58,392 nt of DNA from positions 1-58,392 of the forward strand of contig NZ_JH417560.1 of the NCBI RefSeq assembly GCF_000239275.1, in the 5' to 3' direction. This stretch comes from Megasphaera geminata F0357. Its GTDB lineage: Bacteria > Bacillota > Negativicutes > Veillonellales > Megasphaeraceae. Under the pieces are notes generated by a model, which worked only from the letters and a program-made list of their open reading frames with translations, searched no databases and had not been told where the DNA came from. How positions within the stretch are numbered: the first letter of the stretch is position 1; each line of letters begins with the position of its first letter. Both the position numbers and the translations under genes were made by a program. Shown here piece after piece: positions 1-58,392 of this stretch.

Positions 1-50
1 AACGACAATCGTTCAATTTTTGAAGGGGCTGTTTACAAGAATATCTTTCT

Positions 51-335
51 TTATATATTGGTACTTTCCATTGCTTTTTCCAAAATAAATCTTCCCTTTG
101 TAAAAAGGAGTTCTTTCTTCCGGCGCGGCCACCTTTTAATTTGCCACTCCCAATGCATGGCCGCATGCTTACTCGGAAAAGCTTTGCTCCACACAAGCTC
201 AACGGGCAGACGTGATCTTGTATATTTGGCTCCTCTGCCGTGGTTATGCATAACCAAACGTCTCTCCACGTCTGCCGTATATCCCGTATAGAACGTATTA
301 TCCACGCAACGAAGCATATATGTGTAATAATACAT
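51..335 (-). CDS. GIY-YIG nuclease-family protein (UPF0213/YhbQ-like)
   Basis: A 94-residue single-domain protein. The N-terminus [19 protein letters not shown] holds the paired tyrosines of the GIY-YIG fold; the arginine of [10 protein letters not shown] and the glutamate of [10 protein letters not shown] fit the catalytic Arg and Glu positions. The length matches the UPF0213/YhbQ family, which is linked to DNA repair or structure-specific nuclease activity but is poorly understood. It ends 50 bases from the window edge and starts 6 bases after the cyclophilin gene stops, so the two are probably co-transcribed. Family assignment is firm; the biological role is not. Confidence 0.88.
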
Positions 336-341
336 CTGCGT

Positions 342-818
342 TTAGAGACTGTCCGTAATGGAGAGAGATTCCAAAACAACATTGTTCAACGGTCTATCTG
401 CACTGTTTGTCTTAACCTTACTGATTCTTTCAACAACATCATAGTTTTCTATAACTTTGCCGAAAATAGAGTGATGATTTTGCAGCCACGGTGTCGGTAT
501 CACGGTAATGAAAAACTGAGAGCGGCCCGTATTGGGCCCTGCATTAGCCATTGCAAGAATACCCGGCTCCGCAAAAGTAAGTCCCGGCGCGAATTCGTCA
601 GGAATCATGTTATTAGAGCCTCCAAAGCCTGTGCCTTCCGGATCGCCGCCTTGGATCATGAAATCTTTAATAACACGGTGGAAAATCGTACCGTCATAGA
701 ATTTATTATCGGCCAATTTTTTAAAATTATCTACTGTAATCGGTGATTTATCGGCAAACAATTCAACCGTAAAATCGCCTTCACTTGTCTTAAAATGCGC
801 ATATAATGTATCTGCCAT
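342..818 (-). CDS. Cyclophilin-type peptidyl-prolyl cis-trans isomerase
   Basis: A 158-residue cyclophilin with no signal peptide, so cytoplasmic. It catalyses cis-trans isomerisation of proline peptide bonds during folding. The signature runs from FHRVIKDFMIQGGDPEGTG (about residues 47-65, catalytic Arg and the Phe/Met/Gln pocket) through the QFFIT segment (about 100) to a TPWLQNHHSIFGKV stretch (about 108-121) containing the drug-binding-type Trp. The length equals that of compact bacterial PpiB enzymes. It lies between the GIY-YIG gene and the M23 peptidase gene on the same strand. Confidence 0.93.
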   Translation of the reverse strand: MADTLYAHFKTSEGDFTVELFADKSPITVDNFKKLADNKFYDGTIFHRVIKDFMIQGGDPEGTGFGGSNNMIPDEFAPGLTFAEPGILAMANAGPNTGRSQFFITVIPTPWLQNHHSIFGKVIENYDVVERISKVKTNSADRPLNNVVLESLSITDSL

Positions 819-852
819 ATTTCTTTTCTCTCCTCTTGGTCTGCTGTCCTTC

Positions 853-1815
853 TCAGGGCAGGAATAAAATGGGATTTGTCGGTACTCCGTTTATGCGTAC
901 TTCATAGTGAACATGCGGGCCTGTGCTATTACCCGTACTTCCGGCAAGGGCAATGATATCTCCCGTTTTAACCTCTTGCCCTTCCACGACGAGAAGCATT
1001 GAGTTATGACCGTAACGTGTTACCATGCTGTTACCGTGATCAACTTCAACAAGGTTTCCGTATCCCGAGACCCAGCCGGCCTGAGATATTTTACCGCTTG
1101 CCGTCGATCGTACGGGAGTACCGTAATCAACACCGATATCTATCCCTTCATGAAAGGTGCTGGCACCCGTCATAGGACTGGAGCGATATCCGAACTGAGA
1201 TGTAATCGCGCCGGTTACAGGCCAAATGGACGGATACGCGGAAGTATTGTATTTTCCGGCTGATTGTTGCATGTGTACGACTTGCTGCCCCGCTGTATCA
1301 CTAAGAACCGTCTTCAATGTTATAAAACTGATGATGCGGGCATTGCTCTTCGTTTCTAAACGAGAGGCAGCGTGCAGTAATTTATTATAGCCGGCATGCG
1401 ACAAATCTTCATTCTTCTTACGTTGGCCTGCTACGCTGCCGTCACCTTTTGGGGATTCACCGGCGCCTGCGCCTTTAACCATCTGCCGAAGTTCCTGATC
1501 AAGAGAATCCATTTTATCCATTTTTTCTTGTAGCGATGTTGTTTTATCCCGCAATAATTCGAGCTGCTGTTGATGCAACTCTTCCTGTTGCCGCATCGAA
1601 TTATAGGCTACAATACCGTAAACAGCACCAATAACACCGATTGTGCCAACAACAGCCCCTGCAAGAATTACCCTTTTATATTTCTTGTATTGTTCCGGTG
1701 AAATAACAACCGGTTTATCCGGAGCTTTCATTTGTTCCGCATAAAGCATTTTAATGAAAGCAATCCGTTCCCGTATTATTTCACACAAAAGTATCGCTTT
1801 ATCCCGTATATTCAA
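853..1815 (-). CDS. M23 (LytM-type) peptidase, membrane-anchored
   Basis: A 320-residue protein with a short cytoplasmic N-terminus, one membrane segment at about residues 48-70 (VILAGAVVGTIGVIGAVYGI), a coiled-coil stretch at about 72-115 rich in Gln, Glu and Lys, then a C-terminal LytM domain. Zinc-binding motifs are present: HEGIDIG (about 221-227), RYGH (about 267-270) and HVHYE (about 301-305). Such enzymes cut peptidoglycan cross-links or, with coiled coils, act in cell separation. The domain reaches the C-terminus and looks catalytically intact. It starts 12 bases after the DUF4446 gene ends, so the two are likely one transcript. Confidence 0.92.
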   Translation of the reverse strand: MNIRDKAILLCEIIRERIAFIKMLYAEQMKAPDKPVVISPEQYKKYKRVILAGAVVGTIGVIGAVYGIVAYNSMRQQEELHQQQLELLRDKTTSLQEKMDKMDSLDQELRQMVKGAGAGESPKGDGSVAGQRKKNEDLSHAGYNKLLHAASRLETKSNARIISFITLKTVLSDTAGQQVVHMQQSAGKYNTSAYPSIWPVTGAITSQFGYRSSPMTGASTFHEGIDIGVDYGTPVRSTASGKISQAGWVSGYGNLVEVDHGNSMVTRYGHNSMLLVVEGQEVKTGDIIALAGSTGNSTGPHVHYEVRINGVPTNPILFLP

Positions 1816-1827
1816 AAAATCGCCTTC

Positions 1828-2352
1828 CTATCCTTTCTGAACGGGACTGATTATTCCCGTATAATGCAGCGCATTTCTGAGGCTTTCCTTTTCTTCTTCG
1901 CTCATACTGTAAAGACATTTTCCGTCTACAACAGGTTTGGCAAAAATACGTGATTCATTACGACCATATACACTGGATAAACAAAACCCGTTATTTTTAC
2001 CATCAAGGAGTGTAAAGGCAAAACTCAAATTATTACCTATATTATCAAAAGCATTGTATTTTACGAAGCCGATTTTACAAAAACATTGATTTTGCATGAA
2101 TAAAATGGTTTCTTGTGCAGTCCGCATCGTTTCCAATGTACTCCGTACTTCATGCAGACTTGCTACATCCGCATGAAGCTTTTTTTCCAAGCTCTGACCG
2201 ATTTCATCCTGCATAAAGAAAGTATATTTCTTCTGCAGTTTAACAACACGATAATTCAAGAAGCCGATATATATCAGCAAGAGCAAAAACAGACCGCCTG
2301 CGACACAGACAGCTATAAAATTAAAAAGCTGCATGTTCAATCCGTCAAACAT
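1828..2352 (-). CDS. DUF4446 family membrane protein
   Basis: A 174-residue protein with one N-terminal membrane helix (about residues 9-31), a charged coiled segment (about 35-80), and a C-terminal domain with the features of DUF4446: NAFDNIGNNLSFAFTLLD at about 99-116, and a conserved block SVYGRNESRIFAKPVVDGK at about 126-144 followed by SMSEEEKES. The family commonly lies next to parB near the origin in Firmicutes, as here (58 bases after parB ends). Function is unknown; the location suggests an envelope protein carried in the origin-proximal cluster. Confidence 0.85.
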   Translation of the reverse strand: MFDGLNMQLFNFIAVCVAGGLFLLLLIYIGFLNYRVVKLQKKYTFFMQDEIGQSLEKKLHADVASLHEVRSTLETMRTAQETILFMQNQCFCKIGFVKYNAFDNIGNNLSFAFTLLDGKNNGFCLSSVYGRNESRIFAKPVVDGKCLYSMSEEEKESLRNALHYTGIISPVQKG

Positions 2353-2410
2353 GATATCCTCCTGCTATGTATACGCTAATCTCTGATAAAGAGATTTTCA
2401 TAATTCATCA

Positions 2411-3317
2411 TCATACAGTAAATTTCATTGTCTCATCCGGACGGTTTTTCTCGTTTTCCTCTGTAAGAAGGGCTAAGAGTCGTTCAAATTCCGCTTCTGA
2501 TGAGAAAGAGATCTCGATTTTCCCTGTATTTCCCTTTTGAACACGGATGGCAACATTCGTTCCTAAGCGCATTTTCAAACGATCTTGCAAGTCTTCTATA
2601 TATGTATCGACACCCTTCGTAACCGTTCTTTTCTTGCCTTTCAAAAGGTGCTTCACCAAAGTTTCCGCCTGACGCGCACTCAAATCGGTCGCAACAATAC
2701 GTTGAGCAACTTTCTCCTGTACTTCAGGTGATTTTAACTGTAAAAGAGGTCGCGCCTGTCCCATTGTTAAAGCTCCGTTCTCAATAAGTTTCCGCACAGG
2801 CGGAGCAAGAGACAAGAGGCGCATTATATTGGCAACGTGAGAACGACTTTTCCCGACTTTTGCAGCCAATTCATCTTGTTTCCAATTATTCATATCAATA
2901 AGGAGCTTATATGCTGCCGCTTCTTCAATCACATTCAAATTTTCGCGCTGGATGTTCTCAATAAGAGATTATCTCTGTAGCTTTGGTATCTTCACAGGTC
3001 CGAATAAGAGCGGGGATTTCTTTCAACCCAGCACGCTGTGACGCACGCCAACGTCGCTCGCCGGCAATCAGTTCATACGTTTTATCAGCGAGCGGACGTA
3101 CAACAATTGGCTGTACAACACCGTAACGCCGAATGGAATCCGCCAAGGCCTGCAAAGCTTCTTCATCAAAAATCTGACGGGCCTGTCGCGGGTTAGCCGT
3201 GATAGATGTGACGGCAAGCAACGTTATGCCTTCAATTGAAGATATCTCTCTTTTCTGATCTAAGCCGAGAGACCCTAGTCCTCTGCCTAAACCGGCCTTT
3301 TTAGCCGACACGCTCAA
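2411..3317 (-). pseudogene. parB: ParB/Spo0J chromosome-partitioning protein (frameshifted in this sequence)
   Basis: ParB binds parS, loads as a CTP-dependent clamp and recruits ParA and SMC to segregate the origin. The N-terminal part (3317 down to 2958) carries the CTP-binding motif GERRWRA and the upstream VVQPIVVRP block. The rest continues in another frame from about 2970 to 2411 with SLIENIQREN, a helix-turn-helix (QDELAAKVGKSRSHVANIM) and the dimerisation tail. Removing one base near 2969-2972 joins the halves into about 301 residues, a normal ParB length. The start overlaps the end of parA by 17 bases. The break is probably a sequence error, since both halves are fully conserved. Confidence 0.9.
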
Positions 3318-4077
3318 TCACCTCTTTCGCCACTTTCCTGTATACTGTAGCCCCCTTGGAATGCGGGTCATAGGTTATAATCGGTTCACCATAGCTGGGA
3401 GCTTCTCCAAGGCGTACATTGCGAGGAATAATTGTCCTAAAGACTTGATCGCCAAAGTATTTCTTCACTTCTTCCGCTACCTGCAAAGACAGGTTAGTCC
3501 TGCCATCATACATAGTCAGTAAAAGACCGAGAACAGCAAGATTCGCATTCATATCCAAAGCTACAGCCTGCACCGTCTCCGTCAGCTGTGCCAGCCCTTC
3601 AAGCGCATAAAATTCACATTGAACGGGAATAAGAACCGAGTCGGCTGCCACAAGTGCATTGATTGTCAGTAAATCAAGAGACGGAGGACAATCAATGAGA
3701 ATATAATCGAAAGCCCTTCCGCGTGTCGTTCATACATTAATCAAAGCTTTTCTCAACGCGCTTTCCCGTTCCTCCATCGCCACGAGCTCCACAGTCGCAC
3801 CGGCCAGATCCATTGTAGCAGGAGCAATAAAAAGTTTTTTTACAGCTGTTTCCGCGATGACATCATTCATATCCATAGCACCGATAAGACTATCATATGT
3901 ACCGCCTTGAAGAGTGTGTTTATCAATACCAAGACCACTTGTCGCATTGCCCTGAGGATCAAGGTCGACCAAAAGAGTGTGTTTGCCTGCCTCTGCCAGG
4001 CAGGCGCTTAAATTAACGGCTGTCGTTGTTTTTCCTACACCGCCCTTTTGATTTGTAACGGCTATAACCTTAGCCAC
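3301..4077 (-). pseudogene. parA: ParA/Soj partition ATPase (in-frame UGA)
   Basis: A ParA-type P-loop ATPase with the deviant Walker [10 protein letters not shown] near the N-terminus and the conserved [10 protein letters not shown] block. The two open stretches (to 3730, and from there to 3301) are in the same frame and are separated only by a TGA codon (bases 3730-3732 read on the minus strand). Homologues have a variable charged residue here, so CGA to TGA is the simplest change. I chose the GTG start at 4077, giving [13 protein letters not shown], because GAGGTG lies 7-8 bases upstream and a more distal ATG at 4113 would add an unusual leader. Full length would be 258 residues, normal for Soj. 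Confidence 0.9.
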
Positions 4078-4258
4078 CGGACTCACCTCGTCGTATAAAA
4101 TAGTGGGGGACAATACTCACATAGTCTATCGTATAGTATAGCATAAAGACGCGTTTTATACGACAGAAATTATTAGTCCCCACATCTCTATCGCCGCAAT
4201 TATTACAGTGTTATAATAATAAGGAATTATATTAATTAGTGCGAAAAGGATACTATAA

Positions 4259-4924
4259 ATGACAAAAACAGCCTTGCATATAGATGAAATAAAAAAGGAA
4301 AAAATTATCCACTACGGTATACAGCGTAATATATCTGAAATGGACGGCACCGCTATTGATAAGGCAATCACCTGTATTCTCGATTTTGCGGAACCCCGAG
4401 GCCTTTATGAAGAACTCCCATATGATATACCGTCTCATACCTTTTTAGGTAGACAGCCCTTCGGTGTCGAAGGGACACAGATCCTGCCGTTCCTTAAGCA
4501 AGCAGAAATAATCGTTGCCATGACGGCAACTTTAGGAAAAAAAGTAGATGCTGCCATAGATAATCTCTTCCTAGAGCAAAAGTTCACCGAAGGCATGATT
4601 CTTGACTGCACAGCAGCAGCGGCACTAGAATCTCTTCTGAATAAGCTGACTGAAATTATTGATATTACTTACTCTCGTGATGAATTTAAAACTGCATGGC
4701 GAGTTTGCCCGGGAGAAGGAGATTTCCCTCTGAGCCAGCAAGTGTCAATTCTCACGGCACTTGATTCCGCTAAGATAGGTATCACCGTTTCAAAAAGCCG
4801 TATGATTGAACCGCGTAAAACGATAACGGCTCTTTCAGGACTTAGTTCTCTCCAAAAGATGTGTAACGGCTCTTGCGGCGGTTGCTCCATGTCGGGACAT
4901 TGCGGTGATGAAGACGATATATAG
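4259..4924 (+). CDS. Vitamin B12-dependent methionine synthase activation-domain protein
   Basis: A 221-residue stand-alone relative of the C-terminal activation domain of MetH, which binds S-adenosylmethionine during reductive reactivation of cobalamin. The hallmark WRVCPGEGDFPLSQQ lies at about residues 147-161 and the ITVSKSRMIEPRKTITAL region at about 178-195. The tail CNGSCGGCSMSGHC (about 202-215) adds four cysteines, suggesting a metal or redox site. It is divergent from parA, with the shared regulatory space at 4114-4258. No methionine synthase gene is visible in the window. Family assignment is good; whether it serves MetH in trans or another corrinoid enzyme is open. Confidence 0.82.
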   Translation: MTKTALHIDEIKKEKIIHYGIQRNISEMDGTAIDKAITCILDFAEPRGLYEELPYDIPSHTFLGRQPFGVEGTQILPFLKQAEIIVAMTATLGKKVDAAIDNLFLEQKFTEGMILDCTAAAALESLLNKLTEIIDITYSRDEFKTAWRVCPGEGDFPLSQQVSILTALDSAKIGITVSKSRMIEPRKTITALSGLSSLQKMCNGSCGGCSMSGHCGDEDDI

Positions 4925-4987
4925 AAGTGCTCTCTAACCGTATAAAATCGGGAATAAGGAACTTACTTTGCTTTGCTTACCATCTTT

Positions 4988-5053
4988 TTATAAACCAAGA
5001 GTCGTTTTTTCTTTGGTCATATAACCGCAGAAAAAACGACTCTTGATTTATAA
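4988..5053. terminator. Bidirectional terminator between converging genes
   Basis: A perfect 16-bp inverted repeat, AAGAGTCGTTTTTTCT at 4997-5012 against its complement at 5029-5044, extends outward with one mismatch to about 25 bp. Runs of T and A occur inside the arms. It lies between the activation-domain gene (ends 4924) and purA (ends 5119), which converge, so it can serve both. Confidence 0.75.
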
Positions 5054-5118
5054 ACGCATTCAAAAAGTCTCTGAACCCAATTCATTTACTTAGAGCTATT
5101 TAATTATCGTTTTATTGC

Positions 5119-6401
<1,283 letters not shown>

Positions 6402-6627
6402 CTATTCAACATCCCTTCGCGCGCATAAATCACTTAACAAATACTTACATTATACACGAAAGGCCGCTATATGCCTATCGAATTTAATCATCCCGATTTG
6501 ATAAATTCCTAATATAAAAGGGTATAATTATAGACATAATAATATATTAGCATTTTCAATATTTTTACGTTATAATGAGAAAATATATTGTTATAAAATA
6601 CTTGCGGTCTAAGGAGAGAGTATAATT
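6402..6627. promoter_or_regulatory. Divergent promoter region, purA / Old Yellow Enzyme
   Basis: The 226-base gap between two divergent genes is AT-rich. A TATAAT-like box facing purA is at about 6447-6452 (minus strand), and TATAAT boxes facing right occur near 6520 and 6570. No clear -35 partners or riboswitch fold are visible. Only the position and the -10-like boxes support the call. Confidence 0.4.
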
Positions 6628-7728
6628 ATGTTATTTGATAAAACTCAAATCGGCGGTATTGATGCGACGTGCCGTATCATTCGTTCTGCCACCTTTGAGG
6701 GCATGGCCGATATCAACGGGTATCCGACAGAACGGCTATTTCAAAACTATGAAACCTTGGCCGACGGCGGAAGCGGCATCATCATTACAGGTATGATGGC
6801 GGTCAGTCCGATGGAACCGTATCAACACTGTCAAATTCGCATCAGTTCTGATGATTGTATCAGGCCGTTACAGAAATTAACCGCTCACGTTCATGATCAT
6901 GGCGGTAAAATAATCGCTCAATTGGTTATTATGGGTTCGGCTATCGCATTGCCGGAAGGGGACGGTATGCTTATCAGCCCCAGCGGTATTCCCGAAAAAG
7001 TCGTTATCACAGAAAGCCCTTTGCATGTTTTGCAGCCAGATGAAATCGAACAACTGGTCCGACAAATGACTGCAGCCGTTGTCCGCGCAAAAAAAGCCGG
7101 CTACGACGGGATTCAAATTCATGGCGCTCACGGCTATTTAGCAAGTAAATTTCTCACTCCTTATTTTAATAAACGCACAGACAAGTACGGCGGTTCTCTG
7201 GAAAACAGGGCACGTTTCCTCCTGGAATGTATTCGTGCGGCTCGTGAAGCCGTCGGTCCGTATTTTCCTATGTGGCTCAAATTGAATAGTGCCGACTATA
7301 TGGAAGAAGGCAGTATGACCTTTGAAGAAAGCAAAAAGGTCATGACCTGGGCCGTAAAAGCCGGTATCAATGCCATTGAAATCAGCGGCGGCAATACGGC
7401 CTCTTTACCGCGTCAAGGGCCGATCCGCGCTATTCGCCGTACAAAGGAACCGATGTACTTCGCCTCATATGCCGCCGATGCCGCCGCCTGTCTTAAAAGC
7501 AAAGTCGATATCGGTGTAGTCGGCGGTTTCCGTAATGTTACGGATATGGAACAATGTCTGCAAACAACAAATATTTCATTTATTTCTTTAAGCCGTCCCT
7601 TACTCCGTGAACCGGATTTACCCAACCGCTGGCGAAAGGGAGATAAAGCCCCTGCACTCTGTATTTCTTGTTCTCGCTGCTTTAAAGCGGAGAATGTAAA
7701 CTGTATTTTTAACGAAAAGAAAGACTAG
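6628..7728 (+). CDS. NADH:flavin oxidoreductase, Old Yellow Enzyme family
   Basis: A 366-residue flavin-dependent TIM-barrel enzyme that reduces activated alkenes or enones. Typical blocks are the N-terminal RSATFEGMADINGYPTERL (substrate and FMN loop), the active-site segment IQIHGAHGYLASKFLTPYFN at about 162-181, RTDKYGGSLENRARF, and the C-terminal FMN-phosphate segment. The end has a CISCSRCFKAENVNC cysteine group, a remnant of the iron-sulfur binding loop of the larger 2,4-dienoyl-CoA reductase type; the downstream reductase domains are absent. Preceded by AAGGAGAG 8-9 bases before ATG. Substrate unknown. Confidence 0.9.
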   Translation: MLFDKTQIGGIDATCRIIRSATFEGMADINGYPTERLFQNYETLADGGSGIIITGMMAVSPMEPYQHCQIRISSDDCIRPLQKLTAHVHDHGGKIIAQLVIMGSAIALPEGDGMLISPSGIPEKVVITESPLHVLQPDEIEQLVRQMTAAVVRAKKAGYDGIQIHGAHGYLASKFLTPYFNKRTDKYGGSLENRARFLLECIRAAREAVGPYFPMWLKLNSADYMEEGSMTFEESKKVMTWAVKAGINAIEISGGNTASLPRQGPIRAIRRTKEPMYFASYAADAAACLKSKVDIGVVGGFRNVTDMEQCLQTTNISFISLSRPLLREPDLPNRWRKGDKAPALCISCSRCFKAENVNCIFNEKKD

Positions 7729-7801
7729 CAAAACTTTTCCTGCCCCTATATAATGTAATAACATATAAACTATTTGCATATATCATAGAGGAGGTCCGTC
7801 C

Positions 7802-8554
7802 ATGGCGGTCGTATTGGCCATTATTACATTACTTCTAATGGTAACCGTAATAATACTCTCCATCCCGTTCCATTATACCGTATACGGCCATATTGGCGAT
7901 CCCTTTTCAGGAAAATTTACAGTATCCTGGTCAGGGCGAGCTTTTTTATTTTCTTACTCCTATACTTACGGCAAGCGACCTATTAAAGAGCGCTATATCC
8001 GCTGGCATACGGCAAAAAAAAGTGAGACTTTAAAAACCGCTCCAGAAAACTCAACAGGAAGAACACATACTGTTTCAGATAATAAAGCAGAAACCGTACA
8101 AATCGAAGTTGCTGTAAAAGAAACTTTAGAGCGGGATTACACACAAAAAAATATTGAATCCGCCACTGTAAAAGAACGATTTCCTTGGCGACATTTTATC
8201 TTAACTCAAGATTTCATAACTCTCTTTCTTGTTTTTTTCCATAAAATAATCTCGCACTCATGTATCCGAAAATTTACGCTCACCGGCACAATCGGCCTGA
8301 GCAAACCGCATGAAACCGGCATGCTTGCAGGCTGGCTATACACTTTTATGGCAAAATATATACGTAACTTATCTTTTAATTATTCAAATGAAGAATATAA
8401 CGTGCATTGCACACTATCAGGCCGAATTATCCCCCTTGTCTTAATTTATTATACGCTTTCCTTTATACTGACACAGGAAGTGCGCACATTATATAAAGAA
8501 TACATCATTTTCAGAAGAGGGCAGAAGAATGGACAACAATTACACCAGGAATAA
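7802..8554 (+). CDS. DUF2953 family membrane protein (YtfI-like)
   Basis: A 250-residue protein with an N-terminal membrane helix (about residues 3-22), a variable charged middle region, and the DUF2953 core: a helix-like stretch around HKIISHSCIRKFTLTGTIGLSKPHETGMLAGWLYTF, here given by position 152-188. A strong GAGGAGG precedes the ATG. Its last 26 bases overlap the gerW-like gene, matching the ytfI-ytfJ pairing of Bacillus, where both belong to the sporulation programme. No function is established for DUF2953. Confidence 0.8.
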   Translation: MAVVLAIITLLLMVTVIILSIPFHYTVYGHIGDPFSGKFTVSWSGRAFLFSYSYTYGKRPIKERYIRWHTAKKSETLKTAPENSTGRTHTVSDNKAETVQIEVAVKETLERDYTQKNIESATVKERFPWRHFILTQDFITLFLVFFHKIISHSCIRKFTLTGTIGLSKPHETGMLAGWLYTFMAKYIRNLSFNYSNEEYNVHCTLSGRIIPLVLIYYTLSFILTQEVRTLYKEYIIFRRGQKNGQQLHQE

Positions 8555-8954
8555 TCTCGAAACTATTTTTAAAAGCTTTCAGGATATGATTAAAGTTGAA
8601 ACCGTCGTTGGTGAGGCCGTTCACATCGGCGATGCAATTCTCGTCCCTTTTGTCGATGTTACCTTCGGCTTCGGCTCAGGAGGAACGAACGGTAAAGGTG
8701 ATACCGCCTGTGCCAGTGCAGGCTGCGGCGGCGGCGCGAAAATGGAACCGACGGCTATTCTGGTTATCAAAGGTGAGCGGGTAGAAATGTTTTCTATCAA
8801 GCAAGACGGATATCATGCATCAGGCTTTGAAAAGCTTATTGCCATGGCTCCCGAAATTATTGATAAGATGAAAAAAGATAAGTATATTTATATTAACGAT
8901 GAAGGAGACCCCGACAAAGATACCGACACGGAGCCGAAAAATAATGAAGTATAA
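8529..8954 (+). CDS. GerW/YtfJ family spore-associated protein
   Basis: A 141-residue protein with the YtfJ layout: an N-terminal helix, VVGEAVHIGDAILVPFVDV at about 25-43, a Gly-rich stretch (GFGSGGTNGKGD, then a Gly/Cys segment SAGCGGGAKMEP), and ILVIKGERVEMFSI at about 77-90. In Bacillus YtfJ (GerW) is made in spores and needed for germination with some nutrients; homologues also occur in non-sporulating Firmicutes. It is translationally coupled to the DUF2953 gene. The acidic, Asp-rich tail is unremarkable for the family. Confidence 0.85.
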   Translation: MDNNYTRNNLETIFKSFQDMIKVETVVGEAVHIGDAILVPFVDVTFGFGSGGTNGKGDTACASAGCGGGAKMEPTAILVIKGERVEMFSIKQDGYHASGFEKLIAMAPEIIDKMKKDKYIYINDEGDPDKDTDTEPKNNEV

Positions 8955-8995
8955 TAATATAAATCTACTATTTCGTCACAATATAAGCCATTCCA

Positions 8996-9024
8996 TTGTG
9001 TTTTCAGGCTATTTTTGCTATAAT
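8996..9024 (+). promoter_or_regulatory. Promoter of the OmpH-like gene
   Basis: TTGTGT at 8996-9001 and TATAAT at 9019-9024 are 17 bases apart, with TGC directly before the -10 (an extended -10). The signal lies about 45 bases before the start codon of the OmpH-like gene. This is a textbook vegetative sigma promoter. Confidence 0.75.
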
Positions 9025-9067
9025 GAACTGGTGTAAAACGATTATTTGTTTTAGGAGGTATATGAAC

Positions 9068-9496
9068 ATGAATTTGAAAAAACAGCTCGCATCTTTTGCC
9101 GTAATCGGTATGCTCGGTGTTGCGGCAGCAACTTCCGCATTTGCGGCAGGTGTGGGCTATGTCAACTTTGATGCGTTAATACAGGCTCATAAAAACTATC
9201 CGAAAGCTACCGCGCAAATGCAGGATGCCGTAAAGAAAGCACAGGATGAATATAAGAGCAAGAGCGCCAAAATGCAGACGGAACAAGAGAAACAGGAGCT
9301 TGGCAACAAACTCAGTCAAGATCTTAATAAACTTGAATTTCAGTTACTGGATCCCATTCAGAAAGATATCGTCGCTAAAGTTGAACAAGACCGCCAGGCA
9401 AAAGGCCTTGATGCAATTGTATTGCAGGGTTCCGTCATAGCCGGCGCTGATAACGCAGTGGATGAAACACAGGCCGTCGCCGCTTTGTTGAAATAA
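9068..9496 (+). CDS. OmpH/Skp-like periplasmic protein
   Basis: A secreted protein of 142 residues. A classic signal peptide ends in ATSAFA-AGVGYVN; the mature part opens with VGYVNFDALIQAHKNYPKA and is otherwise a Lys/Gln/Glu-rich helical hairpin, as in Skp/OmpH chaperones that carry outer-membrane proteins through the periplasm. I prefer the second ATG (9068): AGGAGG at 9053-9058 stands 9 bases from it but only 3 from the first ATG (9062). Its presence supports an outer membrane. It stands alone here, without bamA or lpx genes. Confidence 0.82.
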   Translation: MNLKKQLASFAVIGMLGVAAATSAFAAGVGYVNFDALIQAHKNYPKATAQMQDAVKKAQDEYKSKSAKMQTEQEKQELGNKLSQDLNKLEFQLLDPIQKDIVAKVEQDRQAKGLDAIVLQGSVIAGADNAVDETQAVAALLK

Positions 9497-9556
9497 GAGT
9501 TTAGCTAAAAGGTATGCTTGGAAATGAAGTGTACCTGTTTTATCGGACAATTACAG

Positions 9557-9690
9557 TTAAAGTGATTTTTTCGGAATGAGTCGGTATTCTACAGGGCTCA
9601 TTCCTTTTAGTTTGATCTTAATTTGTTTAATATTATAACAATTAAAGTCCGTTTCAGTCATTTCCGGAAAGCTTACGTAAACGATATACT
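9557..9690 (-). mobile_element. Remnant of an IS3-family transposase (OrfB C-terminus)
   Basis: Read on the minus strand, the frame ending at the TAA at 9557-9559 gives IKQIKIKLKGMSPVEYRLIP, which matches the end of IS3/IS150-type OrfB integrases (the YNN...LKGMSPVEYR motif). Upstream sequence to about 9690 remains loosely open, but there is no DDE core, no OrfA and no paired terminal repeat. This is the fossil end of an insertion sequence. Confidence 0.6.
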
Positions 9691-9740
9691 GTCTCGTAAT
9701 ATGGTAAATTCACAGTTTTACTAATCCGAAAATTGTTTCC

Positions 9741-9797
9741 AACACGCTATTATCCCGGTCATTTTTTAAATGCACGTGGATAATAGCGTGTTTTTTC
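9741..9797 (+). terminator. Rho-independent-type hairpin upstream of csoR
   Basis: A perfect 15-bp inverted repeat, AACACGCTATTATCC at 9741-9755 and its complement at 9778-9792, is followed by a run of T. It would insulate the copper operon from upstream transcription. It is well separated from the OmpH-like gene, so which transcript it ends is uncertain. Confidence 0.65.
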
Positions 9798-9925
9798 TTG
9801 TATCCGATACGACTTATAGCTGATATGACCTTGGTTCAGAAATTTTTGTCATATTTGTAAGTTTATATAGTCCAAAAATATGATTTACATGCGCTTACCC
9901 CTTCTTATATTATTAAAAACTTTTC

Positions 9926-9954
9926 TTGACACATACCCCCATGGGGTATATATA
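9926..9954 (+). promoter_or_regulatory. csoR-copA promoter with overlapping CsoR operator
   Basis: TTGACA at 9926-9931 and TATATA at 9949-9954 are 17 bases apart. The spacer holds ATACCCCCATGGGGTAT (9933-9949), a near-perfect palindrome of the C-rich/G-rich type known as the CsoR operator. CsoR bound here would block RNA polymerase, and Cu(I) binding would release it. Confidence 0.82.
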
Positions 9955-9991
9955 TAAGATATATTCAAGTATATTGCTCAGGAGACTTATT

Positions 9992-10312
9992 ATGGTAAAA
10001 GAGAGCAAGTGTTGCTGCACGACGAACATAAAATTGAAATATCGCAATAAAGAAGACAAAGAATATAGACAACTTGTCTGTCGATTAAATCGTATTGAAG
10101 GACAAATCCGAGGTATAAGAAAAATGCTTGAAGATGATCGTTATTGTGTTGATATCCTAACTCAAGTCAGCGCCGTTCAATCTGCTTTAAACGCGTTTAG
10201 CAAAGAGCTTCTGGGACAACATATCAAAAGCTGTGTCGTTCATGATATTCAAGAAGGAAAGACTGAAGTCGTCGATGAGCTAGTGGTACTTCTACAAAAA
10301 ATGATGAAATAG
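9992..10312 (+). CDS. csoR: CsoR-family copper-sensing repressor
   Basis: A 106-residue all-helical repressor. Copper ligands of the family fit RYCVDIL (first Cys) and HIKSCV (His and second Cys, three residues between). The family core [19 protein letters not shown] is present at about 31-49. An N-terminal KCCC cluster is an addition. Start chosen at ATG 9992, preceded by AGGAG at 9980-9984. The gene follows its own operator-promoter and is 9 bases before copA, so it is an autoregulated copper operon. A nickel or sulfane-sulfur sensor is less likely given the copper ATPase. Confidence 0.92.
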
Positions 10313-10321
10313 GTGATGTAA

Positions 10322-13108
10322 ATGAAGCATGAAAAGTTTGAAGTCACAGGCATGACTTGTTCGGCTTGCTCAAGCCGTGTGGAAAAGGCGGTTTCCCAAT
10401 TACCCGGTATAAACAAAGCAAGTGTTAATCTCCTTACAAACAGTATGCAGGTCGATTTTGACGACTCGGTTTTATCTGAACAGGACATTATCAATGCCGT
10501 TATCAAAGCCGGCTATGAGGCTTTTGTAACCGCTTCTTCCACCGCTCAAGCACGGCCGGTAAAAAATAGCGCCTCATCCGGTGCCGCCGCGGCTGTTACA
10601 GCGATGAAGAAACGCCTTATCTGGTCTGTTATTTTCCTCATTCCGACCATGTACATTGCTTCTCACAATATGTTCAAAGCCGTTTTTGGTCTACCTGTAC
10701 CTGAATATATTGTCTCCCTTTTTGACGGGCCGCAAAATGCGATTACCTATGCATTTGCACAATTTATTCTCATCTTACCAATCCTTTATCTGAACAGACA
10801 TTATTACATAAACGGTTTCAAAAGTCTTTTCCAAGGGGCTCCCAACATGGATAGTCTAGTCGGGCTCGGTTCTGCCGCTTCAGCCTTTTTCGGTATTTTT
10901 GCCATCTTCCGCATCGGCTGGGGACTCGGATACGGCAATATGCTACTCGTTGAAACGTACAGTACAAATCTTTATTTTGAGTCAGCCGGTATGATTGTCA
11001 CTCTTATCACCGTCGGTAAATATATGGAAACCCGTGCCAAGGGAAAAACCAGCGAAGCACTTGAAAAGCTTATAAACCTTGCACCGAAAAATGCCACTGT
11101 AATCAGGAATGATATTGAATCAATTATTCCGGTTAGCGAACTCGTTATCGGCGATGAAATCATCGTTCGTCCCGGCGAAAGCATTCCTGCTGACGGCATT
11201 GTTTCCAAAGGAACAACAAGTATTGATGAATCCGCCATCACAGGTGAAAGTATTCCTGTCGACAAACAACCCGGTGACACGGTTACGGCGGCGACACTGA
11301 ATAAAGCCGGAGCTATCCATATGACGGCCAAACGTATCGGTGCGGATACAACTATCAGTCAGATTATTCACCTCGTTGATGAAGCCAGCAGCAGTAAGGC
11401 TCCAATTGCCAAAACAGCCGATAAAATTGCGGGCATCTTTGTGCCTGTTGTTATTACCATTGCCTTGATCACGACTGCGATTTGGTATTTTTTCATGGGA
11501 GCGGATCCTGAATTCTCCTTTTCTCTCGGCATTTCCGTCCTCGTCATTTCTTGCCCCTGCGCTCTCGGTTTAGCCACGCCTGTAGCAATTATGGTAGGCA
11601 CCGGCAAAGGGGCGGAAAACGGCATCCTTATTAAATCGGGCGAAGCTCTCGAACAAGCACACGTTATTGATACGGTCGTAATGGATAAAACCGGCACTAT
11701 TACGGAAGGAAAGCCTGTTGTCACAGACATTATTCCCTTAGGTATGACGGCTGATAAACTTTTACCAATCGCGGCGGGACTTGAAAGTAAAAGCGAACAT
11801 CCCCTGGCTACGGCCGTTGTGGATTATGCCAAAGACAAAGGCATATCTCCCGTACAGATAAGTAACTTCTCCGCCATTTTCGGCAAAGGCGTTCGCGCTA
11901 ACATTAACGGTGAACCCTGGTATGCCGGCAACGCCCGTCTGATGACGGAAAACAACATTTCCGTTACAACTGTAGAAAAAAAATTGAATCACCTTGCCGA
12001 TGACGGCAAAACACCTCTCCTCTTCGCTACAAAAAATACTGTCCAAGGTATTATTGCGGTCGCCGACATTGAAAAACCGACAAGTTCCCAGGCAATCGAT
12101 CTTTTCAAAAAAATGGGGATCAATGTAATTATGCTCACAGGTGATAATACGCGAACTGCTAAAGCCATACAAAAGCGGCTGCACATTCCTCAAATAATAG
12201 CAGAAGTTTTACCGCAGGATAAAGAAAAATATATTGCTAAACTCCAGGCCGAGGGTCATCAAGTTGCCATGATCGGGGATGGGATTAATGACGCACCGGC
12301 CCTTATGAAAGCCGACCTGGGAATTGCAATCGGCGCCGGCACGGACGTTGCCATTGAAAGTGCCGATGCGGTACTCATAAAAAATGATCTTCTGGATGCC
12401 GTAACAGCTGTCCGCCTAAGTAAAGCCGTTATCAAAAATATTAAAGAAAATCTCTTCTGGGCCTTTATTTACAACATCATCGGTATTCCTCTCGCAGCCG
12501 GTCTCCTCTATCCCGCTTTCGGTATCAAACTTAACCCTGTGATCGGCGCCGCCGCAATGAGTATGAGCAGTTTTTGCGTTGTTATGAACGCTTTGCGGTT
12601 ACGTTTTTTTAACGCAACTTATCCTAATGTTTCACGTGAAACAAGCACTGAACCAAACGAATCCGAAAAAACTACTATACACACCTGCTTGACTATTGAC
12701 GGCATGACGTGTGCCCATTGCCAAAAACAGGTGCATGATGCCCTTTCGGTCATCCCCGGTGTAACAGCCGTAACCGTCGACCTGAAAGGCAAATCGGCCC
12801 GTATTGAAAGTAATCAAGCTATCCGAACATCTGTCTTTGCTCAAGCGATTACGGATGCAGGCTATACACTAATCATTCCTAAGGAGGAAAAACAAATGGA
12901 AACAACATTAAAAATCGAAGGCATGATGTGTAATCATTGTAAAAAACATGTTGAAGAAGCGCTCTCGGCCATGGATGGCGTTACATCCGTAAAAGTCGAC
13001 CTCGAAACGAAAAGCGCCGACGTAAAAGCAATACGTGAAATTTCAATTGATGAATTTACAAAAGTAATTGCTGACGCAGGCTATGAACTCGTAAATATAC
13101 ACAACTAA
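10322..13108 (+). CDS. copA: Copper-exporting P1B-type ATPase with three HMA domains, two at the C-terminus
   Basis: A 928-residue Cu(I) efflux ATPase of the inner membrane. The N-terminal metal-binding domain has GMTCSACSS (Cys13, Cys16). The ATPase core shows a TGES actuator loop (about 305), the membrane CPC motif SCPCALGLATP (about 410), DKTGT (about 457), an HP locus (SEHPLA) and GDGINDAPAL. Two further HMA domains follow the last membrane helices: GMTCAHCQK near residue 795 and GMMCNHCKK near 867. Usual bacterial CopA has its HMA domains only at the N-terminus. The linker before the second HMA encodes a parS site, and the last HMA has its own Shine-Dalgarno and ATG. Confidence 0.95.
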   Translation: MKHEKFEVTGMTCSACSSRVEKAVSQLPGINKASVNLLTNSMQVDFDDSVLSEQDIINAVIKAGYEAFVTASSTAQARPVKNSASSGAAAAVTAMKKRLIWSVIFLIPTMYIASHNMFKAVFGLPVPEYIVSLFDGPQNAITYAFAQFILILPILYLNRHYYINGFKSLFQGAPNMDSLVGLGSAASAFFGIFAIFRIGWGLGYGNMLLVETYSTNLYFESAGMIVTLITVGKYMETRAKGKTSEALEKLINLAPKNATVIRNDIESIIPVSELVIGDEIIVRPGESIPADGIVSKGTTSIDESAITGESIPVDKQPGDTVTAATLNKAGAIHMTAKRIGADTTISQIIHLVDEASSSKAPIAKTADKIAGIFVPVVITIALITTAIWYFFMGADPEFSFSLGISVLVISCPCALGLATPVAIMVGTGKGAENGILIKSGEALEQAHVIDTVVMDKTGTITEGKPVVTDIIPLGMTADKLLPIAAGLESKSEHPLATAVVDYAKDKGISPVQISNFSAIFGKGVRANINGEPWYAGNARLMTENNISVTTVEKKLNHLADDGKTPLLFATKNTVQGIIAVADIEKPTSSQAIDLFKKMGINVIMLTGDNTRTAKAIQKRLHIPQIIAEVLPQDKEKYIAKLQAEGHQVAMIGDGINDAPALMKADLGIAIGAGTDVAIESADAVLIKNDLLDAVTAVRLSKAVIKNIKENLFWAFIYNIIGIPLAAGLLYPAFGIKLNPVIGAAAMSMSSFCVVMNALRLRFFNATYPNVSRETSTEPNESEKTTIHTCLTIDGMTCAHCQKQVHDALSVIPGVTAVTVDLKGKSARIESNQAIRTSVFAQAITDAGYTLIIPKEEKQMETTLKIEGMMCNHCKKHVEEALSAMDGVTSVKVDLETKSADVKAIREISIDEFTKVIADAGYELVNIHN
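12628..12643. other. parS partition site inside copA
   Basis: TGTTTCACGTGAAACA, a perfect 16-bp palindrome identical to the consensus ParB-binding parS of Firmicutes (TGTTnCACGTGAAACA). It lies in the copA linker codons for NVSRET, about 10.7 kb left of oriC and 8.5 kb from parAB. No second perfect copy was seen in the window. Confidence 0.88.
12881..12898 (+). promoter_or_regulatory. Internal ribosome-binding site and start codon in copA
   Basis: AAGGAGG at 12881-12887 is 8 bases before an in-frame ATG at 12896-12898 (CopA residue 859). The same bases encode the linker PKEEKQ. This is as strong as any initiation site in the window and would yield the last HMA domain as a separate protein. 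Confidence 0.65.
12896..13108 (+). CDS. Putative internally initiated CopZ-like copper chaperone
   Basis: Nested in frame at the end of copA, this 70-residue product starting METTLKIEGMMCNHCKKH is exactly one HMA domain: beta strand, MxCxxC metal loop, helix, and a closing DAGYEL strand. Its size and layout equal the free copper chaperone CopZ. No separate copZ is seen in the operon. Making a soluble chaperone from within copA has a precedent in E. coli, which makes one from the copA message by programmed frameshifting. Whether both the fused and free forms are made here cannot be decided from sequence. Confidence 0.5.
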   Translation: METTLKIEGMMCNHCKKHVEEALSAMDGVTSVKVDLETKSADVKAIREISIDEFTKVIADAGYELVNIHN

Positions 13109-13170
13109 AGAGAGGGTGCAGCAGAGTAAGATAAAATCTTTATTCTGCTGCACCCTCTCTTTAGTATTTT
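13105..13170 (+). terminator. copA terminator
   Basis: A very long hairpin (arms about 25 bases, one internal imperfection) begins at the copA stop codon and runs to 13164: CTAAAGAGAGGGTGCAGCAG pairs with its complement ending TCTCTTTAG. A short T-rich tail follows. Confidence 0.8.
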
Positions 13171-13640
13171 AATTGCATTTTTTCCGGATGTCCTTTCTAA
13201 TCTTAACTCATCTAAGTTAATTTTCCTTATCCATTGTCACCGTATTAACGTGTTTTATATGGCTACGGCAATACCGATTCAGTTAATACCGCATTTACAG
13301 AAATATCGTATTGCAGCCGGAGCACTGACAGCTAGTAAGCCCCGGTGGTTCACTGCTAAGCCGATAAGCACATACAGGCTTTTAGAAAATCTCATTGGAC
13401 AACGTTCCGGTTATCTATCCTTATCGTGCAGTTCTGAATTACTTTCCCAAGTCGGCTGTTTGACGGATCGGCAGAGTTGGGGTTCTCCGGCATTCCTATA
13501 AGCAGCACAAAGTTTTCTGTCTGTACTTACAGTTTTTTCAATTCTTAACCCTCATGTCCCACTTATAGAAATATATCCCGGCTGTTGTAACCATCTGCCA
13601 CCATAAATTTGACGCATTCTCTCATTCTCGCCTATTCTTT
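13165..13640. other. Intergenic stretch with no confident gene
   Basis: About 475 bases between the copA terminator and the ptsI terminator. A plus-strand frame of 83 codons is open at 13250-13501 but has no ribosome-binding site and no recognised domain. On the minus strand a fragment reading KFMVADGYNSRDIF at about 13575-13620 is loosely like the middle of some DDE transposases, followed by stops. It may be a decayed mobile element or an untranslated RNA; nothing here is firm. Confidence 0.3.
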
Positions 13641-13645
13641 TCACA

Positions 13646-13668
13646 CAAAAAGCGTCCTTACGGGCGCT
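13646..13668 (-). terminator. ptsI terminator
   Basis: On the minus strand AGCGCCCGTAAGGACGCT forms a short GC-rich hairpin followed by a T run, directly after the ptsI stop at 13682. Confidence 0.7.
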
Positions 13669-13681
13669 CTTACTCCGCAGT

Positions 13682-15313
13682 TTATTTACTTAGATCAACA
13701 GATGAAATCTTCTCGCGCAGCGATAAAACTGACGGCGGATTAACGGAGAATTCGTCCACGCCCATACGAAGGAAGGTTTCCGCAAGACTCAAATCGGCAC
13801 CGAGTTCACCGCATATACCTACCCAAATACCTTCTTTGTGACCATTTTTTACTGTCATATCAATAAGTCGGAGAACTGCCGGATGATGAGGATCAAAGAA
13901 CTCATCCAAATCGCTCTGTTGCCGGTCAATGGCCAACGTATACTGTGTCAAGTCATTAGATCCGATACTGAAAAAATCAACCTCTTTTGCCAATTCATCA
14001 CTGATGATAGCTGCCGCAGGCGTTTCAATCATAATACCGACCTGCATCTCTTTATCAAAAGGAATTTTTTGCTGTCTCAGCTCATCCTGTACTTGCGAAA
14101 GCAAGATTCGGCTGCGTCGCACTTCATCAACAGAAATAATCAGGGGAAACATGACAGCAATTTTTCCATACGCACTGGCTCGGCAGAGAGCCCGAAGCTG
14201 GGTTTTAAAAAGCTCCGGACGCGTAAGACAGATACGAATAGCTCGCATCCCCATTGCCGGATTTTCTTCTTTTTTCAGATCGAAATAATCAACTTTTTTA
14301 TCGGCTCCGATATCAAGGGTCCTAATAATGACAGTTTTCCCTTGCATCATTTCTGTTATTTTTTTATAAACAACGAATTGCTGTTCTTCCGACGGGTAAC
14401 CAGTATTTTCAAAGTAAAGAAACTCGCTGCGAAAAAGGCCGATACCTTCAGCATCGTTGGCAATAATTTGCGATAAATTGCCGAGATTATCGACATTAGC
14501 AAATACGTTGATTCTCTTACCGTCTGCAGTATATGTTTTTTTACCGCAAAATGTATCGAGATATTTCTTATGTATTACCGCTTCATCCTGCTTTTTCTTC
14601 ATTGCGGCCATCGTAGCGTGATCGGGATCAATGTACACAGTACCTGTAAACCCGTCAATGATAGCGAGCTTACCTTCCACATCAGCAGAAAGAGCGAGGC
14701 CGGTATTAACTACAGCCGGCATACTCAGCGTACGCGCAAGAATAGCGGCATGAGAACTCGTGCTGCCGCAGGACGTGACAAATCCGAGAACTTTATTCGT
14801 ATCAAGCTGAAGTATTTCACCGGGAGATAAATCATCAGCAACAAGGATCGTACCACTATAAGCGGAGAAATCGTCTCTTTTGCCGCCATTTAACTGTCCC
14901 TGTACACGACGGGATATATCAAGAATATCTACAGCCCGTTCTTGCATGTATGCGTCACTCATCGACCGAAACATCTCTGCAAATTGCTGTGCTACCTGTT
15001 CTACTGCCGCTTCAGCATTCATCTTTTCATTGCGAATAAGCCGTTCAATGCCTTCAATATAATCATTATCGTCAAGCATTATCTGATGAACTTCAAAAAT
15101 CGCAGCTTCCGTTTCGCCAATTCTTCCAAGCGCTCTTGCATACAAAGACCTGAGCTGTTCGATCGATATCTTACGGGCCGTTTGAAAACGCTGTACTTCC
15201 GCCTCTGTATCTTTTATATGACACAATGCCGTAAAACCAGTATTTCTACGGAAAAAGGCAAGCGGCCCAGTCGCAATAGCCGGAAAAACCTGCTTTCCCT
15301 GAATGACCAGCAT
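13682..15313 (-). CDS. ptsI: PTS phosphotransferase enzyme I
   Basis: Enzyme I moves phosphate from phosphoenolpyruvate to HPr in the cytoplasm. The 543-residue protein has the phosphohistidine motif GSTSSHAAILARTL at about residues 181-194, the PEP-binding barrel with LFRSEFLYF (about 291-299), GIMIETPAA, GSNDLTQYTLA, and the catalytic Cys in WVGICGELGAD near 500. It is slightly shorter than the usual 570, mostly at the ends, with no missing motif. It lies 12 bases after ptsH on the same strand. No sugar-specific enzyme II is in the window. Confidence 0.96.
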   Translation of the reverse strand: MLVIQGKQVFPAIATGPLAFFRRNTGFTALCHIKDTEAEVQRFQTARKISIEQLRSLYARALGRIGETEAAIFEVHQIMLDDNDYIEGIERLIRNEKMNAEAAVEQVAQQFAEMFRSMSDAYMQERAVDILDISRRVQGQLNGGKRDDFSAYSGTILVADDLSPGEILQLDTNKVLGFVTSCGSTSSHAAILARTLSMPAVVNTGLALSADVEGKLAIIDGFTGTVYIDPDHATMAAMKKKQDEAVIHKKYLDTFCGKKTYTADGKRINVFANVDNLGNLSQIIANDAEGIGLFRSEFLYFENTGYPSEEQQFVVYKKITEMMQGKTVIIRTLDIGADKKVDYFDLKKEENPAMGMRAIRICLTRPELFKTQLRALCRASAYGKIAVMFPLIISVDEVRRSRILLSQVQDELRQQKIPFDKEMQVGIMIETPAAAIISDELAKEVDFFSIGSNDLTQYTLAIDRQQSDLDEFFDPHHPAVLRLIDMTVKNGHKEGIWVGICGELGADLSLAETFLRMGVDEFSVNPPSVLSLREKISSVDLSK

Positions 15314-15325
15314 AAATACCCCCGT

Positions 15326-15583
15326 TTATAAGTTTTCTTTTAAAAACCCCTCAATTTCATGAGCTGCCGCTTCTTCATCAAAGCCGTCAATGGTGACCTT
15401 AATCGTTTCGCCCTGCTTTACCCCAAGAGCCATGACCGTAAAAATCTTTTTCAAATCCGCCTTTTTAGCATCTTTCTCGACAAAAATCCCGGCTTCAAAA
15501 TTTTTTGCCGCTTTGACGAGTAAGCCTGCCGGCCGGGCATGAATGCCCGAGGGATCTGTAATAATATACGTAAATTCTTTCAT
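15326..15583 (-). CDS. ptsH: HPr phosphocarrier protein with Lys at position 46
   Basis: An 85-residue HPr; the phosphorylated His15 lies in GIHARPAG. In Firmicutes HPr the regulatory Ser46, target of HPr kinase, follows LK in the pattern LKS; here residues 44-49 are LKKIFT, so Lys46 replaces Ser. Alignment to Bacillus HPr needs no gap up to this point. It can pass phosphate to enzyme II but cannot carry the P-Ser46 mark needed for CcpA co-repression. Good Shine-Dalgarno (AAGGAGG). First gene of ptsHI. Confidence 0.95.
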   Translation of the reverse strand: MKEFTYIITDPSGIHARPAGLLVKAAKNFEAGIFVEKDAKKADLKKIFTVMALGVKQGETIKVTIDGFDEEAAAHEIEGFLKENL

Positions 15584-15884
15584 GTTAATGCCTCCTTATA
15601 TACCGGAAAGAGTTGCTCTCTGGCGCAAAACAGGATAAAAACAATACATGTCTTTGCCTGTTCATACCATAGGTACTCTAATTATACCACTACTACCAGT
15701 ATAATTAAGCAACAGAAGCATGGAGCCGGCTGTGAAGATCGCACAAAGAGAAATTTTGTATATCTTCCTGCCGTAACAAAGAAATTTATTATTGGTAAGG
15801 GCTAACAAATAACTAAAGTATCTCTGTTTTTATAAGCTGAATACCGCTCTCATAATTATGGGAGCGGTATTCAGCTTATATTTA
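15584..15884. promoter_or_regulatory. ptsH upstream region
   Basis: The 301-base gap holds a minus-strand TATAAT (plus-strand ATTATA at 15681-15686) preceded by TGG, a plausible extended -10 for ptsHI, about 100 bases upstream of the ptsH start. The far part contains the terminator of the carboxypeptidase gene. I see no cre site or riboswitch. Confidence 0.45.
15831..15880 (-). terminator. Terminator of the carboxypeptidase-like gene
   Basis: Inverted repeat of more than 20 bp: TATAAGCTGAATACCGCTCT at 15831-15850 pairs with AGCGGTATTCAGCTTATA ending at 15880, followed on the minus strand by a short T-rich run (TTTTTA-like). It lies directly after the stop at 15885. Confidence 0.75.
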
Positions 15885-16850
15885 TTATACCGCAGAATTT
15901 TGTACAGGAGTATGATACTGTGCCGCAATATCGGTTAAAGTTTGTCCTGCCGGAGCATCACGAAGAACATATGCCGAATCGTCAGGATTCTTCGCATTAT
16001 CAGACATAGTTGTTTCTGTCGGGGCTTCATCTTTTACCTGAGAAAAAGCATAATCCATCAAACGCCGTGCATCACCGGAACGATCATCGGAATTCAGGAC
16101 GGATACAACAAAGGTCTTACCGTCGCGTGTCGCAGATGCCACAAGCGTTGCGCCGCCAAAATCAGTTGCACCCGTTTTAATCCCGTCAGCACCTCTATAA
16201 CCGGATGTAAGAAATTCATTTAATGAATATACTACTTCTTTACCGCCCGTTATATACGGCATTTCAAAGAATGTATATCCGGTAAAAGATTTAAAAGTGC
16301 TGTTATCCATAGCATAGGCTCCGATCTTTGCCAAATCGCGGGCCGTTGAATAATGCTCCTTATCCGGAAGTCCATGAGGATTGACAAAATGTGTGTTTAA
16401 AGCACCGATTAAAGCAGCCTTATCATTCATTCGACGAACAAACTCACTGACTGAAGGGGCAACCGTTACCGCTGTACCGAGAGCCACATCACAACCCGTA
16501 TAAGTCATCATTGCTGTCAAAGCATTACGCACAGTAACAGATTTATCCGGGGAAAGACCGAGAACAGCAACGTCCGAGTCAAGGGTATCCGCCTCAGCGG
16601 AAAGCTTAATCGGTTTATCCAAAAGAGCATCTCCTGCTTCAGCACCTAAAAGAGCCGTCATAATCATAGTCGTGCCTCCGGGATAAAGCTTTTCGTCTGC
16701 ATTTTTTGCATATACTTCAGCACCTGTATCAGCATCCAATACATATGCAGATTGCGCATGTACATCAATATTATTTTCGGCTGCTGTCACGATAGATCCG
16801 CAGAGGCAGAATACGGAAGCAATAATAGCACATTTCTTAAAAAACATCAT
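15885..16850 (-). CDS. D-alanyl-D-alanine carboxypeptidase homologue lacking the catalytic Ser-x-x-Lys
   Basis: A secreted 321-residue protein of the DacF/PBP5 (S11) family. I chose the ATGATG at 16850, with AGAAGGGG about 9 bases upstream, over an in-frame ATG at 16919 that would overlap rsmG; it gives a clean signal peptide ending IVTAAENN. The family landmarks YVLDADTGAEVYAKNADEKLYP, FVNPHGLPD and DGIKTGAT are present. But where the active enzymes read PAS-T-T-K, this one reads PGGTTM (residues 57-62), losing both nucleophile Ser and Lys, and the SxN triad position reads YTGCD (about 117-121). KTG at 225-227 remains. It is probably inactive as a peptidase. Confidence 0.88.
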   Translation of the reverse strand: MMFFKKCAIIASVFCLCGSIVTAAENNIDVHAQSAYVLDADTGAEVYAKNADEKLYPGGTTMIMTALLGAEAGDALLDKPIKLSAEADTLDSDVAVLGLSPDKSVTVRNALTAMMTYTGCDVALGTAVTVAPSVSEFVRRMNDKAALIGALNTHFVNPHGLPDKEHYSTARDLAKIGAYAMDNSTFKSFTGYTFFEMPYITGGKEVVYSLNEFLTSGYRGADGIKTGATDFGGATLVASATRDGKTFVVSVLNSDDRSGDARRLMDYAFSQVKDEAPTETTMSDNAKNPDDSAYVLRDAPAGQTLTDIAAQYHTPVQNSAV

Positions 16851-16872
16851 AGCGTACATCCCCTTCTTGTTC

Positions 16873-17586
16873 TCATAACGGATTTTTTGCGGCAACCTTT
16901 GGTTTACGCGGATATTCAAATGGACTTTCTTTTACCTTTTTAATATAGATGACAGCCCGTATATCCGTCAAGCCGGGAAGAGATTTCATCTGCACAGACT
17001 CTACTTCAGCACCGAGTATTTTCAGCGCATTGACAGCATTTTTTAACTCTTCTTCATATGCGGCCCCTTTAAGTGCAATAAATGTACCGCCTATTTTCAC
17101 ATAAGGCAGCGCCCATTCGGCAAGCACCGGTAAGCGGGCTACGGCCCGTGCCGTAACGACATCAAAAAATTCCCGAAACTCCTTTTTATGAGCTTCTTCT
17201 TCAGCTCTGCCGTGAAGAAAAGATGCATTCTTATAACCGATAGCAGTCGTTACGTCGCGAAGAAAATTCAAACGTTTTTGCAAACTGTCAAAAAAGGTTA
17301 TCTTTAAATCATCGTGCATGATAGCCAACGGTATCCCCGGAAAACCGGCCCCTGTGCCTAAATCAAGAACGGATGCGCCGGCAGCAAAAAATGTTTCATC
17401 ATAACAAGTAAGACTGTCAATAAAGTGCTTTACCGTCACTTCATCCGCTTCCGTAATGGCCGTTAAATTCATGACTCTATTTTTTTCAATAAGCATTTGC
17501 GCAAAGGTCTCAAATTTTTCCAATTGGAGTTCCGAAATGGCTACTTGTGCTTCTGCAAAAAGCGTTTTACCATTACATAGAAACAT
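16873..17586 (-). CDS. rsmG: 16S rRNA (guanine527-N7)-methyltransferase RsmG
   Basis: A 237-residue SAM-dependent methyltransferase. Motif I is VLDLGTGAGFPGIPLAI (about residues 92-108); the RsmG signatures NRVMNLTAI (about 36-44) and FDVVTARAVA (about 139-148) are present. It acts on G527 in the decoding region of 16S rRNA; loss gives low-level streptomycin resistance. It overlaps the end of mnmG by 14 bases, the usual mnmE-mnmG-rsmG order. The Lys/Pro-rich C-terminal tail is a small extension. Confidence 0.95.
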   Translation of the reverse strand: MFLCNGKTLFAEAQVAISELQLEKFETFAQMLIEKNRVMNLTAITEADEVTVKHFIDSLTCYDETFFAAGASVLDLGTGAGFPGIPLAIMHDDLKITFFDSLQKRLNFLRDVTTAIGYKNASFLHGRAEEEAHKKEFREFFDVVTARAVARLPVLAEWALPYVKIGGTFIALKGAAYEEELKNAVNALKILGAEVESVQMKSLPGLTDIRAVIYIKKVKESPFEYPRKPKVAAKNPL

Positions 17587-19465
17587 TGCCTTTACCCTCT
17601 CGTCGATATTGTTCCATATAAATTAAAAGAGCGGTTATATCCGCCGGAGAAACCCCCGAAATACGACTTGCCTGACCGAGTGAACGAGGACGAATTTTTG
17701 CCAGTTTCTGTCGTCCCTCAGAGGAAACGGTCTCAATGATTGAATAATCTATATCGGGAGGAATGAGCTTCTGTTCAAGCCTATTCATTTTGGCAACCTG
17801 ATCTTTCTGCCGATTGATATATCCGTCATACTTTATCATTATTTCCACTTCTTCTGCCACTTCAGCCGACCGTTCCGAAAGCTCGGGGAATACGGAGTGT
17901 AAGAGAGTATAGGTCATCTCCTGACGACGTAATAAATCAACAGCTTTCGCGCCTGTACGTAGCGGCGCTGAACCGACGGCCGTCAGCCGTTCATTGGTTT
18001 TCGCGGTCGGCGTCACGGGAAATTCTGATAACTCTTCAATCATTGCTTCAATCGCTTTTCTTTTACAACAAAACGCCGCATAACGTCTATCATTAACAAG
18101 ACCGATAGCACGGCCTTTTTCGGTTAATCGTAAATCCGCATTGTCCTGACGTAAAACAAGTCTGTATTCAGCACGGCTTGTCATCATACGATACGGTTCT
18201 TCCGTTCCCTTCGTAACCAGATCATCAATAAGAACTCCTATATACGCTTCTGCACGAGTGAGAATAAACGGCTCTTTACCTTTCAACTTCAGAGCGGCAT
18301 TAATGCCGGCAATCAGCCCTTGTGCCGCAGCTTCTTCATAACCGCTTGTCCCGTTAGACTGCCCGGCAGAATAAAGATTCTGAATATGTTTTACTTCCAG
18401 GGTCGGTGTCAACTGCAAAGGATCAAGGCAATCATATTCAATTGCATAGCCCGGCCGCATAATTTTTACGTCTTCCAGCCCCGGTATCGTTTTTAAAAAT
18501 TCATACTGTACATCCATAGGTAAACTGGTACTCATACCTTGTACATACATTTCTTCTGTTCGTAATCCTTCCGGTTCTATAAAGAGTTGATGTCGCTTCT
18601 TATCGGAAAAACGCAGAATTTTAGACTCAATAGACGGGCAGTATCGCGGGCCTATTCCTTCGATAACGCCGTTACACATAGGTGCTCTGTCAAGGTTGGA
18701 ACGTATAATCTCATGTGTTTTTTCATTCGTAAAGGTCAACCAGCAACACACTTGATTTCGATTTTTGCGTTTTGAAAGAAAGGAAAAGGCATATCCTTTT
18801 TCATCACCCGCCTGTATTTCCATTTCTTCTGTCCGCAAAGCACGACGGTCTACGCGAGCAGGTGTCCCTGTTTTAAAACGCATCAGAAAAATACCCGCAC
18901 GACGTAATGAGTCGGAAAGAACCTCCGCGGAACGTTGTCCGATAGGACCGCTGGCATAAGTAGTTTCACCTATAATGACCTTTCCTCTCAAATAAGTGCC
19001 TGTTGCCAATATAACTGATCGGCTCAGATACGTTTCACCTAATTCCGTATGTATTCCTCTGACAACACGGCCCTCAATGATAAGCTCTGTAACCATCAAC
19101 TGCTTCACATCAAGATTATCCTGATTTTCCAGGGTATGTGTCATTTCTGCCTGATACAGTTTCTTATCAATCTGCGCCCGCAACGAATATACAGCCGGTC
19201 CCTTACCGGTATTTAACATACGCGTCTGTATGGTCGCAACATCTGTATTAATCCCCATTTGTCCGCCAAGTGCATCGATCTCTTTGACAAGGTGGCTCTT
19301 ACCCGGTCCGCCGACAGCGGGATTACAGGGCATAAGCGCTATATTATCCAAGCTGAGAGTTACCAAAAGGGTGCGTACACCCAAACGTGCAGCCGCCAAA
19401 GCGGCTTCACAACCGGCATGACCCGCACCGATTACAATAACATCATATGTATCTGCAATAAACAA
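17573..19465 (-). CDS. mnmG: tRNA uridine-5-carboxymethylaminomethyl modification enzyme MnmG
   Basis: With MnmE it installs the cmnm5 group on wobble U34 of tRNA. The FAD-binding motif IGAGHAGCEAALAAARLG is near the N-terminus, PAVGGPGKSHLVKEIDALGG at about 54-73 and the second signature TGTYLRGK at about 154. I chose the TTG at 19465 because AGGAGG lies 7 bases upstream; a TTG at 19492 would overlap mnmE and put that Shine-Dalgarno inside the gene. This gives 630 residues, the normal length. Overlaps rsmG and starts 12 bases after the mnmE stop. Confidence 0.96.
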   Translation of the reverse strand: MFIADTYDVIVIGAGHAGCEAALAAARLGVRTLLVTLSLDNIALMPCNPAVGGPGKSHLVKEIDALGGQMGINTDVATIQTRMLNTGKGPAVYSLRAQIDKKLYQAEMTHTLENQDNLDVKQLMVTELIIEGRVVRGIHTELGETYLSRSVILATGTYLRGKVIIGETTYASGPIGQRSAEVLSDSLRRAGIFLMRFKTGTPARVDRRALRTEEMEIQAGDEKGYAFSFLSKRKNRNQVCCWLTFTNEKTHEIIRSNLDRAPMCNGVIEGIGPRYCPSIESKILRFSDKKRHQLFIEPEGLRTEEMYVQGMSTSLPMDVQYEFLKTIPGLEDVKIMRPGYAIEYDCLDPLQLTPTLEVKHIQNLYSAGQSNGTSGYEEAAAQGLIAGINAALKLKGKEPFILTRAEAYIGVLIDDLVTKGTEEPYRMMTSRAEYRLVLRQDNADLRLTEKGRAIGLVNDRRYAAFCCKRKAIEAMIEELSEFPVTPTAKTNERLTAVGSAPLRTGAKAVDLLRRQEMTYTLLHSVFPELSERSAEVAEEVEIMIKYDGYINRQKDQVAKMNRLEQKLIPPDIDYSIIETVSSEGRQKLAKIRPRSLGQASRISGVSPADITALLIYMEQYRREGKGNVSM

Positions 19466-19476
19466 GAGTATGCCTC

Positions 19477-20853
19477 CTATTTTCCCAAACAAAAACGGTT
19501 GAATATTTCACCGACTATATCGTCATGAATCGTATCCCCCGTAATGGAGCCTAAAAGGTCCCAGGCCTCACGAATATCTATAATAGCAAAATCCAAAGGC
19601 ATACCCTTTTTAATCGTTTCTTCCGCTCTTTCCAAAGCAGCCAAACTCTGCCTGACCAATTCTATATGGCGTGTATTGGTGATCAACACATCATATCCGT
19701 TCATACCGCCCTGAAGAGATCTGTCGACAAGAAATTGTTCCAGTTCTTCCATACCTTCACCATTTTTAGCTGAAACGAGAATAAGAGGATAAGAGAATTC
19801 GGATAATTCTTCATGTTTTATACCATCTGCCAAATCGATTTTATTCAATACCAAAGCAACCTGTTTTCCCTTAACTGATTGGAGCAAACACTTATCTTCT
19901 TTTGTCAATGCCTTTGAGCGATCCACCACAACAAGAACTATATCGGCCCGTTCCAAATACTCTCTTGCCTTGGTAACGCCTATTGTCTCAACAACATCTA
20001 TTGTCTCACGAATCCCCGCCGTATCAACAAGTTGAAAGGGAATTCCCTGAATGGATACCCACTCTTCTAAGATATCGCGCGTTGTACCGGGAATATCCGT
20101 AACAATAGCTCTTTCTTCAGACAAAAGGTAATTTAAGAGACTTGATTTTCCCGCGTTGGGAGCACCGACAATGGCAACCGTAACACCGTCCCGAATTATC
20201 CGGCCTTTTACCGATTGTGCAAGCATTATCCTTATTTTTTCCTTCATTTCCGTCAAGGCACCGATCATATCCCGTACAACAATGTCTTCCAAATCTTCTT
20301 CCGGATAATCAACAGTTACTTCCAAACGCGTAATGAGATCGGTTAAGTCTGTCCTCATTTTACGGACAAGCTTAGATAACTTACCTTCCAATTGGCTTAC
20401 CGCCGCACTGAGTCCCTGCCTGCTCTTCGCTTGAATAATATCCATAACGGCTTCGGCCTGTGCCAAGTCGATACGACCGTTCAAAAACGCTCGCTGCGTA
20501 AATTCGCCGGGTTCGGCAAGTCTGGCCCCGTTTCTCAGTACAAGTTGTAAAATGGAAGCTATAGGCTGTCTGCCGCCATGACACTGAATTTCCAAAATAT
20601 TTTCAGCCGTATATGAATGCGGTTCTTTCATGATAAGAACAAGTACCTCATCTATTTCTTCTCCGCCTTCATCGACAATTGTTCCGAAATGAATCGTTCT
20701 GTCTTTATACTCTTTTATACCCTGCTTACCTTTAGGACGGAAAACTTTTGCGCCTACTTCATATGCTTCGGGACCACTGATTCGAATAATACCGATACCG
20801 CTTTCTCCGAGCGGCGTGGCAACGGCGGCAATCGTGTCGGATATATCATACAT
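19477..20853 (-). CDS. mnmE: tRNA modification GTPase MnmE
   Basis: A 458-residue protein with the N-terminal folate-binding domain (IAAVATPLGESGIGIIRISG), a helical domain carrying the GTPase: P-loop GAPNAGKSSLLN at about 227-238, G2 TTRDILEE, G3 VDTAGIRET and G4 LNKIDL. The C-terminus ends FCLGK, keeping the catalytic Cys of the usual C-[IL]-G-K tail. It partners MnmG and acts on U34 of tRNA. Downstream of jag. Confidence 0.96.
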   Translation of the reverse strand: MYDISDTIAAVATPLGESGIGIIRISGPEAYEVGAKVFRPKGKQGIKEYKDRTIHFGTIVDEGGEEIDEVLVLIMKEPHSYTAENILEIQCHGGRQPIASILQLVLRNGARLAEPGEFTQRAFLNGRIDLAQAEAVMDIIQAKSRQGLSAAVSQLEGKLSKLVRKMRTDLTDLITRLEVTVDYPEEDLEDIVVRDMIGALTEMKEKIRIMLAQSVKGRIIRDGVTVAIVGAPNAGKSSLLNYLLSEERAIVTDIPGTTRDILEEWVSIQGIPFQLVDTAGIRETIDVVETIGVTKAREYLERADIVLVVVDRSKALTKEDKCLLQSVKGKQVALVLNKIDLADGIKHEELSEFSYPLILVSAKNGEGMEELEQFLVDRSLQGGMNGYDVLITNTRHIELVRQSLAALERAEETIKKGMPLDFAIIDIREAWDLLGSITGDTIHDDIVGEIFNRFCLGK

Positions 20854-20873
20854 ATCAAATCCTACTCCTTATA

Positions 20874-20906
20874 TAGGAAAAGAACCCGGCGCAACGCACC
20901 GGGTCC
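20874..20906 (-). terminator. Hairpin between jag and mnmE
   Basis: ACCCGG-CGCAACGCA-CCGGGT (20884-20904) with T residues after it on the minus strand. It follows the jag stop (20912) and precedes the mnmE start, so it could end or attenuate transcripts entering mnmE-mnmG. Confidence 0.6.
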
Positions 20907-20911
20907 TTGTT

Positions 20912-21628
20912 TTACTGGTAATAAATAACCACATGGCGATACGGCTCCTGTCCTTCACTCTCCGTGCGAATATGCTCCGTATGCTGAAGGGCAACATGGA
21001 TGATCTTGCGTTCATACCCGTTCATCGGTTCAAGAACCATCTTATCGTGATTATGTTTGACTCGACCTGCCAAGCGATGGGCCAAGGCTTTCAGTGTTTC
21101 TTCACGACGAGTACGATAATTTTCAACATCAAGCATCACGAAGCAGTGATTTTCCCTATCTTTATTAGCTTTCAAATTAACCAAATATTGAAGTGCGTCC
21201 AATGTTTGCCCGTGCTTGCCAATGAGAACTCCTAAATCTTTACCGTGTAAATGAAGGATGATTTTATCTTCTTTAATCATTTTCTCAATAACAACGGAAA
21301 TACCCATCTTTTCAAGAACTTCCTGAAGAAATTCTTTTCCTTCGGCAGCGATATTTTCTGCAGCGGCCTCTTCTTTTTTCTTTACTGTCATTTCTTCCAG
21401 TTCCGTGACAGATTCCGTCATAACCGCTTCTGTAAGGGTATCCGGCATTATTTCTTTTTCAATAACGGTAAGACGAACTTTAGCATCTTTTTTACCGAAA
21501 CCGAAAATACCGCTGCTCGGTTCCGTGATAACTTCTGTCAGAACGTCTTGTTCTTTTCTTTGAAGTTGTGCCAACCCCGATTTAACCGCTTCTTCTACGG
21601 TTTTTCCCGTAACTTCGATACTAGTCAT
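20912..21628 (-). CDS. jag: Jag/KhpB RNA-binding protein (SpoIIIJ-associated)
   Basis: A 238-residue protein with Jag-N (MTSIEVTGKTVEEAVKSGL, with the GIFGFGKKDAKV block at about 41-52), a Glu/Thr-rich linker, a KH domain with LIGKHGQTLDALQYLVN at about 135-151, and an R3H domain (RRE...A...H...MNGYERKIIH). It binds RNA together with KhpA and is linked to cell elongation and envelope synthesis. It starts 2 bases after yidC stops. Confidence 0.95.
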   Translation of the reverse strand: MTSIEVTGKTVEEAVKSGLAQLQRKEQDVLTEVITEPSSGIFGFGKKDAKVRLTVIEKEIMPDTLTEAVMTESVTELEEMTVKKKEEAAAENIAAEGKEFLQEVLEKMGISVVIEKMIKEDKIILHLHGKDLGVLIGKHGQTLDALQYLVNLKANKDRENHCFVMLDVENYRTRREETLKALAHRLAGRVKHNHDKMVLEPMNGYERKIIHVALQHTEHIRTESEGQEPYRHVVIYYQ

Positions 21629-21629
21629 T

Positions 21630-22319
21630 TCAGTTCTCCTTTTTAAGGTAACTCATGAGCATCTGCTGTCCACCTTGAAAAATGTTGGAAATAATCCAGT
21701 AGATAACCAAACCGCTCGGGAAGGTCAAACTGATCCAACCGATAAACAACGGCATCGCTACTTTCATAATTTTTTGTTGCATAGCCTGAGGACCTTCTAC
21801 ATCAGACTGAGCGCCGGTCATTTGCTTCTGAATAAGAAACGTTGAAAGCGCTGACAGTACAGGCAAAATATATGTCCCGTCCGGTTCTCCTAAGCTGGAC
21901 AGCCAAAGAAAGCTCTGATATGCCGGATCATAAGGATAAGAACGAAGAGCATAAAAAATGGAAACAAGAAAAGGCATCTGAATCAAAATAGGAAGACACC
22001 CTGAAAAAGGATTTACGCCCATTTCTTTATAGAGCTTGCTCATTTCTTCCTGCAATTTTTTCTGATTACCCTTATACTTTTTTTGTAATTCCTTTATTTT
22101 AGGTTGCAAAAGTTGCATACCTTCCATAGAACGAATCTGTTTCGCTGTTAACGGGCTAAGTATTAATTTTATAATAACCGTAAGCATAATAATAGCGATA
22201 CCATAACTAGGATATCCTATAATTTGTGTAAAAACATAACAGTAATCAAGACATGTTGACATAAAACTTGCCAATACATCCATAATTCCGCTGAAAAAGC
22301 CCAAATTTCTCAACTCCAA
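21630..22319 (-). CDS. yidC: YidC/OxaA membrane-protein insertase
   Basis: A 229-residue inner-membrane insertase. The conserved core is present: GIAIIMLTVIIKLILSPLTAKQ (about 39-60, with the functional Arg/Lys region), MPFLVSIFYAL, FLWLSSLGEPD and the closing LVIYWIISNIFQ. There is no large periplasmic domain, as in Firmicutes. Start probably TTG: the codon at 22319 is taken here, but another TTG 15 bases further in stands at better spacing from TTGGAG. It is part of rpmH-rnpA-yidD-yidC-jag. Confidence 0.93.
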   Translation of the reverse strand: MELRNLGFFSGIMDVLASFMSTCLDYCYVFTQIIGYPSYGIAIIMLTVIIKLILSPLTAKQIRSMEGMQLLQPKIKELQKKYKGNQKKLQEEMSKLYKEMGVNPFSGCLPILIQMPFLVSIFYALRSYPYDPAYQSFLWLSSLGEPDGTYILPVLSALSTFLIQKQMTGAQSDVEGPQAMQQKIMKVAMPLFIGWISLTFPSGLVIYWIISNIFQGGQQMLMSYLKKEN

Positions 22320-22368
22320 TCAAGTGTGCAAGCCCCATACGGGAACAGCCTTTATTTCGTCTATTCCG

Positions 22369-22578
22369 TCACGGTACCGGATCATATCCGCCCTTATGAA
22401 AAGGATGGCATTTTAAAATACGTTTAACCGCTAACCATGTTCCTTTTAACATACCGTACTTTTGTAAGGATTCAACAGCATAAGCAGAACAACTGGGATA
22501 AAAACGACAACAGGGTAATCCCAACGGAGATATACATAATCGATAAAACCGCACAAAAAAGATAAGAACATATTTCAT
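22369..22578 (-). CDS. yidD: Membrane-protein insertion efficiency factor YidD
   Basis: A 69-residue protein with the family pattern [20 protein letters not shown] followed by [12 protein letters not shown] and [13 protein letters not shown] at the end. It assists YidC-dependent insertion. It sits 3 bases after rnpA. Confidence 0.94.
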
Positions 22579-22581
22579 AAT

Positions 22582-22935
22582 TTACTTCTTTCGTAATATA
22601 CCCGCCTGTTCAAAAAGATTCAATATAGCACGTTCCGCATCGGCATAACGGCCATTTTTCAATCTGCTTCTGCCAATCAATACCAAATCATATCCGTCAG
22701 ACAATTCCGCCTTGTGAAGTCTATATACTTCTTTCATAAGACGCCGACAATAGTTACGTTCAACGGCACAACCAATTTTTTTACCTGTCACAAATCCTGT
22801 ACGTACAGATTGATTTGATGACCGTCTCATAACATAAAGCACAACTGATTTCGTAACATACGATTTACCATAACGATACACTAGCTGGTATTCTCTATTT
22901 TTACATAGACGGTCTTCTTTTCTTAACTCATACAT
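22582..22935 (-). CDS. rnpA: Ribonuclease P protein component
   Basis: A 117-residue basic protein that helps the RNase P RNA cut tRNA precursors. The signature RTGFVTGKKIGCAVERNYCRR lies around residues 41-61 (here GFVTGKKIGCAVERNYCRR), with LVLIGRS near 84. The gene stands between rpmH and yidD, the universal arrangement. The RNase P RNA gene itself is not in the window. Confidence 0.95.
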   Translation of the reverse strand: MYELRKEDRLCKNREYQLVYRYGKSYVTKSVVLYVMRRSSNQSVRTGFVTGKKIGCAVERNYCRRLMKEVYRLHKAELSDGYDLVLIGRSRLKNGRYADAERAILNLFEQAGILRKK

Positions 22936-23007
22936 GAACGTTACCTACTAATACCAGAAAAACAGAAAAATCCCATATGGAATTCTTCTGTTCATCTCGT
23001 AAAATTA

Positions 23008-23142
23008 TTAAGCAGAAAGTTTCTTTCTACCTTTCATGCGACGTTTTTTTAAAACCATACGGCCGCCTTTCGTTTTCATTCTTTCACGAAAGCCATGTGT
23101 TCTTTTCTTCCACAAGTTATTCGGCTGAAATGTTTGTTTCAA
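23008..23142 (-). CDS. rpmH: 50S ribosomal protein L34
   Basis: A 44-residue basic protein starting at TTG 23142 (revealed by [20 protein letters not shown] and ending GRKKLSA), the complete L34 pattern. A GGGGGG-rich Shine-Dalgarno lies about 7 bases before the start. It is the first gene of the leftward origin cluster. Confidence 0.96.
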
Positions 23143-23478
23143 ATGAAGCACCCCCCTTTTACACACAGTCTTATGAACCTACACTATAATAGTGTAATTA
23201 TACTCAATCGACTACATACTGTCAATGAAAGCTTCCATCTTATCTATCAACAGGTTAATTAATTTAATGAGGTCAGTCTATTCCCTTTACAACTATTTTA
23301 GTGTAAAATGTGGATAGCTATTAAAAGTTATCAACAGATTATTAACAATTGTTGATAACTTTGTTTTTCTTTAAAGTTGTGGTATTTATTAAATGATATA
23401 TGTTTCTTTCCACACGATTATGCACATTACAGCATGTTTAAATCATAATCATTCTTACAGAAAGGATTTACAGGTTAT
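23143..23478. other. oriC: oriC, left part, with DnaA boxes
   Basis: The AT-rich 336-base space between divergent rpmH and dnaA contains DnaA-box matches: TGTGGATAG (23309-23317), TTATCAACA (23328-23336), TGTTGATAA (23350-23358) and TTATGCACA (23418-23426). The two central boxes face each other around ATTAAC. The gene order rpmH-oriC-dnaA-dnaN is that of Firmicute origins. The dnaA promoter must lie here too but I cannot place it firmly. Confidence 0.85.
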
Positions 23479-25002
23479 ATGGAAACGGTAGACATTACAA
23501 CATTATGGATTACCATGTTAGATAAACTGAAAAAAACTTTGCCGCCGCAAATTTATAATACATGGATCGAGACATCCCTCATTCCTTATTCCTTTGAAGA
23601 AAATGTATTCACTTTAGATACGACAAACAACTTCATTTGTTCATTCATTACAAAAAAATATACAAAGCTTCTCGAAAATACAGCTTCATCCTCTCTGGGC
23701 AGGCCTGTAAGGGTTCGTCTTATTCACAGCGAAAGTTTAATTATAGATAAAGAGACTGCTGCAGCGGTAGAAAAAACAGATAATATATATGAAGACAACA
23801 CATATAAATCAAAAGAAAAAATTTTTAAAACTGCTGACCAACAATCTACTGAATCATATGAATCCGAACCGCTTGAATATTGTCAAAAAATAAAATTAAC
23901 GCCCTTTGCCGATACTGATTCAAAAATAGTTCCGTCTGCCGAAAATCCTTCTATATCACATATAGGAGTTTCTACTTTAAATGATGCCTATACTTTTAAC
24001 ACATTCATCATCGGCAACAGTAACCGTATAGCCCATGCAGCCGCTCTTTCCATTGCCGAAGCACCGGCAAAAAAATATAATCCTTTCTTTATTTACGGCG
24101 GCAGCGGTCTCGGTAAAACTCATCTTATGCACGCCATAGGGCATCATATTCTTAAACAATTCCCAACCATGTGTTTACGTTGTATTACAAGTGAAGATTT
24201 TGCTAATGAACTTATTCAATCCATTCAAGATCGCAATTCTGAAAGCTTTCGTCAGCGTTATCGTAATATAGATGTCTTACTCGTTGATGACATCCAATTT
24301 CTCGAAAGTAAAGAGCATACTCAAGAAGAATTTTTTCACACCTTCAATAAACTATATCAAGATCATAAACAAATGGTTTTTACCAGTGATCGGCCGCCGC
24401 AAGATATTAAAAAATTGGAAGATAGATTGCGTTCACGTTTTCAAGGCGGTACAGTAGTCAGTATAGAACCTCCCGATTTAGAAACAAGAACAGCTATATT
24501 GCGCAATCGTGCTTCAGTAGAAAATATAAAAATACAAAAAGAAGCTATCGACTACATTGCCTCTAATGTAAGCGAAAATATTCGTGAGCTTGAAGGAGCA
24601 TTTATACGAGCTCAAATGCAGGCTTCCGTAGAAAAATCACCTATTACCTTGGAATTAACTCAACGCGCGTTAAAAGAACTAATCAAAGATAAAAATGAAA
24701 AAAAATATATTACGATAGATGAAATAACTAAGGTTGTCTGTCATTATTACAAGGTTAAATATGAAGACCTCATGAGTAAAACAAAAATGAAAAAAATTGC
24801 TTATCCCAGACAAATCGCCATGTACCTCTGTCGTGAACTGACAGATAATACATATCCCCATATAGGCGCAACCTTTAACGGCAGAGATCATACAACAGTT
24901 ATGCATGCATGTACTAAAGTTTCTAAAAATATGGAAAAAGATGAATCTTTAAAAACAACGATAGAACAGTTAAAAAAATTAATCACTAATGTGAACAACT
25001 AA
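23479..25002 (+). CDS. dnaA: Chromosomal replication initiator DnaA
   Basis: A 507-residue AAA+ initiator, slightly longer than the usual 450 owing to a long Ser/Thr/Glu-rich domain II (about residues 95-165). Domain III has Walker A GGSGLGKTHLM (about 210) and Walker B VLLVDDIQF (about 270). Domain IV ends with the DNA-contact signature GRDHTTVMHACTKV. It unwinds the origin and loads DnaB. The start ATG at 23479 is preceded by AAAGGA at a rather long spacing. It is flanked by DnaA boxes on both sides. Confidence 0.97.
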   Translation: METVDITTLWITMLDKLKKTLPPQIYNTWIETSLIPYSFEENVFTLDTTNNFICSFITKKYTKLLENTASSSLGRPVRVRLIHSESLIIDKETAAAVEKTDNIYEDNTYKSKEKIFKTADQQSTESYESEPLEYCQKIKLTPFADTDSKIVPSAENPSISHIGVSTLNDAYTFNTFIIGNSNRIAHAAALSIAEAPAKKYNPFFIYGGSGLGKTHLMHAIGHHILKQFPTMCLRCITSEDFANELIQSIQDRNSESFRQRYRNIDVLLVDDIQFLESKEHTQEEFFHTFNKLYQDHKQMVFTSDRPPQDIKKLEDRLRSRFQGGTVVSIEPPDLETRTAILRNRASVENIKIQKEAIDYIASNVSENIRELEGAFIRAQMQASVEKSPITLELTQRALKELIKDKNEKKYITIDEITKVVCHYYKVKYEDLMSKTKMKKIAYPRQIAMYLCRELTDNTYPHIGATFNGRDHTTVMHACTKVSKNMEKDESLKTTIEQLKKLITNVNN

Positions 25003-25223
25003 GGAGAACAAGTTGTCTATATACTGTTTATAAATCAAATCACTTAAAATACATGTATTATTGTGGATAAAGAAATATGATTTATCTACCTTATACCCAC
25101 ATAAGTGGATACTATAATTAGTAAATCTATAAGGCTTTTGCACAAATTCACAGTACCTATTACTATTACTACTATAATTTAATTCCCAATTCATTTCATA
25201 CTCATATAAAAGGAGAATAAGAT
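25003..25223. other. oriC: oriC, right part, between dnaA and dnaN
   Basis: An AT-rich space of 221 bases with a perfect DnaA box TGTGGATAA at 25062-25070 and box-like sequences around TTATACCCACATAAGTGGAT (25091-25110), which is a partial palindrome. Boxes on both sides of dnaA are the pattern of the bipartite origin of Bacillus. The DUE is expected here, but no motif set proves it. Confidence 0.65.
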
Positions 25224-26339
25224 ATGAAACTCAGAATTCAAAAAAATGATTTTACACAAGCACTTCAGTCCGTACAAAAAGTAGCTGCTAATAAAAGCAA
25301 TAATCTTTCCAGTGAAAACGGTCTTTTAATTAAAGCTTTAAACGATGTTATTGAAATTCAGGCTAATGACTATGACATGGGCATTAAAACAATAGTACCC
25401 GGCATTATTGAAGAAGCAGGTGAAGTATTCCTTTGGGATCCTCATCTTTCCGAATTGACCAGACGCATTAACAGTGATGAAATTATTCTGACAAAAAATG
25501 AATCAAATTCTCAAATGACAATTCATGGCGGTAAACTGACTTATCGATACGTTACTATGAATACGGAAGATTTTAATGAAGTTGAAGTCGTCGAACAAGG
25601 ATATGCTCAATTTGAAATAGACAGTGTTACTTTAAAAGAACTTATTGATAATACATCTTATGCTTGTGCAACAGATACGTCTCGGCCTGTTTTTACCGGT
25701 ACCTTTATGGATGTTTCCGAAAAATCTCTTTCCATGGTAGCAACGGATACTCATCGACTTGCTCTTAAATCTACCGTTTTGGAACAATCTGCAACAGATG
25801 ATATTCAGGCAATTATACCCAGCAGATTGCTTACTGAAGTGTCGCGTCAATTACCTACTGATGTGCCTGTTGTTGTTAAAGTGACAGCTGTACGTAACTA
25901 TTTGGCTATCCAGTTTGGAAATGTATATATGAGGACAAGATTGATTGAAGGTATTTTTCCTGATTATCGTCGTGTTATACCGACAGAATTTCAAAATATC
26001 ATTACTGTAAATCGCAGTGAATTTACGGAGGCTGTTGAACGTATTTCTATTGTTGCTAAAGATGCACAATATAACGTTATTAATTTTGAAATAAAAAATA
26101 ATCAAATAAAGATGACCAGTCAGGATCCGGATCACGGCACGGTGGAAGATTCTGTAGAATGCAATATGTCCGGTGAACCTCTTGCAATATCTTTTAACGG
26201 GCGGTTTATTCTTGATCTTCTTAGACATTGCCATAAAGATGAAATTTTTCTTAAATGCAGAGAAAACAGTCCCATGTTGGTACAAGATAAAGACCAGGGA
26301 AATTGCGTTTTTGTCGTTACACCGATGCGTACGAGATAG
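25224..26339 (+). CDS. dnaN: DNA polymerase III beta sliding clamp
   Basis: A 371-residue three-domain clamp. It keeps the family end with FVVTPMRTR (the peptide-binding C-terminal P-M-R) and conserved blocks TDTHRLALK (about 173) and GIFPDYRRVIP (about 242). It tethers polymerase III and binds clamp loader and repair proteins. Start ATG preceded by AAGGAG. The stop is 9 bases before yaaA. Confidence 0.97.
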   Translation: MKLRIQKNDFTQALQSVQKVAANKSNNLSSENGLLIKALNDVIEIQANDYDMGIKTIVPGIIEEAGEVFLWDPHLSELTRRINSDEIILTKNESNSQMTIHGGKLTYRYVTMNTEDFNEVEVVEQGYAQFEIDSVTLKELIDNTSYACATDTSRPVFTGTFMDVSEKSLSMVATDTHRLALKSTVLEQSATDDIQAIIPSRLLTEVSRQLPTDVPVVVKVTAVRNYLAIQFGNVYMRTRLIEGIFPDYRRVIPTEFQNIITVNRSEFTEAVERISIVAKDAQYNVINFEIKNNQIKMTSQDPDHGTVEDSVECNMSGEPLAISFNGRFILDLLRHCHKDEIFLKCRENSPMLVQDKDQGNCVFVVTPMRTR

Positions 26340-26348
26340 GAAAATATA

Positions 26349-26567
26349 ATGAAGGATATAGTTATTAAAACAGAAAAAATACAGCTTGATCAATTTTTAA
26401 AGTGGGCCGATATTGTGGAAAGCGGCGGACAAGCAGGATTTCTTATAGCTGATAAGAAAGTTATTGTAAATGGAGAGATTTGTACGGTTAAGCGTAAACA
26501 ACTTGTTACAGGTGATGTTATTATTATTAAAGATAATGGCAAATATCGTCTGGTTGGAGCGAAGTAA
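26349..26567 (+). CDS. yaaA: S4-domain RNA-binding protein YaaA/RlbA
   Basis: A 72-residue S4-domain protein: KTEKIQLDQFLKWADIVESGG then FLIADKKVIVNGE, the usual pattern of the small S4 protein between dnaN and recF in Firmicutes. It ends directly against recF (26567/26568), which suggests translational coupling. The role is in ribosome-linked RNA binding but not settled. Confidence 0.92.
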   Translation: MKDIVIKTEKIQLDQFLKWADIVESGGQAGFLIADKKVIVNGEICTVKRKQLVTGDVIIIKDNGKYRLVGAK

Positions 26568-27671
26568 ATGATAATTACACGCGTTCGTTTACAGGGATTC
26601 AGGAACTATGAAAGTGTCGATATTTCTTTTCCAAAGTCTATTATTATCTTTTATGGGCGTAACGGACAGGGAAAAACAAATCTTCTTGAATCCATGTATG
26701 CGGGCTGTATCGGTAAATCATATAGAGGCGTCGGGGATATTGATATATTGAGACAAGGATCGAATGAAGGAAGTGTTATTATTGATTTTGTACGAAATAA
26801 TGTTGAACAGGAAGTTAAAATAATTTTTTCCCGATTTGAAAAAAAATCTGCATATATAAATAATACAAAGGTGAAGATAAAGGAACTGTTCGGAACATTG
26901 CAGGCAGTTATGTTTTCACCGGATGATTTACAATTAATTAAAGGAACTCCTTTGTTGAGACGACGTTTTATGGATATGGAAATATCTCAAGTAAATCAAA
27001 CATACTATCATTTGCTGTTGCAATATAATCGTGCTGTTGCGCAGCGAAATATTCTTTTAAGGAAAATGAAATATAAGAGGTGTATTTCGTTAGATGAATG
27101 GGATGAGCAATTAGCCCAATTTTCGGCGGAAATTGTAAAAAAGAGGTTGGAGTCTTTAAAAAAAATTCGTTTCATGGCAGGCATTATATATAAGAGGCTG
27201 ACACGGAATAAGGAAAATTTAACATTAACCTATGTGCAACCCTATAATAAAGGTATAGGTGATGAGCAGAATATAACTGATCCGGAGTGGTATTATCGGC
27301 TTTTGAAGAAAAACAGACAATATGATATATACAGAATATCTACATCTGTCGGCCCTCATCGAGATGATCTTATTTTAGGTACGGAAGCAGGAAATTTGAG
27401 AAGGTTCGGTTCTCAAGGCCAGCAACGAACTGCTGTTTTAGCTTTAAAATTGTCTGAATTGGAATTTATAAAATCTGAAAGCGGGGAATATCCTGTTTTG
27501 CTTTTAGATGATGTAATGAGTGAACTTGACGAAGGGCGGCGCAACTCTCTTCTTGAATTTGTTCATGAACGAATACAGACTTTTATTACTGCGACAGATG
27601 ATGCTGTTTTTCGCAAGAAAAAAGAATATCATTTTTTACATGTTGTCAACGGAAAGGTTAAATATGACTGA
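26568..27671 (+). CDS. recF: DNA repair and replication protein RecF
   Basis: A 367-residue SMC-like ATPase that with RecO and RecR loads RecA on gapped DNA. Walker A GRNGQGKTNLLE at about 30-41, signature GSQGQQRTAVLALKL at about 284-298, and Walker B VLLLDDVMSELDEGRR at about 306-321. Its last 8 bases overlap the next gene's ATG. Confidence 0.96.
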   Translation: MIITRVRLQGFRNYESVDISFPKSIIIFYGRNGQGKTNLLESMYAGCIGKSYRGVGDIDILRQGSNEGSVIIDFVRNNVEQEVKIIFSRFEKKSAYINNTKVKIKELFGTLQAVMFSPDDLQLIKGTPLLRRRFMDMEISQVNQTYYHLLLQYNRAVAQRNILLRKMKYKRCISLDEWDEQLAQFSAEIVKKRLESLKKIRFMAGIIYKRLTRNKENLTLTYVQPYNKGIGDEQNITDPEWYYRLLKKNRQYDIYRISTSVGPHRDDLILGTEAGNLRRFGSQGQQRTAVLALKLSELEFIKSESGEYPVLLLDDVMSELDEGRRNSLLEFVHERIQTFITATDDAVFRKKKEYHFLHVVNGKVKYD

Positions 27672-28527
27672 TATTAGAAAGGGGATTCCGGAAAAAGCCG
27701 GCAATTTTATACAAAATATACTGAAAAAAAATAATCTTCTACAATCGTATCGTCTTTATACCTTAAAGAGTAATTGGTCTCATATTATGGGATCTCAAAT
27801 AGGAAGGTATTCATATATCCATGATATCTGTGATGGTGTTATTACAATTGGCGTTATTAATTCAGCTTGGATGAGCCAACTTTTTATATATAAACGGCAG
27901 ATTAAAGAAAAAATAAATTCTTATCTGGGTGAACGGTATGTTAAAGATATAAAGTTTACAGGTTCCGGAAAAGTTCCGCCTAAAAAAAGTATCTTATGGG
28001 ATGAAATCCATGAAGGACAATTTCAAACTTATCTTTCTTCAATTGTCATTACTCCGGATACAATTAAGAAGATTCATAATGAAATAGATAAATTTCCTGA
28101 ATCTATGCAATCTAAAATGTTTAATTTGTTTGTAGCCAGGGAACGCAGACGTATTGCTTACGAGCGGGAAGGATATCATTCTTGCCCGCATTGTGGCAGA
28201 TGGCTGCGAAAAGAAGAAGGGTGTTTATTTTGTAGTCTGGCAGTTGAGAGGAAAAGAAAAATAAAATTAACGTCCATATTGCAGGAGCTTCCCTGGCTTA
28301 CATGGGAAGATGTGCTTCATGATTATGGTGCCGAAAGATTTACGGAAGAAATGTATAATGAAGTACGCCGTAATTGTATTTATAGATTGATTGAAAAAGT
28401 TTACCATAATGTTGATACGGAAGAAGACGATCTTTTTTTAGCTATTTTTATTACAAGAAAAAATCCGTCTGATTTGGAAGATAGTTTTATTATTCATTTG
28501 GTAAATAAGTATAGGAGGAAAGAATAA
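27664..28527 (+). CDS. DUF721/DciA-like protein with a C-terminal zinc-ribbon extension
   Basis: A 287-residue protein. The N-terminal about 100 residues fit DUF721/DciA, the DnaB-loading ancestor factor: IQNILKKNNLLQSYRLY and VITIGVINSAWMSQLFIYKR, typical of the DciA KH-like fold. Start ATG 27664 overlaps the end of recF, as in gene pairs where DciA follows recF. Unlike ordinary DUF721 proteins of 90-170 residues it adds about 170 residues with a cysteine quartet, CPHCGRWLRKEEGCLFCSL (about residues 175-193), a probable zinc ribbon, and a conserved-looking helical tail. Function of the tail unknown. Confidence 0.75.
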   Translation: MTDIRKGIPEKAGNFIQNILKKNNLLQSYRLYTLKSNWSHIMGSQIGRYSYIHDICDGVITIGVINSAWMSQLFIYKRQIKEKINSYLGERYVKDIKFTGSGKVPPKKSILWDEIHEGQFQTYLSSIVITPDTIKKIHNEIDKFPESMQSKMFNLFVARERRRIAYEREGYHSCPHCGRWLRKEEGCLFCSLAVERKRKIKLTSILQELPWLTWEDVLHDYGAERFTEEMYNEVRRNCIYRLIEKVYHNVDTEEDDLFLAIFITRKNPSDLEDSFIIHLVNKYRRKE

Positions 28528-28787
28528 TGTATCTTCATATAGGAGAAAATGAAGTTATTCCTCTTACGTCTATCATATCTATCGTAAAATGTCACCCGAC
28601 AAAATCGGTAAAAACCAACAGTGTAAAAAAATTCAATAAACCTTTTATTGCGGTCGGCAATATTTCCGACAATAAAATAAAATCATATGTATTGACAGAC
28701 GAGTATTTGTATGGTTCGCCAATTACATTGGAAACCCTCATTAAACGGTATAAAAATATATTTTCCCGATCTCAAAAATTTATATAA
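28527..28787 (+). CDS. RemB/YaaB-like DUF370 protein (extracellular-matrix regulator family)
   Basis: An 86-residue protein beginning MYLHIGENEVIPLTSIISI, the signature of DUF370 proteins between recF and gyrB. The ATG overlaps the previous stop by one base with an AGGAGG just upstream. B. subtilis RemB (YaaB) controls biofilm matrix genes with RemA; the role here is inferred only from family and place. The C-terminal half is more divergent than usual. Confidence 0.85.
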   Translation: MYLHIGENEVIPLTSIISIVKCHPTKSVKTNSVKKFNKPFIAVGNISDNKIKSYVLTDEYLYGSPITLETLIKRYKNIFSRSQKFI

Positions 28788-28811
28788 ATATCTTGTAATC
28801 GCGGACAGTAT

Positions 28812-30784
<1,973 letters not shown>

Positions 30785-30799
30785 TATAAGGAGGGCGCT

Positions 30800-31966
30800 A
30801 TGCCTGAAGTTTCGAAACGCATGCAATTTTTTACGGATTCGCCGATTGCTCGCATGTCCGTTTTATCGGATAAGTACGGTGCAATCAATTTATCTGCGGG
30901 GTTTCCGGAATTTTCACCGCCTGCACCTATTTTGAATAGCCTTAAAGACATTGTTGATAAAGGTCCGCATCAATACAGTTTGGATGCCGGTTCGGAAAGT
31001 TTTCGTCAGGCATTGGCGGACTATCGCTTTACATTCACGGGACATAAACCTGATGCAGAACATGAAATCATTGCAACTTGCGGAGGAACGGAAGCACTGA
31101 TAGCGGCGATTATGACAATCGTTGATCGGGGAGATAAGATCGTTATTTTTTCTCCTTATTATGATGCATACAGCACGGATGTTTTTCTTGCCGGTGGAGA
31201 ACCGATTTTTGTCCCCCTTCTTGGTGGAAACTTTACTTTTGACATAGATGAATTGGAAGCGGCTTTTAAACAAAGACCGAAGGCTATCCTTATTTGCAAT
31301 CCGTCTAATCCGTGCGGTAAAGTGTTTACTCAGGAAGAATTGGAAATAATTGCTTATTTCGTTCGTAAATATAATACGTTTGCCATCGTTGATGAAGTAT
31401 ACTCTCATATTATTTATAAACCCCATACATATACTTATTTTTGTGAATTGCCGGGAATGTATGAACGTACTGTTTGCATAGGTTCTTTATCTAAAACCTA
31501 CTCTATTACGGGCTGGCGTGTCGGTTATATTATAGGCTCTCCTGTAATAGTGGAAGAAATAAAGAAAATTCATGCATATCTGACGATCAGTGCACCCAGT
31601 CCGCTACAGGAAGCCGCCGTTACGGGACTTGACTTTAATCAAGCTTATTACGACAGTCTGATAGAAATGTATACAAAAAAACGCGATATCTTTATGAATG
31701 GACTCGATGAATTGAATATCACCCATAATATACCGTGCGGTGCATTCTATATTCTTCTTGATATTTCTGAGTACGGATATGAAAAGGATACAGAATTTTG
31801 TGAGACTTTAGTGAAAAAAGTAGGTGTCGGTGCTGTACCCGGTTCTGTTTTTTTTGCTGAAGATGTACAAAATTATATTCGTCTCCATTTTGCTGTGGAT
31901 GATAAGACTCTGTATAAAGCACTCGATCGATTGGCATCAATGAAAGAAAAAATGGCACGTTTTTAA
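30800..31966 (+). CDS. PLP-dependent aminotransferase, class I/II (aspartate-aminotransferase family)
   Basis: A 388-residue fold-type I transaminase. Pyridoxal-phosphate features: NPSNPCGKVF (about 172-181), DEVYSHIIY (about 200-208), and the Schiff-base Lys in SLSKTYSITGWRVGY (about 229-243). The conserved substrate Arg is in YIRLHF near the C-terminus. A strong AAGGAGG precedes ATG. The amino acid substrate cannot be told from sequence. It occupies the position after gyrB where Firmicutes often have gyrA. Confidence 0.9.
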   Translation: MPEVSKRMQFFTDSPIARMSVLSDKYGAINLSAGFPEFSPPAPILNSLKDIVDKGPHQYSLDAGSESFRQALADYRFTFTGHKPDAEHEIIATCGGTEALIAAIMTIVDRGDKIVIFSPYYDAYSTDVFLAGGEPIFVPLLGGNFTFDIDELEAAFKQRPKAILICNPSNPCGKVFTQEELEIIAYFVRKYNTFAIVDEVYSHIIYKPHTYTYFCELPGMYERTVCIGSLSKTYSITGWRVGYIIGSPVIVEEIKKIHAYLTISAPSPLQEAAVTGLDFNQAYYDSLIEMYTKKRDIFMNGLDELNITHNIPCGAFYILLDISEYGYEKDTEFCETLVKKVGVGAVPGSVFFAEDVQNYIRLHFAVDDKTLYKALDRLASMKEKMARF

Positions 31967-31974
31967 GAGGAATA

Positions 31975-32712
31975 ATGATGAAAATAATAATTCCGCTGGT
32001 AATTACAATCCTTTTCGCTTCATTTGCCTGTGCCGCAAACGAGATCTCATATACAAATGCTGAGACAGACACTGTGCTTGCAATAAAACATTTTGATGCC
32101 GATCACAGTTCTAAAAGTAAAATAAATGATGAAATCATATCTTTTGTAAAAACGGCAATTCCTGAAAAACATAGCCACACGTACTTTCACATTGACAATG
32201 AATTGATGAATGACTATTTCTATCATCTTACGGAATATGATGTGCATACACGTCTTGCAGTAACCGAGTATGCGGTTGCAAAAGACAAAACGAATATTTG
32301 GCTGCTTGCTGAAGGTACAAAAGGTGTACTTATTTACGGGACGACAGAGACTCTTGTTAAGAAAACGAAGATAGACTTGTACCCGCAGGTGCTTTCCTTG
32401 ATTGACAGAGGAACGTTTTATGTCGATGTGCCGACATTTGTTCCTTATACTTTAAATGTGCGAACATTGAATAACGCCGTTGCCAATGTGTCGGACAAAA
32501 ATTTAATATTGCCCGTGTCTGAAGGTAAAACGAAAGCATTGATCACTCTTGAAATTGCCGGCGTCACAAAAAACGTTGAAAAGACGATTGTTGTAACTGA
32601 CTGCAAGTATCTTCCCGAGAAGTTCGGCGAGCGCACAGACCGCGGTATCCGTGTAGGAATAATTGGCAGGCATTCTCCTCGTAGGATAGTCGGCGGTTTC
32701 GGCGATTGGTAA
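31975..32712 (+). CDS. Secreted protein of unknown function
   Basis: A 245-residue protein with a cleavable signal peptide (MMKIIIPLVITILFASFACA, then ANEISY). The mature part has no recognisable enzyme motif. It contains a region rich in beta-branched residues (FVPYTLNVRTLNNAVANVS at about 151-169) and a C-terminal Arg/Gly segment (GIIGRHSPRRIVGGFGDW). The real start may be the second Met. Eight bases separate it from the aminotransferase, so it is probably co-transcribed. I do not recognise a family. Confidence 0.7.
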   Translation: MMKIIIPLVITILFASFACAANEISYTNAETDTVLAIKHFDADHSSKSKINDEIISFVKTAIPEKHSHTYFHIDNELMNDYFYHLTEYDVHTRLAVTEYAVAKDKTNIWLLAEGTKGVLIYGTTETLVKKTKIDLYPQVLSLIDRGTFYVDVPTFVPYTLNVRTLNNAVANVSDKNLILPVSEGKTKALITLEIAGVTKNVEKTIVVTDCKYLPEKFGERTDRGIRVGIIGRHSPRRIVGGFGDW

Positions 32713-32731
32713 TAATTTTAAGGAGAAGTGA

Positions 32732-34093
32732 TTGTACTTGGAATTTTCTTTGGTAAAACAGTTTTGTGTAATAGTCTTACTTACTGTCGGTAACGGCATT
32801 TTTTCTATGCTTGAAATGTCTATAGTAAGCAGTCATCAATCACGGTTGGAAACGATAGCTGAAGAAGGTAATAAGGCGGCGAAAATTGTCCTTAAATTAC
32901 GAGAGAATCCGAATAAAATGTTTTCGACCGTCCAATTCGGTATGACCTTGGTCAGTTTATTGACCGGTGTCTACGGCGGTACGGAAATGGCAGGCCCGCT
33001 TTCATCATATGTAGCGCTTATACCCGGGGCCGAGCCGTATGCTTATTCCATCAGTTTAACCGCAATCGTTATTATTATTACTTACCTGACCTTAATTCTT
33101 GGGGAACTTGTTCCCAAGCGGATTGCAATAGACAGCCCGGAACGGATCGCTTGTTTTTTAGCGCGTCCTATGCTTTGGTTTTCCAAGCTATGTACTCCTC
33201 TCGTCTGGATTCTTTCTGCGTCTACCGCCTTTGTTACGAAACTTATCGGTGCGGATAATCCGGAAGTGCTGCCCGTAACGGCTGATGAAATTCGGCTGCT
33301 TTTGGAAAAAGGGGCTGAACTCGGTGCTTTTGATAAAGAAGAACCGAAACTGGTCGAACGCGTATTTCGTCTCTCTGATATGGATGCAGGCGATATTATG
33401 ACGAACCGAACCCAAATGGATTGGATCGATTTGGAAGATGATGAAAATAAAATCATGAAAGATTTGGTTGCTTTTCACCACATTAATGTTCCTGTCTGTC
33501 GCGGATCTATTGATGAGTTCATCGGCATTGCGTCTATTAATAAGGTATTTAGTCAATACTATAAAGGCGTAGCTTTAAAAAGATATGTTTCTATTCATGC
33601 TATCCTGGAACATTCCTGTCGTAATCCCGAGTATATCCCCGAATCCATGGATATAATGAAAGTCGTTCATATATTCCAGGAGAAGGGGATTCATGAAGCG
33701 GCCGTCCTTGATGAATATGGTAACTTGAGCGGGATTCTTTCTGTTCACGATATTTTAGAAAAGCTCGTCGGGATCATGCCCGTGGGGGAAGCGGAGAAGG
33801 CGGAAGAAGCCAATAAAATCGTTCAACGAGGACTCAATGAGTGGCTTATTGACGGCTTGGTTTCGATTGAAGAATTTAAAGATTTCTTCCTGATAGATGA
33901 AGAACTCCCCGGTGAAGGAGAAGACCTCTATAAAACCATGGGCGGCTTTGTCACATACGGAATAGGCCGAATTATCCAAGAAACGGATATATACGAATGG
34001 AAAAACTACAAATTTGAAGTTATCGATATGGATAATCTTCGTGTCGATAAAATTCTTGTATTCCGTGCAAAGACAGAAGAAATAATTGAGTAA
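32732..34093 (+). CDS. CNNM/CorC-type hemolysin-family membrane transporter
   Basis: A 453-residue protein. An N-terminal CNNM (DUF21) domain of about four membrane helices (about residues 1-200) is followed by tandem CBS domains (SDMDAGDIMTNRTQMDWID and later VVHIFQEKGIHEAAVLDEYG), then a CorC_HlyC domain in the last 90 residues (ELPGEGEDLYKTMGGFV, about 389-405). Such proteins are linked to Mg2+ or Co2+ efflux, not haemolysis. Start TTG 32732 follows AAGGAGAAGTGA. Confidence 0.9.
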   Translation: MYLEFSLVKQFCVIVLLTVGNGIFSMLEMSIVSSHQSRLETIAEEGNKAAKIVLKLRENPNKMFSTVQFGMTLVSLLTGVYGGTEMAGPLSSYVALIPGAEPYAYSISLTAIVIIITYLTLILGELVPKRIAIDSPERIACFLARPMLWFSKLCTPLVWILSASTAFVTKLIGADNPEVLPVTADEIRLLLEKGAELGAFDKEEPKLVERVFRLSDMDAGDIMTNRTQMDWIDLEDDENKIMKDLVAFHHINVPVCRGSIDEFIGIASINKVFSQYYKGVALKRYVSIHAILEHSCRNPEYIPESMDIMKVVHIFQEKGIHEAAVLDEYGNLSGILSVHDILEKLVGIMPVGEAEKAEEANKIVQRGLNEWLIDGLVSIEEFKDFFLIDEELPGEGEDLYKTMGGFVTYGIGRIIQETDIYEWKNYKFEVIDMDNLRVDKILVFRAKTEEIIE

Positions 34094-34120
34094 AAGTGAA
34101 GGAATGTAAGAAGAGAGAGT

Positions 34121-34153
34121 AAAAAGGAATGGAGTTAACTCCATTCCTTTTTT
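34121..34153. terminator. Bidirectional terminator between converging genes
   Basis: AAAAAGGAATGGAGTTAACT and its complement form a perfect palindrome spanning 34121-34152, with A runs and T runs on both sides. It lies between the CNNM gene (ends 34093) and gpsA (ends 34152). Confidence 0.85.
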
Positions 34154-35111
34154 ACTCGTCTTTTAAGGATCTGAGGAACAACCCTTCCAGTCCTTCTTTC
34201 GGGTCTTTATTGTTGTGTGTTATTTCGTAAACTGTACGGCTGATCGGAAGTTCTGCGCCGTACTTGTCCGACAGATTAATTAAAGCTTCGGCCGTGTAAA
34301 ATCCTTCGGCCAACTTTTCAAAAAATTCATGTTTGATCAGTCCTTCTCCATAGCGGCGGTTATTGCTGTATGGTGAGAAAAGGGTTGCTTCATAATCGCC
34401 CAAATGGGAAAGTCCGTAAACGGTCATGTTATTTCCGCCCATGGCTGCGATAAGTTTGGATAATTCGTGCGTTCCCCTGGACATAAGAGCTCCTTTAAGG
34501 CTTGAACAACCGAGACCGTCGAGCATGCCTGCCGCTATACCGATGACGTTCTTGGCAGCGGCGCCGATTTCCGTTCCCAGCAGGTCATGACCGTAATAAA
34601 ATCGAATAAGGGGGCTGGTAAGCGTTTGGACCAGCACTTTTGTCAATTCCGTATTTTCTGAAGCAATGACCATGCAATTCGGCATGCCCTTAATAAAGTC
34701 CTGAACATGCCCGGGACCGACCCAGACCGCTAAAGTTGCGTTTTTACCCAATTCTTCATACCCTATCTCAGAGAGGCGCTTACCTGTTTCCGATTCGAGT
34801 CCCTTCATGCAAAGGAGAAGCGGTTTTGTTGTAATAGTTTTAATAGTTTTTAATTGTTTGGTAAAGTTACGAAATGCCTGTGCTTTAATGGAGATGATAC
34901 AAATATCGGCCGCAGCTACAGCTTTTTCTAAATCATTTGTTAAGACAACAGTTTCGGGCAAGAAGAGATATTCGTTTTGCCGTGTTTCTGCTAACTGCTT
35001 TAAATTGGATGACCCTTCACGGCCCCATAAAGTAACATTATGACCGATATGATTTGCGTACCAACTGTGGAAACTGCCCCAACGGCCGCAGCCTAATACG
35101 GAAATATTCAT
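34152..35111 (-). CDS. gpsA: Glycerol-3-phosphate dehydrogenase [NAD(P)+]
   Basis: A 319-residue enzyme reducing dihydroxyacetone phosphate to sn-glycerol-3-phosphate for lipid synthesis. The N-terminal dinucleotide motif is LGCGRWGSFHSWYANHIGH, a GxGxxG with a Trp insert common to this family; the conserved GTEIGAAAKNVIGIAAGMLDG block is around 179-199 (active-site Lys in AAKN). Length is close to normal (330). Transcribed toward the CNNM gene; upstream neighbour is the isocitrate-dehydrogenase gene on the same strand, separated by a terminator. Confidence 0.94.
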   Translation of the reverse strand: MNISVLGCGRWGSFHSWYANHIGHNVTLWGREGSSNLKQLAETRQNEYLFLPETVVLTNDLEKAVAAADICIISIKAQAFRNFTKQLKTIKTITTKPLLLCMKGLESETGKRLSEIGYEELGKNATLAVWVGPGHVQDFIKGMPNCMVIASENTELTKVLVQTLTSPLIRFYYGHDLLGTEIGAAAKNVIGIAAGMLDGLGCSSLKGALMSRGTHELSKLIAAMGGNNMTVYGLSHLGDYEATLFSPYSNNRRYGEGLIKHEFFEKLAEGFYTAEALINLSDKYGAELPISRTVYEITHNNKDPKEGLEGLFLRSLKDE

Positions 35112-35172
35112 GTACCTACTCCTTTTTCTTGTAATGGTCTTATTATAGCGTATATGTGTTTACAGGTATATA

Positions 35173-35209
35173 TAAAAAGCCCTCTTTATGGTAACCCCAT
35201 AAAGAGAGC
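35173..35209 (-). terminator. Terminator after the isocitrate-dehydrogenase-type gene
   Basis: GCCCTCTTTATGG at 35179-35191 pairs with CCATAAAGAGAGC at 35197-35209, followed on the minus strand by TTTTTATA. It lies just downstream of the stop at 35224. Confidence 0.8.
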
Positions 35210-35223
35210 TTAAAATTAAAATG

Positions 35224-36219
35224 TCATAACTTAGCAATAATAGCTGTTGTATACTCTTCCGTCTTAGCTGTACCGCCGAGATCGGGAGTAAGCGTTGTGC
35301 CTTCACTGAGGATGAGGTCTACGGCATGCCGAATCGTTGCTGCCGTTTCATTTTCGTTCATATATTCGAGCATCATGCATGCCGACCAGAGGAGCGCCGT
35401 CGGGTTGGCGATATGCATACCGGCAATATCGGGAGCACTGCCGTGGACTGCTTCAAACATGGCATAGTCCGTACCGATGTTCATGGACGGTAAGAGACCG
35501 AGACCGCCGATAAGACCGCTTGTAAGATCGGAAATGATATCACCGTACAAATTCGGAGTGACCATGATATCGAAATTTTCAGGATGCATGACAAGTTGCA
35601 TACATACATTATCGACAATTTTATCGTCACTTTCAATATCAGGAAACTCTTTAGCGATTTCTTTGAAAATAGAAAGAAAAAGACCGTCACTCAGTTTAAG
35701 AATATTTGCTTTATGTACACATGTTACTTTGTGCCGCTTTTTTTTCCGTGCATATATGAAAGCATCGCGAATGATTCGTTCACTTGCAGTACGAGTAATG
35801 ATTTTGGTAGCATGAACCGTATTCCTGTCAATTTGTGTTTCTATGCCGACATAGAGATCCTCCGTATTTTCTCGGAATGTAACGATATCGACATTTGGGA
35901 AGGGGGTTTTTACGGCATCGTTTGATTTAGCTGGCCTGATATTGGCATAGAGATTGTATTTATTGCGCAAGGTCACGTTAAGGGATCGAAATCCTTTCCC
36001 AATCGGTGTTGTAATAGGCGATTTCAAGAGCAGATGTGTCTTTTCGAAGGAGACGAAGGCATCATTCGGGATGAGAGCACCGTTGCGTTCATATTCGGCC
36101 GCGCCGACATTGAATATTTCATACGTCAAAGGGGCGTGGGCCGCTTTTAAAATAGAAATGACCGCATCTGTTATTTCCGGGCCGATTCCGTCTCCTTTAA
36201 AGACTGTAATTGTTTTCAT
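35224..36219 (-). CDS. NAD-dependent isocitrate dehydrogenase-type (isocitrate/isopropylmalate dehydrogenase family)
   Basis: A 331-residue short-form enzyme converting isocitrate to 2-oxoglutarate; isopropylmalate is the alternative substrate of the superfamily. Features include FKGDGIGPEIT (about 5-15), KSPITTPIGKGFRSLNVTLR (substrate loop with the phosphorylatable-type Ser and Arg region), FRENTEDLYVGIE (about 114-126) and NLYGDIISDLTSGLIGGLG (Mg-binding aspartates, about 223-241). It sits 3 bases after citrate synthase, which makes the isocitrate assignment more likely than isopropylmalate. Confidence 0.87.
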   Translation of the reverse strand: MKTITVFKGDGIGPEITDAVISILKAAHAPLTYEIFNVGAAEYERNGALIPNDAFVSFEKTHLLLKSPITTPIGKGFRSLNVTLRNKYNLYANIRPAKSNDAVKTPFPNVDIVTFRENTEDLYVGIETQIDRNTVHATKIITRTASERIIRDAFIYARKKKRHKVTCVHKANILKLSDGLFLSIFKEIAKEFPDIESDDKIVDNVCMQLVMHPENFDIMVTPNLYGDIISDLTSGLIGGLGLLPSMNIGTDYAMFEAVHGSAPDIAGMHIANPTALLWSACMMLEYMNENETAATIRHAVDLILSEGTTLTPDLGGTAKTEEYTTAIIAKL

Positions 36220-36222
36220 TGG

Positions 36223-37563
36223 TTATCGTTCCTCTCTGCATATATAAGGAAGTAAATCGCCGACATACTTTGTGGCAGGACGCATAATACGCCCGTCATA
36301 GAGTTTATTTTCCAAATTATGTGCCAACCAGCCGACGAGTCGACTGACTACGAATAAAGGCGTATATAAATCGCGGGGAATATCGAGCATATGGTAGCAA
36401 AAACCGCTGTAGTAATCGACATTACTGCAAATATCCATACCTTTTTCGGCACTGATAATATCCTTAGCTACGCTTTCAAAACGCTGATAAAAGTCGAAGT
36501 GCTTATCAAGGCCTTTTTTATGAGCTACTTCGCCGCAGTAGTTGCGCATAATCTCGGCACGCGGGTCGGAAATCGTATAGACGGCATGACCGAAACCGTA
36601 TACGAGACCGTCCGTGCCGGGGAAATTTTTATTAAGAATTCGGTAAACCGTATCACGCAGCTGTTTTTCTGAAGCGTTGAGACCGACCGTATCAATGATT
36701 TGTTCCATCATTTTTGAAGCGCGTACGTTAGCACCGCCGTGGCGGGGACCCTTGAGCGCGCCTATGGAGCTGGACATGGTTGAGTAAATATCTGTATCCG
36801 TTGAAGCGACGACAACATTTGTAAAGGTTGAATTCGTACCGCCGCCGTGATCAGCATGTAAGAAAAGGAGTAAATCAAGAAGATGTGCCTCTGCTTCTGA
36901 AAAAGAACTGTCCGGCCGCAGCATGGAAAGAATATTTTCGGCTGTTGAGTAATCTTTGCGCGGATAGTGTATAATCAAACTGCGTCTGTCGTAGTAATGG
37001 ACCTTGGACATATAAGCATAGCAGGCGATCGACGGAAGCTTGCCCATAATATTTAACCCTTTTAATAAAGTTTGGTATACATCCGTATTATCCGGATCTT
37101 CGTCGTAATTATATAAAGTCAGCAGGGCATGTTGCAGTTTGTTCATCAAATTTCTGCCGGGCATACGAAGAAGATTCATTTCTAAGAAATCATCAGGAAG
37201 TTCATATGAATCGGAAATATTCTTGCAAAATTCGTGAAGCTCTTTTTTATTCGGTAAATACCCGAAAAGAAGAAGAAAACAGGCCTCTTCATAAAGATAG
37301 CCGTTATATATATCTTTTTTTATAAAATCCGAAATATCAATACCTCTATAGTAGAGTGTACCTTCACAATTTACTTTGTGACCGTCCGCATCTCTTCGAT
37401 ACCCGACGACATCGGCAATACGTGTCAAACCGACAAGAACGCCTGTATGGTCTTCATTACGCAGTCCTCGTTTTACACCGTGTTTCGTATAGAGGGCTCT
37501 GGGGATTTGTGTGAAGTTTTGGGATTTACCGTAAAATTGAGCAACATGGATGTTTTGGTCCAT
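36223..37563 (-). CDS. Citrate synthase
   Basis: A 446-residue enzyme condensing oxaloacetate with acetyl-CoA. Active-site landmarks are LHADHGGGTNSTFT (about 235-248, catalytic His), the LKGPRHGGANVRASKMME block (about 267-284), and GFGHAVYTISDPRAE (about 322-336). The C-terminus has the GWLAHNLENKLYDGRIMRP block. In an anaerobe it likely feeds glutamate via 2-oxoglutarate, working with the neighbouring hydratase and dehydrogenase; the rest of the cycle is not here. Methylcitrate synthase activity is possible. It heads the minus-strand pair with the dehydrogenase and is divergent from the hydratase. Confidence 0.9.
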   Translation of the reverse strand: MDQNIHVAQFYGKSQNFTQIPRALYTKHGVKRGLRNEDHTGVLVGLTRIADVVGYRRDADGHKVNCEGTLYYRGIDISDFIKKDIYNGYLYEEACFLLLFGYLPNKKELHEFCKNISDSYELPDDFLEMNLLRMPGRNLMNKLQHALLTLYNYDEDPDNTDVYQTLLKGLNIMGKLPSIACYAYMSKVHYYDRRSLIIHYPRKDYSTAENILSMLRPDSSFSEAEAHLLDLLLFLHADHGGGTNSTFTNVVVASTDTDIYSTMSSSIGALKGPRHGGANVRASKMMEQIIDTVGLNASEKQLRDTVYRILNKNFPGTDGLVYGFGHAVYTISDPRAEIMRNYCGEVAHKKGLDKHFDFYQRFESVAKDIISAEKGMDICSNVDYYSGFCYHMLDIPRDLYTPLFVVSRLVGWLAHNLENKLYDGRIMRPATKYVGDLLPYICREER

Positions 37564-37861
37564 TCCGAAGGCTCCTTTCCAAGGGGCTTGGTTATTGTTT
37601 TTAAATATTCTTTTAAATCTATAAATATTTATATAATCCTTTTTTGTGAACCCATAGGTCTATGCATAAGTAATTATAGCATAAAACCACATACTGTAAA
37701 ATGATGTGACCATGATTAAAAAGTAAGTTATCTGACTTTTCATATAGAATAATTATGATATAATACATATTATATTGCTTGTTGTTTTTATAATATGAAA
37801 ACAAATTACATAAATTTCAGAATGAGAAATAATAAGTTTTTCGTCATATAAGGAGGTCAAC
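37564..37861. promoter_or_regulatory. Divergent control region of citrate synthase and the aconitase-family gene
   Basis: A 298-base AT-rich gap. TATAAT at 37759-37764 faces the hydratase; A/T-rich -10-like boxes face citrate synthase around 37670-37680. No recognisable operator is seen. Both genes belong to the oxidative half of the cycle, so a shared control site is plausible. Confidence 0.4.
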
Positions 37862-40135
37862 GTGATTAAGTTGTATAAAGGCGGCGTGTACTTGATTGAC
37901 GGCAGTCGTATTGTAGCTGAAGAAAAAGCAAGCAAAATCAAGGCACTGACGGGGAAAGCCGTTCTCAAAGAAGAAGCCCGTAAAGGGACAATTGCTTATT
38001 CTATCTTAATGAGTCACAATATATCCGAATCACCGGATCATTTGAAAATAAAATTTGATGCTATGGCGTCCCATGATATTACGTTTGTCGGGATTATTCA
38101 GACTGCGCGGGCATCAGGTATAGAAAAATTCCCGGTGCCCTATGTTCTCACAAACTGTCATAATTCGTTGTGTGCCGTCGGCGGTACGATTAATGAGGAT
38201 GATCACGTTTTCGGTCTTTCGGCAGCCAAGAAATATGGAGGTATTTTTGTCCCGCCCCACCTTGCGGTTATTCATCAATATATACGCGAAAAAATGGCCG
38301 GTTGCGGCAAGATGATACTCGGTTCGGACAGTCATACTCGTTACGGGGCTCTCGGGACCATGGCCGTAGGTGAAGGCGGCGGCGAGATTGTAAAACAATT
38401 ACTCTGCGATACATACGATATTGCTTATCCGGATATTATCGGCGTTTATCTTGAAGGCAAGCCGAGTCCGGCAGTTGGTCCTCATGATATTGCTGTCGCC
38501 ATTATCGGTGCAGTTTTTAAAAACGGGTATGTAAAGAATAAGGTTATGGAATTTGTCGGCCCCGGCGTTGCCTCTATGAATACGGACTATCGTAACAGCG
38601 TTGATGTCATGACCACAGAAACAACCTGTCTTTCCTCCATATGGCGTACAGATAAAGACACAAAAGCATACCTTACCATGCACGGTCGCGGGAATGATTA
38701 TAAGGAACTGAATCCCGCCTCCGTCGCGTATTATGACGGCATGATTTATGTCGATTTAAGCAAGATCAAACCAATGATTGCCATGCCTATGCATCCGAGC
38801 AACGCGTTTACTATTGATGAAGTAAATGCCGATACGGCAGATATTTTGCATGATGTGGAAGAAAAAATTAAAGAGCGTCTTAATACCGAGTCCGTTCATT
38901 TTAGCCTGGCCGATAAAATTAAAAATGGCCGCCTGCTTGTTCAGCAAGGTGTAATTGCCGGTTGCGCAGGCGGTAATTATACAAACATTATGGCAGCTGC
39001 CCATGTGTTGAAACATGTCGGCCTGACGAATGATGTTTTTACACTTGATATTTATCCGTCTTCTCAGCCGGTTTACCTGGATCTTCTTCGTAAGGGGACG
39101 GCAGTCGATTTGATATCGGCCGGTGCGGTCATGAAAACGGCTTTTTGCGGCCCCTGTTTCGGCGCCGGAGATACGCCGGCTAACAATGCTTTCAGCATTC
39201 GTCATACAACGCGTAATTTCCCGAACCGTGAAGGCAGTAAACCCGGGGCCGGGCAGTTTTCGGCAGTGGCGCTCATGGATGCCCGCTCTATAGCGGCAAC
39301 AGCTGCAAACGATGGCGTCCTCACCTCAGCTGAAGGGTATATGGATGATTATATTGAACCGGGTTATGAATATGATGATTCACCTTATGCTAACCGTATA
39401 TATTATGGGTTTAACAAGGCCGATGCCGAAGCGGCTCTCATTTACGGGCCGAATATCAAAGATTGGCCTGAACAGGAAGAATTGGCGGACTCGATTCTTG
39501 TCAGAGTATGTTCCAAAATTTTGGATCCCGTTACAACGACAGATGAACTGATTCCGTCCGGTGAAACCTCGTCATATCGTTCCAATCCGCTCGGGCTTGC
39601 CGAATTTACGCTTTCTCGTCGCGATCCCGACTATGTGGGTCGCGCAAAAGTGGTGCGATCTTGGGAAGCCGCCCGAAAAGAAGGAGTGATTGCAGAAGAG
39701 CTCAATCTTGTTTATGATGCCCTCGAAGATATTATCGGGCCGGTTGATCGTAACGCTGTAGAAGTAGGCAGTATGATATATTGTATTAAGCCGGGTGACG
39801 GCTCGGCACGTGAACAGGCTGCCAGCTGTCAGCGTGTTTTGGGCGGGTTGGCCAATATTTGCAAGGAATATGCGACAAAACGCTATCGTTCCAATGTTAT
39901 TAACTGGGGGATGCTTCCTTTTCAGATGAAGAAAGATGCGAACTTTGAAGTGGGAGATTATATTTATGTTCCTCATATTCGCAATATTTTGGAGGGGCGG
40001 ACCGATGACATTACGGCTTATGTTGTAAGCGGTAAATTCGTTTCGGAAATTAAGTTATACATTACAGAGCTGACGCCTGAAGAACGGCGTATCATCCAGG
40101 CAGGCTGTCTGATCAATTTTAATAGAAACAGATAA
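37862..40135 (+). CDS. Aconitase-family hydratase
   Basis: A 757-residue iron-sulfur hydratase that would convert citrate to isocitrate. The three cluster cysteines fit GCAGGNYTN (about 362-370) and FCGPCFGAG (about 435-443). Other marks: [12 protein letters not shown] (about 158-169). The length and order resemble the YbhJ/hydratase branch rather than the classical 890-residue AcnA. Start codon GTG at 37862 after AAGGAGGTC. Its place beside citrate synthase and a dehydrogenase supports the aconitase role; YbhJ-type activity itself is little studied. Confidence 0.85.
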
Positions 40136-40171
40136 GTACCATGCCTTGGGGCTGTGTACGGGGAGCTGACG

Positions 40172-41014
40172 ATGAAATTTGTAAAAATGCATGGTTTAGG
40201 TAATGATTTCGTCTTTATTGAAAATAAGGACGGCAGAGACAAAAACTTTTCTGAATTGGCACGATGCATGTGTAAGCGTCATACGGGTATCGGCGCCGAC
40301 GGACTGATCATCATTGCCGGCAGTGATGCGGCCGATGTACGTATGCGCATTATCAATGCTGACGGCAGTGAAGCTGAAATGTGCGGCAACGGCATTCGCT
40401 GTTTTGCCAAATATGTATATGACAGCAAAATAATTACGAAAACCGAATTTTCCGTTGAAACGCTGGCCGGTATCATGAAACCGAAGATCATAGTTGATAA
40501 AAACGGTGATGCAGGTCTTGTTACCATCAACATGGGCAAGCCTTTTACCGACCGAGGTTCCATTCCCATGGCAGGCTCTGCGGGTCCCGTTCTCAATGAG
40601 GAAATTACAGTTGGCGGTGAACCTTGGAAGATTACGTCTCTTTTTTTAGGCGTGCCCCATACAGTTACGTATGTGAACGACGTAGAGGCTGTTGATATTA
40701 ATAAATGGGGACCGCTTTTCAAAACACATGAAGTTTTTCCGAAGAATACCAATGTTAATTTTACAGAGCTTATCGACGACAAGACCATAAAGGTTCGTAC
40801 ATGGGAACGCGGCGCCGGCGCTACTCTTGCCTGCGGAACCGGCTCCTGCTCGGCAGCGGTCAGTTCTTTTCTGAACGGGTATACAGGAAGAAATGTTGAT
40901 GTACAGCTCTATTTAGGGTCGCTCCATGTAGAGTATAATGAGGATGACGGTAATGTTTACATGACAGGTCCCGCAGCCGTCTCTTTTACAGGTGAATGGC
41001 CGGATGAAGTATAA
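40172..41014 (+). CDS. dapF: Diaminopimelate epimerase
   Basis: A 280-residue enzyme that epimerises LL- to meso-diaminopimelate for peptidoglycan and lysine. The catalytic cysteine pair is present in EMCGNGIRC (about 71-79) and TLACGTGSCSAAV (about 217-229). The fold opens MKFVKMHGLGNDFVF. Start ATG 40172 has GGGGAG 7 bases upstream; an in-frame ATG at 40154 is less well placed. It follows the hydratase by 36 bases and is probably in the same transcript. Confidence 0.95.
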   Translation: MKFVKMHGLGNDFVFIENKDGRDKNFSELARCMCKRHTGIGADGLIIIAGSDAADVRMRIINADGSEAEMCGNGIRCFAKYVYDSKIITKTEFSVETLAGIMKPKIIVDKNGDAGLVTINMGKPFTDRGSIPMAGSAGPVLNEEITVGGEPWKITSLFLGVPHTVTYVNDVEAVDINKWGPLFKTHEVFPKNTNVNFTELIDDKTIKVRTWERGAGATLACGTGSCSAAVSSFLNGYTGRNVDVQLYLGSLHVEYNEDDGNVYMTGPAAVSFTGEWPDEV

Positions 41015-41116
41015 TTTTGAAAAGCAGGTACTTACTACAGGGCGGCTATCTTCTCTTATATATGACAAGATTTGGGAAAGCGTGTAAAATAAACAAATAT
41101 AAAGAAAGTGAAAACT

Positions 41117-42251
41117 ATGATACGACATGAGCCCTTATACAAGGGGAAATTCATAGACAGACCGAATCGTTTTGTTGTCCATGCGGATTTAGACGGTGAG
41201 ACCATTACTTGCCATATGCCCAATCCCGGACGTCTCTGGGAGCTGCTTTTTCCCGGAGTTGTTTTATGGATCAGGAGAGCTGCCAATCCCGGACGCAAGA
41301 CGCTGTATGATGTTGTCGGTGTTGAGCGGGACAATACGCCCGTTCTCATGGATACGCAGTATAATAATGATGTGGCGGAAGCGCTTATTCGCGAAAAAAG
41401 AATACCCGGTTGGGAGGATTGGCAGATTTTACGGCGGGAAGTCACTATTGAAGGCAGCCGTTTCGATTTGCTTCTCCATAAAGATGAAGAACTTTTTTTT
41501 ATTGAAGTAAAATCCTGCACTCTTTTCAGCAAAACAGGGGCCATGTTTCCCGACGCCGTTACGGAGCGGGGGCGCAAACATATTCTTCATCTTGTTTCAT
41601 TACAGGAAAAGGGCTATCGGACAGGTATTCTGTTTCTTGTTCAATGGCGTAAGGCCACCTGGTTTCTGCCGGATTATCATACGGATCCTGATTTTGCCGA
41701 CACGTTTGCGGCTTATCAAGATAAACTTGATTGGAAAGCTTTTTCTGTTGGCTGGAATGACAGGTTTTCCCTGCCTGAGCCGGGCAGACAGCTTATCTAT
41801 CCCGGCTATATTTTAGAGAGGGAAAATCACGACAGCGGCAGTTATATGGTTGTATTACAAGTGCCGGAAGAAAAAAATGCTTATATAGGCGCTCTCGGAA
41901 CGATAACTTTTGTACCGGGCTACTATGTTTACGTCGGCTCGGCGAAAAGAAATCTGGCCGCCCGCTTGGCGAGACATAGACGAGTTCGCAAGAAGATGCA
42001 TTGATCTTGATTATTTAAGACCGATTACGATTGTGACGGCGACGATACCGATTCGTACAGCTGACGATTTGGAACACAGGTTGTCGCATCGTTTGGAAGA
42101 TATTGCAGAGCGGCATATTGATCATTTCGGCTGTACGGATTGCAGTTGCCCGTCTCACCTGTTTTACTTTACAGCGGACCCGGTTCACTGCAAAGCGTTT
42201 ATAGAAATGCTGGAAGATTTTCGCATGAATCGGCTTGAACAATTTATATAA
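41117..42251 (+). pseudogene. sfsA: SfsA-DUF123 fusion protein (frameshifted in this sequence)
   Basis: The first about 235 residues are SfsA-like: RFVVHADLDGETITCHMPNPGR, LRREVTIEGSRFDLLL, and EVKSCTL, a nuclease-like fold linked to sugar-fermentation regulation. From about residue 245 the protein continues into a DUF123 (GIY-YIG-like Nth/Uri) domain: YYVYVGSAKRNLAARLARH. The frame then stops at 42002-42004, while the matching tail DYLRPITIV, HIDHFGCTDCSCPSHLFYF runs in the next frame to 42251. Two missing bases after ATGCATTG restore KKMHWHLDYLR and a 378-residue protein. Start ATG 41117. Confidence 0.82.
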
Positions 42252-42290
42252 ATTAACTGCAATCACTCACTATATGTCGGAGGAGATAAT

Positions 42291-42878
42291 ATGAAAAGAA
42301 CGGAAGCGCTTGCGCTTTTACAAAAATATAATCAGGATCCGTTTCATATTTTGCATGCTCTTACCGTGGAAGGAACGATGAAATGGTATGCTCATGAACT
42401 CGGATATGAGGATGAAGTCGATTATTGGGGTCTTGTAGGCTTGCTTCATGATGTGGATTTTGAAAAATATCCGGAAGAACATTGTAAAAAAGCGCCGGAA
42501 TTATTGGCCGAAATCGATGCGTCACCTGAATTTGTCCATGCCGTATGTTGTCACGGTTACGGTATCTGCGTCGATCTTGCACCGGAACATGAAATGGAAA
42601 AAGTTCTCTATGCTGCCGACGAATTGACCGGTCTTATCGGTGCGGCTGCCATCATGCGTCCTTCGAAGAGCACGAAGGATATGGAAGTTAAAAGTTTGAA
42701 GAAGAAATTTAAGGATAAAAAGTTTGCAGCCGGCTGTTCGCGTGAGATTATTACGAACGGAGCGGAAATTCTCGGGTGGGAATTATCGGATCTTATGGAG
42801 AAAACCATCCTTGCCATGCGTTCTTGTGAAGACGACGTGCGTGCTGAATATTCGATATTGACCGGTCAGGAAGTGTAA
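42291..42878 (+). CDS. HD-domain phosphohydrolase
   Basis: A 195-residue protein with the metal-binding HD signature GLLHDVDFEKYPEEH at about residues 49-63, upstream His (HALTVEGTMKWYAHELG, about 24-40) and the later DELTG and VHAVCCHGYG blocks. HD proteins of this size include nucleotide phosphatases and phosphodiesterases; the substrate cannot be told. Strong CGGAGGAG 6-7 bases before ATG. Confidence 0.82.
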   Translation: MKRTEALALLQKYNQDPFHILHALTVEGTMKWYAHELGYEDEVDYWGLVGLLHDVDFEKYPEEHCKKAPELLAEIDASPEFVHAVCCHGYGICVDLAPEHEMEKVLYAADELTGLIGAAAIMRPSKSTKDMEVKSLKKKFKDKKFAAGCSREIITNGAEILGWELSDLMEKTILAMRSCEDDVRAEYSILTGQEV

Positions 42879-42903
42879 TATTACAGCTGCGGGGAGAAAG
42901 ATT

Positions 42904-44235
42904 ATGGAAGAAATATCTCTCTTTCAAACGAGTGCCGTTCAGCAGCCCTTGGCTGCCCGTTTACGGCCCAGGACAATCGACGATATAATCGGCCAACGCC
43001 ATATTTTAGGTGAGAACAGGGTTCTTCGTCGGCTCATAGAACATGATACAGTACCTTCCATGATTTTTTGGGGGCCGCCAGGGGTTGGAAAGACAACGCT
43101 CGCCCGTGTCATAGCCAATCACACGAAAGCCTCGTTTTTAGATTTTTCCGCTGTTACGGGCGGTATTAAAGAGATTCGTCAGGTTATGCAAAAAGCCGAT
43201 GAAAATACGCGGTACGGTGAAAGAACAATTTTATTTGTTGACGAAATACACCGTTTCAATAAGGCACAACAGGACGCTTTTTTACCTTTTGTGGAAAAAG
43301 GCAGTATTATTCTTATTGGTGCGACGACGGAAAACCCGTCTTTTGAAATTAACGGCGCCCTTTTATCGCGGTGTAAAGTTTTTGTATTACAGGCACTGTC
43401 GACAGACGATATACTGACTCTATTGAAAAGAGCCATAGCCGATCCGTCCGGATTCGGCGCACAGGAGATACACATTGCTGACAAATTTTTGGCGGCTATT
43501 GCCGAGTTTGCCAACGGGGATGCCCGTTCGGCGCTGTCGACATTGGAAATGGCCGTCCTTAACGGTGATTTGGAAGGTGATGTCATAACGGTGAACAAAG
43601 AGTCGTTGGAACAGTGCATTTCCAAGAAGTCACTTCTTTATGATAAGAAGGGCGAAGAGCATTATAATCTTATTTCAGCACTTCATAAATCAATGCGTAA
43701 TTCCGATCCTGATGCGGCCGTTTACTGGTTGGCGCGTATGCTTGAAGCCGGTGAAGACCCGCTTTATATAGCGCGACGAATCGTACGTTTTTCAGCAGAA
43801 GACGTCGGGCTTGCCGATCCGCGGGCCATGGAAATTTCTATAGCTGCTTATCAGGCTTGCCATTTTATCGGTATGCCTGAATGTTCCGTTCATTTGACGG
43901 AGGCTGTCATTTATCTTTCGTTGGCGCCCAAATCGAATGCTGTGGAAGTGGCGTATTTGGCGGCACGAAAGGATGCACTCGAACAATTCGCCGAACCGGT
44001 GCCGCTGCAAATCCGTAATGCTCCGACGAGGCTGATGAAAGAGCTTAATTATGGCAAGGATTATGAATATGCTCACAATAATCCCGCCGGTTTGACGGCA
44101 ATGGAATGTCTGCCCCCTTCCCTGCGCGGCAGAATGTATTACAGGCCGACCGAACACGGTATAGAGGTGCGTTGTAAGACCCGACTTGAACAAATTAAGC
44201 AGTGGAAGAAAGACCATGGTGAAAAAGAGGAATAA
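42904..44235 (+). CDS. rarA: Replication-associated recombination protein RarA (MgsA)
   Basis: A 443-residue AAA+ ATPase. Walker A GPPGVGKTTLARV at about 56-68, Walker B FVDEIHRFNK at about 110-119, sensor GATTENPSFEIN at about 138-149, and the C-terminal DUF-like domain beginning near residue 240. RarA acts at stalled forks and binds SSB. It starts 25 bases after the HD gene and its TAA/ATG overlap with the GtrA gene (44235) suggests coupling. Confidence 0.93.
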   Translation: MEEISLFQTSAVQQPLAARLRPRTIDDIIGQRHILGENRVLRRLIEHDTVPSMIFWGPPGVGKTTLARVIANHTKASFLDFSAVTGGIKEIRQVMQKADENTRYGERTILFVDEIHRFNKAQQDAFLPFVEKGSIILIGATTENPSFEINGALLSRCKVFVLQALSTDDILTLLKRAIADPSGFGAQEIHIADKFLAAIAEFANGDARSALSTLEMAVLNGDLEGDVITVNKESLEQCISKKSLLYDKKGEEHYNLISALHKSMRNSDPDAAVYWLARMLEAGEDPLYIARRIVRFSAEDVGLADPRAMEISIAAYQACHFIGMPECSVHLTEAVIYLSLAPKSNAVEVAYLAARKDALEQFAEPVPLQIRNAPTRLMKELNYGKDYEYAHNNPAGLTAMECLPPSLRGRMYYRPTEHGIEVRCKTRLEQIKQWKKDHGEKEE

Positions 44236-44681
44236 TGCGAAAAAAAACGCTCTTTGAATGGGACTACACAAATAACGAGTATATAAAAGTGTTTTTTTAT
44301 CTCTGTATCGGCGGGTCTGCTGCTGTTTTGGAATGGATACTCTTCTATTTTCTTTATCTTGCCTATAGGGCATTCTTTCCGACAGTGGGCGGCACTATAC
44401 AGATATTGACTGCAACGGCGACAGCGTTTGCCCTGGCAACTATATATCATTATATTCTCGGTAATATTTTTGTTTTTGAAAGCGGGCGTCGTTATGATAA
44501 AAGGGTGGAACTGTCGCTCGTTTTTCTCGTCAGTTCTATGGGATTATTGTGGAATCTTCTTCTCATGTGGTTTTTAACAATGCCGTCGCTTGGCAATTTA
44601 CCGCCCCTGCCGGCGAAGGTATTGTCCAGTGCCATTGTTACGGCGTGGAATTATTTAACTCGAAAAAAATGGATATTTTAG
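44235..44681 (+). CDS. GtrA-family membrane protein
   Basis: A 148-residue protein with four predicted membrane helices (about residues 18-40, 52-75, 94-115, 120-140) in the GtrA pattern: KVFFYLCIGGSAAVLEWILF at the start and VLSSAIVTAWNYLTRKKWIF at the end. GtrA proteins move lipid-linked sugars or serve cell-surface glycan synthesis. No glycosyltransferase is adjacent. Start overlaps the rarA stop by one base. Confidence 0.85.
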   Translation: MRKKTLFEWDYTNNEYIKVFFYLCIGGSAAVLEWILFYFLYLAYRAFFPTVGGTIQILTATATAFALATIYHYILGNIFVFESGRRYDKRVELSLVFLVSSMGLLWNLLLMWFLTMPSLGNLPPLPAKVLSSAIVTAWNYLTRKKWIF

Positions 44682-44839
44682 TGCGTTCTGTAATAAAAAA
44701 AGGGTTATTGCAGTTTGGCTCTTGTTTTTCAGGAAAATATTTTATTCCCGTGTATTTTATAGTTGAGTTCAGTGATTTTTAGTGATAAAATTACTGAATA
44801 ACCGGTATATTTTTTTATTTTTGAAAGTGTGGGAAAAAT

Positions 44840-45928
44840 ATGAAAAAGAAAGTCTTGGTTTTAGCAGCCCTTGCTGCAGCGTGTGTAACATCTGCAGCCT
44901 TTGCTACGCCGCAAACATAGTTCCAGAAAGGCCAGTTTCAGTTGGATCTTGGTGCATGGGATGTAAAGGCAAGTGTGGACGGTGAGAATTTCGGTTATTA
45001 CAGAACCGCCACTACTGATTCCAAATGGAATTTTCAGGGAGGATTAGGGTATGCGTTGAGTGATAAGTGGAATTTGGAATATGTGTATCATGATTTGAAT
45101 ACTAAGTATGATGGCGCCAAAGCAACTGACGGTGATGAACACGAAGTAAACCTCGTATATTCGCTCAATAAAAATTTTGCCGTATATGGCGGCTGGAATC
45201 GCATTAAGAACTCTGTAGATGTAGATAGTTTCAGTAAAACAAATAATATAGCACAGCTCGGTCTTATTGCTAAAGCACCGCTTGCTAAAAACTTTGATAT
45301 TTATGGCAAGGCGGCCATCGGTACGAAAAAAACTACAATTTGGGAAGCCGGTTTGGGGTATACGTTTGCTAAAGATTTTGATCTTTCAGCAGGCTACCGC
45401 TATGTGAATACAAAGTTAGTCGATAAAGGGACGTTGGGGGCGACAGACGATGCGAACATTTCGTATAAAGGGCCTTTCGTAACGCTTTCTTATCGTTTCG
45501 GCGGCCATAAGGATGCGGCTCCCGCTCCCGTGTATGTAACTCCCGCACCGACTGCGCCGGCACAACCGGCAGAAACGCCGCATACTTATAATGATTACTA
45601 CCTTGAAAGCATACACTTCGACTTCGATGTTGATACGCCCGTGGCATACGACCAGGGTAAACTTGATCACTTCGTAGCGGTAGCAAAAGAATATCCGCAT
45701 GACACATTTAAACTTGTCGGCAATACGGATGCTAAGGGCACGGATTCTTACAATGACGATCTTTCTAAACGCCGCGTAGTGAACGTTGCTAAATATGCCG
45801 TTGATCACGGCGTTAATTCCGAACAGCTCGTACTTGAGTACGAAGGTAAGCATGATCCCGTTGCAACAAATGAAACGGATCAAGGCCGTGCCGACAATCG
45901 CCGTGTAGATATTTGGCATCATAAATAA
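44840..45928 (+). pseudogene. OmpA-like outer-membrane beta-barrel protein with an amber codon after the signal peptide
   Basis: Starting ATG 44840, the first 26 codons give a signal peptide ending AFA-TPQT, then an in-frame TAG (44918-44920), then 335 more codons in the same frame. These encode a barrel-like region (LDLGAWDVKASVDGENFGYY, with AGYRYVNTK and alternating aromatic strands), a Pro/Ala linker (PAPVYVTPAPTAPAQPAETP) and a C-terminal OmpA peptidoglycan-binding domain: ESIHFDFDVDTPV, LVGNTDAKGTDSYNDDLSKR, and DNRRVDIW. Read with TAG as CAG (Gln27), the whole is 362 residues. It shows an outer membrane in the organism. Confidence 0.85.
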
Positions 45929-45988
45929 AATAGGAATTCCAAGGAGAAATCTTATTTTATAAATTATTGAAATGAGTATAAATAAACG

Positions 45989-46030
45989 AGGCTGAGTACC
46001 TGTATACAGGCATTCAGCCTTGCTATTTTT
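45989..46030 (+). terminator. Terminator of the OmpA-like gene
   Basis: AGGCTGAGTACCTG-TATA-CAGGCATTCAGCCT (45989-46020) folds into a hairpin with two mismatches, then TTGCTATTTTT. It overlaps the start of the SRP RNA promoter. Confidence 0.75.
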
Positions 46031-46048
46031 GTGTTGATACGCTATAAT
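46020..46048 (+). promoter_or_regulatory. Promoter of the SRP RNA gene
   Basis: TTGCTA at 46020-46025 and TATAAT at 46043-46048, spacing 17, ending about 27 bases before the start of the RNA helix. Confidence 0.65.
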
Positions 46049-46074
46049 TATCAAGTATATATTTAAGAGTATTG

Positions 46075-46197
46075 GTGCGTGATAGCCTGTTGGGGCTTGT
46101 GCAATGAAGACCTATGAACCTCGTCAGGTCCGAAAGGAAGCAGCGATAAGTAGCCATTTTCATGTGCCACGAGGGAACCTGGCAAGCTATCACACAC
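46075..46197 (+). ncRNA. ffs: Signal recognition particle RNA (small, 4.5S-like)
   Basis: The universal SRP loop is present: GACCTATGAACCTCGTCAGG at 46119-46138, GGTCCGAAAGGAAGCAGC (about 46137-46145) with the GGAA tetraloop-type segment and the asymmetric-loop AGCAGCGATAAG. The outer helix pairs GTGATAGC (46079-46086) with GCTATCAC (46186-46193). Together with Ffh it targets nascent membrane proteins. The gene is between the OmpA-like gene and dnaX, next to dnaX as in many Firmicutes. Ends are set by the helix and are approximate. Confidence 0.95.
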
Positions 46198-46223
46198 GAG
46201 TGCTTTTACAGGGGATGGTAAAG

Positions 46224-46246
46224 GCAGCGGAAGAGCTGCTTTTTTT
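46224..46246 (+). terminator. Terminator of the SRP RNA gene
   Basis: GCAGC-GGAAGA-GCTGC (46224-46239) followed by seven T (46240-46246), immediately upstream of dnaX. Confidence 0.8.
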
Positions 46247-46264
46247 ATATAAAAGGGGAAGAAT

Positions 46265-48165
46265 ATGGCCTATATTGCTCTTTATCGTAAATGGCGACCG
46301 AAGCTGTTTGAAGATGTTGTCGGTCAGAGACATATTACGGAAACCTTACAACAAGCCATAAAAAATGATAAAGTAGCACATGCTTACTTATTTTCCGGAC
46401 CGCGTGGAACCGGTAAGACGAGTACGGCTAAAATTTTTGCAAAAGCCGTGAACTGTGTACACGGCCCGACATTACGTCCGTGCAATGAATGTCCTGTATG
46501 TCGCCATATTACGAGTGGAGAATCACTCGATGTCGTAGAAATAGATGCGGCATCGAATCGCAGTATTGAAGATATTCGCCAACTCAGAGAAACGGTTAAG
46601 TTTATGCCGACAGAAGGGGATAAAAAGATTTATATTATAGATGAAGTGCATATGCTGACGACAGAAGCCTTTAATGCACTTTTAAAAACGCTGGAAGAAC
46701 CGCCGTCGCATGTTATCTTTATCCTGGCAACGACTGAACCGGAACGTATTCCGATGACGATACTTTCCCGGTGTCAACGCTATGAATTTCGTCGTATTAC
46801 AAGTCATGATATAGGTGAGCGACTTATGTACATAGCCTCTCAAGAGCACATTGCTCTCACCGAGGGGGCGGCTCATATCATCGCCGTTCAGGCTGACGGC
46901 GGCATGCGTGATGCGCTAAGCCTTCTGGACCAATGTATCGGTAACGGTGGCGGTACGGTTGATGAAGTTCTCGTACGTCAATTGCTCGGCCTTGTAGGGA
47001 AAGACTGGCTTTTTATGATGACAACGGCCCTTTTTCACAGGCATAATGATATACTTATTAAAGGTGTTGATGAAATCATTGCTATGGGCAAAGAACCGCA
47101 AGTTCTTTTGACGGAAATTATAGCTCATTTGCGCGCCGTCATGCTTTATAAGGCGGCGCCCGGCTCGGATACTCTTGCCGCCTATGCCGATTCGGAAAAA
47201 GAATTGCAGGAGCAGGCGGCAACCGTGTCGGCGGGGCAAGTTTTTGCGGTCCTTAACATTTTACAAGAAGCTTTATTGCGTGTAAAAACCTCCCCTTTAC
47301 CGCGCATAGCCGTAGAAGCCGGCCTGCTTATGGCAGCACGTACGTACAGTCATGAGGGGGAAGATTTAACTAAACGTGTCAAAGCGTTGGAGGAACGGGC
47401 CTATACTGTGCCGCAGGATATAATGGATCGTATTGTACAGCTTGAACAGGGGCAGCCGCCGGTATCTGCCGCCGCCATGCAGGTACGGTCAGCATCTGGT
47501 TGCAGTACGCGGAGTGAAATACCTGCGCCTGTAATACCGGCTGCTCAGTCAACGATAGCGGAGTCCGTTACGGAACCGCCTGAAGCGGAAGCCGTGACGA
47601 CAATTGCAACTGCCGTATCACCAGAGGCTGCAGATATGTGCGAGGTTCCGACAGTAAAGAAGAGAAGGACACGGCCGGAAAAGGCGGAATATGCGATTAT
47701 TTGGAATAAAGTATGTACAGTTCTTGACAAAGACCGAAAGAAAGCCGTTCTTTCGTGCGTGCGCAACGGTCGTGTTGCCTATATCGGTGAAACCGAGTTT
47801 ATTTTAGCTCTAAAAACGGAATTTATGGTGACGCGAGCCAACCGGGAAGATTATTATGCTTGTGTTGATGCGGCACTTGCTCAAGTCCTCGGGAAGGGAT
47901 ATCATATGCATAGCTATCTTGAAGGCGATGCGGAGCTGGCGGAATACGAAAAAAAAAACGACATTCTGCCGGCAATGATGACACGGCCGGTTTCACCTGA
48001 TCCCCTTGGAGTCCCGGCAGAAACTGTTCTGGAAAGCCAGGCAGACGGCAGTAAAGATCCCGTTCTCATTGAGCGGCAGGATTACCGGAAACGGAACGGA
48101 CGGTATTGGATTCCTTGCTCAGTGCTGTTGGTGATTGTAATATATATGTTGAATATAAGGATTAG
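46265..48165 (+). CDS. dnaX: DNA polymerase III subunits gamma and tau (probable frame error near the 3' end)
   Basis: The clamp-loader ATPase. The start MAYIALYRKWRPKLFEDVVGQ is family-typical; Walker A is GPRGTGKTSTAK (about 45-56), the four zinc cysteines are in CVHGPTLRPCNECPVC, and Walker B is IIDEVHML. Without correction the frame runs to 48211, through ebfC. With one base added near 48070-48080 it would instead read DPVLIEAAGLPETERTVLDS and stop at 48163-48165, just before the ebfC Shine-Dalgarno. I annotate that end. An A run of ten at 47949-47958 is a possible slippage site. Confidence 0.9.
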
Positions 48166-48183
48166 TTTAAGGAGGAAATACAT

Positions 48184-48501
48184 ATGTTTGGTGGAAATAT
48201 GCAAGGCATGATGAAAAAAGTTCAGAAAATGCAGAAAGATATGAAGAAAATGCAGGAAGAATTAAAAACACGTACTGTTGAGGCAACCGTTGGCGGCGGT
48301 ACGTTGACAATTGTCATGAACGCGGAGAAGTCTGTAGAAAGTGTCAATATTGACCCGTCCGTTATCGATCCGGAAGATAAGGAAATGCTTGAAGATCTCA
48401 TTGTTGCCGCTGTTAATGAAGCGAGCAAAAAAGTTGATGATTTGATGGCTCGGGAAATGAGTAAAATCACGGGCGGTATGAATTTGCCGGGGATGTTCTA
48501 A
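48184..48501 (+). CDS. ebfC: YbaB/EbfC nucleoid-associated DNA-binding protein
   Basis: A 105-residue protein, MFGGNMQGMMKKVQKMQKDM at the start and the core VEATVGGGTLTIVMNAEKSVES. It forms tweezers-like dimers on DNA and lies between dnaX and recR in most bacteria. AAGGAGG is 7-8 bases before ATG; the stop overlaps the recR start by one base (TAATG). Confidence 0.95.
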   Translation: MFGGNMQGMMKKVQKMQKDMKKMQEELKTRTVEATVGGGTLTIVMNAEKSVESVNIDPSVIDPEDKEMLEDLIVAAVNEASKKVDDLMAREMSKITGGMNLPGMF

Positions 48502-49085
48502 TGGATACGCCGTTAGATCAATTGGCTGAGCAGTTCCGTCGTTTGCCCGGTATCGGAATTAAGACGGCGCGCAGACTTGCTTATTTTATGGTGCAGCAAC
48601 CGGAGGAAAAGACGACCGCGTTCATTGAAGCTATTCGTCAAGCAAAAACACAGATGCGTTTTTGTTCCGTTTGTTTCAATCTTTCTTCTTCCGATCCGTG
48701 TTTCATCTGTACTGATTCACGCCGCGATCAATCTGTTATTTGTGTTGTCGAGACGCCGCAAGATGTATCGGCTATAGAGCGGAGTAAGGATTATCGCGGT
48801 CTCTATCATGTTTTACACGGAGCGCTTTCACCGTTGGATGGTGTAGGGCCTGAAGATTTGCGTATTAAAGAGCTGTTACAGCGTCTGAGTGATACGACGG
48901 TGAAAGAAGTTATCATTGCTACCGACCCGGACGTGGAAGGCGAAGCGACGGCCTTATATTTGGCCCGCCTCTTGAAGACTGCAGGAGTTAAAGTAACACG
49001 AATTGCCAGAGGTATTCCCGTAGGCGGCGATATTGAATTTGCTGATGAAGCCACTTTAGCCGGTGCCGTAGCAAACCGTCAATAG
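48501..49085 (+). CDS. recR: Recombination protein RecR
   Basis: A 194-residue protein (typical is 198). The helix-hairpin-helix LPGIGIKTARRLAYF is at about 14-28, the zinc cysteines CSVCFNLSSSDPCFIC (about 57-72), and the TOPRIM ICVVETPQDVSAIE, EVIIATDPDVEGEATALYL (about 135-153). It loads RecA with RecF and RecO. Start overlaps ebfC by one base. Confidence 0.96.
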   Translation: MDTPLDQLAEQFRRLPGIGIKTARRLAYFMVQQPEEKTTAFIEAIRQAKTQMRFCSVCFNLSSSDPCFICTDSRRDQSVICVVETPQDVSAIERSKDYRGLYHVLHGALSPLDGVGPEDLRIKELLQRLSDTTVKEVIIATDPDVEGEATALYLARLLKTAGVKVTRIARGIPVGGDIEFADEATLAGAVANRQ

Positions 49086-49101
49086 GAGATGTGAGGTTTA
49101 T

Positions 49102-49347
49102 ATGGAATATGCATCCATAGCAGTGGGGATTGTACTTCTCTTTATCGTTAATAAATTTATTTTGGCACCTATTCGCCGTCTTGCCATAAATACGGTGATA
49201 GGTTTATTTATGTTATATATTATTAATTCGTACGGCTCAATAGTCGGCTTGCATCATGTTGATGTAAACCCTTTGGTGGGGCTTGTCATCGGCTTTTTTG
49301 GTGTGCCCGGTGTCATAATCGTTACTTTGTTTTATACCTTTGTTTAA
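49102..49347 (+). CDS. BofA-family membrane protein (pro-sigma-K processing inhibitor homologue)
   Basis: An 81-residue protein with two membrane segments. It ends NPLVGLVIGFFGVPGVIIVT (about 56-75), the BofA signature, and begins with a basic LAPIRRLAINTVIGL block. In Bacillus BofA inhibits the SpoIVFB protease in the mother cell; in non-sporulating relatives it is an orphan. It follows recR by 16 bases, the position of bofA in Bacillus. Sporulation in this organism is not shown by this alone. Confidence 0.85.
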   Translation: MEYASIAVGIVLLFIVNKFILAPIRRLAINTVIGLFMLYIINSYGSIVGLHHVDVNPLVGLVIGFFGVPGVIIVTLFYTFV

Positions 49348-49365
49348 GAAACGGAACAGGATAAA

Positions 49366-50472
49366 ATGAAACTAAAACATGTAACAGGCCTTTTCTGCAT
49401 ATTCATTATATCCCTCGCCGTATTGACGGGGTGCGGGAATTCAATTTCCACAAAGACCGAAAAGGTTAGCAAAGCGGAATATCCTGTAGCACTTACCTTG
49501 GATGCCAATATTACAGCGCTTCACTCGGCAGAAATTATGCCGAAGGTGTCCGGTAAGATTATTTCGGCACCCCTGGTTGTCGGACAGGATATTAAGGCCG
49601 GTGAAGTTATTGTTCAAGTGGATCCGACACCGTATCAACAAAGCGTCGGCAGTGCTGAAGCGGAATTGATGTCGCTAACCGTTTCGGCAGCACCTGCACC
49701 GAGCTATGAAGATACAGAAGAAAATACGCCCGAGCGGGTGCAGTTAAATGCATATTATAAGGACGGCTACTTCTCTCATGCCGAATATAATCAGCTTCGT
49801 TCCCGGTCGGGTCGTGTAAATTATACAGCGCCGTCTGTAGATACAGAAAAAGTTGCTCAGCTGCAGCAGACGATTCAAACTGCCCGGGAGATGCTCGGCA
49901 ATGCCACGATTTATTCTCCTATTGACGGTAAGGTAACGGCTGTTACTGAAAATAATTCCATCGCTGTTGCAGGAAATGTCCTGGCAACAGTTCAACAGCT
50001 TACGCCGCTTGTAGCTACTTTCGCCGTACCGAAGGACTATATTGAGGTTATCCGGACGGCTAGGGGCAATGGCAGCCTGCGTGTGCTGGTCCTGACTCCG
50101 GCCGGTGAAACGGAGGTCGGTGAACTCACTTTCCTGGCGACGGAAGAAGACAGGGCAACAGAATCATATTTAGCTAAAATTACGTTTAATAACAATAAGA
50201 ATCTTTTTGTACCCGGGGAATTTTATCACATTCGTCTTTCTACACCGCAGGAAATTGAACAGATCACGGTACCGAAAGAGGCGATTCGTACAAAAGACAG
50301 CGGCGATTTTGTTTATGTCGTCAATAGTGACGATGTGGTTGATGTTCGCGCTGTCCTCACGGGAGATGAAGAAAACGGCCGTATTGTCGTCCTCAACGGT
50401 CTCCGTGAAGGAGAGACGATTGTATCGGATCCGCCCGATTCGTTAGAAATAGGTATGAAAATTTCTGTGTAA
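49366..50472 (+). CDS. Lipoprotein efflux adaptor (HlyD/RND membrane-fusion type)
   Basis: A 368-residue lipoprotein: signal peptide with lipobox LTGCGN. The mature part has the barrel-sandwich lipoyl pieces ADNITALHSAEIMPKVSGKI (about 42-61) and YSPIDGKVTAVTENNSIAVAG (about 182-202), an unusually short coiled hairpin between, then a beta-barrel and membrane-proximal domain ending EGETIVSDPPDSLEIGMKI. Such adaptors link an inner-membrane pump to an outer-membrane channel. No pump or TolC gene is next to it. Confidence 0.85.
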   Translation: MKLKHVTGLFCIFIISLAVLTGCGNSISTKTEKVSKAEYPVALTLDANITALHSAEIMPKVSGKIISAPLVVGQDIKAGEVIVQVDPTPYQQSVGSAEAELMSLTVSAAPAPSYEDTEENTPERVQLNAYYKDGYFSHAEYNQLRSRSGRVNYTAPSVDTEKVAQLQQTIQTAREMLGNATIYSPIDGKVTAVTENNSIAVAGNVLATVQQLTPLVATFAVPKDYIEVIRTARGNGSLRVLVLTPAGETEVGELTFLATEEDRATESYLAKITFNNNKNLFVPGEFYHIRLSTPQEIEQITVPKEAIRTKDSGDFVYVVNSDDVVDVRAVLTGDEENGRIVVLNGLREGETIVSDPPDSLEIGMKISV

Positions 50473-50493
50473 AATTAAATGGAAGGAACAATG

Positions 50494-51257
50494 ATGAAAG
50501 ATACATGCCATCATGATGGAAATAGAGAGAAAAGCCTTCTCAAATCTCTGGAAAAGAGCCTGGACGTATTGGATCTTTTTGTTGAATGCAATGCCGGCAT
50601 GGCCCTGAAAGAAATTGCCGCACAAACGGAACTCAATACGTCGACGGCCTTTCGCATCGTCAATACCTTGGAGCGACGTCAGTATTTAACGCGTAATGAA
50701 GAATCAAAACAGTATCGCCTGGGTCCTAAATCGTTGGCTCTCGGGTATTCATCTCATTGGACAGAAAATTTGTTACTTTGGCCAAACCGTATTTGCGCAA
50801 ACTCCAACGGGAATTTAATGAAACGGCAAGTATTTATATTGCTGAAGGAGATAATCGTATTTGTCTTGATCATGTCGAAAGCACACATTCTTTACGGCGG
50901 GTTATCTCTCTCGGAGAGTCCCTGCCTATTTATAAAGGCGCAGCCGGTAAGGTTCTCGTTGCTTGGTCTAATGAAAAAGAACAAAAACGTATCAGTTCGG
51001 AATACGGCAATCTTACAGAGAGCGAGCTTTCCATGATTCGTCATAACGGGTATGCCGTTACACAGGATGAGAGCGAACACGGTCTTTTTGCTTTGGCCGT
51101 GCCCGTTTTCAACTTCGAAGAACGGGTAGTCGCTTCTCTGACTATAGCCGGGCCGTCTATGCGGTTTTATGATTCTATCAGACAAAAAATGCTTTTCACA
51201 ATGAGTCAGTATGCCTATGAAATTTCCTATGCACTCGGTTGTCGTAGAAAAGAATGA
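50494..51257 (+). pseudogene. IclR-family transcriptional regulator (frameshifted in this sequence)
   Basis: An N-terminal winged helix-turn-helix (LKEIAAQTELNTSTAFRIVN, residues about 45-64) and an effector-binding C-terminal half in the next frame: ISLGESLPIYKGAAGKVLVA and FALAVPVFNFEERVVASLTI. The frame change is near 50755 (one base missing); joined length is 254 residues. Start taken at the second ATG of ATGATG (50494), 6 bases after GGAAGGA; the upstream ATG at 50479 is poorly spaced. Target genes unknown; the lipoprotein adaptor upstream and the glycosylase downstream (overlapping) are its nearest neighbours. Confidence 0.83.
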
Positions 51258-51859
51258 TGCGAAAATGGCAATATGAAGAATTCCAGGAGCCTGCCGCTAA
51301 GGTGGCGCCTAAACTCCTGGGGTCTTATTTGGTGCATGTCCGGCCCGATACGACCTTCGTCGGACGTATTGTTGAAACGGAAGCCTACGGCGGTACCTAT
51401 CGACGGCAAGTTGATGATGGCGCGCATAGTCATAAAGGATTAACTGCGCGGACGGAACCGATGTTTTGTGCGGGCGGAATTGCCTACGTTTATCTCATTT
51501 ACGGCATGTATTACTGTATGAATATTGTGACTGCATCGCCCGGAGACGCACAAGCCGTCCTGATCAGAGCGGTAGAACCTGTAGACGGTATTGAAAGAAT
51601 GCTTGTAAACCGGAAAGCAACCAAAGTTACAAAAAATTTAACGAACGGGCCGGGAAAATTATGTATGGCTATGGAAATCGGATTGGCTGAAAATAAGATT
51701 GATTTATGCGGAGAATCATTATTTATTCTTCATGGAGAATCTGGTATACTGATGCATACGGAGCGTTCCAGGCGTATTAATATTGATTATGCCGTTAAGG
51801 GAAAATATTTCCCTTGGCGCTTTTATATAAAAAATAATCCATTTGTTTCTAAGGGGTAG
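51254..51859 (+). CDS. DNA-3-methyladenine glycosylase (AAG/Mpg family)
   Basis: A 201-residue monofunctional glycosylase removing alkylated purines. Family marks: IVETEAYGGT (catalytic Glu, about 37-46), HSHKGLTARTEPMF (about 57-70), AYVYLIYGMYYCMNIVT (about 75-91), and GPGKLCMAM (about 135-143). It overlaps the end of the IclR gene by 4 bases. Confidence 0.92.
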   Translation: MMRKWQYEEFQEPAAKVAPKLLGSYLVHVRPDTTFVGRIVETEAYGGTYRRQVDDGAHSHKGLTARTEPMFCAGGIAYVYLIYGMYYCMNIVTASPGDAQAVLIRAVEPVDGIERMLVNRKATKVTKNLTNGPGKLCMAMEIGLAENKIDLCGESLFILHGESGILMHTERSRRINIDYAVKGKYFPWRFYIKNNPFVSKG

Positions 51860-51883
51860 CTATATAATCGGAGGGAGATTACA

Positions 51884-52798
51884 ATAATTCAGTTTAGAGG
51901 ATTTACTATTGAAGATAAGCCTGTCTTGGATTCGTATTTTCATGAAAAGCGATATGAACAGGCGGATGCTACATTTATGAATTTGCTTGCATGGCAATAT
52001 CCTTATGATATTCAATGGGCAGAAGAAGATCAGGTCCTTTATGTTCGCTCGGGTCGAGGTAACGAGCAGTTCTGGCTGCCTCCTTTTTCCCGTAAAGACG
52101 GCGGTCTTGTAGCCGGTTTAGAACGGATGCAGGAATGGTTTGTGGCGCATGACCATCCCTTTCTTATGAAAGGGGTTACACAGCCTGTTGTAGATAAGTT
52201 GCATGCTCTGTGTCCCGATTGTTATACTATAGCGCCCGACCGGGATAACTATGAATATGTTTACTTAACACAGGATCTTATTAATCTGTCCGGCAAAAAA
52301 TTTCGACAAAAGAAAAATAACCTTAATCATTTCCGTAATCAGTATATGGGGTATGAGTACCTGACCATAACGCCGGATGTATTTGAAGAATGTCTGGATG
52401 CCGACAAACGGTGGATGGATAACCGTATTAACAGAGAAACGGCCGGTGAAAATGAAGAAGATATGAAAGGTGAACGTCTTGCCATTGAAACAATATTCAA
52501 CCATTGGGAGGCCTTGGGCGCTACAGGCGGTGCCATTCGTATTTTTAACAGGATTGCGGCCTTTTCTATTGGTGAGATGCTGAACGATGATACGGCGATC
52601 ATCCATTTTGAGAAAAGCGATCCTTCTATTCGCGGTCTTTACCAGGCTATTAATCATGAATTTGTCGTCCATGCATGGAGTCATACAAAGTATATTAATC
52701 GCGAAGAAGATATGGGCTTACCCGGATTGCGTCAGTCAAAAGAATCGTATAATCCGGATCATTATGTAGAAAAATTCAGTGTAACGCTGGCAAAATAA
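51884..52798 (+). CDS. DUF2156/phosphatidylglycerol lysyltransferase C-terminal-domain protein, apparent AUA start
   Basis: A GNAT-fold family protein, 304 residues if started at 51884. Landmarks: FRQKKNNLNHFRNQYMGYEY (about 146-165), GGAIRIFNRIAAFSIGEML (about 217-235), RGLYQAINHEFVVHAW (about 253-268), then YINREEDMGLPGLRQSK. Such proteins modify lipids or transfer amino acids. The conserved beginning IQFRGFTIEDKPVLDSYFHE is in frame upstream of the first TTG (51926). Codon 51884-51886 is ATA, 9 bases after GGAGGGA. An ATG changed to ATA is probable; otherwise the start would be the TTG. Confidence 0.7.
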   Translation: MIQFRGFTIEDKPVLDSYFHEKRYEQADATFMNLLAWQYPYDIQWAEEDQVLYVRSGRGNEQFWLPPFSRKDGGLVAGLERMQEWFVAHDHPFLMKGVTQPVVDKLHALCPDCYTIAPDRDNYEYVYLTQDLINLSGKKFRQKKNNLNHFRNQYMGYEYLTITPDVFEECLDADKRWMDNRINRETAGENEEDMKGERLAIETIFNHWEALGATGGAIRIFNRIAAFSIGEMLNDDTAIIHFEKSDPSIRGLYQAINHEFVVHAWSHTKYINREEDMGLPGLRQSKESYNPDHYVEKFSVTLAK

Positions 52799-52813
52799 AG
52801 AAAGAGGCGACGT

Positions 52814-53983
52814 ATGCTCGACTTTCGTTTAGCTGGTCCGGACGACCGGGAATTGGTGGAGAACCTTTGGGCCTATTGCTTTGAGCCGAAAGAACATCCT
52901 TTTTTTCGATGGTATTTTACCAATATGTATAAACCCGAGAATGTTCTTCTCGGGTTTCGGGAAGACAATCTTGCCTGCCTGGCTCACCTTAATCCGTATA
53001 AAATTAATGTGCGCCATACAGTGTTGCCCGTGTCTTATGTAGTCGGACTGGCCACTCATCCGGCCGCTCGCCGCGGCGGGTTAGGCGGACAGCTTCTTTC
53101 AGCGTCTCTTCAAGAAATGAAACGTCGCGGCCAGGGCATACATATCCTCATGCCTTCAAAGGCCGGGTTTTATCAGCAATACGGCTATGAACTCTATTGT
53201 CACCAATGGCGGGAAACGCTGCCGCTTGAAGAGCTGCGTCTGTTGACGGATCGCTCCGTTCAGTACGGATTCGTAAATTCGACGGATCAATGGTATTACT
53301 TAGCGGCAGTATATGAAAAATATACCGCTCGTCTTTCGGGGTATGCCGTTCGCGATGAAGCATCATGGCGCCGCCATATTGATGCACAGCTGGCAGAAGG
53401 TAATATTGCCGTTGTCTTTGACGGTGCCGAACCGATTGCGTATGCTTTTTATCAACTCGGGGGGCCGACTATCCGATGCAGTGAATTTGTTTATTCCGCA
53501 TATAAAGGGAAAAAGGGTCTTTTAGGCTATTTTTATAACCATCGTTCTCAAGGTGAGGTCTTGCAGTGGAATGAAGGCCTCCGTGATCAATCTTATCGTT
53601 TCTATCCGGACGGCAAAAAGGGACATGAAACAATGCCTTTTATGACCGGGCGTATTGTTGATGTAAAAACGGCTCTTGAAGCGATTCCCTATGATAAAAC
53701 TGTGCAGGAAAAAGTTGTTTTTGCCGTAAATGACCCTATTGCCGATTGGAATACAGGTGTTTTTGCACTTTCAGTAAAAGACGGTATAGGCCATGTTGAA
53801 AGGACGACCGATGCGGCTGCGGCAGTGACAATTCCCGTCGGATCTCTGGCGCTGCTTGTATTGGGTGCGGCAGACGCGGGGGAATTACAATTTTATGATA
53901 AACTTACAGTAACGGGTAAAGGATTGGATACCTTGCAACGTATTTTCCCGAAGACGGACTGCTATATCAATGAATGGTATTAA
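52814..53983 (+). CDS. Eis-like GNAT N-acetyltransferase with C-terminal sterol-carrier-type domain
   Basis: A 389-residue protein. The acetyl-CoA loop VVGLATHPAARRGGLGGQLLSA lies at about 76-97 (R-x-x-G-x-G/A pattern RRGGLG), then a second GNAT half, then a C-terminal SCP2-like domain (VTIPVGSLALLVLGAAD). Eis-type enzymes acetylate aminoglycosides or lysines; substrate unknown. Directly follows the DUF2156 gene. Confidence 0.85.
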   Translation: MLDFRLAGPDDRELVENLWAYCFEPKEHPFFRWYFTNMYKPENVLLGFREDNLACLAHLNPYKINVRHTVLPVSYVVGLATHPAARRGGLGGQLLSASLQEMKRRGQGIHILMPSKAGFYQQYGYELYCHQWRETLPLEELRLLTDRSVQYGFVNSTDQWYYLAAVYEKYTARLSGYAVRDEASWRRHIDAQLAEGNIAVVFDGAEPIAYAFYQLGGPTIRCSEFVYSAYKGKKGLLGYFYNHRSQGEVLQWNEGLRDQSYRFYPDGKKGHETMPFMTGRIVDVKTALEAIPYDKTVQEKVVFAVNDPIADWNTGVFALSVKDGIGHVERTTDAAAAVTIPVGSLALLVLGAADAGELQFYDKLTVTGKGLDTLQRIFPKTDCYINEWY

Positions 53984-53991
53984 ACAGGCGG

Positions 53992-54025
53992 CTTGTACAG
54001 ATATAGTACAGGTCGTTTTTGTTTG
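53992..54025 (+). terminator. Terminator of the GNAT gene
   Basis: CGGCTTGTAC and GTACAGGTCG (with G-U pairs) form a hairpin followed by TTTTTG. It is just downstream of the stop at 53983. Confidence 0.65.
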
Positions 54026-54177
54026 ATAGAGAAACAGAGATTAATTAGTCGCCTGTATGAACTGCATGGAATTTTTTTAGTCAAAATGAGTCAAAGGATT
54101 TGTCTATTATTCCATTGTCAACTACGTATAATAAAAGCACATAGTATATATTCGTTGATTAGGGAGTGAAGAGATCA

Positions 54178-55753
54178 TGAAGCAGGTAAAAGTAATTACA
54201 GCGCAGGAAGCGGCCCGACTCGTTAAAGATAATGACGTTGTCGCATCGAACGGTTTTGTAGGCTCCGCTCAACCGGAAGCGTTGACGAGCGCCTTGGAAT
54301 CCCGTTTTCTTGAAACCGGGACTCCGAAAGATTTGACTCTTATTTATGCTGCATCTCAAGGGAATTCGGACGGTCGCGGCGGAGATCATTTTGCTCATGA
54401 AGGCATGTTGAAGAAAGCAATTCTCGGACACTGGAATGCGGTTACGGAATTGCAGAAATTGGTTAATGCCAATAAGATTCAAGCGTATAATTTACCGCAA
54501 GGCACATTGTCCCAATATTTTCGCGATGTCGCTGCGCATCGCGTCGGCACGATTACACATGTCGGCTTGGAAACATTTGCCGATCCGCGTGTTTCCGGCG
54601 GACGTCTTAATGACGTAACTAAGGAAGATTTTGTCAAAGAGATTCAAATTGAAGGTCAGGACCAGCTGTTCTACCCGCGCATGGACATTAATGTCGCTTT
54701 AATTCGCGGTACCTATGCCGATGAATGGGGGAATGTTGTTTTGTCCAAGGAGGTGGCGCCTCTTGATGCCACAGCCATTGCTCAGGCGGCACGCAACAGC
54801 GGCGGTACGGTCATCGTTCAGGTTGAAAAAATCTTCAAAGGCGGTGTATTGGATCCGAAACTTGTTAAGGTTCCCGGTGTATATGTCGATTATATCGTAG
54901 AAACAGCAGAGTCAAAATATTGGGACAATCCTTTGATTGTGAATATGATGCGGCCCTTACCGGTGAAGTGACGGTCCCGTTGCAGGCGCTGGATGCGGTT
55001 CCGCTGAATACCAAGAAAGTTATTGCCCGCCGCGCATCGCTTCTTCTTCTTGATTTATCAAGTGAAGCTGTTATCAATCTCGGTATCGGTATTCCTGAAT
55101 TCGTTGCTTCCGTAGCTAATGAAGAAGGGATTGGTGACAGTCTGACGATGACTGTCGAAGCCGGACCTATCGGCGGCGTGCCTCAGGGCGGTGTTCGTTT
55201 CGGAGCTTCCGTCAATGCGGAAGCTATTCTTGACCAGTCCAGCCAATTCGACTTTTATGACGGCGGCGGGTTGGACCTTGCCTGCCTCGGGCTGGCTGAG
55301 TGCAACGGGACCGGCAATATTAATGTTTCTAAGTTCGGGCCCCGGATTGCAGGTTGCGGCGGTTTCGTCAATATTACACAGAATACGAAGAATGTTGTTT
55401 TCTGCGGTACTTTTACGACCGGTAAGCTGAAGGAAGAAATAAAAGACGGTAAGCTTACTATTATTCAAGAAGGGTCGGTTCGCAAATTCGTACCGGTCGT
55501 AGACCACATTACCTTCAGCGGGGAATATGCCCGTAAACACGGCCAGTCCGTTTACTATATTACAGAACGGGCCGTATTTGAAATGAAAGAAGACGGCGTT
55601 CACTTGACGGAAATTGCTCCGGGCATTGATCTTCAGAAAGATGTTCTCGACCAGATGGGATTTACACCTATTATGGAAGATGTGAAAGTAATGCCGGAAT
55701 TTCTCTTTAAAGATGAATTGATGGGATTGAGAGAAATGAAAGCGAAGAGATAA
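54178..55753 (+). pseudogene. Propionate/acetate CoA-transferase (frameshifted in this sequence)
   Basis: A family I CoA-transferase that moves CoA between short-chain acyl groups, releasing butyrate or propionate. N-terminal half (MKQVKVITAQEAARLVKDND to about residue 247) and C-terminal half (EYDAALTGEVTVPLQALDA onward, with the catalytic-loop TVEAGPIGGVPQGGVRFGAS and NVSKFGPRI) lie in two frames. The break is near 54918 (one base missing). Joined length is about 525 residues, as expected for Pct. GGGAG lies 8-9 bases before the ATG at 54178. Confidence 0.9.
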
Positions 55754-55761
55754 GGCGAAAT

Positions 55762-55792
55762 AAAAACGGCTTCCTGAAGGAAGCCGTTTTTA
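55762..55792. terminator. Bidirectional terminator between converging genes
   Basis: AAAAACGGCTTCC-TGA-GGAAGCCGTTTTT, a perfect palindrome with A and T runs, between the CoA-transferase (ends 55753) and the large regulator gene (ends 55790). Confidence 0.85.
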
Positions 55793-57262
55793 TTTCAGGC
55801 ATAACGTTCGTTCAATAAGCGGTTTGACTCGTTCGTAGATCGGAATCAGCTCGGTTACATCGTACTGGCGGAACAGAGATGATTCTTTTAAGGAGCGAAA
55901 ATAGTCAAGAACAATCGTATGCAGGTGATGATCCGTAATCAAGTAGAACGGACTGGCCCGGTTGTGGATATATCGTTTATTTTTTTTCATGAAGCCTGTC
56001 TTGTAATTGGAGTAGAAGGAGAGGTTTTCCCCTTTATAGCTTCTGTCCGTCCCCAGCGTTGAGAGGACTCCCATAATGATATGAGGATTTTCCTGCATTG
56101 TATCCAAGACGGTTTGTATATGTTCCTTGCGTTCTTCCGGTGTCAGTGAATATTCTACATCTGTCAGATAGATGTACCCGTTTTCAAGATAACGCATGAG
56201 GGATGATGCGGGAATAATAAATTCGATCTCCGCATTATTTACGATCTCTTCCCAAGTTACACAAAGGCGCTGAATAGAAACAGCCTGCTCGGGGGAACTG
56301 ATTTCCTTAATGCTTTCGAAAACATCGTGGGGCAAAAGAAAATCAAAACCGTTTGTAAGATGGAAAAAGAAGCGGTTATTTGCGTAAAAAGCCGTGCGGT
56401 AACCCGTGTTATCCATACCGAGAGAGTTGGAAATAGTTATAAGCGGCCGCTTAGCCGAATCAATAAAATTGAAGTTTTCGTAAATATCCCGAATCGTTGT
56501 CTCGTCAAAAATATGCGTACACATCATGAAACGGCTGGTCTTGGAAAGCGCGTATTGGATGACAAAGACGTCTTTCATAATAAGTAAATTGGATCGCTCA
56601 ATATCTTTGATGTCATAAAAAATAAAGTTGATATCAAGCAATCTGTTTAAGGTTGCATAGACGTGTTCAAATAGACGGCAGTCTTCTTCCAGTCTGTCCA
56701 AATCAAGTCCGACGCGGACGGTCAGGCATTTTTGCTGTAAAGAGATATCGTTGAAAAAATTCCAAAATCCTGCCTGATATAAGGTGCAGAAGTCGTCAAA
56801 GACAAGAAGCTCAAGGTCTTCGTTTACATTAGCCGCCTCTTTATGAAGTAAGTCGGATAAAAAAGCCTTTGTGTCGTGTGTGCCCGTCACTACTTGCAGG
56901 CAGGCAGACTTACCGTCCTTTGTTTTTGTCGGATGAGTCTGATGGATGCTGGCCCTATATGCTGCACATAGATACTGTGTAATGGCAAAGGCCAAATCGG
57001 TTATATCGTCGGGGAAGGAGAATGCTTTTATAAACTTTTCTTCTTTTTTATTTTCTTTAATAAGGGTAGCGAAATATCGGCCTAAATCTTCGTTTATCTG
57101 CTCTATATAACGGGATGACGGGAGTTTTGTGCCGTTGCTCCATTTATTGACATACGATACGTCATAACCGACTACTTCGGCAAGAGACACAAACTTTGCC
57201 TGTGTAAAAGTCAGTAATTTTTTCAATGTTTCCGCATAGTTATCTGGGCCCATGAGTCTCAT
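55790..57262 (-). CDS. Large helix-turn-helix protein of unknown family
   Basis: A 490-residue cytoplasmic protein. The first 60 residues are an XRE-like HTH (SLAEVVGYDVSYVNKWSNGT, about 26-45). The rest, over 400 residues, has no motif I know: alternating helical and hydrophobic blocks, a Cys-containing stretch (LLVFDDFCTLYQAGFWNFFN at about 147-166), and no nucleotide-binding loop. A sensor/effector region is likely but this is only an inference from the HTH. It is transcribed convergently with the CoA-transferase and divergently from the crotonase, so it may control those genes. Confidence 0.7.
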   Translation of the reverse strand: MRLMGPDNYAETLKKLLTFTQAKFVSLAEVVGYDVSYVNKWSNGTKLPSSRYIEQINEDLGRYFATLIKENKKEEKFIKAFSFPDDITDLAFAITQYLCAAYRASIHQTHPTKTKDGKSACLQVVTGTHDTKAFLSDLLHKEAANVNEDLELLVFDDFCTLYQAGFWNFFNDISLQQKCLTVRVGLDLDRLEEDCRLFEHVYATLNRLLDINFIFYDIKDIERSNLLIMKDVFVIQYALSKTSRFMMCTHIFDETTIRDIYENFNFIDSAKRPLITISNSLGMDNTGYRTAFYANNRFFFHLTNGFDFLLPHDVFESIKEISSPEQAVSIQRLCVTWEEIVNNAEIEFIIPASSLMRYLENGYIYLTDVEYSLTPEERKEHIQTVLDTMQENPHIIMGVLSTLGTDRSYKGENLSFYSNYKTGFMKKNKRYIHNRASPFYLITDHHLHTIVLDYFRSLKESSLFRQYDVTELIPIYERVKPLIERTLCLK

Positions 57263-57541
57263 CCTCTCTCCGGGACATATAAATTTTTATCCGCTGATAA
57301 CGTGATTATTATAACATAATTATTATGCTAACGTAAAAAAATATGCGCAATATGCATAACCCGGAGTAAGCTATGACATAGCCAGTCCATAAAGGGCCAA
57401 AAGAAGTCGATAAGATGCAAAAATTTCCTGTTTTAGTCAATCAAATAAAGACCTATACTGAGGGGGACATAGGGAGCGATATGTGGATATATGTCCGCTA
57501 TTGCAGAATTATTATTCATTAATAAAGGAGGCTGTACTGTC
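57263..57541. promoter_or_regulatory. Divergent control region, regulator / crotonase
   Basis: A 279-base gap. A minus-strand TATAAT (plus ATTATA at 57308-57313) faces the regulator. Near 57342-57360 the sequence ATATGCGCAATATGCATAAC contains repeated ATATGC units that could be a binding site. A good ribosome-binding site (AAAGGAGG) precedes the crotonase gene. Confidence 0.45.
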
Positions 57542-58324
57542 ATGACGTACAATAACATTGAATTCACAAAAGAAGACGGTATCGGTATTTTGAAGATTAA
57601 CCGGCCTAAAGCGTTGAATGCTTTAAATACGGAAACTGTGACGGAACTCAATCAGTGCATAGGAGAAATTGAACATGATGCGGAAGTAAAAGTTTTGATT
57701 ATTACAGGTGGAGGTGAAAAATCCTTCGTCGCCGGGGCAGATATTGTTGAAATGTCTACCAAAAATGCTGTAGAAGGGCGTTTCTTCGGCAAAATTGCGC
57801 AGGATGCGTTTACACGTATTGAAAACCTTCCCCAACCTGTTATTGCGGCCGTTAACGGGTACGCTCTCGGCGGCGGGTGCGAACTCGCATGCGCCTGCGA
57901 TTTCCGTTATGCAGCTGAAACGGCTAAATTCGGCCAGCCTGAGGTGGGCCTCGGTATTACACCGGGTTTCGGCGGTACACAGCGCCTGCCTCGTGTCGTA
58001 GGTCGCGGCTATGGTAAAGAGCTGATTTTTACGGCTAATATGATTGATGCCCAAGAAGCATATCGTATCGGCCTGATTAATAAAGTTGTTCCTCAGGAGG
58101 AACTTATGGAGGCCGTTATGAAGACAGCCAAGAAGATTGCTTCTAACGCCAAGATTGCGGTTCAGCTCTCCAAAGCGGCTATTAACCGCGGCATCAATTG
58201 CGACGTGATCACCGGTATTGCATATGAAGATGAAGTATTCGGCCTCTGCTTCTCCACGGAAGATCAAAAAGAAGGCATGGCTGCATTCGTGGAAAAACGT
58301 AAAGCTAAATTCACGGATAGATAA
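57542..58324 (+). CDS. Crotonase / 3-hydroxybutyryl-CoA dehydratase (enoyl-CoA hydratase)
   Basis: A 260-residue cytoplasmic enzyme adding water to 2-enoyl-CoA, or the reverse reaction forming crotonyl-CoA on the way to butyryl-CoA. Oxyanion and catalytic segments: INRPKALNALN (about 19-29), GEKSFVAGADIVEM (about 59-72), NGYALGGGCELACACDFRYA (about 104-123) and FGQPEVGLGITPGFGGTQRL (about 128-147). Shine-Dalgarno AAAGGAGG 10 bases before ATG. A new start 52 bases downstream begins an acyl-CoA dehydrogenase, forming a butyrate-type operon. Confidence 0.95.
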   Translation: MTYNNIEFTKEDGIGILKINRPKALNALNTETVTELNQCIGEIEHDAEVKVLIITGGGEKSFVAGADIVEMSTKNAVEGRFFGKIAQDAFTRIENLPQPVIAAVNGYALGGGCELACACDFRYAAETAKFGQPEVGLGITPGFGGTQRLPRVVGRGYGKELIFTANMIDAQEAYRIGLINKVVPQEELMEAVMKTAKKIASNAKIAVQLSKAAINRGINCDVITGIAYEDEVFGLCFSTEDQKEGMAAFVEKRKAKFTDR

Positions 58325-58375
58325 GCGTATAATTTATATATCAGGACGTATATTAACAGTCAGGAGGAATTAATT

Positions 58376-58392
58376 ATGGATTTCAGATTAAC
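58376..58392 (+). CDS. Acyl-CoA dehydrogenase, start only (runs off window)
   Basis: AGGAGG at 58362-58367, then ATG at 58376 and codons for MDFRL. Megasphaera butyryl-CoA dehydrogenases begin MDF-L, so a short-chain acyl-CoA dehydrogenase is likely after a crotonase. Only five full codons are visible; the call rests on context. Confidence 0.5.

Follow-up and report, generated by a model that had tools for sequence, protein, structure and literature searches.

Why does the gene of a copper pump carry, inside its reading frame, a perfect copy of the DNA word that marks bacterial centromeres, and is that word kept for the chromosome, for the pump or by accident? The question arises from a window of 58,392 nucleotides, the whole stretch of Megasphaera geminata F0357 DNA analysed here, in which a first-pass annotation made from the letters alone had pointed to a site identical to the Firmicute parS consensus. 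The exact 16-mer is indeed present at 12628-12643, within a 928-codon open reading frame (10322-13108) to whose product Pfam assigns three HMA stretches, an E1-E2 ATPase domain and a hydrolase domain; from this domain make-up we take the product to be CopA and the gene copA. The features first needed are:

10322-13108, plus strand: copA, copper-type P1B ATPase gene that hosts the parS; its product has one HMA stretch at the N-terminus and two at the C-terminus
12628-12643, no strand assigned: parS, the exact 16-bp palindrome TGTTTCACGTGAAACA, read in the copA frame as (N)VSRET
9926-10312, plus strand: metal-sensing repressor gene directly upstream of copA (PF02583), CsoR-like, its product presumably CsoR

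The first base of the palindrome is the third base of codon 769, and the remainder supplies GTT TCA CGT GAA ACA, codons 770-774 (VSRET). The site follows NALRLRFF, in which we take NALRLR to be the end of the last membrane helix, and precedes the next CxxC (residue 797); it does lie, as had been proposed, in the CopA linker, a variable stretch ahead of the C-terminal metal-binding domains. The same word TGTTTCACGTGAAACA is the consensus parS used in the accessible text of PMC7383237.

The word is unique in the assembled genome. A scan of the organism's whole assembly (1,798,854 bases in 57 contigs, 88% complete) returned one exact copy and no words with one or two mismatches. Words with three mismatches number five, the same as the hits of a reversed control pattern at up to three mismatches, so they look like noise. 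By chance alone, 1,798,854 bases should contain 0.0006 exact copies according to base composition and 0.0008 according to a second-order model, both computed from the window's composition. Many dispersed copies of the 16-mer were named at the outset as a sign against the site; what the scan found is a single, origin-proximal copy, 10.8 kb from dnaA. One further word deserves mention:

23135-23150, plus strand: parS-like word with three mismatches, a short way upstream of dnaA, where a gene that we presume to be rpmH begins

At the matching place genome G007 has a word with one mismatch. We do not count the window's word as a second parS, three-mismatch matches being no commoner than those of the reversed control, and it is probably not functional there.

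The surroundings are those expected of an origin region by the first-pass annotation, which had placed parAB and oriC within 11 kb on either side:

23479-25002, plus strand: dnaA (TIGR00362), marking the origin side
3301-4113, minus strand: parA, with one in-frame stop at codon 128 in the assembly; both pieces match relatives
2411-3317, minus strand: parB, its frame broken in the assembly; the C-terminal piece retains GKSR and MGQAR

The start of dnaA (23479) is 10.8 kb to the right of parS, the turning point of the cumulative GC skew falls at about 24-26 kb in the window, and the parB- and parA-like pieces (2411-4113) lie 8.5-10.2 kb to its left, so that the placement stands, with both parA and parB interrupted. 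In this genome, 88% complete, purA next to the par genes is frame-broken as well, and three broken neighbours suggest assembly errors; true decay of the organism's par operon is possible. In the 13 genus genomes where both were found, the window's included, the copA-linked parS and dnaA share a contig at a distance of about 10-65 kb; in G015, a family member of another genus, they sit on separate contigs.

The association of parS with copA is a family trait. Our family sample comprised 17 genomes from two genera (Megasphaera and one other) and our genus sample 15 genomes, the window's included; the exact word is present in 15/15 of the genus and 16/17 of the family. With a CopA match defined by E up to 1e-100, 15 of the 17 family genomes pass, and as no such match was found in G011 (83% complete) and G016 (87% complete), 15 genomes rather than 17 could be judged. 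In 14 of these 15, including G015, parS lies inside copA in the same frame after NALRLRFF; the word is exact in 13 and has one mismatch, at an outer base, in G001. In the fifteenth, G004, copA stops short of the site's place, and two exact parS stand 49 and 107 bases past its stop codon.

In five genomes that are 98-99% complete (G002, G005, G006, G008 and G009) the copA site is the sole parS with at most one mismatch, G008 having in addition two words with two mismatches near copA. The genomes are not independent: G002, G005, G006, G009 and G010 form one tight clade, which contains four of the five single-parS genomes. The numbers in other members are five exact sites (G013), three exact sites each (G003, G012 and G014) and two (G001 and G015). 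Genus genomes with several hits at up to one mismatch have them all on a single contig, in a span of about 10.5 kb. The family's exact sites total 29, with 13 of them in copA and 16 elsewhere; copA does not house the sole parS in every species.

A tree of the CopA core, built from 739 columns and rooted with four CopAs from family f2 (presumably the Dialister family), places G004 inside the family, beside G015. Support for this pair is 90, several surrounding nodes are weak (35-66), and the pairing may be a long-branch artefact, G015 being classed in another genus. With G004 inside the family, the state in which parS stands outside the frame looks derived, and, artefact or no, the simplest reading is that parS left the copA frame in G004. 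We infer that parS was already within copA in the family ancestor.

Outside the family the two part company. The exact parS word occurs in 57 of 61 genomes of the order and a CopA match (E up to 1e-120) in 55 of the 61; among the matches listed, the genomes of other families in which both fall on the same contig (G018, G019, G020, G024 and G031) have parS and CopA separated by about 120 kb to 1.1 Mb. Of the 40 CopA matches that the order's other families gave, 15 were read as copA loci, and these hold no parS word within three mismatches. In a wider set, the best 80 of 588 confirmed loci, the four that carry parS in copA are all Megasphaera (genomes G006, G008, G009 and G010), and the other 76 have no parS word within two mismatches in copA; two of those 76 have no C-terminal tail by the linker pattern, and a few tails are short. 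At a Selenomonas MAG locus (L111) exact parS flank the copA frame, about 60-75 bases ahead of it and 24 bases beyond it. Of 17 genomes from the order's other families, some have parS inside parA, again as VSRET: it is exact in G030, G040 and G041 and has one mismatch in G031 and G032.

A separate observation concerns the shape of these sites. Eight of the 29 exact family parS, all outside copA, continue into hairpins whose arms score at least 9, and several are then followed by T runs in the manner of an intrinsic terminator. Random positions in the same loci reach a score of at least 9 in 360 of 200,000 cases, though hairpins are in any case commoner at the ends of genes than at positions chosen at random. 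Such hairpins were seen at 0 of 33 sites in the 17 genomes from the order's other families, and at 13 of 61 unique sites in a non-random sample of loci from other orders of the class; the four parS sites of L111 gave none at a score of at least 9 and one at a score of at least 7. Outside copA parS often tips terminator-like hairpins.

How did the word come to lie in a pump gene? One account is that parS once stood in an intergenic spacer between copA and copZ and became part of the coding sequence through a fusion of these genes. It draws on the fact that the last HMA of copA is preceded by its own ribosome-binding site and start codon, and on G004, whose parS stands outside copA:

12881-12898, plus strand: internal Shine-Dalgarno AAGGAGG (12881-12887) and in-frame ATG (12896-12898), preceding the last HMA

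CopA proteins with the linker and a C-terminal HMA are, however, widespread (73 of the best 80 of 588 wider loci, Megasphaera included), and fused CopAs outside Megasphaera in these loci have no parS within copA, which suggests that the fusion came before the site. The place of G004 within the family in the CopA tree, several of whose nodes are weak, likewise makes its state look derived. We regard capture on fusion as unlikely, though it fares best among the alternatives.

The internal start is of some interest in itself, as the possible start of a free CopZ-like chaperone. The same arrangement of Shine-Dalgarno and ATG is found in 14/14 family copA genes with the last HMA domain. Among the 73 CopA genes in the best 80 of 588 loci that encode a C-terminal HMA, 70 have a 4-base Shine-Dalgarno ahead of an internal Met, against 151 of 1838 other Mets, and 49 have a 5-base one, against 37 of 1838 control Mets. 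GAG is enriched near the internal start in the family copA genes (11/26 vs 48/663, p = 2e-6); no Glu codon bias was detected at the internal start in the wider set (GAG 35/73 vs 1860/4036, p = 0.81), and Lys behaved alike. A Lys/Glu-rich linker could thus explain the Shine-Dalgarno, and the case for an internal copZ start in copA is suggestive only.

A second alternative treats parS as a regulatory element, through which ParB might tune the csoR-copA operon, or from which copper-driven transcription might strip ParB and so couple copper stress to segregation. Its attraction is that copA sits behind a metal-sensing repressor gene, and precedents exist: ParB-family proteins are described, in literature available in part, as able to silence genes near parS on plasmids, and the accessible text of the review PMC7022226 reports repression of the genes neighbouring two intergenic parS of Pseudomonas aeruginosa. 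ParB condensates also increase long pausing by RNA polymerase in vitro (PMC10681803, accessible text). Against this, the site is found towards the 3' end of copA, some 2.6-2.7 kb away from where the repressor gene begins, and in Bacillus subtilis lacking Spo0J the expression of genes adjoining parS is unchanged, according to the accessible text of PMC7022226. RNA polymerase nonetheless crosses the condensates: as far as the available text of PMC10681803 goes, the ParB-DNA complex is traversed, condensation persists, and long pauses and backtracking become more frequent, while the authors suggest that the repression reported elsewhere may act at initiation. Taken together, the in vitro and Spo0J-loss reports make the conflict between copper-driven transcription and ParB at the copA site that the first-pass annotation had raised possible but unlikely to be strong, and a regulatory purpose for parS seems to us improbable. 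We give still less credence to a more elaborate scheme, in which the CopA linker would be a signal-bearing spacer with the main centromere at its 5' end and the ribosome-binding site of the chaperone at its 3' end; copper-induced transcription through the only parS would then transiently reset ParB loading and tie segregation to copper stress.

The alternative that bears most directly on the reading frame is that CopA needs the peptide VSRET and that its likeness to parS is incidental. The peptide is invariant in 14/14 family CopAs that have the linker, and the two demands can be told apart by codon use. We aligned the 14 family copA genes, which are related and hence do not amount to 14 independent trials, the control columns being equally related. 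Leaving aside Met and Trp, the residue is invariant in 372 columns of the alignment; 17 of these use a single codon throughout, and 11 of the 17 are Glu. Among columns with an invariant residue, single-codon columns number 1 of 24 for Val, 1 of 20 for Ser, 1 of 8 for Arg and 1 of 19 for Thr, and each of these is the parS column. The VSRET codons are thus invariant, six-fold Ser and Arg included, whereas codon use varies in every other conserved column of Val, Ser, Arg or Thr, a contrast which argues that selection acts on the DNA. The five-codon stretch is the longest run of invariant codons in the alignment, the codon before it ends in T in 13 of the 14 genes though the residue it encodes varies among N, D, R, H and T, and the probability of the exact parS codons given VSRET is 0.0015 per gene under family copA codon use. 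The linkers listed for the 76 wider loci without a parS word in copA (within two mismatches; best 80 of 588) do not have the VSRET peptide, and G004 does without it too, yet has two parS adjoining its copA. A constraint at the level of the peptide is ruled out by the codon test, and dependence of CopA on VSRET must be considered very improbable; the DNA word itself appears to be under evolutionary constraint, which bears out the earlier suggestion that these bases do two jobs, as codons and as a DNA signal. As for chance, any 16-mer can occur, but with 0.0006-0.0008 copies expected per genome, and with 14 of 15 copA genes carrying the word at one place and in one frame, its likelihood is next to nil, and conservation refutes it.

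Taken together, the conservation of the copA word, its frozen codons and its uniqueness make it very probably a real chromosomal parS, a centromere site that the Megasphaera family maintains within copA. That ParB loads at parS with CTP and slides along DNA is established elsewhere. By analogy, ParB dimers with the usual parS-specific residues would recognise the copA palindrome, load there with CTP, close into clamps and slide across the origin region, and ParB at this site would hand ParA, and SMC, a grip for origin segregation. The linker that joins the ATPase core of CopA to its C-terminal metal-binding domains is predicted to be tolerant and probably disordered; VSRET would then cost CopA little, and the DNA word could be maintained by ParB.

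A suitable reader is encoded in the relatives: 13 of 14 have a ParB over the cut-off in one open frame (none in G011). R173 and G201 contact parS and are conserved in ParB, according to the accessible text of PMC7383237. Their equivalents were seen in 12 of 13 chromosomal ParB loci, L193 being the thirteenth (a tally of 8 by one pattern plus 1 plus 3, with L195, a second, divergent protein of G003, left out), and in the C-terminal ParB piece of the window. Against solved structures the ParB of G008 matches a Spo0J best, followed by Noc and ParB entries. The two ParB pieces of the window score 92.0 and 100.5 bits against the nucleoid-occlusion model TIGR04285 (cut-off 315) and, lower, 57.0 and 87.4 bits against the general ParB model TIGR00180 (cut-off 58.45); the specificity residues of the window's piece speak for ParB over Noc. 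We also considered the Noc-binding site (NBS), a sister palindrome read by the ParB paralogue Noc, and rejected it, since an exact search found its 14-bp core ATTTCCCGGGAAAT in none of the 15 genus genomes and the reader, in the window's piece and in 12 of 13 loci, has R and G, not the Noc-type Q173/R201.

Intragenic parS sites are already known, and the copA case is an unusually well conserved one. Our literature search found no report of parS in a Megasphaera copA; an earlier listing in the survey of Livny et al. 2007 is possible. The site shows cleanly how a single DNA word can serve two codes throughout a family. It also provides a naturally occurring single-parS system, where silent recoding would be expected to remove the centromere and leave the CopA protein untouched. 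The debated question of transcription versus ParB loading could be tested with a native inducible promoter, that of copper. The site carries a caution as well: where a gene close to the origin shows constraint on its codons, the cause can be chromosome segregation and not protein function.

Set beside known systems, the site shares with the consensus chromosomal parS of ParABS the same word, a nearby dnaA and, in relatives, a parS-type ParB. It differs from the usual ParABS parS in being fixed family-wide in one non-par gene and in being, in several species, the sole copy with at most one mismatch. In P. aeruginosa PAO1, 9 of 10 predicted parS most likely lie in coding sequences, according to the accessible text of PMC4368675, and the title of that article states that one origin-proximal parS suffices; the host genes there are others, and codon-level constraint over a bacterial family does not appear in the accessible text (PMC4368675). 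A parallel in frame is the parS within parA (soj) of the same order, which shares the VSRET frame with the copA site; its host is parA itself, whereas in Megasphaera the host is a metal pump.

Outside the family but within the same order, exact copies of parS, the 16-bp chromosome-partition palindrome and putative ParB site, also occur inside parA, where they are again translated as VSRET:

L095, position 9715: exact parS in parA, read as VSRET
L099, position 9744: exact parS in parA, read as VSRET
L100, position 4486: exact parS in parA, read as VSRET

The class-wide search returned 52 exact copies in one genome (G204) and 19 in another (G205); the 10 places listed for the latter are spread over seven contigs, and their flanks appear unrelated to one another. 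Words resembling parS stand immediately upstream of dnaA in the window and in the G007 locus, and in the window assembly the reading frames of parB, parA and purA are all interrupted:

2411-4113: parB and parA, interrupted
5119-6401: purA, interrupted
23135-23150: parS-like word, 3 mismatches, upstream of dnaA
L027 (G007), 14846: parS-like word, 1 mismatch, upstream of dnaA
46088-46187, + strand: small SRP RNA gene (RF00169)

Within copA, a Shine-Dalgarno-like stretch and an in-frame ATG precede the last HMA domain:

12881-12898: internal Shine-Dalgarno-like stretch and ATG

This arrangement recurs in all 14 family copA genes that have the domain and, judged from sequence, suggests a second product, a putative free copper chaperone. 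The Glu codon GAG is over-represented near the internal start in family copA genes; no such enrichment was found in the wider copA set.

Long hairpins (arm score of 9 or more) carry an exact parS as their apex at 8 of 29 family sites, at none of 33 sites from other families of the order, and at 13 of 61 in loci from other orders, taken as fetched rather than at random:

L021, 12354: one hairpin
L023, 10960: one hairpin
L024, 9985 and 10043: two hairpins
L031, 9959: one hairpin
L032, 10049 and 10378: two hairpins
L034, 11879: one hairpin
L200, L201, L205, L211, L217, L237, L238, L239: further parS-tipped hairpins

In G004, a family member, two such hairpins stand in tandem past the copA stop, with their T-rich sides on opposite strands. 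T runs lie 3' of several parS-tipped hairpins, as at intrinsic terminators.
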